The translations under genes and the position numbers were made by a program. The notes under the pieces were generated by a model that saw only the letters and a program-made list of their open reading frames with translations, had not been told where the DNA came from and did no database searches. Shown here in pieces: positions 1 to 64,000 of a stretch of DNA of 64,000 nt (position 1 is its first letter; each line of letters starts with the position of its first letter). The stretch is from Membranipora membranacea (lineage: Eukaryota > Bryozoa > Gymnolaemata > Cheilostomatida > Membraniporidae), in NCBI GenBank assembly GCA_914767715.1, contig OU612071.1, positions 17,976,948 to 18,040,947 of the forward strand. The letters are read 5' to 3'.

Positions 1-567
1 AAAAAGCTTGGTGTTTTCCCTCAAGGTTAGAATTTGTTTTCTGCATAACTTTTGCAAAGATTGGTTGCGACCTTGTCAAAGCGCTTAGACAGCTGATAAT
101 GGATGTTTGTGGTTCAGGCCTCAGAATACAGAAATTAATTGGATTTCTGGCTTAAACTGAAGGACAGACTGTGTATGTGTATGCCATTTGATGTACATTG
201 AACATCAAACATACTTGTTTCCTCTCTGATGGAATGCTATTGCGAAAATCGGGTAACTAGGCGCTTGATTTGATATACAGCTTTTTAGGAACTCTCCGCA
301 CTCACAGCGTTAACAAATTGGTTCTGCATTGAACATATGCCGAAACAAGCTCACAATTGTGTTGATCTGCATAATAGCTTCCATAATAGTGATAATATAA
401 ATAAATTATGATTATGTGATACCTGATTATAATTACGTAATTTTGAATTAATGTGATAACTATTACGATTCATTATTATTGTGAAAATTCACACCATTGT
501 AATGTTAATCAATAATAGTAAAAGTAAAACCAACATTTCATTGGTCAGTTATGTTATCATTTTTCAG
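1..567. other. Upstream intron/flank, no gene seen
   Basis: AT-rich sequence without recognisable coding potential. It ends in a pyrimidine-rich stretch and the AG acceptor at 566-567 of the peptide-precursor exon, so at least its right part is probably intron. No signal-peptide exon could be recognised here; it probably lies before the window. Confidence 0.4.
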
Positions 568-1019
568 AGTGGTCGCGCTATTCCAGAGCTCAGATCCCTA
601 AACGATCGGGATGGTACCCTAGCAACCCACAATATCAACCTCAAGCAGCTGAGAAAAGATTCAAGTTTCCTGATGCGTACTCATATTACAAGAAGTCTTT
701 CCCTAGCCAAGGAAATGCTTTAGAAAACCAGAAGAGATTCCCGACTGCGTATTCCTACTACAAAAGGGCGGATGTCATACCAGACGATCAGTTAAACTAC
801 TATAAGAGATCAGGGGTAGTACCTGAAGATCAGTACTTATACTTCACAAGAGCAGAGGAGGGACCAGAAGAACAGCAACCAATCAGAGGCTGGTATGACA
901 TAGATTCACCTGAATATCAACTTGCAAGTTTTCCCGCAGGAATTCCTTACCAGGAATATGGACAAAAGGGAAAATTTCTAACACCAAAACGAATGAAGTT
1001 TTTAGATAATGGAAAGTGA
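568..1019 (+). CDS. Repetitive dibasic-cleaved peptide precursor, last exon
   Basis: Terminal coding exon. The acceptor is TTTTTCAG at 560-567; the first two bases complete a split codon (incoming phase 1), and 149 codons then run to TGA at 1017-1019. The protein is basic and tyrosine-rich and is cut up by dibasic sites: IPKRSGWYPS, EKRFKFPDAYSYYKK, ENQKRFPTAYSYYKR, QLNYYKRSGVV, TPKRMKF. Two predicted products are near-repeats, FKFPDAYSYY and FPTAYSYY, and a third ends LNYY; each is followed by Lys-Lys or Lys-Arg. This is the architecture of a neuropeptide or other prohormone-convertase substrate: several small similar peptides between KR/KK sites, then an acidic Pro/Tyr-rich tail. No Gly precedes the cleavage sites of the repeats, so they would not be amidated. 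The signal peptide must lie on an upstream exon outside the window or unrecognised. I do not recognise a named family. A structural secreted protein such as a matrix protein is the alternative. Confidence 0.7.
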
Positions 1020-3084
1020 GTTAGCAACAGACACAAGACTAGCAGGGTATATATTTCACCTTTGATGATAGTTTTATAAATCTCAAAGTCATTATGACCC
1101 TAGTCAAGCAAATATTATTACCCACTTCTTGAGAAGACTGTCTGTTCGATTATCTCTCGATATAGTGTCAATTTTAAGGAAGATGGGATAATGTAAACAC
1201 CCAATTCCTGATGGGATTTAGTTTTGCTAACTTTTGAGTAAAGGGTATTGAAATAGTTGGAACTCCACCAAATTTCTCAGACTTATCATCAGTGTGACTA
1301 ACAATACCTCATATTAGATACAAAAATATTTTTGAGCTTTTTGCTTTAGCATCACAGATGACACCGGCACCAATGTTTTATCTATATTGTTTAATTTACC
1401 TTTTTATGTCCATCGTCCGGCACTCAACATAAATCCTGGTCAGCCTACATGGGAGTTTTTGTTGAGTACTAGCTTTAAATTAAGATATTTCAAGCAATGG
1501 ATTCCACCTGTATTTTACACACCTGAGGTAAAATAGGCGTTACAGTTGACAAAAATATCGGTATTTATTTTTGAATTATGCCATGCTGCTTATTCAGTCT
1601 ATCACAGTTAGTAATTAATCGCATCTATGTTATTGTCAACTAAAATTATCCCAGGAACAAATATATCAATATTTATAAATAATATGATAAATATCGGACA
1701 TGTCACCCCATTATACCAATGATAAATTTGACCCCTCATAAAAAGTGGAGGAATAATAGAAAATCTGTGGATTCGGTGGCGCCAGGGGGGGTGGCGCCAT
1801 GCTCAATACCCGGCTATTGGAACATCACTTCGCCACCACAATTGGGTTCTGATTATACCCTACCAATATCAATAATAATTTTTGATCTATTTTCGTGTAC
1901 ATAATGCGAGTGGTGACTTTCATAGAAGAAGAGTTGCTTGTTATGTACGAATTTGTGTTTATTGTCTGCCATAAAATACGTTCTCAATTATTTCAAGTGA
2001 AAAAATGATAGTTAGTTGTCTCCTCTTTTGCCGGGGCATGACAACTCCCAAAATTAATTTTTTCCATAAATAATGGATATCAGTAAGAAGATTGGGATGC
2101 GGAGCAATCAGTGAATCCTTTCATGAGGAAATGTGAGAAGGCATATTTCCAACCAACACATCCAATGTTGCTGCATCAGCAGTCTACTCATAACACAGCA
2201 TATTATCAAGATAATTCGGTTGTTTATAAATGGCGTATACTAAAGTTGGAGCTATTTGTTTATCCAACACTCTATAGCTTGAAGTACAACTCAGCATTTG
2301 GACTGTGGACAGTGGACAAGATAGATCATGGGTTGAATTATTTCATTGCTCTTCTAGGGTTAGATAATTCACTCTTCTATAGTATTTGCCAATCAGTATG
2401 AATTAACTGAGAGAAGCGTGGTAAGATGGATGTAATAAAACACTATTGGAAATACCTTTGATCCCTTCATTGTAGATTAACAAAGTATATAAGTGATAAT
2501 ATACAATATAACGGTAGGTCGGTTAATATTAACAATGAGGAAAATAGAATTCTTCCTTCCTTTTACTCTTTGATACAAGCAAGAGTTCAGATTATCTTGT
2601 TTGAGGTTGCCTTGATATTAGCTAAGACATTTGGCGACAGGATTTTATATTATATTATAATATAATGAGGTTATATCCACAAATTTGCTATTCCAGCATG
2701 TGAGAAAAAGCAAACTTTTCTTTTTATTGCGTTACGGTGTTTAATTTTGCGTGGAGGTTCAAGTCATGATTCAATGTGCTGACCTGCTTTAGAAGTTATC
2801 TCCCTTCTCAGCATATCACATTTAATAAAAGAGTGATAACATAGCGTGTTAGATGAAAAGATTATAAGACAGCAATTTTTGTAAAATATCCAACAAAAAT
2901 ATTTGTTTGATTGATTCAAACATAGGTGTTATTGCCAAACATAACTATTAGACAGCAGTTTTAAATTGCTCTTAAAATTTACTGATTTTATACGCGTTTA
3001 CCAACTGCATGGTTCTAATTTTAAATTTGGTTCTAGTCTAGTAATGGTTAACACTCTTGTAATAAAAGAGTAATTTTTTTGGTC
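1020..3084. other. Intergenic DNA, no gene seen
   Basis: AT-rich sequence. Open frames at 1719-1904 and 2111-2401 have composition typical of chance and show no domain. No RNA gene or element boundary was recognised. Confidence 0.4.
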
Positions 3085-3365
3085 GAGACCTAGTACACAG
3101 CGTGCTGTTGCTTGGTCTTGATAATGATATCATGACATAAATAATAATATTATCTTTTATTATAATATATATGTTATATTATATTTACAATATGTATATT
3201 GTATTACATTATTTGTATATGCAAGTTTATTATGTAATATATATATATATATATATACAATGTAACATGTATTTTATATTTATATATATATATTATACAA
3301 TATTATCATTTAAGATGTGATTTCATATTCAAGACCAGGCAACAGCACGCTGTGTAATATGTCTC
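3085..3365. mobile_element. Foldback/MITE-like element with AT-rich core
   Basis: Two inverted arms of about 47 bp flank about 185 bp of almost pure A+T that includes (AT)n runs. The left arm (3085-3134) contains ACACAGCGTGCTGTTGC followed by TTGGTCTTG. The reverse complement of the right arm (3319-3365) contains the same 17 bases followed by CTGGTCTTG. No coding capacity and no convincing target duplication were seen. This fits a non-autonomous foldback element; a local inverted duplication is the alternative. Confidence 0.6.
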
Positions 3366-4640
3366 CTGCAAATAAATATATATATAAACAAATAAATAAA
3401 TATGTATATTATTCAGTCTATGTAGCCATCCAAGCTTAAGTGTCCCCTAATGATGTTGCATAGAGTAGCGACTTTATTAAAAAGTAAAAGATCATTGCCA
3501 GAATATAATAACATCGCTGAGTTATTTATATTCAGTATAAACTACTGAATTCAACCTCAGATAGCCTATAATGAGTGCTAGCCAACATTATGTCATAGCT
3601 CAACAAACTCAGTATTTACTTCACTAGGGTAAATCAAGTTATTCCAGCTACTACTTTTCAATGTATTCAAAAGAACTGGCAAGGAAGTTCAAATGTGATT
3701 ATTTTAATAATAAAACACCATAATGTATTTATTACTTGCTGTCCTAAGTTGTCACTCATGAATACTTATCTAAAAAAATTTTGTTCTTCATTGGAGTTGT
3801 CTCCTCCTTGACAATACAAATATAATGATATCATATAGCCTGTGCTCAACTTGTGGAAACGATCAAGATTGAGGTTGGGTATAGTCAGGACCCACAAGCT
3901 TGTTTTTATCTTTCCCTAGAACTCTCATATATGTGGACGGATGTTCACCTACTGCAAATACTTTACACCTTTCACAAGATTTTAAATTCGACTGATTGAG
4001 GCAATATTTAGTACCTGTTCTGCTGACAATCGCTGGTCACTCACCTTTGTCAAACACAAACCGACTTTTGTCTCATTTTGACCCATCAAAACCACGCTAT
4101 TGGGGGTATGGTATGAAAAGATAACTCAATTGGGTTTTAAAAGCTAATCTCATCTCATATTTTAAAGTTTCTTTCTGAAATACGTTGTTGTTGTTGCCAG
4201 CCACTAAATTCGAGTATATATTTATGATAGCTGTTTTTTTTTAACTTTATTGGCATAATATTAATTTTATACCTGTCTTTCTTCGATTGCTCGGTTACAG
4301 TTCCACGACAGAATGCCTGACGTGCCCCGGCAGTAAAATTGAACCACTGAGATTCTTTTATCCACAGCATCACAGTATATACCAGCATATATGACATGTA
4401 AGAATTCCGGTTCACTGGCCAGTCAAAAATTGATATGTTTTGACGAAGGGTGCAGTCTAGCAGTCTCGTAGTTAATAAACATATACCACACCTTTCAAAC
4501 ATTATCAGCATATCCATATCACTTAATAGTGATGCATCTTTCTTGTCTCTATGTTCCTGCAGTTGCTCTGGCTGGCAGCCATGATTTATTTATCCCTAAC
4601 CATCAATTCTGCCTATGAACGGATTAACCCAATGTCATAC
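3366..4640. other. Intergenic DNA, no gene seen
   Basis: Short A/T microsatellite-like stretches just after the foldback element, then unremarkable AT-rich DNA. The minus frame at 4155-4517 has no recognisable domain. Confidence 0.35.
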
Positions 4641-5330
4641 CTGATCAAATTTCAGAGAACACAGGAAGATATTCATTAGTTGACATGCTTGTTTTTGCAA
4701 GTCGTTTCATCTACATTAATATTAACTCCTAGCCCCATGACAGAATCCAAAACAAACTTGGCCCAAGCCAATCTTCACTTATTTTGTTTTACAGTGCAGT
4801 ATAGCAGTCAAGCTGTGATCCTTCCTTCCCACTAAAGATAATTCTCATTCTCACCTGTTTTGCCTATTGAAAGTATTACCCTCTCCCCCCCCCCCCTTAA
4901 ATTTATTTACCTTGAAAAGTTCCAGAAAACACAGGCAATATACAAATGTTGACCTCTTCTTTTTTTTTCCACAAGTCATTTTATCGACATTGATACAAGC
5001 TCCTAAGCCCAGGTCATAATCCCAAACACATAACCATAACACAATAACCCTGTAAAAAAATTACACTCAGCTGTAATGTGTACATAACAGATAACAAGGA
5101 AGTTTGAATCACACTAAGAATATGATATGTACCTTTCTATAGCAACTCAACTGAGAGGGGAAAAACATTAAATTCAAAGCTATTAGGCAGACAATGTTAG
5201 GGTATTAACACAGTACAAGGAGTATAATATTACGTTTCTATAGCAACTCTAATGAGAGGGTACAGCATCGTCCCCCTAAATTCAAAGCTTAGCACATTTT
5301 CCTGTTAGACAGTCAGTGTCAGAGGATCAC
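4640..5330. repeat. Locally duplicated blocks (two direct repeat pairs)
   Basis: Two diverged direct duplications. The first pair is about 4650-4755 and 4918-5030, both containing ACACAGG followed by CAAGTC(G/A)TTT and a later CTCCTA(G/A)(G/C)CCC block. The second pair is about 5115-5215 and 5218-5320, both containing TTTCTATAGCAACTC followed by GAGAGGG. No coding potential is seen in any copy. A 14-base C run lies at about 4884-4897. Confidence 0.5.
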
Positions 5331-5884
5331 ACTGTACAGGTGTTATTCAAGGGAAGGCTGACTTTAGCTCTATACTATCCTCACGTCCTCGTAAACTTCT
5401 CAAGGTGAGTGTAGAGGTGGGTATAAGCATTAAAACAAACAATTTATCATGGAAACACTCTAGAGGGAACATTGACATCTTTGGTGTGAGATAGAAACTT
5501 TAGTTTAACCTACAATGGCGACATAAATCACTACAGAAATTGAAATGTCTCCGTTGTACCCTCGGCTCCTAGAGCAGCATGCCGGAAACACTCTGAATTA
5601 TTGGTTAAAGTTGGTTGCAGCTTCAACCCCCCCCCCCCTCCTGAGATGAGAGGGATTGCAGCCTGGGCCTGTCGGTTTCTAGGTATGGGCGATAATAGTT
5701 AAGCTGCTATCAAATCATAACACGCCTTATACCTGTCAGGGATGCGGGGAGCGATCTTGAACAAAGCCAGATCAGATGGAGCTTGACTCTTAACTTATCC
5801 AGCGAAGCTGAAACTAATAAACTACATTACCCCTAGACTAACTTGATATACAATGTCATTCAAACGCTGATCATCTTTTGTAGA
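5331..5884 (+). promoter_or_regulatory. 5' flank/UTR of small membrane-protein gene
   Basis: Region just before the start codon at 5885. It is less AT-rich than its surroundings and contains a C run near 5630. No clear TATA box or initiator can be assigned, so the transcription start is unknown. Confidence 0.25.
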
Positions 5885-7788
5885 ATGGATTGGATGATTG
5901 TTGCTGCTATCGTACTGTCGCTACTTATGTTACTGGCATGTGCTGTGGCAGTTACAATTTACAAGCATTGTGATCAGCGGTAAGTAAAACCAAAATACAT
6001 ATATCAGGAAGAGAAAAGGATTTCTACTCGAATGAGTGGCTCGGTTTTGTTCGTTAGGTTATCTGGTTTAAAAGTTTGTAACAGCTATTGGAGATGTTAA
6101 AGGCTGTAGTTTAATCGATAGTTGTTAGGAGCATTTCATTATCAGACACTTCCCACACTGGTTAGGTTAAATTCACCCATAGTAGATTAATCAATAAGTA
6201 ATACTGCAATATTGCAGTTAAGTCTCGAATCCCATATTCTTTAGTCGAAAACACACAGCATGGAATACACCAAATTTTCACAATTATGAATCACACAAGA
6301 ATTTATCGATAGTAGGATATTTTATTTTAATATTGCGAAATTCATTTGAAGTTTCACCACAAATTAGCAGGTGTTAAACAACGAACCGGGTTTTGGCAAT
6401 TCATCAAATATGCAGATAAGTTGGCCTGTTGGCACAAATAGACATCAGATTGAGGGCCTTATGGCGCCAGACAGTTAGAGCAGACAAATTGGCTACACGT
6501 GCAGTGCTCTTGATGGAAATATATTCTCTTTTATTTCACAAGCTACTTTGGAAAGACACACCCTCCGACAACAGGCAATAACAAATTACAGAAATCCTTA
6601 GAGTTGGCAATGGTGAAGGTTAAAGGTTACTTTTCAAATCACCCTGATGAGTGCCAGGTATCGTGTATTCCTGAGCCTCCTTGTGTGTCTCGACTGGATT
6701 GGACAATCTCAGAGATGAAGTGAACAAGCTGAAGAGTCAGATCAACAAGTTAGAGGAACAGGCTTCAGCACAGCAAACAAGTAATGTCATACATTTATAT
6801 AAATATTACCCTTTTACCGTTCTTTATATTTACTTGACACACAGAGCTTAACATTTCAGGGTATCTGGCAAGTACTGCTAGTAATTTTGCAATAGCTATT
6901 AACTGTGAAAATTAGGTAGAATTGTCCTTTCCTGGTCAAGAATAATGCTATGTTGTGTGAAAGCAATCGAAACAGCTATTTCCTTTTATTTTGTTTAAAC
7001 TCCCTGTCAATAACAGACTGAGGTCTGATTGTAGTTGCTAATATAAGATCTTGCGCATGACTGAATTAGATATCAATTCAATAGTCAAAGTGCCATATGG
7101 CTCATGTTACTTCTTTTTTGTTAGTATTCAGTAATTCTAAACCATTGATGCATGTTTGCGATAATTGAGCTATATGTGAGCATCGTCTCATTGATTTGAG
7201 AAGCTAGATATTAGGTTGCTCATTGGCTATTTGAACGCAAATGGATTCATCTCCCACACTTACAGTGATTTAGAGTGTACAGCATTGCATCCCATAATGT
7301 TTGTACTACATTATTCACCTTGTCCCTTTTGAATTCAGACATTCTAAATCACTGATCCGCGATTGTGATATGTGAGCCATTCTTTTTGGTCCTTTTATTG
7401 ATTTGAACGGAGTATATCAATTTGATTATAGGCTGTTATAATGCATCTTATATTTTTATTGCATAAGAGGTTTGTACAAAATAAAATAGTGAAGGTGGGG
7501 GATTCAAATTCCCAGAAAATAATGCACGCTAGGAAAGGTTTGATTTGATTTTCCAGTGACGGAGTAGCATCTCTACTGAACTCCAGAGAGCTAAGGCCCA
7601 TGGCTCACAGTTCATTCTCATCTGGAAAGCCCACTGAGTTGATAATTAGCTCTTTGTGTCTGACACACGCCTGTCCACTGTTTTTTCTCCAAGCGTGATG
7701 CACTCACTTGTATGTTTCAGATTTCTCCTGTCCATCATGCTCTGAACCAGCCTCTCCCCTGAAGCCGCCTGCGTATGAAGAAGTCTAA
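5885..7788 (+). CDS. Small single-pass membrane protein with C-terminal PPxY motif
   Basis: Three exons join in matching phases: 5885-5979 (ends phase 2, donor GTAAGT), 6713-6780 (acceptor CTCAG, ends phase 1, donor GTAATG) and 7721-7788 (acceptor TTTCAG, stop TAA). Together they encode 76 residues. Residues 4-25 are a hydrophobic membrane segment. A basic/polar turn (YKHCDQR) follows, then a short heptad-like helix (residues about 33-53, KLKSQINKLEEQ). The tail holds a CPSC motif and ends PPAYEEV. PPAY fits PPxY ligands of Nedd4-type WW domains, and the final YEEV could bind a class III PDZ domain. Positive charges after the membrane segment suggest that the tail is cytoplasmic. This resembles small adaptor proteins that recruit ubiquitin ligases, but no family is recognised and function is inferred only from the motifs. 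The phase agreement across three exons and the paralogous exon at 21.83 kb argue that it is real. Confidence 0.72.
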
Positions 7789-9149
7789 GAAAGAAAGAGG
7801 AACTACACAACTATCACCAATTGCATAGCAAGTTGGCTGCTGGCAAATTCTCAGATATTGATCAAATATTGATATGCATATCCAAGACTGACTAATTGAT
7901 ATCACAAGTATATGATATTCTTTTTTCCCGGACTGATTATGTCCCATTTATATCAGCATTTCTTATGTTAAAACCTTTGATATAGTAAAGGTTTGTTGGC
8001 AGTATCTCAACTGTGTATGTTTGTCTGCCGTTGTCTATGCCCTCGTATGGGCATTGATTCTAAGATAGTCACCAGCAGGTTAAAGCCAATCATTGGATTG
8101 CAAGTATAATAGAACTCTATGAGAAATTCATTGCTTCGGATTTGTATATACAGCCCTGTCATCTTGAATGATCCATGTGCTCAGATAACAACACTAACGC
8201 ACAGAATAATTTAAGAAGTCATCCCATTCACTCTGATTATTATAGCTCATTCAATGTTGATAATACTTTGATATTCCTTTCCAAGGCTGACTAATTAATA
8301 CCACAAATATATGGCATGGTTTAGAACTGAGCCGATCATAAAGTACGATTTTTATTGGCATTCTAGAGATTGAACATTTATGTTATGTAGATTCGGCACT
8401 CATTTCTATTCGTCCTTTCTTTTCATTATGTGATTCAATCATTCAATCATGTGAATTTGAATTTTTCAACCATACACATTAACACAGTATTCACTCTTTC
8501 ACAGCGTATGTTTATCTGCTCTCTGCTAAAACGTCTGAGATGAATGTTTAAAGCTCATAACTTGAGTAATAAGCCTCTAAAAGTACCTTTTTGTTGCCTG
8601 AATTGTGGCCTTGGCTTTGATTTTAAATTCTACAGCGCAGCAAATTACAACAGTGTGATGAAGCAGGAGCTCCTATGAGGTTTGATTTGACTAGATATTC
8701 AGAGATCGAATGAGGCATGGAAGGAAGAAATATAGTGAGGGATTCAACTATGCTAGTAATTGGATTGATGATGATTGAATGAGAGAGCTAACAGTTCTAA
8801 TATTTAAATTGTTCTTTTTTGGGTGAATCAGTGACCATAGCACCTCATGGTTCTGTCTATGGTGACCACTCATAACCTCTGCGCTATTCGATTAACAACT
8901 TTTGTAATTCAAAAATTTATCCATAATGTCTCCAATAACACGCTTCAAGAAATGGATGCGCACAATTTCCTGAGAAAAAGCCAGAGGAAAAACTACTCTT
9001 CAACATTTTGTTCATATGCTTGATTTGATGGCTCCCGCAAGTCACATGACTTGTCACAACATAATGACAGCGATTAAGATAGCTTAGGAAACTTATGTTA
9101 GCTACTGTATACATCCAACATCCATGATCAAGGCATTCTCAAATGGCAA
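7789..9149. repeat. 3' flank with internal direct duplication
   Basis: Blocks at about 7840-7930 and 8240-8330 are diverged direct copies; both contain AAG(A/G)CTGACTAATT(G/A)AT followed by CACAA(G/A)TATATG. A second similar pair, centred near 8010 and 8510, contains CGTATGTTT/TGTATGTTTGTCTG-like sequence. They suggest a local duplication with a period of about 400 bp. No gene is seen. Confidence 0.45.
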
Positions 9150-9228
9150 TATAGATACCCTCAAAACTTGTGGCTACCTGCGTCCTTTCGGACTGGTGCC
9201 TAAAACCTGCGCCTCAGACCACATGCGC
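9150..9228 (-). repeat. tRNA-Leu-derived SINE-like fragment, copy 1
   Basis: Read on the minus strand, this resembles the 3' two thirds of a class II tRNA: AGGCGCAGG, TAGGCACC and CGAAAGGA. It is followed by a non-tRNA tail, TTTGAGGGTATCTATA, which the copy at 22.26 kb also carries. The T arm is degraded. A shared tail on two separate tRNA-like heads indicates a SINE, not two independent tRNA pseudogenes. Confidence 0.5.
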
Positions 9229-9299
9229 ATACTACCTTGTGAACATAACTCCCAAATGATATTATTATATTAGTCAATGTGGGTTTTACCTGTATTTTT

Positions 9300-9782
9300 T
9301 AGGGCTGTGAAAAAAATCGCGTTCATTTAGAAGATCAATGAGATTAATTCGATCTGATTAATTGAAAGATTAATTCTATTCTAAAAAAATTTTTTTGGGA
9401 CTTTTTAAATTTTTTATTTCTTTTTCATTTTATTGGCTGTTGAGGCCAATGAGAACATGCAATATCGGGATGAATAGTAAAGGACTATGCTGATTGCCAG
9501 AAAAAGGTAGAACAGTCTGGTCAGGTTTTCCACAAAAAAAAACTAAAGGTGATTACATTTACATGTAGCTATGAAATAATATCTCAAACATCCAGCAAAA
9601 GTTTCATATTTCGAGAGGAAAGCTCATCATTAGTCCATTTATGAAAAAAACTATTGCTGTGGCTTGATTTCATCTTCGGTGAGTGGTCTTGTAATCAACC
9701 AGATGGGAAGAGTAATCGCAGATTAATTGAACATGTAAAGATTTAGAATAAGATCAATTTTCTTTGATCTTGCACAGCCCTA
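9300..9782. mobile_element. hAT-like MITE with 8-bp target duplication
   Basis: The 483-bp element begins TAGGGCTGTG and ends with the exact inverse, CACAGCCCTA. It is flanked on both sides by the perfect 8-bp direct repeat GTATTTTT (9292-9299 and 9783-9790). An 8-bp duplication and an (C/T)AGGGCTGTG-type end fit the hAT superfamily. Subterminal DNA is rich in GATTAATT-like motifs. There is no transposase, so it is non-autonomous. The perfect duplication suggests a fairly recent insertion. Confidence 0.85.
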
Positions 9783-9806
9783 GTATTTTTCAATGTCAAA
9801 TGAAAG

Positions 9807-9878
9807 AGGGGACACTGGGAGTTTAACCCAGGGCCTATCGGACTGCAGCCGATTGCTCTACCACTGAGCTATATCCCC
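9807..9878 (-). tRNA. tRNA-Cys(GCA)-like gene or SINE head
   Basis: On the minus strand this 72-nt sequence folds as a complete cloverleaf: acceptor GGGGATA with TGTCCCC plus discriminator T, D stem GCTC/GAGC, anticodon stem ATCGG/CCGAT, loop CTGCAGT with anticodon GCA, and T stem CTGGG/CCCAG. One oddity is the T loop, TTAAACT, where C56 of the invariant TTC is A; this weakens the B box. No CCA or T-run terminator is obvious. It may be a slightly decayed tRNA-Cys gene or the head of a tRNA-derived repeat, since a truncated copy lies at 21.68 kb. Confidence 0.65.
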
Positions 9879-10070
9879 CTCGTGATTAATACAAAGTTCT
9901 AATGTCGATTGATCATGAGTATAAACAGTCTATTTCTTACATCAACCGGCATGTTCTAAATGGTGATTAAGCCTGGTACCCATCAACTGCATAACTGTCC
10001 CAGGAACTCATCTGCGATCATGCACGACCACTTGTGCATTGCTGTGATTGGTGGGTACAAAATACACAGA

Positions 10071-10148
10071 GATCGTGGTTTACAAATACCTTCGCACGAA
10101 AGTAGAATCCATTCTACTTTCGTGCGAAGGTATTTGTAAACCACGATC
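10071..10148. repeat. Perfect 38-bp inverted repeat with 2-bp spacer
   Basis: The left arm 10071-10108 (starting GATCGTGGTTTACAAATACC) is matched exactly in reverse complement by 10111-10148, with only CC between. The hairpin sits about 100 bp inside the left end of the Harbinger element. Perfect pairing over 38 bp implies recent origin or active maintenance, or an assembly artefact. Confidence 0.9.
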
Positions 10149-10363
10149 AGTGGGAGTTTATTGCGAGTTGTGCGCGCCTACGACGACCTATGATTGGTGG
10201 GTACCACTGATCTGTGAATTCGCAGGTCTCTCTTTGATATTTCTCCCTCATGTTCAAGAGATTCAATGTCGAGGACAACTTTCATTCTCAAAATTTTACT
10301 GACAGGTGACAGACTTTTTCCTGGCAATAAATTTTTTAGTTTAAGCTATCCACAACTACAGTA

Positions 10364-12478
10364 ATGGATAATGACATAGCCTTCATGGATACAGTAAGGG
10401 AGTATCCCTGCCTGTATGACACTAGTCGGAAGAGTTATAAGAATAAAAAGACAACTAAAGCTAATGCTCTAGCAGAAATTGGAGCGAAATTTGATTCAAC
10501 AAAAGAGGAGGTGGAAAACAGGTTTGTCTCACTAGCTCTTATTGACTACTGCTCACTTGTCAGCTAGGATTGATTGATCCTCCTAATGCATGATCTGCTA
10601 ACTTTGGCACAAAGTCTGACACACAGTGACTCATGGCTGAAACTCATGAACTATCTCCCCTTGTTATTGCAAAGTGCTGTAGCACATTTATATTATTATA
10701 CTCGGAGATTTATTAGACAAGAAGATTGATGGGTGGCTGCACAACTAGATAGGAGCTGTCTGTGGCCTGGACAGTCCCAAAATGATGATTGTTTTTGATT
10801 GTTTCATGCTTCAAAGCTTTTTTTGTAAGAGGAAATATGGTACTAAACTGGCCTAAACTACACCAAATAAGCTGATGCAAAGGCATGTTCCTACTGATTT
10901 GCAATGGTTAGATTGCCGTTCTAATGGTTGTGTCTATTTGCAACAGAATAAAAATGAAGTATACAATATGCGTGTGTGCCCAATGAACCTGAGTCTTCAT
11001 TTGGTGTTTGGCTCCACAACTTTTCCTTGGCGTTCTTGTATAGGTCTGGGCTGCTTTTTTTGTTTGGCAACTTCACGTAAATGACACTACATGGAAACTG
11101 TCCATAAAATTCTTTACTGCCTTACTGATTGTCCAGGTCTCAACGCTTTTATATATCAATATACTTGCAATATAGACATTGGAAGCTCTTAGCTTGATCT
11201 CTACGCTGATTTTCTTATCTTTAGGTATAATATGTTTGAGCTTATTAATAGCTTCATTTGCAAGCCTCTTTATATGACTTACATTCGCCTAACTAACCAG
11301 TTATACTGGGAGACCTATCAATTACCTGTGTTTTATGTTTCTTTGTTTTAGACTAAAGACGTTTCGCACCAGAGTGGGGCGCTACCTGCGGGAAGCTAGG
11401 CCATCAGGGAGTGGAGCGGACAGTTTCACTCCTAACGCTGAGTATAAATTTGCTTGGTTATTCAGCTTCATTAAAACAAGGACGACAAAAACTAATCTGG
11501 TCAGTCAGGAATCTAGCGAAGATGAATCTGAAGATGTGACCCCCAGTATATCAGCCAGTACACCAGCCACTACACCAGCCACTACTTCTGCTACAGGTAT
11601 ATTTTGTAGTTGCAGTTCAACATCTATTTTATTAGTGGTTGTGTCATCCTGTGGGATTGATATCATGCTACTTAATCTTGATTTTATTTGCCCTTTATTA
11701 CGACACTCCATATATTACTAACATTTAATCAATAACAATGTGTGAATGGGTTGTGATATTGCTTTACACTGTGCCAGATTAAGCCATGAACTATAACGCA
11801 GGTTATATTAATACTCAATTTGGTATGCAAAACAGTAAAAATGATGACGAATTTCATAATGTTTATGGTATATCCACTAAAATAATGATTCACCGATATT
11901 TGCCCGGCCTACGAATCCCACGCTATTGCCTATCCCTCAATCCAGCATTATTAAACTAGATGTTCTATTGGAATATTGTACTTGTAGCTAGGGCGGAAAA
12001 TATCACAGACTCTCGTCCATGGGAAGAAAAAGGAAGAAAACTCCAAGTCACGCAAGCTAGATCTAGATGATGTTGATAAGATGCTGATAAAGAAACTTAA
12101 TGACGAAAATGATGATGATGCAGTGATGCTGTTCCTCTGTAGCATGGCTCCTAAGATAAGGGAGGTACCACTAGAACAACAAATGTTGCTCCAGATGGAA
12201 ATCATGCAGCTGATAAACAACTATGTCGTAAACAAAGCCAAACCTCAGCTACCATCACAACCACCAAATATACCAATTTCCAGTGGCATCCCCCAAACCC
12301 TTTAGCCCCGCAGCAATATCCGGCTAATAATTCAATCCAGCAGCATAATATGATGGCACCAGTACCACCTCAGCAGTATTCCATGAACCCTCAAGTCCGA
12401 AATCAGCTTTCCAAAAACAATTTTGCTCCACAACAAATGTCCGCAAACAATCCCACTATGCTTAACTTGTAAATTACT
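10364..12478 (+). pseudogene. Harbinger accessory MADF-BESS DNA-binding protein
   Basis: This protein accompanies PIF/Harbinger transposases, carries them to the nucleus and binds the element ends. Exon 1 (10364 to about 10521) encodes the first half of a MADF/SANT-like domain: FMDTVREYPCLYD, then KKTTKANALAEIG. It ends at a GTTTGT donor. Exon 2 (about 11350-11601) completes it: KTFRTRVGRYLREAR, then FAWLFSFI, then an acidic Ser/Thr/Pro linker. Exon 3 (from about 11990) has a BESS-like motif, DDDAVMLFLCSMAPKIREV, followed by a Gln/Pro/Asn-rich tail. The reading frame stops at 12303-12305. Open sequence resumes one frame over and runs to TAA at 12474 (MNPQVRNQLS, then FAPQQMS), which suggests loss of one C in a C run near 12291. 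Hence it is broken or truncated. Exon borders are approximate. Confidence 0.75.
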
Positions 12479-12919
12479 CCTGGTATTATTCATCCATCTG
12501 GGCTGATCTCAGTAACTTCTGCATGAAGTTTATTTTATTTATGTTTTCATATGTTTACCTTGTTTTGCAGTTTATTTGCATCAATAATCTTTTTTGTTAT
12601 TTGTTTCTTGCACAAGCTGTGCAGATAAATCCAAATTTAGCAGCATAATATGATGGTGCCATTACCAGAACAGCATCACTGGTTCTTCGTTGATCTCAGT
12701 AGCTTCTGCATAATGTATGTGCTCACTTTGTTTTATATGCGACTCTTTTTCTAGTTTTTTAGTTTTACAGTTTATTTCCATAAATAATGGTTTTTGTTAT
12801 TCGTTTCTTGCACAGTTTGTGTAAATAAAATTATATTGTACAAAAATATAAAAAAAAAAAATAATCAGTTTACAAAACTTTTATCTACACAGCAACACGG
12901 CCACTGTCACGGATATATT

Positions 12920-15125
12920 CTACTTGCCATGGCTGTTCACATATAGGCAAAACCGGTCTCTCACTATTTTTGGATTGAGGCCGCTGAAGTTTGACCCCTG
13001 ATTTGTCAAGCTTCCAAAGGCTTGATTAGATATACAGGCTCTCCATCCGCCATGAATCAGTTGACCACTTGAATCATAGGAGTCAGCAAATCCTGTGGGT
13101 AAATACTTGGCATTGTCTGTGCTCAATAGATAGTTGTGCAAACAGCAACAGGCTTGCACTACATTATCGATGAGATCGAGATTGGCACATATAGGTCTTC
13201 TGAATATCTGCCATCTTGCTGACAGAATACCGAAAGCGTTCTCAATGCATCTACGAGCAGGAGATAAACGGTAGTTATATATACGTTGAGACTCTGAAAG
13301 ATTGCTACCTGGATACGGCTTCATAAGCCAGTTCTTAAGGGGAAATGTTTCATCCCCAATTAATACATATGGTAAGTCGAAGCCATTTACAGGTGATTGC
13401 GGAGGTATTTTTGCATCTCCAGATTCGAGAAGTTGATAGAGATTTGTTCCGTTAAATACAGCTGCATCGTTGTCTCTACCATACGAGCCAACATCTACGG
13501 AGATAAATCTGTACTTAGCATCGCATGTTGCCATAAGGTTAGTCGAGTAAAAACCTTTATAATTTCTGAAGTCTGAACCACCTAGTTTTGGGCACTGGAT
13601 GTTGATATGCTTTCCATCCAATGCTCCTATAACATGTGGAAAGTTCCATTCTTGAAAGTCCTTATCAGCAATAGCCTTCCATTCCGCTTCAGTCCTGGGA
13701 TGAGTGAGGTAAGTTTCATTCAACGCATTCTAGATGGCAGTGCAGCCCTCACGCACAATCCTCGATACACTTGTTCGCCCAACCTGAAACAACAAAGAGC
13801 CCACTATCTTACGGGTATATAAAAATCTGATCCGCTACAAGATAAATGATTGTGTAAAAAATTTAAATTGCTATAATATCAAAAATATGAGCAAAAGTTT
13901 GATCATATTTTTATAGTGCCCTATATTAACATATTAAAAGCCACTGAAAGCAAAGAAAGCGTAGCCCTAATCACAAGCCTTATTTGTGTTGACTAGGGCG
14001 CTTTTCACTAACCCCAAACACATGTTAGGAACTAAGTAAAGTCGGACAGGGAAGAGCTCACTCATATTTTAATCATGCCTGACATTAACATATCAAAAGC
14101 CACTGAAAGCAATAGGACAGGAAAGAAATACTTGTATGAGCAAATAGTTTTCATTCATAGTATATTAACAGCTCGGCCTGTCTGCACGTAGCTGGTAAAA
14201 ATAACATATCGCTGCCTTCTGACCCGTCATGATAATTTAACAGCAAAGGGACATTTGTTTTAAATACCGTGTACTCATATTTCTACTGTAACCCTTTGCT
14301 AATATGTGGGATGTAAAGGTCGTACACAGTTTATCATGATACCTCCTGGATGTATTTTTGGAGTACACATCAACACTTACCACAAAGTTGAAACTCTCTG
14401 ATGCCTGCGTGTTTCCTGTCGCCAGGTAGCGAAGGGTTATAGCAAGGCGTTGCTTTGGGCAGATTACTTCTCTGTTCCAGCAACGCTTGGTCAGATATGG
14501 CCGTGTCAACTCTGCCAGGTGCTTGAATCTCTCTGGTGACATTCGAAGAAATCTACAACAATACCGGGTTTGTTCACAACTAAGAATGGGAAAGGCCTGC
14601 AGAAGGCTTTGAAAAAAGTGACTAGGTACATGGTTTAAGGGACAATTGCTAGTGTTAGATAGCACTAATCTCTCTAGGCCTATAATGTTGCTTCACCAAG
14701 ATGTCAACCATACTAGTGGACGAGCCCTGCACTCTTGACCTATTATTAGTATTCTAACTTACTTATCAGCAAATATTTGTAGCATACGCCACACAAACAT
14801 ATACACTGCAGTAGAAGAAGCTAAGCATTTTCCACTCTTACTCATGGAGGCAAAGTCCAAGGCCACATAAACAGTGTTGTTATTCAATACCATTGTAGAA
14901 TAGTGTAATGAATGTGTCAAAATATAATCCCTACCTGAAATACCACTCACGGTCATTGTTTCTCATGTTTTCCATGATTGTATGGAATTGGCCATGTTGA
15001 TTTCTATTAAGCAGTGTTGGCCTCACCCACCACCTCCTACACTGATTCTCAGCCTCCATCCTTCTTCTCTTGACCCTCCTCTTCAGAAGTGTAATGAGTA
15101 GTAGTCTCTTGTTGATAGCTGCCAT
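12920..15125 (-). pseudogene. PIF/Harbinger DDE transposase, nonsense-mutated
   Basis: This would cut and paste the element. Three exons agree in phase: 14935-15125 (starts MAAINKRL, contains RRWWVRP, ends phase 2), 14381-14552 (RFLRMSPERFKHL, phase 0) and 12920-13783. The catalytic DDE_Tnp_4 domain is visible in exon 3: first Asp in IGALDGKHI, second in VDVGSYGRDNDA, and Glu in RRCIENAFGIL after IGDETFPLKNWLM. C-terminal CCCLHNYL is typical. A TAG codon at about 13731-13733 interrupts VREGCTAI-stop-NALNETY, where the family has Trp (one-base change from TGG). The transposase is therefore probably non-functional unless that base is an assembly error. It lies opposite the MADF-BESS gene, as in other Harbingers. 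Confidence 0.85.
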
Positions 15126-15449
15126 TATGATTATAGTACTTGTATTCTAAACAAATGTATGAATGAACTGTGTGACTGCTATCAACAAAAGGAAGTTTTA
15201 TTCACTATTTGTTCCTCACACACCAGAGAGAGAGATAGAAAACTTACTGAGAAAACCTTGTTTGCTTAAGGTTTTCCTGATTTGGTAAAAAATGTTCCTG
15301 CGACAGTTGTGCGTTTTGATGGGTACCTAAATTGTGTGAAATATGTTGTGCTGCATTTTGTGGTACCCACAAATTCTTTAATGATTGCCTGTGCAAAATC
15401 TTAGAAATTCCTGAGATTAAAAAAGCACATTGGTGGGTACAAGGCCTTA

Positions 15450-16204
15450 ATTGTTATGCCATCATACAATCGTCAACCCAGCATATCACCAGCCAATCAA
15501 ATCATATCACCGGCACAATATGACAGATTTATTAACGCTCACTCATCAACAAGCCTTACAAACACAACCACCTCTAAGTATTACTCAAATGAAATTGAAT
15601 TGTATAAAGTATTAGTATTCATAGCTACCATAACTCAACACAAAATTGACCAATCTTGTTAACACAGGTTAATAAAGAAATTGGAATATGGATTCGTTAC
15701 ACAGTAGATGTAACTATTGGGAAAGTAATAGTATATCTTACAGAACCTCATTTTTCCCAATTGTTACACATACTGTCATAATTAAGATTACAGTGAGATT
15801 TTTCTTATGTACAACAAAACTCTTTTACGAATTCTGACAAACACAGAATTGTTCAAGTGACCTACGCTGATTTTGAGCTATCATTAGGGACAACGTTAAT
15901 ATAAATATATATATATATTTATATATTTTTTGTATGTATATGTGTATGGAATTGTACTGTAATATTATCTTGCCTATACTTTCATCCCAAATACCGCTAG
16001 TATGGTTTTCACGATATGAAGCTAGGAGAGACAGAGGTTCTTGTCAATCACTCACCGCATCATGGGAGAACATAAGAAGGAATTATCAATTCTAAACACC
16101 GCTTACTTTGTGTTCTTCTCAAAATATATTAAGTGCTCTAACATTCTTTACACCATATCAACTTCTAGATATCAATTGAGCAATTCCATAATGTGTACTT
16201 TACA
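15450..16204. other. Intergenic DNA, no gene seen
   Basis: AT-rich sequence with a short (AT)n run near 15901-15925. No coding or RNA feature was recognised. Confidence 0.35.
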
Positions 16205-16520
16205 ATATTGCTAACTGTCCTCGGGACACTCAACAATAGCTATGATTGTGTAATATTTTTACTGTAAACTGTCCCTTTTATTGTAAAATGTCCCCCTATT
16301 ATAAAGTGCCCCCTATTGCTGACTGTCCTGCCTCAGGGGCCTATTTTGAGTCACTCAGAAATGTTTGAATCCCTTATCTGGTACATACTATGATGTACTA
16401 GCTGTCATTATGATGACCTCAGGTGTACCAGGTGATGGTGGTGGTATCCCATCCACAATATGATTGAGTGGTAAAAGCCTACCTTTCATATAGTAATTGA
16501 TGGATCTAGATACTGGTTTC
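16205..16520 (-). repeat. Interspersed repeat family R1, copy 1
   Basis: On the minus strand it matches the copies at about 39.45-40.11 kb and 61.87-62.40 kb. Shared blocks include ACTCAATCATNATGT, GATACCACC, CACCTGGTACA and GTCATCATAATGACAGC. It ends in a short array of a roughly 19-bp unit, GGGGACANTTTACAATA. It is non-coding. Identity is moderate, so the insertion is old. Confidence 0.65.
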
Positions 16521-16735
16521 TTTTCTCAGTCTCATCTATGATTGATCTGTTAAAAATTTCAAAAACAAATTTATAATAAAAATAAATACAACCAAAATCA
16601 TAAATATATCTTGTCACCACAATTCTTAACGATAAAAAACAAATTTCCAAAAGTATCTCCGTTTCGTGTTTCATCTTTTACTTAATTGAGTATTTAGTTT
16701 GGATGCAGTCACTAAACCACATCAAATAAATATCC

Positions 16736-19700
16736 TCAGGCTCTTTCGAGATACATTCTGACTGATTTAAGTGAGAAGCTCCTATTTCTCCAGCTCTCCC
16801 AGTACAAACCTATTAACTGGCTATCTGGTACAATCTCAGTCGGGTACGATCTCCCATTGAGATGTGAGGTATAGTCACATGTGCTGACCCACCAAAGTCA
16901 TAGTGATTCAGAAAGAAATCATTCGTGTTGCATTAAAAGTTGTACAATCAAATTGAACAGATTCTTGTAAAACTTTAATCATAAACCTCAGGTCCAATTT
17001 GTTTCAAATTGAATGGCCTTGCACGGAAGAACATTGCATTATTCAAGTCTTAGTTAAATTCAAGTGAGTCAAAACAAACTGATACAACTTATGATTTATA
17101 CAGCTACCAAAAATCCGCTAGTATTACGTGTGCATGGGTAAAAAGGTCAAATTTAAAAAGAATGCAAATTTAAAAAGAATGCCAATATGGACATAATTTA
17201 TATTGATTTTTACCGACAAAGTTGTCCTCCCCGGAGCAGCTCCTGTGAATGGCTGTTTTACCGAACACGTTGCCAATGAGTGGTGATAGGCTGTCTCCTG
17301 CATCACCACTGTACCCGTTTGCCTGGAAAAATATTTGATAAATATTTCTATTGACTACATGGTACCTTATTGAAGTCTATGTATCTTAGTTACCGGCTCA
17401 AATTCTTGCATCACATTACAAAATTAAATAGCCACTGTGTAACACTGAAAATCAAAATTGGAACCTACTCCTAGAAAAAGTTAGCAAGAGGACTGCCCAT
17501 TGTTAGTAATGAAAAACGTACATAGATCAATATCAGACAATTTTGAATAAACCAGTCAAACGATTGTCAAATAGATATTAAGGCTACAAAGACAAAGTAA
17601 TTATAAATTAGCTCATAGACACTTATTTAAATCACATACCTTATTTAACTCATATGTTGTTGATGGACTCTTCACAGAAAACTCTGAATAGTTTGCGAAG
17701 AGAGTATCACCCTCATCAGTTTCCATTTGTATGCTGAGTTGTAGCTCTGTACCCCCCACCGCTATTTGAAAATACCACAGCATCAACAAGCCTAAAATGA
17801 AATAGGCCATGCAAATTTTTTGATTCCCCTCCTGATGAAATGTAATTGAACAACATAAACGTGAACAATCCGTAATCATAGTCAACAAACCGTAACATTC
17901 AGCTGAAAAATTTCCTGAAATAAATAAATAGCCACGCAAACGTGACCGGACTGGACCTATTTACTGGACCTATTTACACAATATGTTCATTCAGTCACCA
18001 CTGTATATTATACATTATTTTAGCCTGATTTGTGATACCTGAGGACTCATGCTAAACAGTTTCCATCTCTTTTCCAACATTATTATGTTGGATTCAAAAT
18101 TGATGCCCACTAAGATTGACAGTGCTGTGATTATTATGATTTAATCAATGAATACCATTGGGGGAACGTTAAAGGTTGATTGTTCCAGCCTCAAGCACCC
18201 TCGGGTGTATACCTCTTCTTATGCTTAACCATTAATACTCTCATACATACCTGCCCAATATTCTCCACCCAAGTCACCAAATCCATTACGATAACTTGAA
18301 AAATCTCTGTTAAAATCGACAGACCCATCATATTGCTCAGAATAGACGGTCCATCCTCGGCTTGTGTCAAAGAAGCATTTTGCTATGTAGAATACATTAG
18401 ACAATGGATTGAGAGGGTACTTCCCGCTTGTGCGTTCTCCCTGTTCAAAGGCATCATGACAATCTAGAAATAAAACAGATCTCAGCAAACAAAGAAGCAC
18501 ATTGAATTGTTTATCTTTAAGGACACAATTATGTGTACCTAATTAGAGAGTCGTTCATAATATGCACATTAATTTAATTTGAACTTGGGTAAACGTAATG
18601 CCGCTGATAACGCGGCTTTAATCCATCACATGTAACGCTGGTACAGCACTAGATTTGTGAAACTTAATAGGTACCATCGATGAAAAAATCAGGCAATTTC
18701 TCAAGCTACACACAATTTCTACCTAAAAGTGCTTTGCATTTTTTCATGGTCATAATGTTGCATATCTACTGCAGACCTAGCTGCAGTACTATATATTGCT
18801 TCAGTCCTTCTGTTGTTGTTACAAAATATAAGATGTCAGATCATTATAAGACAAAGTTCATCCCTTCTTCTCACCTTTATAGAATACTTTAGGTGCACAA
18901 ATCGGATCAATCGTCACTCTGAAGCAATGCTGGAATATGAATATTATATTATATCATTTGATTTTTAATTGACTTAGTACAAGATATTTGATGAAAATTT
19001 AATCTACTATTATGATTTTTATTGGCCTATGACTGACATAAACCATTTATTCATCATTTAAAAAAAGGAGGTTTTACAACTTTGTGAAATTAATCACAAA
19101 AGGAAATCAAGTAAACAATACAATGTATCATATGGATCGCTTAGGGTGCTGGAAAAATAAAATAACACATAAGTTTAGCATTCATTCACCTACCTCATCC
19201 CTCAAGTAAGCTGACATACTGGCAGCCCAGCGACACCTACTTAGAGCGAGTAACAAACAACAATGTGTAGTGTTCTCTTCATATCGAGGCTGTACTTCTG
19301 CCGTGTGGCAGGTGTGGGTTGACTCATAATAAGCCGCATATCGGCACATGCGATTGCCTTTTATTCCCTTACAGATCTGCGTGCATATGCTGAAGTTCGG
19401 TACATCTTTAAATCAAATTTATGAAAACAAATTGATATATATAACAAAATGCCAATGGTTTTTAATTGTGACGAAGGAATGCGGCATCAAAATACATATA
19501 AAGTTTTTGTCATTTAGTTACAGAACAAAGATTAACACAGCAGGAAATGCGGAAAATCTGATAGCTGAAGTGCATTGATAAAAGTTGTCTAAGTGGAAAT
19601 GATCTTGTTGTAGAGAGTATCCGCGGTGGAATTTTATGACTCAATTTGACTCGTTGATGATGAGAATTAGTAGGTTTGTCTTTACAAAAAGTTATTGAAA

Positions 19701-20089
19701 TCGCTGAAAGAATGTCTTCCAAGAGGAAACATGGAGTCATTGAATGTAAAACTTGGAATAGATCACACAATTGAAATGATCAGCCAAAAGAGGTAATGAA
19801 ATTGAACCAAGAGTTATGAATGTAAATCCCTGGTGGGAACAAGATGATATGATTTACATTTATGATTTACATTAGCTCTCGACCACACTATCACAAATAA
19901 ATCAAGTTTAAATACCAAGTCCTATAAAGTTATATTCACTTACCTGACCAGAGTTGAGTGTTTGCGCGGGTCTTCCAAGATATCCGCTCTTACTACATCT
20001 AGTATATCTTCAGCTGGTATGTAGGGTTCCCCTCCATATGATCTCTCCAGAAGGTTTATCAGCCACAGTAATATATAGTGACCATACAT
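16736..20089 (-). CDS. Secreted fibrinogen-related domain (FReD) protein
   Basis: Exons rebuilt on the minus strand: 19944-20089 (starts MYGHYILLWLINLLERS, a likely signal peptide; phase 2), 18875-18918 (VTIDPICAPKVFYK; phase 1), 18251-18463 (phase 1), 17640-17791 (phase 0), 17322 down to about 17214, and the terminal 16736-16894. All joins through 17322 match in phase. The fibrinogen C-terminal domain is clear: DCHDAFEQGERTSGKYPLNP, RGWTVYSEQYDGSVDFNRD, NGFGDLGGEYW, TELQLSIQMETDEGDTLFA, GYSGDAGDSLS, and the end WWVSTCDYTSHLNG followed by WRNRSFSLKSVRM. FReD lectins (ficolin/tachylectin type) bind acetylated sugars and often serve innate immunity. The usual Ca-binding DRDND stretch and NCA are not recognisable after GDSLS. 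No AG acceptor lies in the roughly 60 bases before WW, and a TGA lies two codons before it. The 3' part may therefore be misassembled or decayed, or an exon may be missed. Confidence 0.8.
19194..19405 (-). CDS. Possible PAN/apple-like exon
   Basis: Open stretch of 70 codons between an acceptor (TTTAAAG at 19406-19412) and a donor (GTAGGT before 19194). The protein has a cysteine pattern reminiscent of PAN/apple domains: FSICTQICKG, RMCRYAAYYE, HTCHTAEV, then THCCLLLALSRCRW. It lies inside the intron between the first two FReD exons. Its phases (1 in, 0 out) do not fit insertion there, since both neighbours use phase 2. It could belong to an alternative transcript, another gene, or be a relic. 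Confidence 0.4.
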
Positions 20090-21680
20090 GATGTTGAAAT
20101 GAATCGAATTTCAGGGAAATAACAATTTTAATTCAGAGTTTGAGGTGGCTCTGTCCTGTTTGAATATATCAGGCCTGATATGACAAATAAAGTAAAAAGC
20201 GATGTTATGTTATGTCGGCAGGCTGCCAATATTTTTTGAAAGAAATCAAGAATCGTCAATACATTCTACTCAATAGCAGTGTCTGACTGTTACAGTTGAC
20301 ACAGAACCATTGAAATTCTACACATCAATCCGATGACAGATTATTAGTTTCCGACCAGGCAAATTGTTTTTTCATTGATTTATTTTGTCAGACGAAGGCT
20401 GATGACCATATCCGAACTTATATTGTATATGTGATAATTAATACTTTCCCACAAGAAACTTTAATTTGCAAAACTTTGTATACCTTAATCCCAACATTTG
20501 CCCTACATCTTCAATACAAGTTTTATATCACTAAGGCTATGCACAGCAATGAATATGTAGAATATATTTAATAACAGAGAAGTTATTTCCCAAGCTTGGC
20601 TTACAATGGATAGTCATTTGTAATTAACAGATATATAAAGGGCAACAACTTATCAGTGTTTATGACTATTATGATTGTTAAGTCTGAACTGCTTACTAAA
20701 GTGGTCAATGGGATCATTTCGCATTTAGACTGGTTTGCAACGGAAACTACGTCACAAGGAGAAGGAATTGAATCTGAAATCAAACTGGTGCACAAACACA
20801 ATATAGTAAAATACTTGTAGATCTCTCCCCGCTATAAAAATTAAAGAGCTATATTCGAATCACAGCGTATCCTGGATTTTCAACCGAATAACTATCTGCT
20901 TCAAATACCGAATTGACAAGCAACATTCATGATCAATGTTGTGTGTATTGAAGGGCATTTTGTATTCCTTCCTTCAATGCCGCACGCTGTCTTTGACATG
21001 CTGAAAGTTTTTGTCACCCTTCCATATCAAGGTCTTTCAGATTCAACCAATCAATAGCTATATTCACACACAAAACAGATACATGTAGGCAGCAACTGAA
21101 CCTCAAAGTATGACCTGAAATTAGTTTTCTCGAAAGTATTATACCCTACTTCAAAGAAATACCAAAGATTCAGAATCAGAACTCTGGAAGACACCTGAAA
21201 TCTGGAGTCTGAATCAGAATTTGTAAAACAGTTGCCTTATAAATGAGAAAGGTCTCACTGAAATCTTGAGTATGACAGTATGAGTGACAATTAGGAAATT
21301 GTCAGTTACCATAGTTAGTATGTAACATTCACAACTTATTACTTTCTTAATAGTTATGTCAATTGTTTTTGGCGTCCATATGCCAGTCTGTTTTAACCTG
21401 TATTCACAAGATTTTGCAATTGGGTGATGTGTAATGTAAGTTGTGAATAGTTATAATTTATACAATTCAATTCATTTTAATAATACTAGGAGGCGACTGT
21501 GTTTGTAAAAGAAGCTCGATGATAGGTTAACATTAATCAATATGTCAGACTGCGCTGGTGGTATGTGTGGGTGATATGGTGGGTTGGCGATGGCGCAACA
21601 AGTTAATCACCATTAAGTTTATGCCATACCATGCCATGGTACTCATATTATAATAAGTAATGTCATGCAATGTACTTGAG
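20090..21680. other. Upstream flank of FReD gene, no gene seen
   Basis: The promoter of the FReD gene should lie at the left end, but no convincing TATA box was identified. The rest is AT-rich and featureless; the minus frame 20601-20801 has no domain. Confidence 0.35.
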
Positions 21681-21733
21681 GGGGATATAGCTCAGAGGCA
21701 GAGCAATCGGTTGCAGTCCGATAGGCCCTGGGT
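21681..21733 (+). repeat. Truncated tRNA-Cys-like copy
   Basis: Starts GGGGATATAGCTCAG and keeps the anticodon stem-loop with GCA (ATCGG TTGCAGT CCGAT) and the 5' side of the T stem (CTGGG). It then diverges, so the T arm and 3' acceptor strand are missing. It is nearly identical to the tRNA-Cys-like sequence at 9807-9878, in opposite orientation. It cannot make a functional tRNA. Confidence 0.75.
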
Positions 21734-21829
21734 CTAGGCTGTCATTGGACTAAATTGACTTCACAGTATAGTAAAGTCTTCCTTAACATTATTGTGTCGT
21801 GTATCTCGAGTGGAAATAAACAATTTGAT

Positions 21830-21897
21830 AGATGAAGTGCACAAGCTGAAGAGTCAGATCAACAAGCTGGAAGAACAGGCTTCGGCAACAGCAATAA
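21830..21897 (+). pseudogene. Decayed copy of membrane-protein coiled-coil exon
   Basis: Matches exon 2 of the 5.9-7.8 kb gene: the translation DEVHKLKSQINKLEEQASA differs at one residue from the parent's DEVNKLKSQINKLEEQASA. The parent acceptor CTCAG is TTGAT here and the donor CAAGTAATG is AAAGTTATG, so both splice sites are damaged. No partner for exon 1 or exon 3 was found nearby. The copy lies about 100 bp downstream of the truncated tRNA-Cys copy. Confidence 0.75.
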
Positions 21898-22254
21898 AGT
21901 TATGTCATTAATGTCATGTCATTTATGAGATTTAACAACTTCATTAATCAAGATTACACAGAGACCAAAAATTTAAGGTCAAATGGCTAATACTGTTAAA
22001 CTTTTGCACTCAATTCTAGACTCAGGGTTAATTGTTGTACTGGTTCTCAAATTATAATGATCTTAACAAACCTACAAATATAAAAGTATTACCACTGGTA
22101 TGTTTATTGCAATATTTGCAGTCAACAGAGTTTCTTTTTAAAGTAAGGTTTCTCTTGATTAGGTATTCACAGATCAAATGTGTCAGGGGGCAGAAATAGT
22201 GCAAATTATTATTCAGGACTATTTGTTCAGGCAGGAAGTTGTGACAAATGGTGT

Positions 22255-22340
22255 TATAGATACCCTCAAAGCTTATTGCAGCAGTGGGATTCGAACCCAC
22301 ATCCTTTCGGTGCCTAACTCAGCACCTTAGGCCATATGAA
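22255..22340 (-). repeat. tRNA-Leu-derived SINE-like fragment, copy 2
   Basis: On the minus strand: GGCCTAAGGTGCTGAG, TTAGGCACCGAAAGGAT, then an intact B box and T arm (GTGGGTTCGAATCCCAC). It then carries the same tail (TTTGAGGGTATCTATA) as the copy at 9150-9228. The 5' part of the tRNA, including most of the D arm, is missing or altered. It is better preserved than copy 1. Confidence 0.6.
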
Positions 22341-24150
22341 AACAACTGCCATATTGTCTTAGTATATTAGACAAAATTGTGTTTTGTTTGGTGTAATATT
22401 TGATTCAAAGTTTTACAAATTTTGGAGCGAAATGCAACTTCATAAATGATTTTGTGTGAATAGGGTTTGAAAGTTATTTCTGTTTTACATGCTGATCGCA
22501 ATGGCTTTAATCACTGGCTATAATATTTGGTCTGCTATCATAAATAGCTGAGATGTGGCCAACAACAGTTGCAATACCCCCTTATATCACCTGTATATAA
22601 CCGTCATCAAAGCGAAACTCCTTTTTCAGTTTTGCTACCACCCGGAAGACTGGCTTAGAATGTCCGTAAATATCTAATACTTTTATAGTAGTTTTGATTG
22701 TCATTACAGATGACTAGAGCATTTATTTCAGCACTTAGCACTTTTTTGATGATGATATTTGTTATGTGGAGCTAATTATTGCTTTACTTGCCACATAACC
22801 CTATAAAACTATTTCAATTAAACTATGGTGGAAACTTAATAAAACGTACCATTTGAAAAACGACACACTCAGAGCATTGGAAACTGGTGTTATGGGAGGC
22901 GGGGGCTCCCACTGGACGTAAATTTCTGCAAAGGTGCACAGGATTTATTTTGTTTTATTCTTTTGCGGATCTGCTTGTGAATTTTCACACTCCGCCACTC
23001 TTTCAAAATCCAGACAACTTAATTTTGGTGGCCCTAAACTACTCTGTAGGCTTACAGTACCCCCCCCCCCACCGAACCCTCCAGCTGGGTTTCTTCGGAC
23101 ACTTCAAGTCCTTGGCGTGCTGCTATGCTGCACAGTGATAAAGTATGGTTTGCTATGAATTATGTGCTTCAATTATATTATGTCAAAATGAGTAATTGAA
23201 AATCTCTTTGAAATACTGTTGTAGTGGATGCAGTGGTTGTGGTGGTTTGCGGCTGGACTCACTTGGTTTTGTGATACATTATCGGGTCAATTTGCCTCCA
23301 ATCTTTGTAATTTCAAGTGGGGACAACTCCAAATTCAACTCACAATAATCTAGTGTAGACGACGCATCATAAAATCGTAGTGAATCAATTCCTCACATTA
23401 GTATTATCTGCATATTTGATGGATAAAACACTTCATAACCTTGTTTAAAACCTGCCAATTTGTGGTTAAACTTCAAATACATATGTTAATTTATTGTAGT
23501 CCATGATGTATGCTTCTGTCAAAATAGTATAAAGAGTTTTTTACATCTAAAGAACTCTTTTTTCTTGAGCAATGTGACAAGGCTCAGGTATGTAATAACC
23601 CAGTACTGTGTAATAACTTGTAAAATTTACTTACTCCAGGGATTTTGGGACCGCTGGAGATTGCACTTCAGCTATCACGTGACATTTGTTATCACTATCA
23701 TGCAGGCGGTATACTTATTGTCTTCTCATGAATAAATTATAAATTATAGTGAATTTGCGACACTATCATATATAAGTCTGATTTATTAGTTTATAATGAC
23801 GATGATTGTATATGAGGGATCAAAAGGAGCCACTGAAATGTCCTAAATTTATCCTTCTGTTTTGTTGGCACAAGAGATACATCAAACTTTTCTTGACAGG
23901 TTATTCCATCCAAAAGATATTTATTTACAATAAATAATCATTATAATGTTTGACAAGTGCCTGGTTTTGCCAAACACCTCAAGATAAGGACTGAGCATTT
24001 ACCCGAATTCAGGCATATCAAGACTATGCCTCTCAAACATATCTTCCTATTATAGCCTACAAATCTGAGCTGAAACAGGATAGCAATAGCCCCAGTTTTT
24101 GGGGGACTCTAGGACAAGTCCATCTAGCACAAGATTGACTATTGACTATT
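22341..24150. other. Intergenic DNA, no gene seen
   Basis: AT-rich sequence with a 10-base C run near 23060. Overlapping plus frames at 22887-23158 show no domain and are probably chance. Confidence 0.35.
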
Positions 24151-24590
24151 ATTAATGACGTACTTCCGGTATGATGGCGGTGAATTTGTAAATCTCCTGA
24201 ACACCAACAATATTATCGACTAACATCGACGTTCCTGGTCGATCAACAGCCATAACACTATATTAAAAAGACAATCAGAAGCCTGCTTCCAACCACGGTG
24301 ACTCTGCTGATACCTAACTGAGGAGCTTTTGGTGATGCGAGAGTCTTTTGGTGAGTCTGTTCCATCGCATTGCTTTGTGTGACTCGACCTGAGTAACCCA
24401 TCTCTAATATTTTCTCTCTTCTACCTTGCACTGTTGTTACACCTATAACACCTACGGTCTAGCGGTAGTAGATTGTAGTATCTAATCAGTACCAGCTGAG
24501 TGGTTTGTGCAGTTTGTAGAAGATACATTCTTGTGGGGCCCAATCATATGAAAATTCAGGTAGCCATCTTCCGTGGTCCTTTATGAAACC

Positions 24591-25543
24591 ATGGCAGACT
24601 CAGATAGTAACAACGGTGGTGCTAGACTGCGTACACCCAGTGTTAGTACTGCTAGTAGTGGTAGTGTTGGTATACAGGCCCGGTTAGCATCTAAATGTGT
24701 AAAATGCAAGCTAACAACTAGAAACAAGGCAGCTCTGAAATGTACCCTATGCGCTGCAGAATACCACCCCACCTGTTCGACTGGATGAAAAGATGCCACC
24801 CCCGCGGAGCTGAAGACCTTCAAGCGACCAGGTGTCAACTGGTACTGTGTAAGTTGTTTTGCAAACCTAAACACGTTTGTAAGCCTACCCTCAGTTCAAG
24901 ATAACATAGCTGACATCAAAAGCCAAATCCAAGACATGAATAATTTGATGTGTGAAACTGTAAGTAAAATGAAAACCTCCTACTCTGATGCCCTAACCAG
25001 TGCAGGGGTGTCCAAGAATAGAGAGGTGGTAAATAGACTAGAAACCCAAATTATCACTTATCAAAACAATCAGGAGAAAGAGGCCTAAATAAAATTCTTC
25101 ATAAATTAGCCGAAAATAAAACAACTGAAGATGATGTAGTCCATATGTGTAGAGAGATGTCTCTCTGGCCCGGAGCAGTAACGAAAGTTAAAAGAATAGG
25201 TAGGAGAAACGTATCATCTCCCCCGACCGAGAATATCCGACCTGTAAAAATTAGCTTTTCTAGCGAACAAGCCGCACGAGAATTCGTAAAACGATTCAAA
25301 ACCCTCGAAGATAAGAGAGGCGTATTCAAAACGCCTGACCTATCCCCAGAGGAACGAAAGCCAGAATATACACTCCGATTCCAACGAAACTCGCTAAAAG
25401 AACAAAACCCATTCAACTTCTATCATATCAGACAAGGGAAGGTATCTGTACAAGAGCAAAACTCACATGAGTGGTCAGAGGTTGTTGACCTCCCCTTGAT
25501 AAATCAATCTACACAAAACCAAGCCACTAATGGCGAACGTTAA
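24591..25543 (+). pseudogene. LINE ORF1: PHD finger and nucleic-acid-binding protein
   Basis: Starts MADSDSNNGG and then has a Cys-rich finger, CVKCKLTTRNKAALKCTLC, AEYHPTC, and after an in-frame TGA (24786-24788, where Trp would fit) NWYCVSC. A helical stretch follows (DNIADIKSQIQDMNNLM). The frame ends at TAA near 25086. The downstream part continues one frame over (GLNKILHKLAENK, DDVVHMCREMSLWPGAV) to TAA at 25541-25543. That C-terminal part resembles the domains of LINE ORF1 proteins that handle RNA (VKISFSSEQAAREFVKRF). It is broken by at least two lesions. Confidence 0.75.
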
Positions 25544-25589
25544 TCTGTTTTTTATTCTCTCTGAAGCATATTAGTGCTCTCATTGTATC

Positions 25590-27988
25590 ATGGCAGGGAC
25601 TGAGGGATTGAAAAACTTTCAGTGGAACTGCAATGGTATACGTGGAAAATCCTTCATTTTAGACAGTTATATAGATTACTACAAACCTGACATCTTTGCG
25701 CTGACAGAGACTAAACTTAATAATGATGTAAGCGATAATGAAATCTGTAAAAACTACTCTCTTTACAGGTATGACAGAGTTGACTGGCTGGGCAGGGGTG
25801 GTGGTGTACTTATTGGCATCGCTGACCGCTGTCCAATCACTGTCAACTCAATAGATATATACCCACATGGGGAATTACTCAGCCTTAAACTCTCTATTAC
25901 AGGTTTCACTTTCACCATTTGTATTTATTATCGCAGACCACAGAAAAGATCCGTTGATGATATTATAAAATGGTATAACAATCTTCTAGACCCAAATGTG
26001 TTGGTGTTGGGTGATTTTAATTTACCTGACATCAACTGGCAAACACTAACCCTTAATCCAACAACACATGAGACTGTGCATCAAACATTTATTTATTTTG
26101 TATGTGCTAACAACCTAGAGCAACTAGTGAATTTCCCAACCCATGATAAAGGTAATATTCTTGATCTTGTTTTGACTAACATGGACCATCTTACACACCC
26201 GCAGGGTGATCCTAGCTTCTCTGACCACCTGATCATTTCTTTTACATTGTTAACTAGATTTAAAATAGAACGATCAACTGTCTCACCAAACCCCACTCCG
26301 TTTTGGCAGATTGCCAAAGCTAACACAGCCAACATCCATCTGGACTGTTTTGCTCTTGAAAAAGACATTACTTTAGCTATTGATACAAATGTTAACGTTG
26401 AACCTGTGTGGTCTTTGTTGAAGGCAGGACTCATGACAACTTCATACGCCAACATTCCTGACTGCGTGAGGAAAAATCGGCTTAATCACTGGTTATCAAA
26501 GGAATGTATCAAGCAAATAAGGAAACGAAGAAGGTGGTACAAAGTTAAATGTCTTTATCCTACTAATAATAATGAGAGATTAAAAACACAGTCTAAACTA
26601 TGTAAAAAACTGATAAACAGAGACTATAACAATTTTATTAGAAGACATTTATGTGGTCAGCTTGATAAAGGTGACAGTAAGCCTCTTTATAAATTCATAG
26701 CTAATAAAAATCGTTCCAATAACACAATAAAACAACTGGATGGCTGCGCCTCCGGTGACAACATTGGTATTTGTGAGAGGTTCGCTGATGCTTTCTCCTC
26801 AGTGTTCACCGTTGACAATGATCAGTCTATTTCTGTAAGCCAACTTTCATGTTCTCAGCATAACCCTATAACCTTCGACAATAATGGTATTATGAAGCAA
26901 CTGTGTGGTCTTGATGCCCGTAAGGGCGCTGGACCAGATAATCTCTCTTGCATTACTTCGCTTTTTGGCACCTTACATTTCTCGTATTGTTTGTATCATT
27001 TTTCAATATATTTATGACACTCGTGTTACTCCTGTGGACTGGAAGATAACCCACGTCATACCAGTGTTGTAAAAAGGTAAGAAATCTGACCCCCTGAATT
27101 ACCGGCCAATTTCCTTGACGTGTATTCTATGTAAAGTATATGAACATATAATAGCCCACAATATACATGCATATTTTTCTGATTACGATCTGCTATTTGA
27201 ACATCAACACGGTTTACGTAAAAACCATGGATGCGGCACCCAACTATTAAACACTGTTATTGATTATGTCAATTACTACGATGACAATATACCAGTTGAC
27301 CTCGCTGTCCTAGATTTTTCTAAGGCGTTTGATGTGGTATCCCACACCAAACTTCTAGCCAAGATAACAGCCATGGGTATCCATTGTTCTACAAGAGAGT
27401 GGATTGCCTCATGGCTCAGCTACCGTAAACTCTTCGTCACTGTCAATGGTCATCAATCCAATTCACGTACAGTAACCTCTGGGGTGCCCCAGGGGAGCGT
27501 TCTGGGTCTGTTATTATTTCTAATCTATATAAACGATATGCCTACCCGTATAACATCAAGCACGTTAAAATTTTACGCCGATGATTCTTTACTATATCGA
27601 CCAATCAAGAATATTAGCATACAAAACTTAGTGTAGACAAAAACTTGAGTATGCCTCCCATACGTGGTCTCCCCATCTATTAAAACATAAAAACCTCATT
27701 GAAGCTATTAACAGGAAAGCTTTCCGCTGGTGCTTTTGCTACAGAAAGTATGATAGCATCAGTCATCACATGTTTGCTAATAACTGGCCCTCCTTGGAAA
27801 CAAGGCGGGCCGAGCGTGATTTAGATATGTGCATGCGTATACTTTCAGATCAAGCAGTTGTGGACAAAGACAGATATACACTCCAGCAAAGCGAACAGCA
27901 TGACACAAGACACGTAGCCACTAAGGGTGTCATCAACACTGACGTGAAGAAGTTCTTCTTCCAAAATAGGGTTTTCAGAGCTGCCTGA
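25590..27988 (+). pseudogene. LINE ORF2: APE endonuclease and reverse transcriptase
   Basis: The endonuclease (to about 26,240) shows FQWNCNGIRGK, DIFALTETKL, RGGGVLIGI, VLVLGDFNLPDINW and PSFSDHLII. After a frameshift near 26,950 the reverse transcriptase continues: NYRPISLT, VLDFSKAFDVVSH, TSGVPQGSVLG and the catalytic FYADDS. The frame stops at 27,634-27,636. A distinct C-terminal segment (LEYASHTWSPHLLKHK, then FFQNRVFRAA) follows to 27,988, implying a deletion of the region between them. The element cannot retrotranspose by itself. It is assigned to the CR1/L2 group from the domain order and motif style. Confidence 0.85.
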
Positions 27989-28010
27989 TGTATTAATCCT
28001 CTGAATAACT

Positions 28011-30359
28011 GCATTTACACTATTGACTAGCAAACAAAATTATCCCGGCTGACCTACCCCACTATTGTCATTCATTTATTATTCATTACTTTTCCATAAT
28101 AATGCATAGCTTAACAAATCCTGATGCGTTGGCGCAAACACACTTAACTGCAAATTAAACTACAATCTACTGAGTTCATGTTTGTCATTACTAACAGTCT
28201 TGCTTATCGTCTAACAACATAACAACTCAAAGGTTCTGGTTGCCCGAACCAATCCTTGGTAACAGCTCCCCCGATTACTCTTGCTTTGCCCTTAGTAAGT
28301 CGTGGTAGTCGGCTCGCTACAACCTGCTAATCACCGCTCACTAATTCTTGTAACACTATACGTTATGCATAATATGACTGTACCATATATTACTAGTATC
28401 GCTGCTGTGGAGACTAGACGCATATCATGATCAAGGAGCGCCCGCCGCCCACCATTGATGGCTTCAAACACTTCGGTGAAGTGTGCCAATGTACATATTG
28501 GTAACATCTCTTATGCTAATTTCAGCTATGGTTCAATGATAGTGTCTTAGGTATGTAACTGCATATTAAATTATGTTTAGTTCAGTTATAGGAATGTTAG
28601 ATCATATGATTTATGGTATCTAGAGCTGCATAAGTGATTCAGACCAGACATGTGTCATTCAGCTAAAAGTTAAGGAATACTGAATTCTGATTGGTCAATG
28701 TTTGCTAGTGCAATCTCCATATATCCCAAACTCCCTGCTAACTCTAACCTGGCCTTTGAGCCTTATATTTTGTAGTTATCTCATCTGACCTCTAGCATTA
28801 TCTAGTACCATGGCGCGCCTTGTAATAGCGAGTTATGCTAATTTACTTATCTCGTCAGTTCGCAGGTTTTTTCTCGTTCCTACTATTCTAAATGACTGAA
28901 GAGACAAGTCATCTTTTCACAATAATTTGAAGATTCTATGGTCATTGATGACCTTAATCTGATCTAATGGCTTCAAGAAGGGTATGCCTAATCACTTAAA
29001 TCAGGAAGCGGCACCTCCACTTGAAAGGAATGTCTGGGTACTGGTACTGAGTTAAGCATAACCAAGTGCAATTGGTTAATAATAATTTTTAATTTAGCTA
29101 AGCTCAACTGTCAGTTTCTGTGAAAAACCATCCATTACAATGTATTCTGACTGAGATGTATGGTTTGAAGACATATTTCTCAAAGGAATTCTGGTGAGTA
29201 ACTTGTCACTTGTGTATGCTACGACTGCTACTGCAAGCACTGACCCTCAGGAGTCATTATTCAATGGATAGTCAGTCATTGTATTATCAATATTTTATTA
29301 CTCTATTGTCATGAGATGCTTCATGGTGATCAACTGTGAGTATCTATTGCTCATTCCAGTATGTGATGGATATGTATTGACATTTTTAAGGCCTACGTAT
29401 TGTCTGGAATTGACCTAACCTGATGGCCTAAGATTACCCTGTTGGGGCATAATTTAATTATTAAATCAAGAGGATGGTTAAAGTATTGCATGGTATTTAG
29501 ATACAAAACTAATTTGATTAGCATTTTGTAACCCTCTTGAATATGAGGTGATAACCTTCTGAGAGGTGATATAGGCCATGAGATATGATGTCTCACAGGA
29601 CAGGAGTACCATTTGGTAATACATATGTAATTCAATAAGGTCAACTTGGATTAGTATGACTGCTGAAAAACGAGGCTGTAGCCACTTTAAAAGCACTGCT
29701 GTCAGTGATATTGAACCCTGTATATATTTTCAAGTGAATTGGCAATGGAAATTTATTGATTTAAAGTTTGAAATTCATTTTGCAAAATCATTTTAGGACG
29801 ATCAATGCATAGTGGTTGGCTAATGAAAATTAGAGCGGAAATGTGTGAAAAATGCAATGGTCTTATATATGGGGCCACTGAAATATTCAACCTATAGTCA
29901 CCAATATGGAGGAGCAGAAGCATACCATCATTTCGAGTGTACTGGTTAAAGAATTGAACGAACCTGAAGCAGGCCTATTGAGGTGACAATTCAACATAGT
30001 TGGCATGTAAAGCGATGGGGAGATAAATCGAGGCTGCAAACCCCAAACCCCAATATTACACCCCAAACCTCAATTAATATGGCTGTACTATCTCTTAACC
30101 TCATAAAACACTTCGTCTGGTGCTTACAGCACATGAATTTGTACCTGTCGGGCAAGACCGGACTTGTTCTCTCTTCTTAATTCTTTATAAATCTTTAACT
30201 AGTTTATGCGCATTGAATTATTGAGTGTCTCATTGAATGTATTTTTAAAGGTCAACACTTACCCCATCACTCAGTAAACACCTATATCTTCAGTCAATAA
30301 ATCATTTTTTGAAGTTATCTCCCCGCTTGACAAGGAAAAGTTACTACCAAATGGCATGT
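28011..30359. other. Intergenic DNA, no gene seen
   Basis: No gene or RNA feature was recognised. The left part may include the 3' UTR of the LINE. Open frames at 29393-29696 and 29983-30180 lack domains. Confidence 0.35.
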
Positions 30360-32600
30360 ATACGTCACAGCCCACTCTGCAACAGATGAGGATGTGGTGA
30401 TCCTGATGCTTGGAGGCAACAACCTGGACAGTGGCATGTCTGCCACACAACTAGCTGACAGGATTGGTCACCTAGGCCGGCAGATGGTGGACCAGTACAG
30501 AGCCCAGACTGCCGTCATAACATCACAGAGGCCAACGACCAACCAGCAGTATAATTTGAGAGCTAGGGAGTTCGCATCCATTATGGAGCAGAGACACTTG
30601 GGGCATGAGGCGGTAACCATCTGGCTCTGAGATAGGAAGCAACCGTGGAGAAACAGAGACGGCACTCACCTAACTGATCACGGTTACCGAAGGGCAGTTC
30701 GTTATCTCCAGGCAATCATTGTATGGGCAGCCCACCACAACGTCTAGTGATAACAGCAGACCAGCAGATCGAAATTCCATATTATTCGGACCTCACTCAT
30801 CCATCATTTTATTTGCTGTGTAGTCAAATTGTCCTTATTAAATACCAATAAATCAATGCTCAAGACAAAAGGTTTATTTGACACAAATGTACATGAATTG
30901 TGCAAATGAAGTGTCTTTATGATATACAAAACATTGGTAAAATACACAGCGTAGCTAGTTGTAGCTATGTGTTATCAATAGCCTTGTCACAAGATGACCG
31001 TTGTCTAAAGTTCAAGAGTACATGCTTAGTTCGCAACATTCAAAAAAATTTAAAGCTCTCGGCGTCATTTAATTATGGAAACAATAAACAATAAAAGGAT
31101 ATCTTGCCATTTGCTGTAGAAGGAGTAGGGCAGATTTCATTCTTGTTATGATTTGCTGGAGACAACTGGTAAGGCAACACTGGATTCAAGTAAGAAGATG
31201 AAGGCCCCAGTTCGTGGCTAAACCAAGAGAAAGGCATCTAAGCCTGAAGTGCAGGTCCCTTCTACCTCCAGGGTTACAGCCTCAGAGATCAACTCGAGCT
31301 GCTTTGAGGACTCAGAAGTGGAGGACGTGGTACTGGTGCAGGTGCAGGCGGGTAACAAGAGGATCAGGCCTTTGGGCTCTATGCCCACCGTCCCTACAAC
31401 ATCGCACGAGAAAAGGTCCGACTGGGTAAGTTTGTGGACTTTAAAAGCCTTCTTCCTCATCCTCATGGGCAAAAACCAAGGAAGATAATTATGCTAAGTG
31501 ACAGCTACTTTGAGGAAGTGGAAGACACTGAGAACTTGGTCTTTTGCAAATGGTTATACGCATTTACCATATATATATATATATAGCTATACTCTGTGAT
31601 TCTTTCCTGGTGAGGCTCAGGGCAGGATATTGTAAAAAAAATTCACGCAGCTGATAAAGAGTCAGTCAAATACGGCTTCAAGATTAGGAAACTGACAGCC
31701 TAACTCGCAGATATATTCTGGGGGAGTACCTAACAGAGCTGGCAAACAACATCCAACAGCCAGTAAAGAAAGACACCAAAAAGACCAGCAACCCTGATAG
31801 ATCGGGGGCCAAGCTCTCCCATAAAAGGAAGCTGTGTCACAAACTTAACTCACTCAAGGGTTGTAAGTTTGGAGTTAGTTGCCGCTTTGCCACAAATGTA
31901 AGGTGTATTATAGTGCTCGACACCCAGACTACAGATGCTCTAAACAAAAGACTTCTTAGCTGTGCATAGTGATGTTAATAATGCTGTATTAGTCGGCCCC
32001 CTCGGGATGGGGGGGGGGTCACTTTTATGATTGGCGCAGAAATGATTGGTTGACTGGCAATTGTGGTGTGTTGACAAAGATTTTATGGTAGAAGGGTTCT
32101 CAAACGGGTTTTCGTTAGGCGTTCAGGAGAACTGATCAATATCATAAACTGAAATGAGGCTCAGAAAATGCTCCATTATTGGCTAAGCTGAAATAAGAAC
32201 AAAAACACATTAGAATTATAGGGCCCTTTGCAATCTCACCGCTACATGATATGATAATGTCTCCTCTTTATGTGATACCAAAACCATGTGGAACAAAGCA
32301 CCGATTTCAATGTTTCGTCCCCACAAGGTAACTCTGTGAATGACTTCATCGAAGAGGAAAATAAACCAGTCCATTATTGTTCGGTTGAGGATGTTGCAAA
32401 TAGCATGGTAGCTAGGTAGCCTCTTGGTAACGTGTGACTAGCTAAAGTGGATTTAGCCAATGCATACCTAGGAATTTGTGTTCAGAGAGAGTTTTACATC
32501 AACATGATGCTACCTTGTCGATGGCACCTTTTTTCCAAGTCCTTGGTGATCCATTGTATTTCTATTATTCATGAACGAAATATACCATAATGCTGTCACA
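30360..32600 (+). mobile_element. Degenerate DIRS/Ngaro-like retroelement
   Basis: The order of remnants is SGNH-hydrolase-like ORF (30.36-30.75 kb), a Ser/Glu-rich linker with LSDSYFEEVEDTENLVFCKW (about 31.49-31.57 kb), and reverse transcriptase (32.0-32.56 kb). The RT remains show GPFAISPL, SPLYVIPKPCG, QGNSVNDFIEEENKPVHY and LAKVDLANAYLGI. These fit the RT of tyrosine-recombinase retroelements better than LINE RT. Several stops and frameshifts are present. No recombinase or terminal repeats were recognised. It abuts the 3' end of the C-type lectin gene (32,765). Confidence 0.65.
30394..30747 (+). pseudogene. SGNH-hydrolase-like ORF of a retroelement
   Basis: One frame runs from the ATG to TAG at 30745-30747 with a single internal TGA at 30628-30630. 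SGNH/GDSL features: VVILMLGGNNLDSGM (the GxN block) and DGTHLTDHGYRRAVRYL (the DxxH block with the catalytic Asp and His). The GDS serine block is not seen; it would lie upstream of the conserved part. Such domains accompany some DIRS/Ngaro-type retroelements of marine invertebrates, where their role is unclear. A cellular esterase gene is less likely given the truncation and the RT remains downstream. Confidence 0.6.
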
Positions 32601-32764
32601 TCCAGCCTTTAATAGAATTCAGGCGTAGGTGTTCGTTGAGGTACGTGAGTATTATCACTATGGTGTAATTGAGTGAAGTGAAAATTTCGTTAAATGCTTC
32701 TTTGCTATTTTATTGTTTCAACACCAAGATCAGACAAAGGTCGTTTAGTGTCAAGTAACAAAAG

Positions 32765-35496
32765 TTATCTATTTTGCTGCTCACAAAGAAAATAAGACTT
32801 ATGCTCACATGTGATATCTCCCCAGTAAAAAGTGTGACTGGCCCAAGCAATAACACAAGGTTGTGTCTTTGGATCACCCGGCTCCCCTACATACCAGTAA
32901 GCCATATTCATGCGTCCTGTATCCATACCAAACCATTCAAACTCTTTCTTTTCAGACAAATACCTTCCTCCTACCCATACGCTTCCCTTCCAAGCTGCAA
33001 ATCAATAGTAAGCGATTAAGGTGTATATAAGACTATAAGACTATAAGGCTACTCAACATGATGGATGGTTGGTAAACTTGCTATCACAGCTGTCCAGGCC
33101 AACATGTGGCTTTTCCATGAAATTGGAAACACGTTTACAATATTGTTTAATTATTGAGAACCAATGGTTGGAGACAGTGGCGTATATTAGCAATCACGGA
33201 CCAGGGATATCCGTAAATCGAAATCATGTGCAAGCCAGGCTGAATAGCTCAGTGTGTAGAGCGTCTGCCTGGTATTCACTCTTTATTAAGAATGTTGTGG
33301 CTTCGGTCTCAACGATGGCAGATTTTTTTCAAATGGGTGCTTTATAACTGGAGCATTTTTACTTTTCCCAAGGGGGGTGTCTTATAAATGATGAATTACG
33401 GTACATACAGAGTTTGAATTTTGACCTTGAGCTGGACAAGCCAATCAAAAGCCCCATGTATTGACACACACCCAAACCCTCCCTACCACGCCTACGGCGT
33501 GTGGATCGGGCTGTGCCCGATCATTATGCTCATCTCTAAAAAGTCAGTGAGTGAAATTTTTTAGAATATACGCCCCTGATTTGAGAACGATTGCACGCCA
33601 TTAAGTATCTGCATTGTATAATGCCATTATGCATGTTTACAACTTGTATCATCTTGTCCCCAAGTGTATAATCAAACCTAATCCACAATTTGGTTACTAG
33701 ATAATGTATATTTACATAATTATTGTTGACCTACTGGAAATAAGTTGTTGGTGTCTTAGCCAGGCAGCAGATTCTACAGTGTCAAATGTAGTGAGAAACT
33801 CTCCGGCATTCTCACAGCTAGCTTTAGCATCGAACCAGCTGAGAGCAGTCTCCACATATCTGATACAGGTACCTCTGTAAGGGTTCAGTTTGTATCCAGA
33901 TGGGCATGTAACATCTGAGCAGAAAACAAAACCAGAATTTAACTTTGAGCTAGGTTTGGAGAGTCTGAAACTGAGTAGTCACTGAAAAATTGAAACGGTG
34001 ACATGGTGATGCGGTGATATTGTGACAAAGGACTTGTGACAAGATGACATTCCGACAATGTGACACCATGTAACAGTGATGCACTGTCAAGCTGATATAG
34101 TTTCATGGTGACACATTGAAACTGTCAGGCAATATCACAAGTGCCAGAATGTTGTGAGGCAACAACACTGTGCAACAGTGACACAGTAAGACAGTATCAC
34201 AGTCAGATAGTATGACATTGAGACAGTGCCACAGTAAGACAGACAGTATCACAGAGAGAGCATGTCACATTCAGACAGTGTCACATTGAGACATGGTCAA
34301 AGTGGAACAGTGTTACAGTGAGACAGTGTGACAGTGAGACAGTGTCACGGTGAAACAGTGTTATAGTGAGACAGTGTCACAGTGAGACAGTGCCACAGTG
34401 AGACAGTGTTACAGCAATGAAATTCATTGGTCACAGTGAGACAGTATCACAGTGGGTCAGTGTCACAGTGTCACAGTGGGACAGTGTCACAGTGAGGCAG
34501 TGTCACGGTGTTACAGTGGCAATGAGATATTGACCAAGTAATGTTGATGATGTCAGTGCCAGTAACAGGGAGAGGGCTAGTATCACGGTTACGTTGAGCC
34601 ACTGTTGTACAAGGATACAGTGGCAGAGTGACACAGAAATGCAGTAGGATAGTAATACAAAGACAAGTTGTCAAAGTGACAAGGTAATACTGTGAGGTAC
34701 CTGCTGCAACAGCGTTATACTGATTGATTGTCCTGTTCAGCACCTCAATTCTATCATCTATTACGTTCAGCTCTGTGCTGACATGCTCTCTGACATCTCC
34801 CAGCTGCAGCTGAAGTTTGGAACTTTCAGCTTTCATTTCCTGTCTGAGTTCTGAAGCCTGTGCAGAGATCTCCCTCTGCAGATCAGAGTCTGATACTTGA
34901 CTCTGTACTTGAACTGTGGAGAGCTTATCTTGTAGCTGAGTCAGCAGAAGAGAGTGAAGATCTACCGGTTTAGACACTGAGATAACCTCACGCTGCTCCA
35001 CAGACTTTACTCTGGGTGACACACACACCTTCAGGATAAAAATCAAAAAGATGTTATACGATTTTTCAAAAGGTTACTTATGAAAGTTAATATGCAAGGT
35101 AATATTTTAGCCTGACTCTATTATACCTGCTGAATTGTATCTGAGGATGAGTCATTTCTGCAGCGTGTTAACTTGCGGCTCCTTTGATTTGCTATGTGCT
35201 TAGTTTAGAGACACAATTTATATGCACAACAATAATCATCCAATGTGACTAGAGAGGATATTTCAACTCGACAACTGATTGGAATTTGTATTTTCCAATA
35301 ATTGTTACAGCAGCTTTCAGATTGTGCTCACCTTTTCTAAATTTATAATCCTAGCATCAAGCCCCCCAACATGAACCGCTCCGATCCCGATAATACAGAA
35401 TATAACAGCAATCAAGAGGAAGATCACAGTGATGCATGCAGTGATAGCTTTACTGTGTCCATCAGGTGATCGCCTTTCCTCTTTCGGAGGATCCAT
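32765..35496 (-). CDS. Type II membrane C-type lectin, four exons, complete
   Basis: Exons 35332-35496 (phase 0), 34701-35028 (phase 1), 33735-33914 (phase 1) and 32765-32994 join in phase to 300 residues. Residues 1-20 are a charged cytoplasmic tail (MDPPKEERRSPDGHSK). About 20-42 is the membrane segment (ITACITVIFLLIAVIF and on). About 60-160 is a coiled-coil stalk (LQREISAQASELRQEM, then VREHVSTELNVIDDRIEVL), implying oligomers. About 165-300 is a long-form C-type lectin domain with six Cys: TCPSGYKLNPYRGTC, SWFDAKASCENAG, WVGG, PCVI, YWGDITCEHKSYFLCE. At the sugar site the usual EPN/QPD is GEPGD and WND is WGD, so Ca-dependent sugar binding is uncertain. The architecture matches animal cell-surface recognition lectins such as those of innate immunity. 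Donors are GTGAGC, GTACCT and GTAGGT. Confidence 0.92.
33233..33330 (+). repeat. tRNA-like sequence in lectin intron
   Basis: GCTGAATAGCTCAGTGTGTA followed by GAGCG looks like a tRNA acceptor strand and A box. GTGGCTTCGGTCTC about 50 bases later is a degenerate B box and T arm. The anticodon arm does not pair. It is probably a SINE or pseudogene in the last intron of the lectin gene. Confidence 0.4.
33985..34515. repeat. Minisatellite of CAGTG(A/T)GA-type units in intron
   Basis: About 500 bp of imperfect tandem repeats built on CAGTGTCACAGTGAGA, with a ladder of diverged units (GTGACA..., AGACAGTAT...) toward the left. It lies in the lectin intron between the stalk exon and the first lectin-domain exon. 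The most homogeneous part is about 34300-34510. Such arrays are prone to length variation. Confidence 0.8.
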
Positions 35497-38400
35497 CTTA
35501 AATCTACGTTGAAAGTGTAATGAGCATCATAATTTTGTAATGGATGCATGGGAATCAACAGCTGCAGTATAATCCGGTATCAACTGGACGCATAGTACCG
35601 ATGTCATGCATGCAGTAGTGATGTAATGTCACCAGATAACAAATATGTGTACTTCTCTGGTTGATCAGCTTTACGTATATCCGATCAGTGGCAAACAATT
35701 TTGATATTTATATATTCTCAGAAATTCATGCCTGGCCTAGTGATTTAAGAGTTTTCATGGTGAAGGCAAATCTTATGTCTACTTTAGCGCTCCAAAATAT
35801 TTTGTCATGTTATAAGTTCAGAGTTTTCTTTACATATGCTATCATTGGCAATCACCATGAATCTGTGTTTCGTGGCAATGCCACAAAATAGGGACTGTGA
35901 GTGCAGCAAGCGTTTTAAGATTATAAAGATTTCCTTGTGACAGCGATGAGGATATAGTTCTAGATGGACATCAGTCTTCATAAGAGTAGGAGGTATCTTA
36001 GCTCAGCCCCTGTCATCAAACATGCAATTGATCAAGTATCTGGTTTGGAGTCTGACAGCAGCCTTCTGACTACTGGAACTACGCCACTGTTCTCCTTCCT
36101 GCCTGCAGACTTAGAGCAACATGGCGACTAAAGAACGGTGGCTGTGCCAAAAAGACACCTCTTTTTTTCAGTCTTCGGACAAAGATGAAAACTTACGATT
36201 CAAACTCACTAGGGAGAAGAAATCAATTACAAACATTACAACTTTGTACTCAATTAAGTTTTACTATCATTCCATTTATTTTGCCTCTTTATAAGTGGTA
36301 CTCATATTTACTACAATCTATCATCTAACTATTTACTGAATCATTTATTTTTACTCCAGAACTCAGCATTCGGGTTGGTCGCTAACATCCATAACATCAC
36401 TTATCACATGGTACCAACTAATGACTTATCAAGATTGTTACACCTTTTATCCTTACTTGTGCCAAATATTTATTTTACTGGCATCACTGGACGTCATAAT
36501 TGTAAAATTAATTGTAAAATTAATTGTAAAATTAATTGTACAAAATTGTATAAAATTGTAAAAATCATTGCAAAATAATTATGAAATTCATTATAAAAAG
36601 GGATAAATCAGAAATCTCAACCACTTTTGTCTCTACATTAACGTGATATATGGCTTTTTCAAACTTTTTAATATTGCATTGGTGATCATATCTAATAGTT
36701 ATTTTCACAGTTTAAACCTCCCCAATATTTCACCTTGATTCGCAGTGACCTCTGAAAGTTCATTTTGGGGCAAAAAGAGCCCCTGTGCCCTGTGATTGAG
36801 ATATTTGATAATTTTGTGCTTCCACCATAGAGAGGAGGCATGGCACTAACTGGAGGAGTGACACTTTAGTGAAAATTTTTGTTTTTAGGCCTCCTGTCTT
36901 AAAATTGAGTTTTGCAATCGTAATAGGGCTATTTCTAACCCCTCATTACATGCCACCCTTATAATGGAGGAACTAAAACTTCCGAACTATTATACCGTTT
37001 TGGTCCTGTACGGTCTCTTCTCTCAATAATCTTACCAGCTTACAGATCCTGGTTGTCACAACTGTAATAGATATTACCCCAAATTTTCACTAATTTAGGA
37101 CAAAGTTTTCCAGCCAAAATTCAGATTTTCAGAAAGATGTCAGTCAAATTTGTTGTCAGCTTGATGAACAGCAGAAGATTGTCTAGATTTCGTCAGAAGC
37201 GATTATTGATTATGGCTTCACATTATTGAGATATTTGGATTTTTGTGGTTAAACCAGCTTTATTTGGTTTTTACTCCTTGGTCAAGGTACCTGCAAGCTT
37301 TGCGTCAAAGGGGAAAGTTATGGGAAGCTTGATGCCAAAAACTCCTTTCATCTATTTGTCACATATAGGGTTCTGGAGAATGAACTGAATTCAAAGTTTT
37401 TGATTACAGTAAAAAATAGAATATGCAGGCTCTCCGGTAAAAATTTCTCTTTGTACAGCCTTAGTCCACAATTAGACATGAAGTTTTATGCTTAAATTAC
37501 ACCTAACTATCCTAGCTAAATTGATACGGTGGGTTTAGCTAGGAAGGCAGTATTGTGACAGTTTTTACAATAGGATTAAATATTACAATCCTTGAATGAT
37601 GCTGCCACAATGTACCCTTGGTCTGTGTAACCATTGAACCTTAAACTTATCAATGTAATTGCGGTCCATCGTCTACTGGGCTTTGGTTGGCACCCAGGTG
37701 TGCTCTGACCTGCCTGCAAACAGAGAGCAACCTGACGCAGATATTGTGGCCTGGCCATAAGGCAACGAAATTCGCTTGTGACAAGACATCTGATTTAAAT
37801 CAACCTTCAACTTTAATCAGTCTTGAGACACAAAGGTTATCCTCAGGTTTTGATATTCTAATATTACATTGCCTTTAAATCATTTGGAAAAGATAAACAA
37901 GGCACAACAGTAACAAATTCTTTCCCTGTAATGAAACACAGAGACTGCAATACAACTGGTTGTTTACAAATAAGATTTTCTTGAGGGATTAGATAATTTA
38001 CTCTGAGAAAACAATGTCTGTAATTGCTCTAACTGATATCTTCATCCAGCTTAGGTCTCAATTGTACTTGGATTGTTTCAATGCACCGTGTGGAGAATTG
38101 CTTCAGATTTTGTTTGAGGCCATCTCAGATTTGTTGCTTATTCAGGCAGCCCACCTGTTTGGCTAACCGAATCCTCAAAAGTAACAACATTATAACTTGT
38201 TGCAGTATAGATGCATAGACATGAATATAGAATATAATGTGTGTTATTAAGGGTGAGCCCTCCAGACACACAGTTATCATAATCCTATACGCATCCAGCA
38301 TAGTTACATTAGTGTTTTTCAATAATAAAAATATTGGGATGACATACGAGTAAAATTTAAGCTCAAACATTTGGGTGTAGTTTGAAAATGCTATCATTGA

Positions 38401-39440
38401 ACAGTATCCACTGAAAAAGCCAAATCCAAACCATGTTTCGGAATATTAATAATATTAATTATTTTGAGGTCTATAGTCATTCTGATAGAATTTGATGGGT
38501 GACTGATTGGTCACCACGATCCATACTAAAAAACTTATATCAATCAACAGAAATATTCTTTTGTTTAAGTTCAGTAAAGCATCTCCATTGTCATTTGTTA
38601 ATTGCTCAACTCCTTTGATAAAAGGCAATTAGAATTAGTTTGAAACTGTACACAATGGCATAGAAACTACAAATATATAGGCTCTTTGCACTGCCTTGCG
38701 CAACATTGCCACTGCACTGATGGATGAAATACACACCGCAATTTTAAATATGTTAAAAAGATATTTCAAACATGCCCTCAAGAGCTCATTTAGATAATGT
38801 GATGAACTGATGCTCCAAAAAAAACCAGATCTCTGTGAGTTACCATGTCGAAATGTAGTTCTGCCCAAACAGAAAAACACGAACTTGGAGATTTTTTGTC
38901 AGATTTGGAGTTTTTTGCAGAAAAAGATAAATGAATAGCTAGCTGATTGACTAACGATCCAGGTGACCAAATGTGGTTATTCCGAATTAAAAACTGTAGG
39001 AAGGAGATAGCTTTTGGAAAAGTAAGGAGGAGATAACTACAACTGAGCATTTTTGACTTTAAATAACTGAGTGGTCCAAAACATACACTCCTCTCCAGCA
39101 AGCCATAGTATTTCCGAGATTTGTCAGTAGCGTTTGATGATAAGTCCAATAGTTGAGAAGCTATGAGCATAAACATTGCTCTCTCGATGCTAAAAAATCA
39201 CCCAAAAAAGATGATCCGTTGTTGTACACAATGTGATTTGCATGTAATACTGCATAGATTTTGATCACGCTTTTGCATACCTTAATTTACTGCATCATTT
39301 TGCCCTTTGCTTTGCTTTCAATGTATTTTAGTTTATGTACAATTAATCAAGTTAGAAACATGCGGTTTAAAAAGATTTGCGATATAAAGCATAAGCCAGA
39401 CTACTGCCAATGAGTCAGTGAAGGAATTTTTGAGATGGGA
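35497..39440. other. Intergenic DNA, no gene seen
   Basis: Holds the lectin promoter at its left end, with no clear TATA box. There is a three-to-four-unit tandem repeat of TAATTGTAAAAT at about 36497-36540. Open frames at 35661-35891, 38125-38397 and 38635-39176 show no domain. A 57-codon frame from ATG 36121 was also inspected and not accepted. Confidence 0.35.
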
Positions 39441-39449
39441 CAAGTAGCT

Positions 39450-40110
39450 CCTGAGAAACTGAAAAGACGATTCATCACGTTGAGGGGCCAAAGTATCATT
39501 CTGAAAATTTTTATGGACAATGGTAGCTGTTGGCAAGGTACTGCAAGGACAGTGATGTGGTAATGACACCTTTTCACTGTTGGCTTAGTTCAACTTTTTT
39601 TGCAAACCGTCTTCTAATCATAAGAGCTTCAAATAACAAATGGTGTTAGCAAAAACTAGATCTATCAGGTACTTCATGAAAAAGAGGCTTCATACTCAAT
39701 CATTATGTCAATGAGATACCACCGCCATCTCCTGGTACAGCTGAAGCCATCATAGTGGCAGCCAGAACATTATGGTATTCCCAAGTTAAATGATCTGACC
39801 CATTTTGTTTTGAATGATCATTGATAGCTGGATCCTTGAAATAGACAGTCAGTAATAGGGGGGGGGGATACTTTACAATAAGGGGGGGGGGGACACTTTA
39901 CAATATGGGTGACACTTTACAATAAGGGGGACACTTTACAATAGGGGGGAGGACACTTTACACTAGGGGGGACACTTTACAATAGGAGGGGGGGACTGCT
40001 TACAATAGGGGGAGACAGTTAGCGTAGGCCTTTCGCTATTTCAAAACTCCCCAGGACAATTTATATTATTGTATAATGCCCCGGGGTTGTTTTCGCCCAG
40101 GGGTCAGTTT
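39450..40110 (+). repeat. Interspersed repeat family R1, copy 2, expanded array
   Basis: Unique-like part (to about 39830) aligns with 61.87-62.24 kb: blocks CATTCTGAA, ACTCAATCATTATGT, CTGGTACANCTGAA, CATCATANTGNCAGCCAG and ATCTGACC. It is followed by an expanded array (39858-40020) of the roughly 19-bp unit GGGGGACACTTTACAATA, at least eight units. It ends with CCCC(A/G)GGACAATTTA and a GCCCCGGGG-type segment also seen in copy 3. It is non-coding. Confidence 0.7.
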
Positions 40111-40954
40111 ACAATACTACACCAGTTTTGTAGATCATTCTCATCAAATGAAAATTCTGCCAATAAATTTGACAAAAACACAAGAACCTGTCATTGAGGG
40201 CATAAGTGTCAATATTGTCTGAATCAGGAACACTTGATTAATTATAATGCTGCCTGATAAGGACAAATGATTGCTCAAAATTACTTGGCTGAACGCGCTA
40301 ATGGGGGCTGGCCTATCAACGGAAGTCCCGCTAGAAGTCGCGATCAAAGAGTGCAAGTTACAGTAGGAGAAATCGAAACTTCTGATGGTCTGTTGTTTTG
40401 ATTGCTTTTGAGTTAAAGCTTCCAAAAAACCTTTGGAAGGTCTGTATGTAGGTAGGTAGGTAGGTTGGTGGGTAGGCAGGTGTACAACATATTACATGGT
40501 GTAATTCTCATTGTAGAGAATTGTTATTACCTAATCAAAATGCAGATTGATAAATTAACATCGCTCATTGGTAAATTATATAATCTCAAAAAAGAAATTG
40601 TAAATATTGCTCTTATTTGCAAAAAGGTTTTTGATACCTTATTACTGTTTTCATACCTGTACTATCTCAAAAAGAGATTTTGTGTACCTATGTTATTTTG
40701 GTTAAGGCGTAATCTAGCATTGATTGTTAACAACTCATTTTATTGTGAAACCAGATGTATTCTCAAGAAAACTATTCTGTAGCAAAACGGAATGCAATGA
40801 CTTTCAGTCAAAATCATTGGTGTGCTTTGGTGATACTTGATCCAACAAACAATATTGAATGTAAACCCCACAAAAATGATTGATTGATGGTGTAAAAAAC
40901 ACCATTTTTGAATTTTATTTGCGATTTTTCAACTAATACTCAAACTCTTTTTAT
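40111..40954. other. Intergenic DNA with short GTAG microsatellite
   Basis: A (GTAG)n-like run lies at about 40446-40480. The plus frame 40465-40782 has no recognisable domain. Nothing else was seen. Confidence 0.35.
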
Positions 40955-41037
40955 TTTATATTTCCATTTATGTGCCGTACATTGGATGCTATCAACCCAC
41001 CACAGGATGGATATTAGAATTAGGCAATAATCAAACT
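40955..41037 (+). repeat. Dispersed repeat R2, copy 1
   Basis: ATTTATGTGCC, GATGCTATCAACC, ACAG(G/A)ATGGATAT and TTAGGCAATAA occur in the same order and spacing at 59.02-59.10 kb. This could be the 3' end of an unidentified retroelement. The TTAA MITE lies at its right edge. Confidence 0.55.
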
Positions 41038-41041
41038 TTAA

Positions 41042-41135
41042 AGGGCAACCAAGGTTTGGCAGCAATGCATTAATGAGTAATAAATAATGTGTCAATGAGG
41101 GCCAATGAGAAGTTGTTTGAAACCCTGGTTGCCCT
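41042..41135. mobile_element. TTAA-flanked MITE, short deletion derivative
   Basis: 94 bp between TTAA duplications (41038-41041 and 41136-41139). The ends AGGGCAACCAAGGTTT (left) and AGGGCAACCAGGGTTT (right, reverse complement) are near-perfect inverted repeats. The internal halves match the two ends of the 377-bp copy at 46,490-46,866 in inverted orientation, so it is an internally deleted relative. TTAA targets suggest piggyBac-type mobilisation. Confidence 0.8.
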
Positions 41136-41139
41136 TTAA

Positions 41140-43609
41140 ACTTCATGACATCTTGTCAAACACAGCCATATCTAGCAGCACTCACAAAAGATACACCAGC
41201 TGAGGGTAGAAAACTGTGACCTATGTTACTTCCTGCTGTGTTTGCTTGCAAAATGTGTCATTGTTTGCATCTTATTATGTTATTCGATTAGCAATAATTG
41301 TTCTGTTTAGTTTTATCACTAAACAGTTCAGGAAGCTATGTATAGGTATCAGCCTGCACATTCTTGTGATGTATTCTTGGGCAGGCAGGATTTGGCAGTG
41401 GTTGCTAGTATAAATCCCGGCCATTGCACATGAGTGCGCTAAGTTGAACAAATATATATGTCTCTATGTTATATTCCTGTAAAGATTGTTGGAGAGCAGC
41501 TAATAAAAAGTAATTCACATTTTACATTTACATTAACCAGCACCCTGGAGTAGATGAGCTGCTTGCAGATGCTACCTTTAAGCTTGCTTGGAATAATTAC
41601 AAGCATTATGATTGTGAGTATTAATTTAGGTACCCAAAGGAGTGTGATTCTATGGTGGTGTCTTTCATGATATTATTTGAATTTCAGTCTCTCCCGGAGG
41701 AAAGCTTTAATTGCCAATCTGAATATGTAACCTGTCGGATCAAGGCTTTAATCCAGGACAGGACACAATTTGTGTTTGCACTTCATCTGTCCAGGCTGGC
41801 TAGAGCAAACACAAAACCTACTTCAGGGCCGAACCTTGGCTTTGTATATATTTTCAAAGCTGTGAACCTTTTATTGCATAAGCTGATTACTTACTGTAAA
41901 TACTGCATAGTTCATGAAGAGGTATATTTATATCATCTGGGAAAAGTATGACTGTGCACATGATCATCTATCATTTAGCCTTCGAATAAGAAAAGTTTTA
42001 GTTGAAAAACCCCTCAGAGTGATAGCTATCCTTATTAGGTAATATCAAAATATTACGACCTACATCTCATCATACATGTCGCATATGATTAAGGTCTCAA
42101 CTATCAACTTCAAAATCAATCGAACTTGGTAGATTGTGTTGGCTCTGATTGATGGGTGGGTCTTCTCGGCCCACCAACATATCGTATTTCACATATCTTG
42201 ATGACAAGCCAACACGGTTCAGATAAAAGAGATCCAACTTGTTGTCCTAGTTCTTTTTGCACTATATATTATATATTGCTGGAGGAAAATCTTGTGTGAA
42301 CATATCAGACAAATTTTCCCTCTGGCACCTGTTAACTGCTCTGTGCATGTTCAAGATAACGAATTTTTATGTTTTTCTCTGCAGCATGGGCTTGAATTAA
42401 TTCAACTAGACTGAGTACCTATTTTTTGGAAAAAACTAGTTTTGGTGTCTCATTTCTTTGAACTCTCTCGATGGAAATCAGCGCTACCATTGCTGTGGTG
42501 CAGTGATAATGTATGTCATCAGAGTATCCTGCAGGCAGAATGTCTGTAGAATCTCTCATAGCGTCTGAAGTCAACTGAACTGAACTGAGGCCAAGCAAAC
42601 AAAGTTATACTAAGACTGTAGATTTATTTATCACTATACAGAGATGTCTTCTTTTTGAACAAGGGGACACAACTAAGAATACGTCTGTCAGGTTACACTG
42701 GAAAAACCTCAAGAATGGAATCCTAGTGTCATCATTCAACATTCCATTAAAGTGAAAGACAACCACAAAAGTTATAATTTGATATTTTATGCGTAATGAT
42801 GTACTCCTTCTAAATTTGGATGTTATAAATAAATGTTAAATTTTAATTATTTCAATTACAAGCTCTCTTCCACGTTTGTGTTTCAGTTACACCAATACCC
42901 ATACTCTCAAAATAAATTATTGGAAAAAAGTGATGTATAAATAATTTTTATTCTAGAATCGAAGCAGTTATCTTTCGTTGTGTCAATCTAAATATATAAA
43001 CAGTCATCTCAGTTACAAAATCATCTACAAAAACAATGTTATTGCTTTCAATAACGCAATTAAGCATTTTCTTATGATAGCTTCTCAACTTAATTCTGCT
43101 TACTGCAGCTATGGGATGGAGGGGCTACTGACTGCCCTGTGGTGAAGATCCAAAGCTTATACCTATAATTTCTATTGTTGAGTATGTTGCCTACTGGTGA
43201 AAGTCAATTGCATCTTGATATGTATTTAGTTGTGCCAGTGTTGTCTTCTATTTTAACTGCCCATATTATAATTTGAAGGCCAACTAAGGCCACGAAGATA
43301 ACAGACTGATGACTACAACAGTTCCAATTAAGTAATCACACAATGTTAGATTAGCTGATGATAAGTTTTTTATTCTGTCGGTGAATTGAAAAAGAAGTTA
43401 AAAATATATTATAAGCAAATTTCGTCACATAGTACGATATTGAAAATAAAGTTTCGATTTAGTAAAGAAACAGAATATGCTATGTTATATTTTTGTTAAA
43501 AGTTCAATTTCAATGTGGCATGAAAATTACATTCAAATTCAGTTATACATAATGGGTTATGTTGGGTGTTCATTCTTTAACTTGCTCCTGCCATCATGAA
43601 TATATAATT
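41140..43609. other. Intergenic DNA, no gene seen
   Basis: AT-rich sequence. The plus frame 41652-41951 follows a possible acceptor (TTTCAG) but shows no recognised domain. No RNA genes or element ends were identified. Confidence 0.35.
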
Positions 43610-44271
43610 CTAACGTTTCTTTCCGAAGGAAAAGCTCATAGGCGACAAACCAAAATTGATACGCCTTCTGCCTATATTCCAGCTTCCAAGATTCATGACC
43701 CTGTGGATACAAAATAATGTGATGAACGCTATGTTTAATTCAGGTTGATGTGAAATCAAAAGATATACATGACATAAAAGGAATACTTTCAAATGATTCA
43801 AATAATTATGTGCAGGCAAACTGGATTCAATTTCTTTTAAATGGCTCAAAAAATATTGCATAACACAAAACATCTAGAATAAATTATTTTTTGTTGTACT
43901 ACTTACGGGTTATACGATCTATACGGGTCCGGCATTCCATAGTTCCTATAAAAAGAAATTAAACTGTGTTAACAAGAAATAATGTGATGAACAATATTTT
44001 TGAAATCAGTTTGATGTGATATCAAAAGACAACCATGCCCTAATGGGGAAACTTTCCACTGTAGCAGCAAGTTGAATCAAATAACTTGAAGTGCTTGCAA
44101 ATTAGACTAACTCGTATATAAGACTTGTGAAGCAAAACTCTGATACCAATCCAGGCCTACATGATATAAGTAAATATCCCTAATTACTGACTACCTAACC
44201 CTTAATCAACAAGAAGCACTGTATACTGTCAACAATGGTTCATCATATTATCTAAGCAGTTTTGAATGTCA

Positions 44272-44307
<36 letters not shown>

Positions 44308-44449
44308 ATTTTTATATGAAGTAGAACAAAGCACTATTAAACTTCACTCACCAATCGAACGAAGATCGCTTGTTTCTCATCAGAGAGTGAGCAGAGCTCA
44401 TAACAAGTAAAGCGAAGAAAGTGATATAGAATAATCTAAGTATTTCCAT
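43610..44449 (-). CDS. Precursor of two amidated neuropeptide-like peptides
   Basis: Three exons join in phase: 44352-44449 (phase 2, donor GTGAGT), 43907-43945 (phase 2, donor GTAAGT) and 43610-43700, encoding 75 residues. Residues 1-22 are a signal peptide (MEILRLFYITFFALLVMSSA and on). Then LMRN-KR, a 28-residue peptide beginning SSFDWNYGMPDPY and ending NLGSWNIG, an RRR site, INFGLSPMSFSFG, and KKR directly before the stop. Gly before each multibasic site predicts C-terminal amidation: ...GSWNI-amide and INFGLSPMSFSF-amide. This is a textbook neuropeptide precursor. The -FSF-amide end recalls F-type SALMFamides, but the Ser expected at -5 is Met, so the family is unassigned. The gene is paired head-to-head with a paralogue at 52.4 kb. 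Confidence 0.87.
44273..44304. repeat. (TA)n microsatellite
   Basis: About 15 TA units in the first intron of the amidated-peptide gene. Confidence 0.95.
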
Positions 44450-44605
44450 GATGATGAGAGTATTGAGACTTTCAAGTCACTCTGTAAAATGCTGGATGGT
44501 CTGTTCTGAGTGAGCTGCTGCCTTTTATACTTAAAATACAAGGAAGTATTGATAGCAATGTGGTCTGTCAATGAAATAATGGCAGCCTCGTATGACAACC
44601 ACAAC
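44450..44605 (-). promoter_or_regulatory. TATA promoter of amidated-peptide gene
   Basis: TATAAAA at 44523-44529 (minus) within GTATAAAAGGCAGCAGCTC, 74 bases before the ATG. The block from about 44600 to the start codon is highly similar to 52.23-52.38 kb, including the 5' UTR (ACTTGAAAGTCTCAATACTC then TCATCATC). Transcription probably starts about 30 bases after the TATA box. Confidence 0.8.
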
Positions 44606-44609
44606 ACAA

Positions 44610-46489
44610 CATGCTGCCAAAATTATAATCAGTAATGTCTGTTTTTGCAAGATTTCAAATTCTATAGCCTGTTTTTCATGTCATGCATTTAACTCCATTG
44701 TTATGTGTTCATATAGTAGATGTTGATATTTTCCTTGTGATTTGGTTTCAATCTAATAAGGGATGGGCCTCCTAAATTGAAATCTGAAAATAAAATCTGA
44801 TTTTCTTCTAATATCATTTAATTGTTGACAGCAAAAAGTCTCAGTTGTCAATGATGTAGGCTAATATGTGCCACGTGTTGACTTCACCTGCTCAAATTGT
44901 CACATCTACTTCCTTCATTTTTTCGGTCTAACCCAACAGCAGATAGTAATTTTGTTATTGCTAATTTGATGTAAATCCCCATGTGAATACAGAAGAGATG
45001 GTCTGATTGTATCGTGTAGGAATTTGTTGGCAATATAATCAAGGCCTGTGATTGAAATATTTTTAGATTTGGCACAGGCAAGCCACCATCCTAGCCATAT
45101 ATGTACAATCAAGTTTTATTGCATGTATAGAGATACATCTTGTCTCTCTGTTGACCACTCTGTTCTCAGGGTTCTTGCAACATTGATTTCAGGAGAAATC
45201 GAATCACGGTAATAGCATTGGTTCATTCTCGAGAGCTTTGCATATAGAACAAATTGCAAGTTTCAAGGTGTTTGGGGTAAGTGATTCAACCGGACAAGGT
45301 ATTGTTACACAGGTAGGTTACACTGAGCCCAGTATAGTAGCGGTTAAGCTATTATTCCCTTTATCAGGTTAGCCTAGCATACTCAATCGAACAACAAACA
45401 TATAAATAGATACTAAAGCATGCTGATTGGGAAATGTTTAGGCAGAGAAAGGTGATGATCATCACGAGTTGGTGACACACAGGGGTGTCTTAAACTAGAC
45501 TCGATCCGATAATTTCAGGTTCAAATCCCAGTCACTACCCATGCGATGAGCTCATCATACATAACCCTAGCTTTCCTACCCCTAACGTGTACAGAGGTGC
45601 GCTATATTGATGTGATGAAACTTGTGAGCATATTCTCTTTGCCCCTAAAGGGGCCTTGAATGACAATTAAATTGATCATTTTTTTTAGTATTATTATCTT
45701 CATAATATTGTGTTGTTCTAGCTAGAGAAAGACGTCAACATTTTCAGTTTCTCTCACTGTGATAGTGAAACAGAGAATGCATTGACGCTCCTGCAAAGGA
45801 CGTATATGACAGACAATCAATTCCTGCCAAAATTTATATTAAGCAGGTGTGACTGTACCTTGAGGTCGCGTGATGATGCTAGCATTAGGCTACTAACTAA
45901 TAACATCAGCTGCTGCAAAAAATATTGATATATTAAATTATGTGGTTGCTTTTGTCAGCTGACTCCACATATTCTATGGGTACATCTCTAAATTAATTAC
46001 AAATTTTTAAGGAGACTGCAGCCAATTAGGCAAGATGATTGTTCTTTATTAGGATAGAGGACATAGGGATAATATAACTTTGACAATGTCAGGCACAATC
46101 TGATAATGCTTTATTAGACTGGTGGTTGGATGATTGAGCAGCCAATAAAACTTAGCAGACATAGTGCTGCACCTTATTGAAACCAGCCCCAAGGCTTTTG
46201 CAGATACAGGTTACTGATTGGGTGTTGTATTACTTTCACTAACTGTTAACTGTTGCTGGGAGAAATATCCAGCTTTCGAAAATAACAAAGTTGCCTTGCA
46301 TGCAAAAAACTAGGATAGGAAAATAGAGTTTTGATATAATTTCACATGCGGTCCAAAAAGCCGACCTGAGCAGCATCGTTCAAAAAATGCTGTGTAATAT
46401 TTTCATCACCAGTATGCGACTGCATTATAAAATTCTTGGAGTCAACTAGGGAGTCTAGACTCTGGGTCATATTCCAGTTCTAGTCTTAA
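44610..46489. other. Intergenic DNA with one SINE-like candidate
   Basis: No gene seen. The interval between the two peptide genes could hold shared regulatory DNA, but nothing specific can be pointed out apart from the separately listed candidate at about 45.46-45.69 kb. Confidence 0.3.
45460..45690 (+). repeat. SINE-like sequence with Pol III B box
   Basis: Contains a consensus B box (GGTTCAAATCCCAG at 45520-45533) preceded at about 60 bases by an A-box-like GAGTTGGTGACAC. It ends in GGGGCCTTGAATGACAATTA followed by a T-rich stretch. There is no second copy in the window to prove repetition. Confidence 0.4.
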
Positions 46490-46866
46490 AGGGCAACCAA
46501 GGTTTCAAACAACTTCCCATTGATGGCTATTGATTGATAGCAGATTGCACCTTCTGCATGGGGAAAAAGACAAAATATAATTCGGCTGATTATTCAGCCA
46601 GAATTCTTGTGAAACATTTCTTCCATCAGGTACTCAAACCCAGCTAAAAGAGAATGCCATAGAGCAGTTTCCTGTTCCTGTTATTATTTAGCCTGTGCTC
46701 TATAATTATTACAGCAAAGTCTTGGAACCTCCCCTAAACTGAAGTGTTACCCAGCTTAGAGTCAGCAACTACTTTGAGTTTTGCATCGCGTAATGCACAA
46801 AGCTGATGCTGCCCAGCACATTATTTGCTACCCATTAATGCATTGCTGCGAAACCTTGGTTGCCCT
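46490..46866. mobile_element. TTAA-flanked MITE, 377-bp copy
   Basis: Bounded by TTAA (46486-46489, 46867-46870) with inverted ends AGGGCAACCAAGGTTTC on both sides (perfect over 17 bp). Subterminal sequences differ: CAAACAACTTC at the left, GCAGCAATGCATTAATG at the right. Both are shared with the short copy at 41 kb. It is non-coding. Confidence 0.85.
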
Positions 46867-47259
46867 TTAACGAAATGCATCTCTCAATATTTTATGCGTG
46901 TCATTCTTATCTTGTTGGTAAATGGCAGGATAGAAAACTTGAAGACTGCACATGAGTGATGCACTAAAATTTTCAAAAAGCATGTAAGATAATAGTCTGG
47001 TATTCAGACCTACAATGAGGCCTTGTCTGTATCATTGGTGGTGTTGGATATTGCTTCTGTATATGAGCATATAGTGATATTTACCAAAATTCTATTTTCC
47101 GTACACCAATTTTCTTTCAGGTGAACATCACTATTACATGAATGATTAAGTTTATCGATGTGATCAGATCTTGACACGAACACTGTAATATTGGCATAGG
47201 CAAATACAATAGGTTGTCATGTGTATGGGAGAAAATTGATGACATATATGAAGAATCAA
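46867..47259. other. Intergenic DNA, no gene seen
   Basis: Nothing recognised. Confidence 0.3.
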
Positions 47260-48000
47260 CTCAGTGTAAATTTCTAATGGAAGAATTTTAAGCTACCTGC
47301 ACCTTGTTTTGTGGATAGAAATCGTGTCTCATCTGATAAGAAAGATTTTATTGGAGAGCCGTACATTATCAATTTTCTTAGATGAATTTTATGGTCGCCG
47401 CAGTCAAAAGCTTCTTTGCAATCCAAGAACATCATAGCCAAAAACTGACCATCTGATCTTGCTGATAAAAAGTCAGAAAAGAGTTTGTGCAGGGAAATCC
47501 TTGTCTAAATCAACTTTGAAACTTGTGAAGAAGTTTGTTTGAGGTGAATTATTTTTGAATTTCAGATAGTACATGAAGTATTGATATAGAGCTATAATTC
47601 GATAGATATTTGATATCTCAACCCTAATGAATAGGAGTTACTCTAGCAGTTTTCTTTGTGAAGGAAATACACCCTCTATTAATGCTTTATTAAAGCAGAA
47701 ATGACAGGTGACGAAATGCTCCCAAGTTCTCTGAAGGTTTGAGAATTTTTTGAAAATTGATTTTTGATTTTGAAGTTGCCCCTCAACCATAGACTTCAAG
47801 TCAGCAGTTGGAGGCAGTAAATTTAGAAATGCTAACAAATCTAAAATAAACTAGTATTATGATGCATTTATGGATGAGGCTCTGTTTTTTTGTTGCGCAT
47901 CCTTCATGCACTTTCCCTCGTCAGCTAATTTGCTTTTACTTTCTACAGAGGAGATAAACTCTGGTAATATCCCATCAGGGCCCTAAAATTCATTAAGTCA
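47260..48000 (-). mobile_element. LINE reverse-transcriptase remnant
   Basis: On the minus strand: a proline/glycine-rich DGI-like motif near 47970, EGVFPSQRKL (the EGVFP(S)xWK region before the RT core) near 47660, and MFLDCKEAFDCGDHKIH with LRKLIMYGSPIKSF near 47310-47430, corresponding to the (L)D(F/L)xKAFDxVDH motif. The frames are scattered with stops and shifts. It is an old non-LTR element; the clade is not determined. Confidence 0.6.
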
Positions 48001-50308
48001 CTGATATACTACTACGACCAGTTGCCTTCTTCTCAGAATTGGAGTAAAGCATGTCAATTGAGAAGAAGTTTTGGTGGTCACTGGTTTAATAATTTCATAT
48101 TACTGAGAAACTTAAACTTCAATTCATCAGGGGATAAACCATCATCATTGATCATCGGTTAAATTTTAGTTTTAGTGATTCCTAAATTTTCCCGAACATG
48201 TTCGTTTTGGTTTGATACAAAGTTACAAATGTCTTCTTAATACAATTTGTAACTGTATTTGTACGCAAGACTAAAGAACTGTTTTTTGTACTTGGGTTTA
48301 CTTTTATACTCAGGCATGCTATTTGTCAAAGTCTGTAAGATGTTCAAATTGCATGGCGTTATGTATGAAGAGAACAAGACCACCACCGTAGCCATATCCA
48401 CAATCCCCAAGTAAACTGACAACCTGGCATCGCATTAAGAACCACACCGTGATGATGCTCATTTAAAAATGATTATTTTTAGTTAATCCTAGCATTGAAA
48501 ATTTAAGTGGGCGCAAAATCGGTCTTACATCCTCTATTTTGCTGGTAATTCCGCAAACATTGAAAAATGAAAATTTAGAATACATCATCTTATTTGCTCA
48601 AAGTTACATTTATCACTTTGTGATTGCAGGTAAATGACATTTTATTTGAAAAAAAGAAATGTTCATGATATTTGCACTCGATTTCCAACATTAATTGCAT
48701 GGGTTTCGTATCCTTAAAAGTTTTTTCTGAGATCGCATCTAGGTATAGCATTTTTATGTCATTAATCTCGATGCTGTCATCAGCATCCAATGACACACCC
48801 TTTAGCAAACCCATATTCTCCGACAGGGACTTTGGGTCGATTATTTCACTCATACTTGATCCTCCGAATAGATCTATATTTCATTTACTTAAGGTGTTGT
48901 TCTTAGTTAGGCTTGCTTTTTTTTTATTATAACTTTGGGTTCAGTTGTATTAAAGACAAAAACATCTTGTAATTTTTTCATAATATTATGATGATTGATC
49001 CAAAGGATTTGTAGAGTGTATATTGCGCCCTGGTCATAGTTACTGTGAGTGTTGGAGTCCTTCTTAATTTCTATTACAATATTGACTATAGGCCTGAAAT
49101 TGTTGTCTTTGGTTTCTTCATTTGGGGTTTGTGTTCTTGTGTTGGATCAATTTTTGCTGTTTGTTTAGGAAGTTGATAGCTAGTATAACTTGATGATCAT
49201 AGTTAGCCTAGTGTTGTGCTGATGCTGTCTGGTTGCTCGGAGTAAGATTTTCGTATGATGTGAATTCCAATTTATCTGCTTAATTGCATCAGGCTGCTCA
49301 ATCCGCAAACAACCAGTTTTTGTTTGACATTGTCGAGGTTATTTCCTTAATTCCTCATACCAAATAAACAACAACCATGTGATCAACTGGCAGCAGTCTG
49401 ATAACATGAAATTCCCAGATCTATCAGCCAATATTTTCAGGCACCCTATCTCCTTTTGGCTGTTTTTGAGGATAACTGGGCACCAATTAATCACATTTTT
49501 CCTTGTTCTGTGGTTAGGTCTCTAGTAACAATGCAGATATTCATCTGCTCTGCCCAGGGTTGTTGTGTTGTGAGAATCAGGAAATGAGGAAATAACCTTG
49601 ACAATATCAAAAGAAACTGGATAATGCTTGATCTGACTGATTGTTTACTGAGTGGGTTGCTGAATTGTGTATACACACAGAAAAAAGTTAGAATTTAAAT
49701 AACACTAATTAAATATCAAAAGGCATATAAGAGGTGAATGAAGTAGATGTTGATTCCAAGATAGTTCCCCCCACTTCACCCTTAAAATCAATCAGTTTTT
49801 TTACTCTCAGATCATCTTCTGCCAGCTGTATCAAAAGACAGTCGATATTCTCAGAGTATCAAATCTCAGCTGATCGTACTTCAATTAACAGGTTATTTTA
49901 GAATCAAAATAATCCATTGCAAGGGTTAAGTGGGGCAATATCTTAGAATCAAAACAACGCTATTTTCTTTCTGTGTGTTGTCATCATCACCTAACTTAGC
50001 AGCTTAACTAATTTGGTGAGAGCTTGCACACACAGAACAATGAGGGATTCTGTATTCTATTTGCACACTTAACAAGATCAAACTGGACAAGACAATATTA
50101 ATTATCATACAGGGCCATGGCAGAAGGCCTAGCTTCAATTGAGGTTGGGAGAGCTGCACAGTGATTTTGTGCATGTCAACACACTTTTAAACCTCATCGA
50201 CACCTACCAAGCAAAATCTAAATGAACTGTAAATATTTACAATCAAGGAGGGTACAATCTGCTTTCATTAAATATAAATAATGTGTAAATAAAAATAATT
50301 GATATTGT
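48001..50308. other. Intergenic DNA, one unassigned minus frame
   Basis: A minus frame of 87 codons at 48590-48853 (IDPKSLSENMGLLKGVSLDA, then EINDIKMLYLDAI) has protein-like composition. No acceptor, donor or known domain supports it. It might be a further piece of the LINE upstream of the RT remnant. Nothing else was seen. Confidence 0.3.
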
Positions 50309-50869
50309 AGGGGCGTTTTGAGTTCATTACTGAACTCCAGATTTGCGCAAAATTTTTTGATCTTGGGTAGGCAAGTAAAAACCTGGGGTAGAAAATATCT
50401 AGGGTTGAGCCCGACTGATCTGGGGTTGAATTCCAACTATGTAAAATAAGAAGAGGTTCTTTTTCCTCACCTCACAAACCCCCCTCAGCCAGTATGGTAA
50501 GGTGGCCTTTGCTCTAGAGGCAGTCAAGGGCCAACTAGCAATGTGTAGTGACAAGTATTTAGTATGTTATTCGGACGACCATAGACTTTCACCTCTAAAT
50601 TGTATAACATTACACCAATCAACAACCTTAGAGTTCTACTATAGCCAACTAAACATGTTTATAGTCTGGTAACCTAGTAATAACAAGATGGCCGCGCCCA
50701 CAAGCTCATTCACGGTCATACATGAGTGGTGAGTTTGAGCATATTTTTAGCTTGTTATAATTCTCAACTCTAGATTTTCTTTCTAAACCCCAGACCTAAT
50801 CAACCCCCAAAAATCTGGGGTTATAAATTCAACCCCAGGGAGGTCTGGGGTCGGGGGTACTACGCCCCT
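50309..50869. mobile_element. MITE-like element with AGGGGCGT ends
   Basis: 561 bp beginning AGGGGCGT and ending ACGCCCCT. Subterminal DNA on both sides is rich in CTGGGGT/ACCCCAG motifs in inverted arrangement. The flanks GATATTGT and GGTATGTA match only partly, so an 8-bp hAT-type duplication is possible but degraded. Confidence 0.55.
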
Positions 50870-52229
50870 GGTATGTAGTGACATTGAGTTGTTACTAGAA
50901 TTTGCTCCTGTAGCGAGAGTTTCAATCATCAGGTTTATTCAACACATACGATGCCCGTTGCCGTGTTCAGAAGCTAAAACAGTTCTATTGGCCAGCTGTG
51001 TCAGTAGAGGATGAAATGCATTTCTCTTCCTCAAGTGAAAGATAATTTACAGGCAGCTGATTAGGGTTCTGTCATGAGGATTAACAGTGGATTATCTATT
51101 CCATGTTTGAACCGATCTACAGGCACCTTGATTAGAATATGATGAGATAGATCATATTGAACAAATTCCCAAAGACCTTTTTCTCCATGCATTCTTAAAA
51201 ATATTGTCCATTCTCAGCCCCTAAGAGCTAATCCTAATTGATTTATGTTTTATGGCTTCAGGCGACATAAGGGAAATAAAAATGAGTATTGATATCAAAG
51301 TATTGGTTAGCGTTATATTCACATGTAGACCATCACTGTGTGACAGCTGACATAAACATCCTACTGCAAAGCAGACCAATGAACCATTTGATCATCTACT
51401 TTTCATTTCCTTGTTTGTCCAATAAACTGCAGATATTTGCCTAAAAAGGAGATTTTCTTATTATAAGCCATCATAACACAGTAAGGAAAAATCCAAACCA
51501 CTGCAGACAAATTAACAAATAAATGCATTGCCCGCGATCATGCAGCACTGCTGATTTTGTTGGGTCCAGAAGACTACAAGCAAGATCAGTAATACCCAAA
51601 CAGCTAGTGTGAAACACAAGGAGATGATCCTTCAATAATGATAGATGCGGCTAAATAACTGCTAAAGACAATTTTCCTCATGACATTTTTGTTAGGTACA
51701 GCATTAGTTAAACAGCTTTTTGCTAATATTTTAGTATTAGAGAACGCAGCAATGCTTACATATTCTACAGATCCGTTTGATTGTTGACTGCAACCTGACA
51801 TTCGTCTCCTTCCCACAATCAGAGATTGCTGAAGTATGAAATCTGTTGAATGGTCAATCAAGCTCCCTACGAGACCGATTATCTCTAATTATCAAAGATT
51901 TGGCCTCATTCAAAACTGCAAACTGGAAAGTCTAACTAAATCTCCTAATGTAACATTCCCCAGTTGAAATTGTGCTCAGATGTGATTTACCAAGCTTGAT
52001 GGACATCCCCTCCACAACCATAACAGCTAGTAATGTGGCAGAATCATAATATTTGTAGATTTATTTTAATTTAAATTTCCTCGATTGTTCAGCAGTTGCA
52101 ACAACTGCTGCTGTATTACTACTATGACAATATTCCATTACTTGATGGCTATTTAGCACCACCAGACTGCCTGCATCCATATGATGATTTATAGTTAAAC
52201 CACAATACAAGGAAAACTGTTGTTGTCGA
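50870..52229. other. Intergenic DNA, no gene seen
   Basis: Minus frames at 51604-51861 and 52061-52333 show no domain; the latter overlaps the promoter of the next gene and is rejected. Confidence 0.35.
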
Positions 52230-52377
52230 GGTGAAATGACGCTGTCATCGTTATCTTGACAGGCAAAATTGTTATCAAAACTTCCTTGTATTTTAAGTAT
52301 AAAAGGCAGCAGCTCACTCAGAACAGACCACACAGTGTTGTACAGAGTGACTTGAAAGTTTCAATACTCTCATCATC
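52230..52377 (+). promoter_or_regulatory. TATA promoter of paralogous secreted-peptide gene
   Basis: TATAAAA at 52298-52304 in GTATAAAAGGCAGCAGCTC, 74 bases before the end of the 5' UTR. Near-identical to the promoter at 44.45-44.6 kb, including CTTCCTTGTATTTTAAG before the TATA box and CACTCAGAACAGACCA after it. Confidence 0.8.
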
Positions 52378-52956
52378 ATGGAGATATTAAGAATATTCTA
52401 TATCACTTTCTTTGCTTTACATGTTGTGAGCTATGTTCACTCATGGTACCATATATCTAGGTGAGTGAAATTGAATCGAGCGAGGTGCGAGGCGATATTT
52501 TCACTTCCTTATGGAATGATTAATGTTTATCCATCAAATCATTAGTTTGGTCAATACCTTGGCTTGTGTGATTATTGATTTATTAAATGTATTAATTTAT
52601 TTTTATAAGATTTTACAAGTTTGTGCCATTATTTATTTTAATCATTGAAATGATGTTGTGACCTATTTATTTTGTTTTTTTAGGAGGACCACTCAGAGTC
52701 CATTTCCTACGTAAGTAAATTATTGCATATCAGCTATTCATGAGATGTATTTCAACTAAAAAGTAAAATTCTTTCTGTGAAATAAGTTCAATCAAGTATA
52801 TCTGTACATTTCTTGCAACAACACATAGTCAAAGTGAAATCCCCTTATATATTTAAATTCCAACGACAATAACAATAATCATATTTATTTCATGTTGACA
52901 GGAGGTATACGTTTCCCCCTTTCGAGCGTACAACTGAGGAACCTTGGGAATGGTAA
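52378..52956 (+). CDS. Small secreted peptide, paralogue with diverged mature part
   Basis: Exons 52378-52460 (phase 2), 52684-52710 (phase 2) and 52902-52956 join in phase to 54 residues. The signal peptide, beginning MEILRIFYITFFAL, matches the 43.6-44.4 kb gene at 13 of these 14 residues. The intron phases are the same. The predicted mature part is unrelated: WYHIS, an RR site, then TTQSPFPTRYTFPPFERTTEEPW and a final EW given here by its ends only; it has no Cys and no Gly amidation signal. It may be a second hormone-like or defence-like peptide. The mature product is short, proline/threonine/aromatic-rich and acidic at its C terminus. All splice sites are canonical (GTGAGT, GTAAGT; TTTTTTTAG, GACAG). 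Confidence 0.75.
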
Positions 52957-53459
52957 TCTAACAAAATCACAATCAGGCCGCTTTGGTTATACCTACAGAT
53001 CCGGAAAGAAACCATAGAATTATATTTCTATGATGAATACTAATGACTATTTCTTAATTGCCTGCATGCAATGATTATTATCAATACGAAAAATCATTCT
53101 GTGTAATTTTTTTTAAGGTGACCCCCTAATCAATAATTCTTTATAATTTTAAAGCTTCTAATTTCTTTAAAAGTCCTCCATAGAATAAAGAACCTGTCCC
53201 ATAAGAAGATAATTGTCCAATTATGAATTAATTAGTATAGAAAGATCAGGGATTTGGGACAACAACGTCTATATGAACACGAAGTATAGGATATAACTCC
53301 CAAATGTGAATAACATCACAACCTTTGTTGATTTATTCAGACATGATGTTAACAGGTTTATATTGATGCAGGACCGAAAACGTCTATGAGCGTATATTGT
53401 GCGAAAAAAAGTACTGCACTAAGAACTAGCCTCGCCTAAATCTGGCTTAGGGATTCTTA

Positions 53460-53535
53460 ATCTTCCTAAGAAAGAAGCTCATAGCACAACATTGCATTTC
53501 AGCAACAAGCCAAAATTTTTTGCTTCTATTGTCTC
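53460..53535 (-). pseudogene. Fossil of amidated-peptide exon 3
   Basis: On the minus strand AATTTTGGCTTGTTG, about 20 inserted bases, then CTATGAGCTTCTTTCTTAGG. This aligns with AATTTTGGTTTGTCG and CCTATGAGCTTTTCCTTCGG of the 43.6 kb gene (peptide NFGLSPMSFSFG). It is frame-shifted, and the Gly-Lys-Lys-Arg site is not kept. It lies 0.5 kb after the paralogue. Confidence 0.45.
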
Positions 53536-55889
53536 ACAAGTTTTTGGAGTTATTCCATAGAAACTACCCTTATATCATGCAGACATAACAACTATGTGAC
53601 AACATGATATTGTGCTGCAAAACCTGGGTTGATATGAATAAGTGGTTGTGAGGTACCTAAGCCAGATGATCCCAGTTATTGGCAGCTCCCATTCCTTTGC
53701 ATTTGCACCAATGGCTGAAGTTTTTAAGTTGCAATCATAATCATTAGAAGTGGGTTTGAATGAAATGAAGGGTTTGAAATGTTCTAGATAAGGAATACCT
53801 GCAATGAGAATGAAAAATCATGGAAATCTGACCAGTAGTTGGAGTAATACCCCCGTTATGAATTTTCTTCTCACTCTCATCCATTACTTTCATACATTTT
53901 GTCATCAAATAGGTTAAATGAAATTAAAATTTTGGCATGCCAATTGCATGATCACCACAATAATATGTCTAATCACACATTAGACCCTGCATTATACACA
54001 AAATACAGACGCTCCTCAAAACAGTATAATTGGCTTTGAAGTCTTACTTTCAAAAAACAACTGAAGTGTCTTGGACTCCCAGGACTTTTCCATTAGCCAG
54101 TCAAGGCAAGACACGTCAGCTGCAAATTTGTTTTTTTCTCACATCGTTAATGTGGTTCTGCCATATTATTAGTTGTAAAAAATCCATTCTTTAAAACCCT
54201 TGAAATTTATGCATCCAGTGTTAAGATCCTCGGTGAGGCCATCTGTTTTATATGCAACACAAACAGAACTATTTTGTGAGGCTGAGCTGAAAAATCAGGA
54301 TATTTAGACCCGGATTTGGACTCAGACTTATACTTAGACTTAGACTTAGACTCATACTCAGACTTATGCTTAATTTACACAAGTTATACCCATATTTAAC
54401 CATCCAATTCTTTCCGAATTCAGCCAACATGAAAGTCCTATCCCATTATTGTATAATGACAATATTTAAATCAGCTGTTTTCAAACACTGGAATGTAATG
54501 TTATGTCAAATGACATATCAGGTGTCAGTGGCGGAATCATATGAGATGAATGGAACATGTGTGCAGCTTTATGAGGGTATAAGCAAATAAGTATAGGGTA
54601 AATTAGCCATCTTTTATAAAGCAAGGCCAGAGGACATGACACAACTACAACTTTTCAAATTCTGCAATATTACTGCCAACACAATCATACTTATCCCCAT
54701 GTCAGAAAAGGCAAAACCTAACATGAGATCACCGGGTTTTGAAAATATTTACATGTGACACAGTAGTTATTAGGGAACCTATTTAGAGGCAAACATAGTA
54801 TATTAAAGAGTCTCTAAAACTGTCCTTTTTTTCAATTGACCACAGGACAGAACATGGACATGATAATTTTAATGATATAAATTTCCTGTGACATATTCTT
54901 TAATTGGTAAACACCAATTTCAAGCATCTTATAGCCATAACTATTTCATAGTGTCATCAATATATTCTGAAAATGTCTCTCATACTGCAGTAGGAGAGGT
55001 ATTTTTCGATGGTCCTCATCTAACATATTTTGCCAGTCGCTTAATTATTTTAAATATTCAATTTTAATTACTTTCAGGTTGCCTTAGAGTAATATTTCTT
55101 TGAGGTAAACTGCAATAATAAAAGCAAGTTTCGGTATGACATAGAAAATCAAAACATGCAGTCTGCATTTTACTGTGATTATACAGTATCAATCTCAGCT
55201 TTTTGAGTTAGGTTGATTAATAGTAGTTGTACAGTACAGATCATAAACAATTGTAACATATGGATTTTACAAAGGTTAATATGTGTAAACTACAACATGT
55301 TGTATAAGGTGTATATTATACTGAAATATTACCCTCAGCTGTTGTGTGTTTGTCACTGCTGTTTCCCGCTCCATAATGTATTAATCCCCTTAATATATTC
55401 TTGTGTTATCATCAATCTTATTCCAAATTTGCATTCGACTATACAAACTAATATAAATATAAGATAACTCAAATACGCAGATGATATGGCTTTGGCTTGT
55501 TCAAATATTACGAGCAGACTGGCTTTTAACAGTGGTACAATTTTGAGAGCAATGTAAATCAGTGAACCTTATTATAAAGTGCTCAAAATGTTTTTTTTTT
55601 GTCTTATTGAATATTCAGCGAATCACTTCATAAATAGATGAAGTGAGACACATAATTTCTACTTACAATATTACATTATGGTTTAAGCAAAACTTTTTTT
55701 GATTGAAACGAACCAGATTCTTTTTATCATATTTTATCATATGATATGTTTAGAAGAGATAGGAAACATCGACCTGGGGTGGTATAATCTGCTATATAAA
55801 GCAGGGTATTAAATATGAATTAATCAATGATTTCGATAATGTAATTGATGAATGTATTACCATCAACATTCGTCATGAGGCGTCTCATG
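53536..55889. other. Intergenic DNA with hexamer microsatellite
   Basis: A (CTTAGA)n/(CTCAGA)n-type hexamer run lies at about 54318-54368. No gene seen; open frames at 54366-54590 and 55213-55467 have no domain. Confidence 0.4.
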
Positions 55890-58360
55890 CTTTCTTAATT
55901 TCTTTCATTAATTGTCCTCCGAACGAATGTGTTAATTACTTGGAATGACTCATTGAGACACTATCTAAACTGTTACCCCAAGCATACAGAGGAAGTCATC
56001 ATTCTTGGTGACTTTAATGTCAATCTCTCGGAAATATGCAGAAAGAAATGATTGCTACCTAATTCATCTAGATTTTCTTTTAATTAAATGGTGAATAACC
56101 CAACACGTGTTGATCATATTTGCACAAATAAGGATTGCAACTTACGGCATACCTCATTATTAAAAACAGCTGTAAGTGATCACTATATCACATTGAGAAT
56201 ATGAAAAATAGGTGTTATCCAAAGTGTAAAAAATTCAAAATAAGCTTTAATGACTTTTCTAGAGTGACCCAAGAAAATGTGCACAGATCTTTTTCAGAAA
56301 TTAACCGGGGTATCATTTGATGTCTCAGGTCATCTAGTGAGATGATGGAAAGTTTCAATCAGTTGTTTCTGGAAGAAATAGTCTAAATGTTTAGTAAAGA
56401 CAGAAGTTTTACCATCATAGCTTGAACTTGAAGTCTCTAGGCAAATGAAAATAAGGGAGTCACTCAAACACTCTCAAAACTGGGATGATTACGAAAAGTA
56501 GAGAAAACTAGTTACAAGTCTTATAAACAAGCAAAAGAAGATATATTTTTCTGGTTTGGTTAAAAACTCAGCAAATAATTATACAAAACCAAGTTGGGAT
56601 GCCCTCAACATCGGAAAAACACAGAAAAGTCTTTTAGTTCTTTATAAACACTTACCAGCAAGAACCTGAACAATAACTTCTCAACATTCGCTGATATACT
56701 AGGTCGTGTGTTTAGAAAGGAAAATCTTTCAAAAAATACCTCTATAATCAGAGAAAAAAAATATACTACATGTACCTACAAATTCTCAAGAAATTTTCTT
56801 GTCTATCTTCAAAAGATGGACTCCTGCATCAATTTGCATTTATCTCAAATCTTTTTCTGATAAGAAATCAACTGATCCTGACGAAATCTCAGTTATGATG
56901 CTTAAATAGACACTTCCTTTTGTGGTCAATGTATTTTCAATCAGATCCTTATTGAGGGTGTTTCCCCAAGTGTTGGAAGACTGCTAGAGTTACTTTTGTT
57001 TTAAGGGTGATGATCCAAATGATTCGTCAAATTACAGACCTATATCAATTATGCCTATATTATCAAAGATTTTTTAAAGGCGTATCAATAAATGTTTAGT
57101 GAATATCATGACTGACACAAAAGCTATTCACCTTCTTCAATCAAGTTCAGAAACAATAACTCGTGCTCCAATGCTGTACATGTACATTTCAGCTGTGCAG
57201 GTGTGTTATAGCTTTTGGACTTCTGTAAGGCTTTCGACTATGATATCTTGTTTAATAAACTCGCTTCTTATAAAATAATTGGTCGCAATTGAAATTGATA
57301 AAATTTTATTTCTTGATTACCGCCAACAATATGTATCTTATGATCAGATTGCTTCAGAAAATTAACATTGGTGCCCAGAGGGTATAATGGTAGCTCCAAC
57401 TTTATTTCTTGTTTTCATAAATGATATTTTATATTTTCCCCCTGTCCTGAACTGCTTATGCATACGCAGACGGTACTGTATTTATATGCCATCATAAAAA
57501 TCCACCCACAGTCTCTGGAGCAACTTTGTAGGAGTGACTAGGGTGTCATGCATGAATGGAGCCATAGAAATCGGATGACCATGAATGTGATTCGATTTAA
57601 AATTTTCAAATACTACCCTGTTGCAATTTTCTGCCGCAAAACAACTCGGATTTACAATTAGTGATTCGCTGTCATTTGATCATCATATTGAATATATAAA
57701 AACTAAAAAAAAAAAAAAAATTGTACAATTTTGCAGAAAATGTTTAACCACACAATCAGCCAGACAGTACTAGTTTCAATTCATACATTGCCACATCATA
57801 AATGGAATAAAATTTCTCTTAAATATCAGTCCAAAATATAAGCTAAACTCACTTTATGTTTATCAGAAAGCTGCTTATTGCAAGTATTCATAATAATCCA
57901 GTTTAATTATCAAATAATTTTTTCTAATGTCGTAGTTGAAAAAAAATTACCACTTCCTAGTCACCTTTTATATTTCAGTTCTCTCTATGCCTACGGAATA
58001 TTGTATAAAATCACACCTAGCTATAAAATTCATAGAGATGGCATTCATAGAGCTGGCAAAAGAAAAAGGGGGCATGGGCTTATATGAACTGAAATCCTAC
58101 TGTGAGGCAATTTACCTGCAGGGTAACCTATGCCTACCTGTACAAGAGTCCTTCGAATACCAAAGACTTGATCTTTTTTTTGTATTTTTTCTCTTTCTGG
58201 ACAAGAAATCTGTTTCCACATACATATACTAAAAACAGTGCACACTGCTTCAAACTTCTGGATCAATGTAACAAAGCACAAACTGTACTAGATAAAATAG
58301 ACGAAAAATCTAAAAAAGCCTTGTGTCAACCGATCAACTTTATCAATTTCCCATAGAAGA
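55890..58360 (+). mobile_element. Heavily decayed LINE (endonuclease and RT remains)
   Basis: Successive motifs in sense order across shifting frames: VIILGDFNVNLSE (endonuclease, about 56000), DDPNDSSNYRPISI with MPILSKIF (RT entry, about 57010-57070), LDFCKAFDYD (about 57215), a VPxGxxxAPTLFLVFIND-like block (about 57370-57425) and AYADGTV (catalytic block, about 57460, with Gly in place of the second Asp). A segment at about 58040-58160 (AKEKGGMGLYELKSYCEA) may be its C-terminal region or part of another element. There are many stops; it is an old copy. Confidence 0.6.
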
Positions 58361-59020
58361 GGGTGATCTCTTACCCTTTAAAATTCACACAAACCAAGAG
58401 TTAAGTGAAATTGAAAAACCCGATTAATTAAAATATTGAACAATTTATGCTGTTAAACTCTTTTTCAGCATATCATCGGAGAGAATGAGTAATTTTGGCA
58501 ACTGTCCTCAAAAAATATTTACAATTTCCGCTTTTGGTTGAATCCATTATCTGATGTTTTAAACCAGTGATCTGCGCATCACTTATTATGAATGACCAAT
58601 GTGTCATAGAGGCACTTGAAGCAGCCAAAATTATAACTCACTTATATGCCCGATGTTAAAAAATAAGATAACTCTCAAGACCTTCATGAAAACGCCGAAT
58701 GATAAATAATCTTTGTTTTCATGATCAAGTCATTGAGTATAATTTAATATAAAATCAAGCCTTCGATCAGTAGTTTGTTATGCAAACAATCAGGGTGTTC
58801 TATTAGATTTCTGAGATGATATTTTGGAAGGATGATGCAGTGAGTGTGATCCATGTTAGTAGGAAATGAAATAGGGGAACCAATTACCAAAATTAATATT
58901 CTGATTATCTTATTGAAAAAAACAGTTAGTCATCCCAATTTGAAGAGGTGGTCAAGCTAAATACTCAAGTCAGCACTCAAGCCAACTTATGCAACCCAGA
59001 ATATCTATTTTGTTTCATTT
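58361..59020. other. Intergenic DNA, no gene seen
   Basis: Nothing recognised. Confidence 0.3.
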
Positions 59021-59105
59021 ATTTTGCTATATTTATGTGCCATACTTTCGATGCTATCAACCTATTACAGAATGGATATCAAAAATTAGGCAATAAAGAA
59101 ACTTA
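59021..59105 (+). repeat. Dispersed repeat R2, copy 2 (putative empty site)
   Basis: Aligns with 40,955-41,037 over about 80 bp (TTTATGTGCC, CGATGCTATCAACC, AGAATGGATAT, TTAGGCAATAA, AAACTTAA). It lacks the TTAA MITE found at the right end of the other copy and continues TTAACTTCA, much like the sequence after that MITE. Confidence 0.55.
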
Positions 59106-61864
59106 ATTAACTTCAGTATAGCTTTTTTATTAGATAAGTGATGCATAGTTTGACAGAAGGGAAGGATTGGCAAGAGCTTGTTTTGCTTCAAAAAAAATAA
59201 TTGAGGATGAATAAACAAAAACCAAAATAACCACAAGCTTTTATGCAGTACTCTTTCAACTGTCCTGAAGTGTGAACAAAAACTCTGTTTTTCTTCCTTC
59301 AATCATAATATAATGCCATGCACTGGGATGTAGTCAACTTGTACAGCAGCTACTCTGTTTTTGAGCCTGAGTTTGTAATGATACTGCTACTTCTTTCAGT
59401 CTTCAAATTAAAATTAGAGTAGCGGTGAGAGTGATTTGAGAAGAACGTACATATTCAAGTTCTCACTTACATACTAATATTATAAGTATTTGGAGGCTAC
59501 TAAAAAGGAAGTAAAAGTTTGCAGGCGGCTCTCCCCATGATTAATTATTCAGAGTTGCCTTCCCTGAAACTGATCTGAACTAAACAGGAGTCATCTAATG
59601 CACGCACCAACAAATTGCGATTTTTTGAAAGAAATATGCACCTTTAAAATAAATCAAAAAAACCACAAATACCAAAAGAAAGAAGTTCGTTTACAAAAAC
59701 TAATAATTTTTTATCATACAGTAACAATTGCAAAAATGTGGCACCTCTTTTAAAAATAAATTAGGGTTATCATAAATCAATGTTTGGGTGTCAGGTGTTA
59801 GTATGCTTTGTTAATTAGAAATTTCAACAACAGTTTTTGAGAACTGCAGCCAGCCCGCGACCTCCTGGCCTGGTATGCACAACGGTTTTTTTATGGATAT
59901 TTTTGTTTGTCAATAACAGTTGCCCCTTGTCACTGCCTTGTGTTATACATGGGATTGTGAAGCAATAGCACTGCTGTAGGGGTTATATAATGGCAAATCT
60001 TGTCATGAGGTTTAGAGTTCATCAATACATCTAAGACTGAATAATGTGTGCTATCCTTCTGTGCCATGGCCTGCATCAAAACATACCTTTGGGCCAAACT
60101 TGAACAAACAGCCTCGGAACACTGCATGTTCCAGATTGGTTGCAGAGAGGGATTGACCATGTCAAAGTTCAATGTTGGCAAGTTTGTGGCATCTCGTCCC
60201 AAGAGCCTTCTCTGTGGTGGTCGATAGAATCAGAATTTTGATGATAAACTGCTCACATGAAAAACGATCAATAATAAATTCATGGACAATATAACAATAT
60301 CACATATTTTACGGACTGTTGAAAAGGTAATTCAAGATCTTGTACCTACCTCCTATGAATCCCTTGTGTACTTTGCAACCACCACTTTAAAATTTTACAT
60401 ATTTTACTTTTCATCCCCTTTCGATAATGAATGTCCCTTTCTGTTACACTAAAATCCTGGGGCCAATTTTTTGTCAATTTTTGTCTCATAAAGGGCTGAA
60501 GTGAAATGCCTCAAAACTGCCTGTGATTGTTGAATTAACCATACCCCCTAGCGGGAAGGCGCCCCAGCGCCCCTCCAGCACCCTCTCCGCTTGTTCATAC
60601 CACTTCAAAACCCATGGATACAGCTCAGCTTACTTAACATGGTTAAGACTTCGCTAGCTCCATCAACTTGGTTCGGCCAAATGGTATGAAGCCACAAAAA
60701 AATGGCCAAATCGAAGAAAAGGTTGGACATGCATGATCTAGGGCCGGTAATATGTATCATGCGAGACAATCAGGGTTTGCATGAAGATTGGGGATAACTA
60801 GGAGATGCTTCTTGTTTACGGACAACTGAGTAACCAGTGAATGTTTTGTGTAAAGTATTTATGTTCTTCCTTTTATCTTATCCAATGATGCCACTTAGGC
60901 GGGAGATCGGATTATTTTCCACTGCTAGTGTGTTGGGACATTCACTATCTGCTCGTTAATCTGTAATTAGTTGGTCAAGGCACATCTATTAAAAGTTGTC
61001 CGCTGGGTGCATGAGCGTTCACAGAATTTGATCAGGCGAATTAAGTAAAGCGAGTTTTTCATGTACAATCATTATCTTTTATAAACAAAAACTATGTGAC
61101 ATCTGAAATAACACCAATTAAGACAGGGAAGTTGATAGTGTTTGGTCATTAATTAAGTATAACATACTGAGTCTCTACTTTATAGAAAAGTAAAACAAAA
61201 GGACATACTCATTGCTTTGCTGACTTAAACAAAATGCACAAATATCTGGGTAGCCTTTTCAACTGAGTGCAAGTTTTCAAAGCAATTGTTTGAAAAGAAA
61301 CTAACACAAAACCTGCACTGAGCTCAGACAGGGAAGTTGATAGAGTTCAGCCGGTTATGCGTAGCAAAGAATCATAACCTCACAGCACTGTTAGTTTGAT
61401 CGACCTGCAGTATCGGTGTAGAGATAATATACTATTCAGTCTGATTATGGAGGTGAGCTTAATAAATTGTAATCACTTCAATTACCAAGGCTGTTCTGTG
61501 CACTCTTACCACCTTGGCTTTATTTTTTAGTAAAAGTTGAGTGCTTCTTTTACATCTCATCAAATACTTTTGGTTGCCTTGTAAAAAGGCTAACGCTACG
61601 GGGGGAAGGATGTTTGGAAGGGTTACACAATTAGAGCGAGATGCTCTGTATGCAAAACTCAAAAGTCTTGAAATATACTGATGCACCTATCTATTCTCAG
61701 TCAAGAGATAGCTGCCACCTGATTGGTTCTCTTAGTATAATTGCTGTCCTCTGTGTTCAAGCTGTTGGGTGGTTGTTTCTGTTCAGAATCAGCGAAATCA
61801 TTGCTTAGGTCGAGACAAAATTCGAGCTAAACTCAATACTGCTATCTTATCCCTGTTTGGTTTT
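59106..61864. other. Intergenic DNA, no gene seen
   Basis: AT-rich sequence. Two near-copies of GACAGGGAAGTTGATAG occur at about 61120 and 61328, each near GAGTCT or GAGTTCAG, suggesting a small direct duplication of about 200 bp. Minus frames at 59930-60202 and 61459-61686 show no domain. Confidence 0.35.
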
Positions 61865-62395
61865 TGTTAACCTGAGAGAAATTGTCATCATTAAGGCGCC
61901 AACGCATCATTCTGAATGTTGATATTTTTTCCGTGATGGTAGTTGACAAGGCACTATTAGGGCAGAGTTTTCTGTGCAAGGACACACCTTTATATCATTG
62001 GCTCATTCACCTTTCTGCACAAATCAGAACTCTTTCACTCATAAGAGCAAAGTGCAACTGATGTCTGAGTAAACAAGTTCTACCGGATACTTCAACACTC
62101 AACCATAATGTGCATGTACCAACGCAATCAACTGGTACACCTGAATTCATCATAATGACAGCCAGCACATCATAGTTGGTCCAAGATAGGTCATCTGACC
62201 TTTTAAGAGTTGTCCTACAAATTTGATTGGCCCTTTAGATTGGACAATCAGAAAAGGGGAGACAGTCTACAACAAAGGGGGAGGGGCAATATACAATAGG
62301 GGTGGGGGTAGTTTACAATAGGCCTGTTGTTATTGTAAAGCATCCCCGGGACAATTTAAAATATTGCAAAGTGTCCGGGGCCGTTTACCATACGA
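61865..62395 (+). repeat. Interspersed repeat family R1, copy 3
   Basis: Aligns with copies 1 and 2. The unit array is short and degraded (62,262-62,325: GGGGAGACAGTCTACAA, GGGGCAATATACAATAGG, GGGGTAGTTTACAATAGG). It is followed by the same CCCCGGGACAATTTA block as copy 2. Confidence 0.65.
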
Positions 62396-62856
62396 AGAAG
62401 AATGTTGGTGATGTGGATTGTAATCTGTGATAAGGTTCAAACAAGTTGAAGTTCCATTTAAATGTTCATTTAAAACTAATGAGAGGTTTTTGACACGTTC
62501 CACTGAGCAACTTTGAATGATGTGTACAAATAAGATCTCATGATGATTAAATCTCACACTAACAGGAAAATAGCTTAACTCTTGTGCAAAGGGTGAGCTG
62601 CAAAATCTGATATGAAATTATGTCATTTGCAATCTCTGCCATGACGTTTTTTTCTTGTTACAATACAAGAATTTAGTGGAGATAAGTTTTTGAGATATCA
62701 ATTCATTACAATAAGTTATTTGTAACAATGTTGCTCGGTGCAAAAGCTCCACAAGAACCCGCCAAAGAAATTATTTTCCAATTTGAAATAAATATATCTA
62801 AATTCTATAGTAAGGCAAGAAATGAAGATTGTGACTTAATTTTATTTATTTTACAG
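62396..62856. other. Upstream flank/5' UTR of NHL gene
   Basis: The base just before the ATG is the end of an acceptor-like TTTTACAG (62,849-62,856). The 5' UTR may therefore be spliced, with the promoter further upstream. An in-frame upstream ATG at 62,728 gives a longer but non-secretory start. Confidence 0.35.
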
Positions 62857-64000
62857 ATGGCCCTGATTTATTGTCTAATGCTATTACTGAGTAGAGCAGC
62901 TGGACTCCGGTGAGTTTTATGTTATGATAGGGATATCCATATGGATGTTCAAATTTAATGTAAATAATATTATATGGATAAGTTGTTTTACATGTTTCGT
63001 GCAGACATTTTTGTAGCAACTTTACAAATGATTTCGGTTATCATCTTATTATTGAATAAAGTGCATTTTTCATTGTATCTTGCAGACTGTCTCACAATGT
63101 CTTTATTTAATTTTGAAATTTTATGTCATATACCATCACAGAGGCCCTTTCTGGGAATAGCCTCAGATGTTGGAAACCAGAAGCTCGTTCTATATCATTA
63201 TGACAGCTCATACCATCATCATTTATAGGCTTTCTCCTGATGACAACTTTGACACATGCACCATCACAGAAGAGGTGGTGTATCATATGGCGGAGGATGC
63301 ATTTAAAACTGGAAATGTTTTATTCGGCGATCGAAGCGCGCTCAAAACTACAGATTGTACCACCACATCACTCATAGTAGGGTCAGCACTGCAGTCTAAT
63401 TACACTGAGGGTGATGGGGATCAGGCTAGATTTGATGGCATTACCTCTACTGTCCAGCTGACTGCAAATGATGTCCTTGTAGCAGATAGCGGGAATCACT
63501 GTTTCAGAACAGTGGATCGCATAACAAATACAACAGCTACCTACATAGGGTCATGTGGGGACAGAGGTGATAGAGATGGGACTGAGGCACTCTTCAATTA
63601 TCCGTGGGCAATAATAGAAGATCTGAAGAACCCTGGGCATTTCTTCATTACAGAATACGTTGGAAGAGCTCTGAGGTATATGTCTGTCGGCGGAAAACAG
63701 AAAAATGTATCAACTCTGTACAGAGGATCACTATACCATTTTTACATGGCCCAACAGAAAACAACAGGAGATGTCTATATAACATACCATCATGGTGTGA
63801 AGGTGTATGACTATCTCAGGAAGACAATGTATAACTTGGTAGGATCCTCATATTCTAGGGGATTTGTTGATGGAGCTTTATCTGTGATCAGATTTCATTA
63901 TCTAGGGGGTATTGTGTTTCTAACAGATGGCCATATTCTACTTGCTGATGAAGGTAACTACAGACTGCGATTATTAGATCTGACCATGTACACAAGTTCA
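62857..64000 (+). CDS. Secreted NHL-repeat (beta-propeller) protein, 5' part
   Basis: Exon 1 (62857-62909) encodes a signal peptide, MALIYCLMLLLSRAAGL, and ends in phase 2 at GTGAGT. Exon 2 starts at 63229 (acceptor TTTATAG), joins in phase and stays open for 257 codons to the window edge. NHL-like blades are visible: GDGDQARFDGITSTVQLTAN, DVLVADSGNHCFRTVD, GDRDGTEALFNYPWAII, FITEYVGRALRYM, GFVDGALSVIRFHYLGGIVF and ILLADEGNYRLRLLDL. The (V/L)AD(S/E)GN(H/Y)xxR signature is diagnostic. Extracellular NHL propellers are protein- or ligand-binding platforms; no enzyme activity is implied. Cysteines in the first 60 residues (DTCTI, TDCTT) may form a disulphide cap. The 3' part lies beyond the window. 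The choice of the 62,857 start rests on the signal peptide. Confidence 0.87.

What the first reader, a model, noticed from the sequence alone, without database searches (positions are those of the whole stretch)
43610..52956. Head-to-head peptide gene pair: promoter and signal peptide conserved, mature peptides unrelated
Two three-exon genes 7.9 kb apart in divergent orientation share about 150 bp of promoter/5' UTR with the same TATA context, 13 of the first 14 residues of the signal peptide, and the same intron phases (2, 2). Yet one encodes two Gly-amidated peptides and the other a Pro/Thr-rich peptide with no amidation site. Conserved delivery with replaced cargo is a pattern of fast-evolving secreted peptides and could mark an undescribed peptide family. 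Exon structures and similarity are seen; the neofunctionalisation is inferred.
Basis: partly seen in the sequence, partly recalled or inferred. Interest (0 to 1): 0.88.

Follow-up and report, generated by a model that had tools for sequence, protein, structure and literature searches.

The report
Bryozoan secreted peptide gene family
Two neighbouring genes of a sea mat (a colonial marine animal) are shortened members of a family of small secreted peptides that we could not find described, and their peptides, which looked unrelated, can be traced back to a common ancestor.

Summary
Both three-exon genes are there as described: 222 bp of promoter plus signal exon at 85% (E 3e-70), intron phases 2,2. 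"Mature peptides unrelated" is wrong. They belong to a family of at least 22 loci on two chromosomes (plus B). Of 13 precursors modelled intact, 11 carry an RxKR site and 11 end in an amidation signal. Gene A (44 kb) is a shortened relative of paralogue L4 (3' tree 99/98) with a second amidation site; gene B (52 kb) is a truncated relative of L5 (100/98), and a remnant of the ancestral amidated end lies behind its stop. The mature exon is under purifying selection in several other members (dN/dS 0.08-0.27 in four pairs; 0.43 and 0.61 in two others), but no constraint was detected on it in A or B. The pair is one of three partly colinear head-to-head blocks. No homologue turned up in three searches of 5.8 billion proteins. 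A defence-peptide role is inferred; there were no expression data.

The parts
44516..44530 (-). core promoter of gene A (GTATAAAAGGCAGCA)
   Evidence: 15 exact matches in the genome, 0 for the reversed control pattern; 12 of 15 stand before family genes, the other 3 show no family gene
44352..44449 (-). gene A exon 1: signal peptide and RNKR site
43907..43945 (-). gene A exon 2 (39-nt micro-exon, phase 2-2)
   Evidence: the intron before it resembles three introns of L4
43610..43700 (-). gene A exon 3: shortened domain with two amidation signals (WNI-GRRR, FSF-GKKR)
   Evidence: DNA alignment with L4 last exon
43369..43374 (-). gene A polyadenylation signal AATAAA
   Evidence: 3'UTR similarity to paralogues
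52297..52311 (+). core promoter of gene B
52378..52460 (+). gene B exon 1: signal peptide; no RxKR site
52684..52710 (+). gene B exon 2 (27-nt micro-exon, phase 2-2)
52902..52956 (+). gene B exon 3 open part: Pro/Thr-rich, ends at TAA 52954-52956
   Evidence: the same TGG-TAA-TCT-AAC is present in paralogue L5
52957..53035 (+). non-coding remnant of the ancestral amidated C-terminus and start of the old 3'UTR
53184..53189 (+). gene B polyadenylation signal AATAAA
44531..52296 (.). head-to-head intergenic stretch, colinear in pieces with two other C7 blocks

Best explanation
A and B are two shortened members of an apparently undescribed family (at least 22 loci) of secreted peptides in the bryozoan M. 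membranacea. Shown from sequence: signal exon, short phase-2 exons and a last exon that in most modelled members encodes a Gly-rich, cysteine-free domain; copies multiplied by segmental duplication, including three partly colinear head-to-head blocks on chromosome 7. The last exon is under purifying selection in several members. Gene A is related to L4, lacks interior sequence and has an extra dibasic amidation site; gene B shares an early stop with L5 and lacks the amidated end. Inferred: precursors are cut after RxKR by furin-like or prohormone convertases and, in most modelled members, amidated by PAM; the intact members most likely act as host-defence (antimicrobial-like) peptides, about 45% likely. 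B may be non-functional.
For: Spread: union (13 loci; adds L31; add L055, L056, L057 and four more on C3), plus B = 22 loci. Organism: contig 7 of 28,508,536 and contig 3 of 35,043,895 bases, mitochondrial contig 14,741, total 339.34 Mb, against chromosome 7 28.51 Mb, chromosome 3 35.04 Mb, MT 14.7 kb, 339.4 Mb in PMC10290214. Two 3' lineages: B+L5+L13 100/100; A+L4 99/98; A+B rejected, AU p 3e-10 (12 of 22 loci). Exon 3 alignments with flanks. Purifying selection on the mature exon: L6-L12 0.08, p 4e-5; C3a-L056 0.18, p 1.7e-4; C3a-L055 0.19, p 1.5e-8; C3a-L057 0.27, p 7e-5. Blocks. Gly 16-22%, no Cys, net charge +2, +10, +3 in L6, C3, L12. RxKR.
Against: No RNA or peptide evidence. C3a-L12 mature dN/dS 0.61 is not significantly below 1 (p 0.17) and C3a-L6 is 0.43 (p 0.019). 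L4's predicted mature part has net charge -3 and only 10% Gly; A's pieces -1 and 0, B's -2, so not all members are cationic or Gly-rich. L055, L057 and L059 lack the C-terminal amidation glycine; L12 and B lack RxKR. No antimicrobial profile matches.
Confidence: 0.7

Rival explanations
1. A neuropeptide or hormone family: regulated-secretion precursors cleaved at KR/GKRR, the amidated ends being receptor ligands.
For: Signal peptide, dibasic sites and C-terminal GK[KR]R in 11 of 13 intact modelled precursors; A would release two short amidated peptides.
Against: Conservation runs over a 50-76 residue domain, not only a short C-terminal motif; no repeated peptide copies in the 13 precursors; L055, L057 and L059 lack the amidation glycine; many duplicated copies would be unusual for a neuropeptide (general knowledge).
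Confidence: 0.25
2. Secreted structural or adhesive peptide (cuticle, glue or skeletal matrix), Gly/Ser/Tyr-rich.
For: Gly-, Ser- and aromatic-rich, cysteine-free composition of L6, C3 and L12; conserved TATA core promoter.
Against: Short, single-domain precursors with convertase sites and amidation signals, no repeats.
Confidence: 0.15
3. One reading: conserved delivery with positively selected, replaced cargo (conotoxin-like).
For: A-B promoter and signal are similar while exons 2-3 differ; A-L4 exon 1 is constrained (0.31, p 0.031) and exon 3 is not (0.93); B-L5 exon 3 1.2.
Against: A's and B's last exons are traceable to paralogues; dN/dS near 1 also fits loss of constraint and none is significantly above 1; mature exon constrained in several other pairs; no cysteine framework.
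Confidence: 0.1
4. Gene B (and L5) are decaying pseudogenes whose 5' end still looks good because it is young or was homogenised.
For: Shared early stop, no RxKR in B, downstream remnant in another frame, B-L5 mature dN/dS 0.73 with p 0.62; L13 and L31 have broken signal exons.
Against: B keeps an open frame, splice sites, core promoter and AATAAA.
Confidence: 0.45

Closest known systems
Insect attacin/diptericin Gly-rich antimicrobial peptides
   Same: Pre-pro layout with an RXXR site before the mature part, Gly-rich domain, lack of cysteine bridges, charges from -3 to +10 reported for attacins (PMC7924397, passages); local NGRHS..GYS and GYSYxF resemblance of the C3/L6 type to diptericin epsilon (sequence from a table passage of PMC6271921).
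   Different: No Attacin_C match (at E<=1; at E<=10) although the same library finds diptericin epsilon (E 7e-6, just under its curated cut-off). The profile match beats shuffles (2 of 1000 reach it; 2 of 500 with a second alignment) but vanishes when only L055, L057 and L059 are used (297 of 500 reach it), so chance or convergence is likely. Micro-exon gene structure.
Amidated neuropeptide precursors of lophotrochozoans
   Same: Signal peptide, dibasic cleavage, C-terminal GKR-type amidation signal.
   Different: One long conserved domain, no repeated copies, many duplicated genes; no homologue found.
Conotoxin-like fast-evolving secreted peptides (recalled)
   Same: Signal exon plus separate mature exon, gene duplication; in A-L4 the signal is the more constrained part.
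   Different: No cysteines in the predicted mature parts examined; mature exon under purifying selection in several other pairs.

Membership tests
Attacin/diptericin | Attacin_C (PF03769) profile match | tested here: not met
   Searches (E<=1; E<=10): none; positive control one search finds diptericin epsilon, E 7.2e-6, 26.7 bits (curated cut-off 28.8)
Attacin/diptericin | RXXR furin-type site before the mature part | tested here: met
   RxKR in 11 of 13 intact modelled precursors, not in B or L12; also RFKR in L055 and RVKR in L057, L059
Attacin/diptericin | Gly-rich domain without cysteine | tested here: met
   L6, C3, L12 (16-22% Gly, no Cys); not met by L4 (10%), A (7-8%), L5 (3%) and B (0%), also without Cys
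Attacin/diptericin | sequence similarity beyond chance | tested here: inconclusive
   suggestive for the C3/L6 type; L057 2093 of 5000 shuffles and deep-only profile 297 of 500 show none
Attacin/diptericin | induction by bacteria and killing activity | not testable with these tools
   no expression or assay data
Amidated neuropeptide precursor | signal peptide, dibasic cleavage, C-terminal Gly for amidation | tested here: met
   amidation signal in 11 of 13 intact modelled precursors; not in B, L5; signal peptides judged from hydropathy only
Amidated neuropeptide precursor | similarity to a known peptide family | tested here: not met
   no Pfam match above cut-off, no homologue
Amidated neuropeptide precursor | neuronal expression and receptor | not testable with these tools
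   no data
Conserved-signal, hypervariable-mature peptide family | mature region evolves faster than signal | tested here: inconclusive
   mature better conserved in 3 of 5 comparisons, signal in 2 of 5; A-L4 follows the pattern

The most novel reading that the evidence does not exclude
Bryozoans possess their own, so far undescribed family of furin-processed, Gly-rich and often amidated host-defence peptides, built on symmetric micro-exons, kept in head-to-head pairs, with conserved long members and a periphery (genes A and B) where shortening and new cleavage sites are generating short peptides.
Probability: 0.35. Interest if true: 0.62.

Novelty: new member of a known kind. Interest (0 to 1): 0.42.

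Why it matters
A review of bryozoan biology and compounds (PMC7230173) does not use the words neuropeptide, antimicrobial peptide or peptides in its main text (word search). A multi-copy family with a constrained domain gives clear synthesis targets, and its range from long constrained members to shortened ones could show how short amidated peptides arise from a larger one.

Tried and rejected
'Unrelated mature peptides': rejected. Exon capture behind a shared 5' module: not needed, since A's exon 3 flanks match L4. Gene conversion between A and B: considered because the 5' tree is shallow and B+L5+L13 is rejected there (AU p 0.019; four AU tests were run) though 100/100 in the 3' tree; A+B itself is unresolved in the 5' tree (49/0), and A+L4 and B+L5 are not rejected (0.27 each), so conversion between A and B is not shown. 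A bidirectional promoter: the two cores are 7.8 kb apart. A head-to-head partner was sought 5-11 kb upstream of L7 and 5-10 kb upstream of C3b: only weak matches (best tblastn E 0.05, best promoter fragment E 0.006 over 25 bp). L12's block shares the intergenic DNA of L31/L5, but queries A, C3 and L6 found no second gene there. Resemblance of FSF-amide to echinoderm F-type SALMFamides: recalled only, dropped once the organism proved to be a bryozoan. Diptericin kinship: see membership test. PDB profile hits at E 0.09-0.6 taken as chance. Paper searches (listings only, top rows where long) showed no description of the family; only this open-licence library was searched. Structure prediction was not run, because loci taken from whole genomes are not among the sequences that tool says it accepts.
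Full report
Where it is. The window lies at G000:C7:17976948-18040947 of a 339.34 Mb assembly of 18 contigs. Contigs 7 and 3 have 28,508,536 and 35,043,895 bases and the mitochondrial contig 14,741. These match the sea mat Membranipora membranacea: chromosome 7 28.51 Mb, chromosome 3 35.04 Mb, MT 14.7 kb, 339.4 Mb in 21 scaffolds (PMC10290214, passages read). The mitochondrial COI is open under the invertebrate code and under four of the other five codes tried, so the code alone does not decide; the identification rests on the sizes.

The observation. Both gene models hold: three exons, phases 2 and 2, GT-AG sites, a TATA core promoter and an AATAAA 227-235 bp behind the stop. Promoter plus signal exon align over 222 bp at 85% (E 3e-70); a further 34 bp at 85% (E 3e-6) join the very end of A's coding region and 3'UTR to a stretch just behind B's stop. 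That second match indicates that the last exons are related and that B's open frame ends before the ancestral end. The downstream remnant is in another frame than B's exon 3.

The family. Genome searches with A's exon 1 (13 matches, B not among them), with the core promoter GTATAAAAGGCAGCA (15 matches, reversed control 0; 12 at family genes, of which L31 was new; the 3 others show no family gene), with the L6 last exon (13 matches) and with the L055 last exon (17 matches) give, with B, a union of 22 loci, 15 on chromosome 7 and 7 on chromosome 3. This is a lower bound, since the tool scores only its best candidates and several queries did not complete. Fourteen precursors were modelled: A, B, C3a, C3b, L4, L5, L6 to L11, L12 (13 intact) and L31, whose signal is cut by a deletion. 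L13 has a shift of frame in the signal exon. L4 has six exons, all phase 2, with micro-exons of 24, 39, 33 and 30 nt. L055, L056, L057, L059 and L060 were read as open frames only, without a splice model; no exon 1 of L056 was found in about 1.7 kb upstream; two loci were not read.

Anatomy. The fullest form is signal peptide, RxKR, a short Pro-containing stretch, then a Gly-rich domain around G-T-R-L-G-x-N-x-W-L-G..G-x-G-G..W-x-x-G-Y-S-P (alignments of 7 rows). None of the eight predicted mature peptides examined has cysteine. RxKR is present in 11 of 13 intact precursors (not B, L12) and C-terminal GK[KR]R in 11 of 13 (not B, L5); L055, L057 and L059 lack the amidation glycine. L4 is only 10% Gly.

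Selection. Mature exon 3 dN/dS: L6-L12 0.08 (p 4e-5); C3a-L056 0.18 (1.7e-4), C3a-L055 0.19 (1.5e-8), L056-L055 0.24 (5.8e-7), C3a-L057 0.27 (7e-5), L055-L057 0.39 (0.0036); C3a-L6 0.43 (0.019) and C3a-L12 0.61 (0.17). Signals: L6-L12 0.49, C3a-L6 0.49, C3a-L12 0.23, C3a-L055 0.36, C3a-L057 0.65, L055-L057 0.49. Residue identity is higher in the mature part in 3 of 5 comparisons and in the signal in 2. The near-identical L6-L11 copies pooled give 0.38. A-L4: exon 1 0.31 (p 0.031), exon 3 0.93 over 29 hand-aligned codons (p 0.79); B-L5: exon 3 1.2 (p 0.74), whole mature part 0.73 (p 0.62). These are Nei-Gojobori counts on short alignments, some with dS above 1. So the mature exon is constrained in several members but not detectably in A or B, which fits either loss of constraint or change of function.

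How A and B arose. The 3' tree of 12 of the 22 loci has two lineages, B+L5+L13 (100/100) and the rest; A joins L4 (99/98), B joins L5 (100/98, B on a long branch), and A+B is rejected (AU p 3e-10). A's exon 3 aligns with L4's last exon including both flanks; A lacks interior sequence, and where L4 has I-G-N-R-G, A has I-G-R-R-R, the internal amidation signal. That A lost rather than L4 gained sequence is inferred from the other long members. B and L5 share TGG-TAA-TCT-AAC where C3a has TCA-TCT-AAC-AAC; the simplest reading is a shared early stop, though the alignment is gapped there. The 5' tree is shallow and does not resolve A and B.

Genome layout. A/B, L31/L5 and L4/L13 are head-to-head pairs whose intergenic DNA is colinear in pieces, so the arrangement was most likely inherited by block duplication. 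Two further divergent pairs lie on chromosome 3 at 27.461/27.468 and 30.481/30.486 Mb by exon-3 positions; their colinearity was not tested. L6 to L11 sit in duplicated pieces of up to 8.8 kb, the long ones at 95-99% identity.

Relatives. Nothing was found for A, C3a (9 candidates, none scoring) or a five-member alignment (1059 candidates, none at E<=1) among about 5.8 billion proteins, in Pfam above cut-off, or NCBIfam (3 members); PDB searches gave none or chance-level hits. The layout recalls attacins and diptericins. A diptericin sequence from PMC6271921 gave a profile match that 2 of 1000 shuffles reached and 2 of 500 with a second alignment, there over 8 columns only. Pairwise tests were weak: C3a 110, L056 46, L055 342, L057 2093, L6 543, L12 780, L4 593 of 5000 shuffles reach the score. 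The deep members alone gave none (297 of 500). The target was chosen after noticing the likeness. Membership is not claimed.

Verdict. The pair is real and belongs to a family that our searches did not find described. The contrast between promoter and peptide reflects shortening and divergence in two copies, not unrelated cargo. Function is inferred: defence peptide about 45%, signalling 25%, structural 15%.

Noticed in passing
window 17613-18500 (-): Open frames matching Fibrinogen_C: 18225-18500 E 9.5e-15, and 17613-17939 E 0.0014, below the family's cut-off.
   Followed up: no
window 12920-13723 (-): DDE_Tnp_4 transposase open frame of 267 aa.
   Followed up: no
window 25590-27636 (+): Retrotransposon remnant: endonuclease and reverse transcriptase frames.
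   Followed up: no
window 9806-9878 (-): tRNA-Cys.
   Followed up: no
window 39857-40017: G-rich tandem array around GGGGGGACACTTTACAATA.
   Followed up: no
window 44273-44305: Pure TA dinucleotide run of 16.5 copies inside intron 1 of gene A.
   Followed up: no
L014 (C7 27519905-27522252): Paralogue L4 has six exons; three of its introns resemble the intron before A's exon 2.
   Followed up: partly
C7 22.3-24.9 Mb (L009, L010, L042, L043, L044, L011): Six near-identical gene copies inside multi-kilobase segmental duplications in both orientations.
   Followed up: partly
C3 27.461/27.468 and 30.481/30.486 Mb: Two further divergent pairs of deep members; three chromosome 3 loci carry a TAG within the stretch matched to L055, in L057 right at the C-terminus.
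   Followed up: partly
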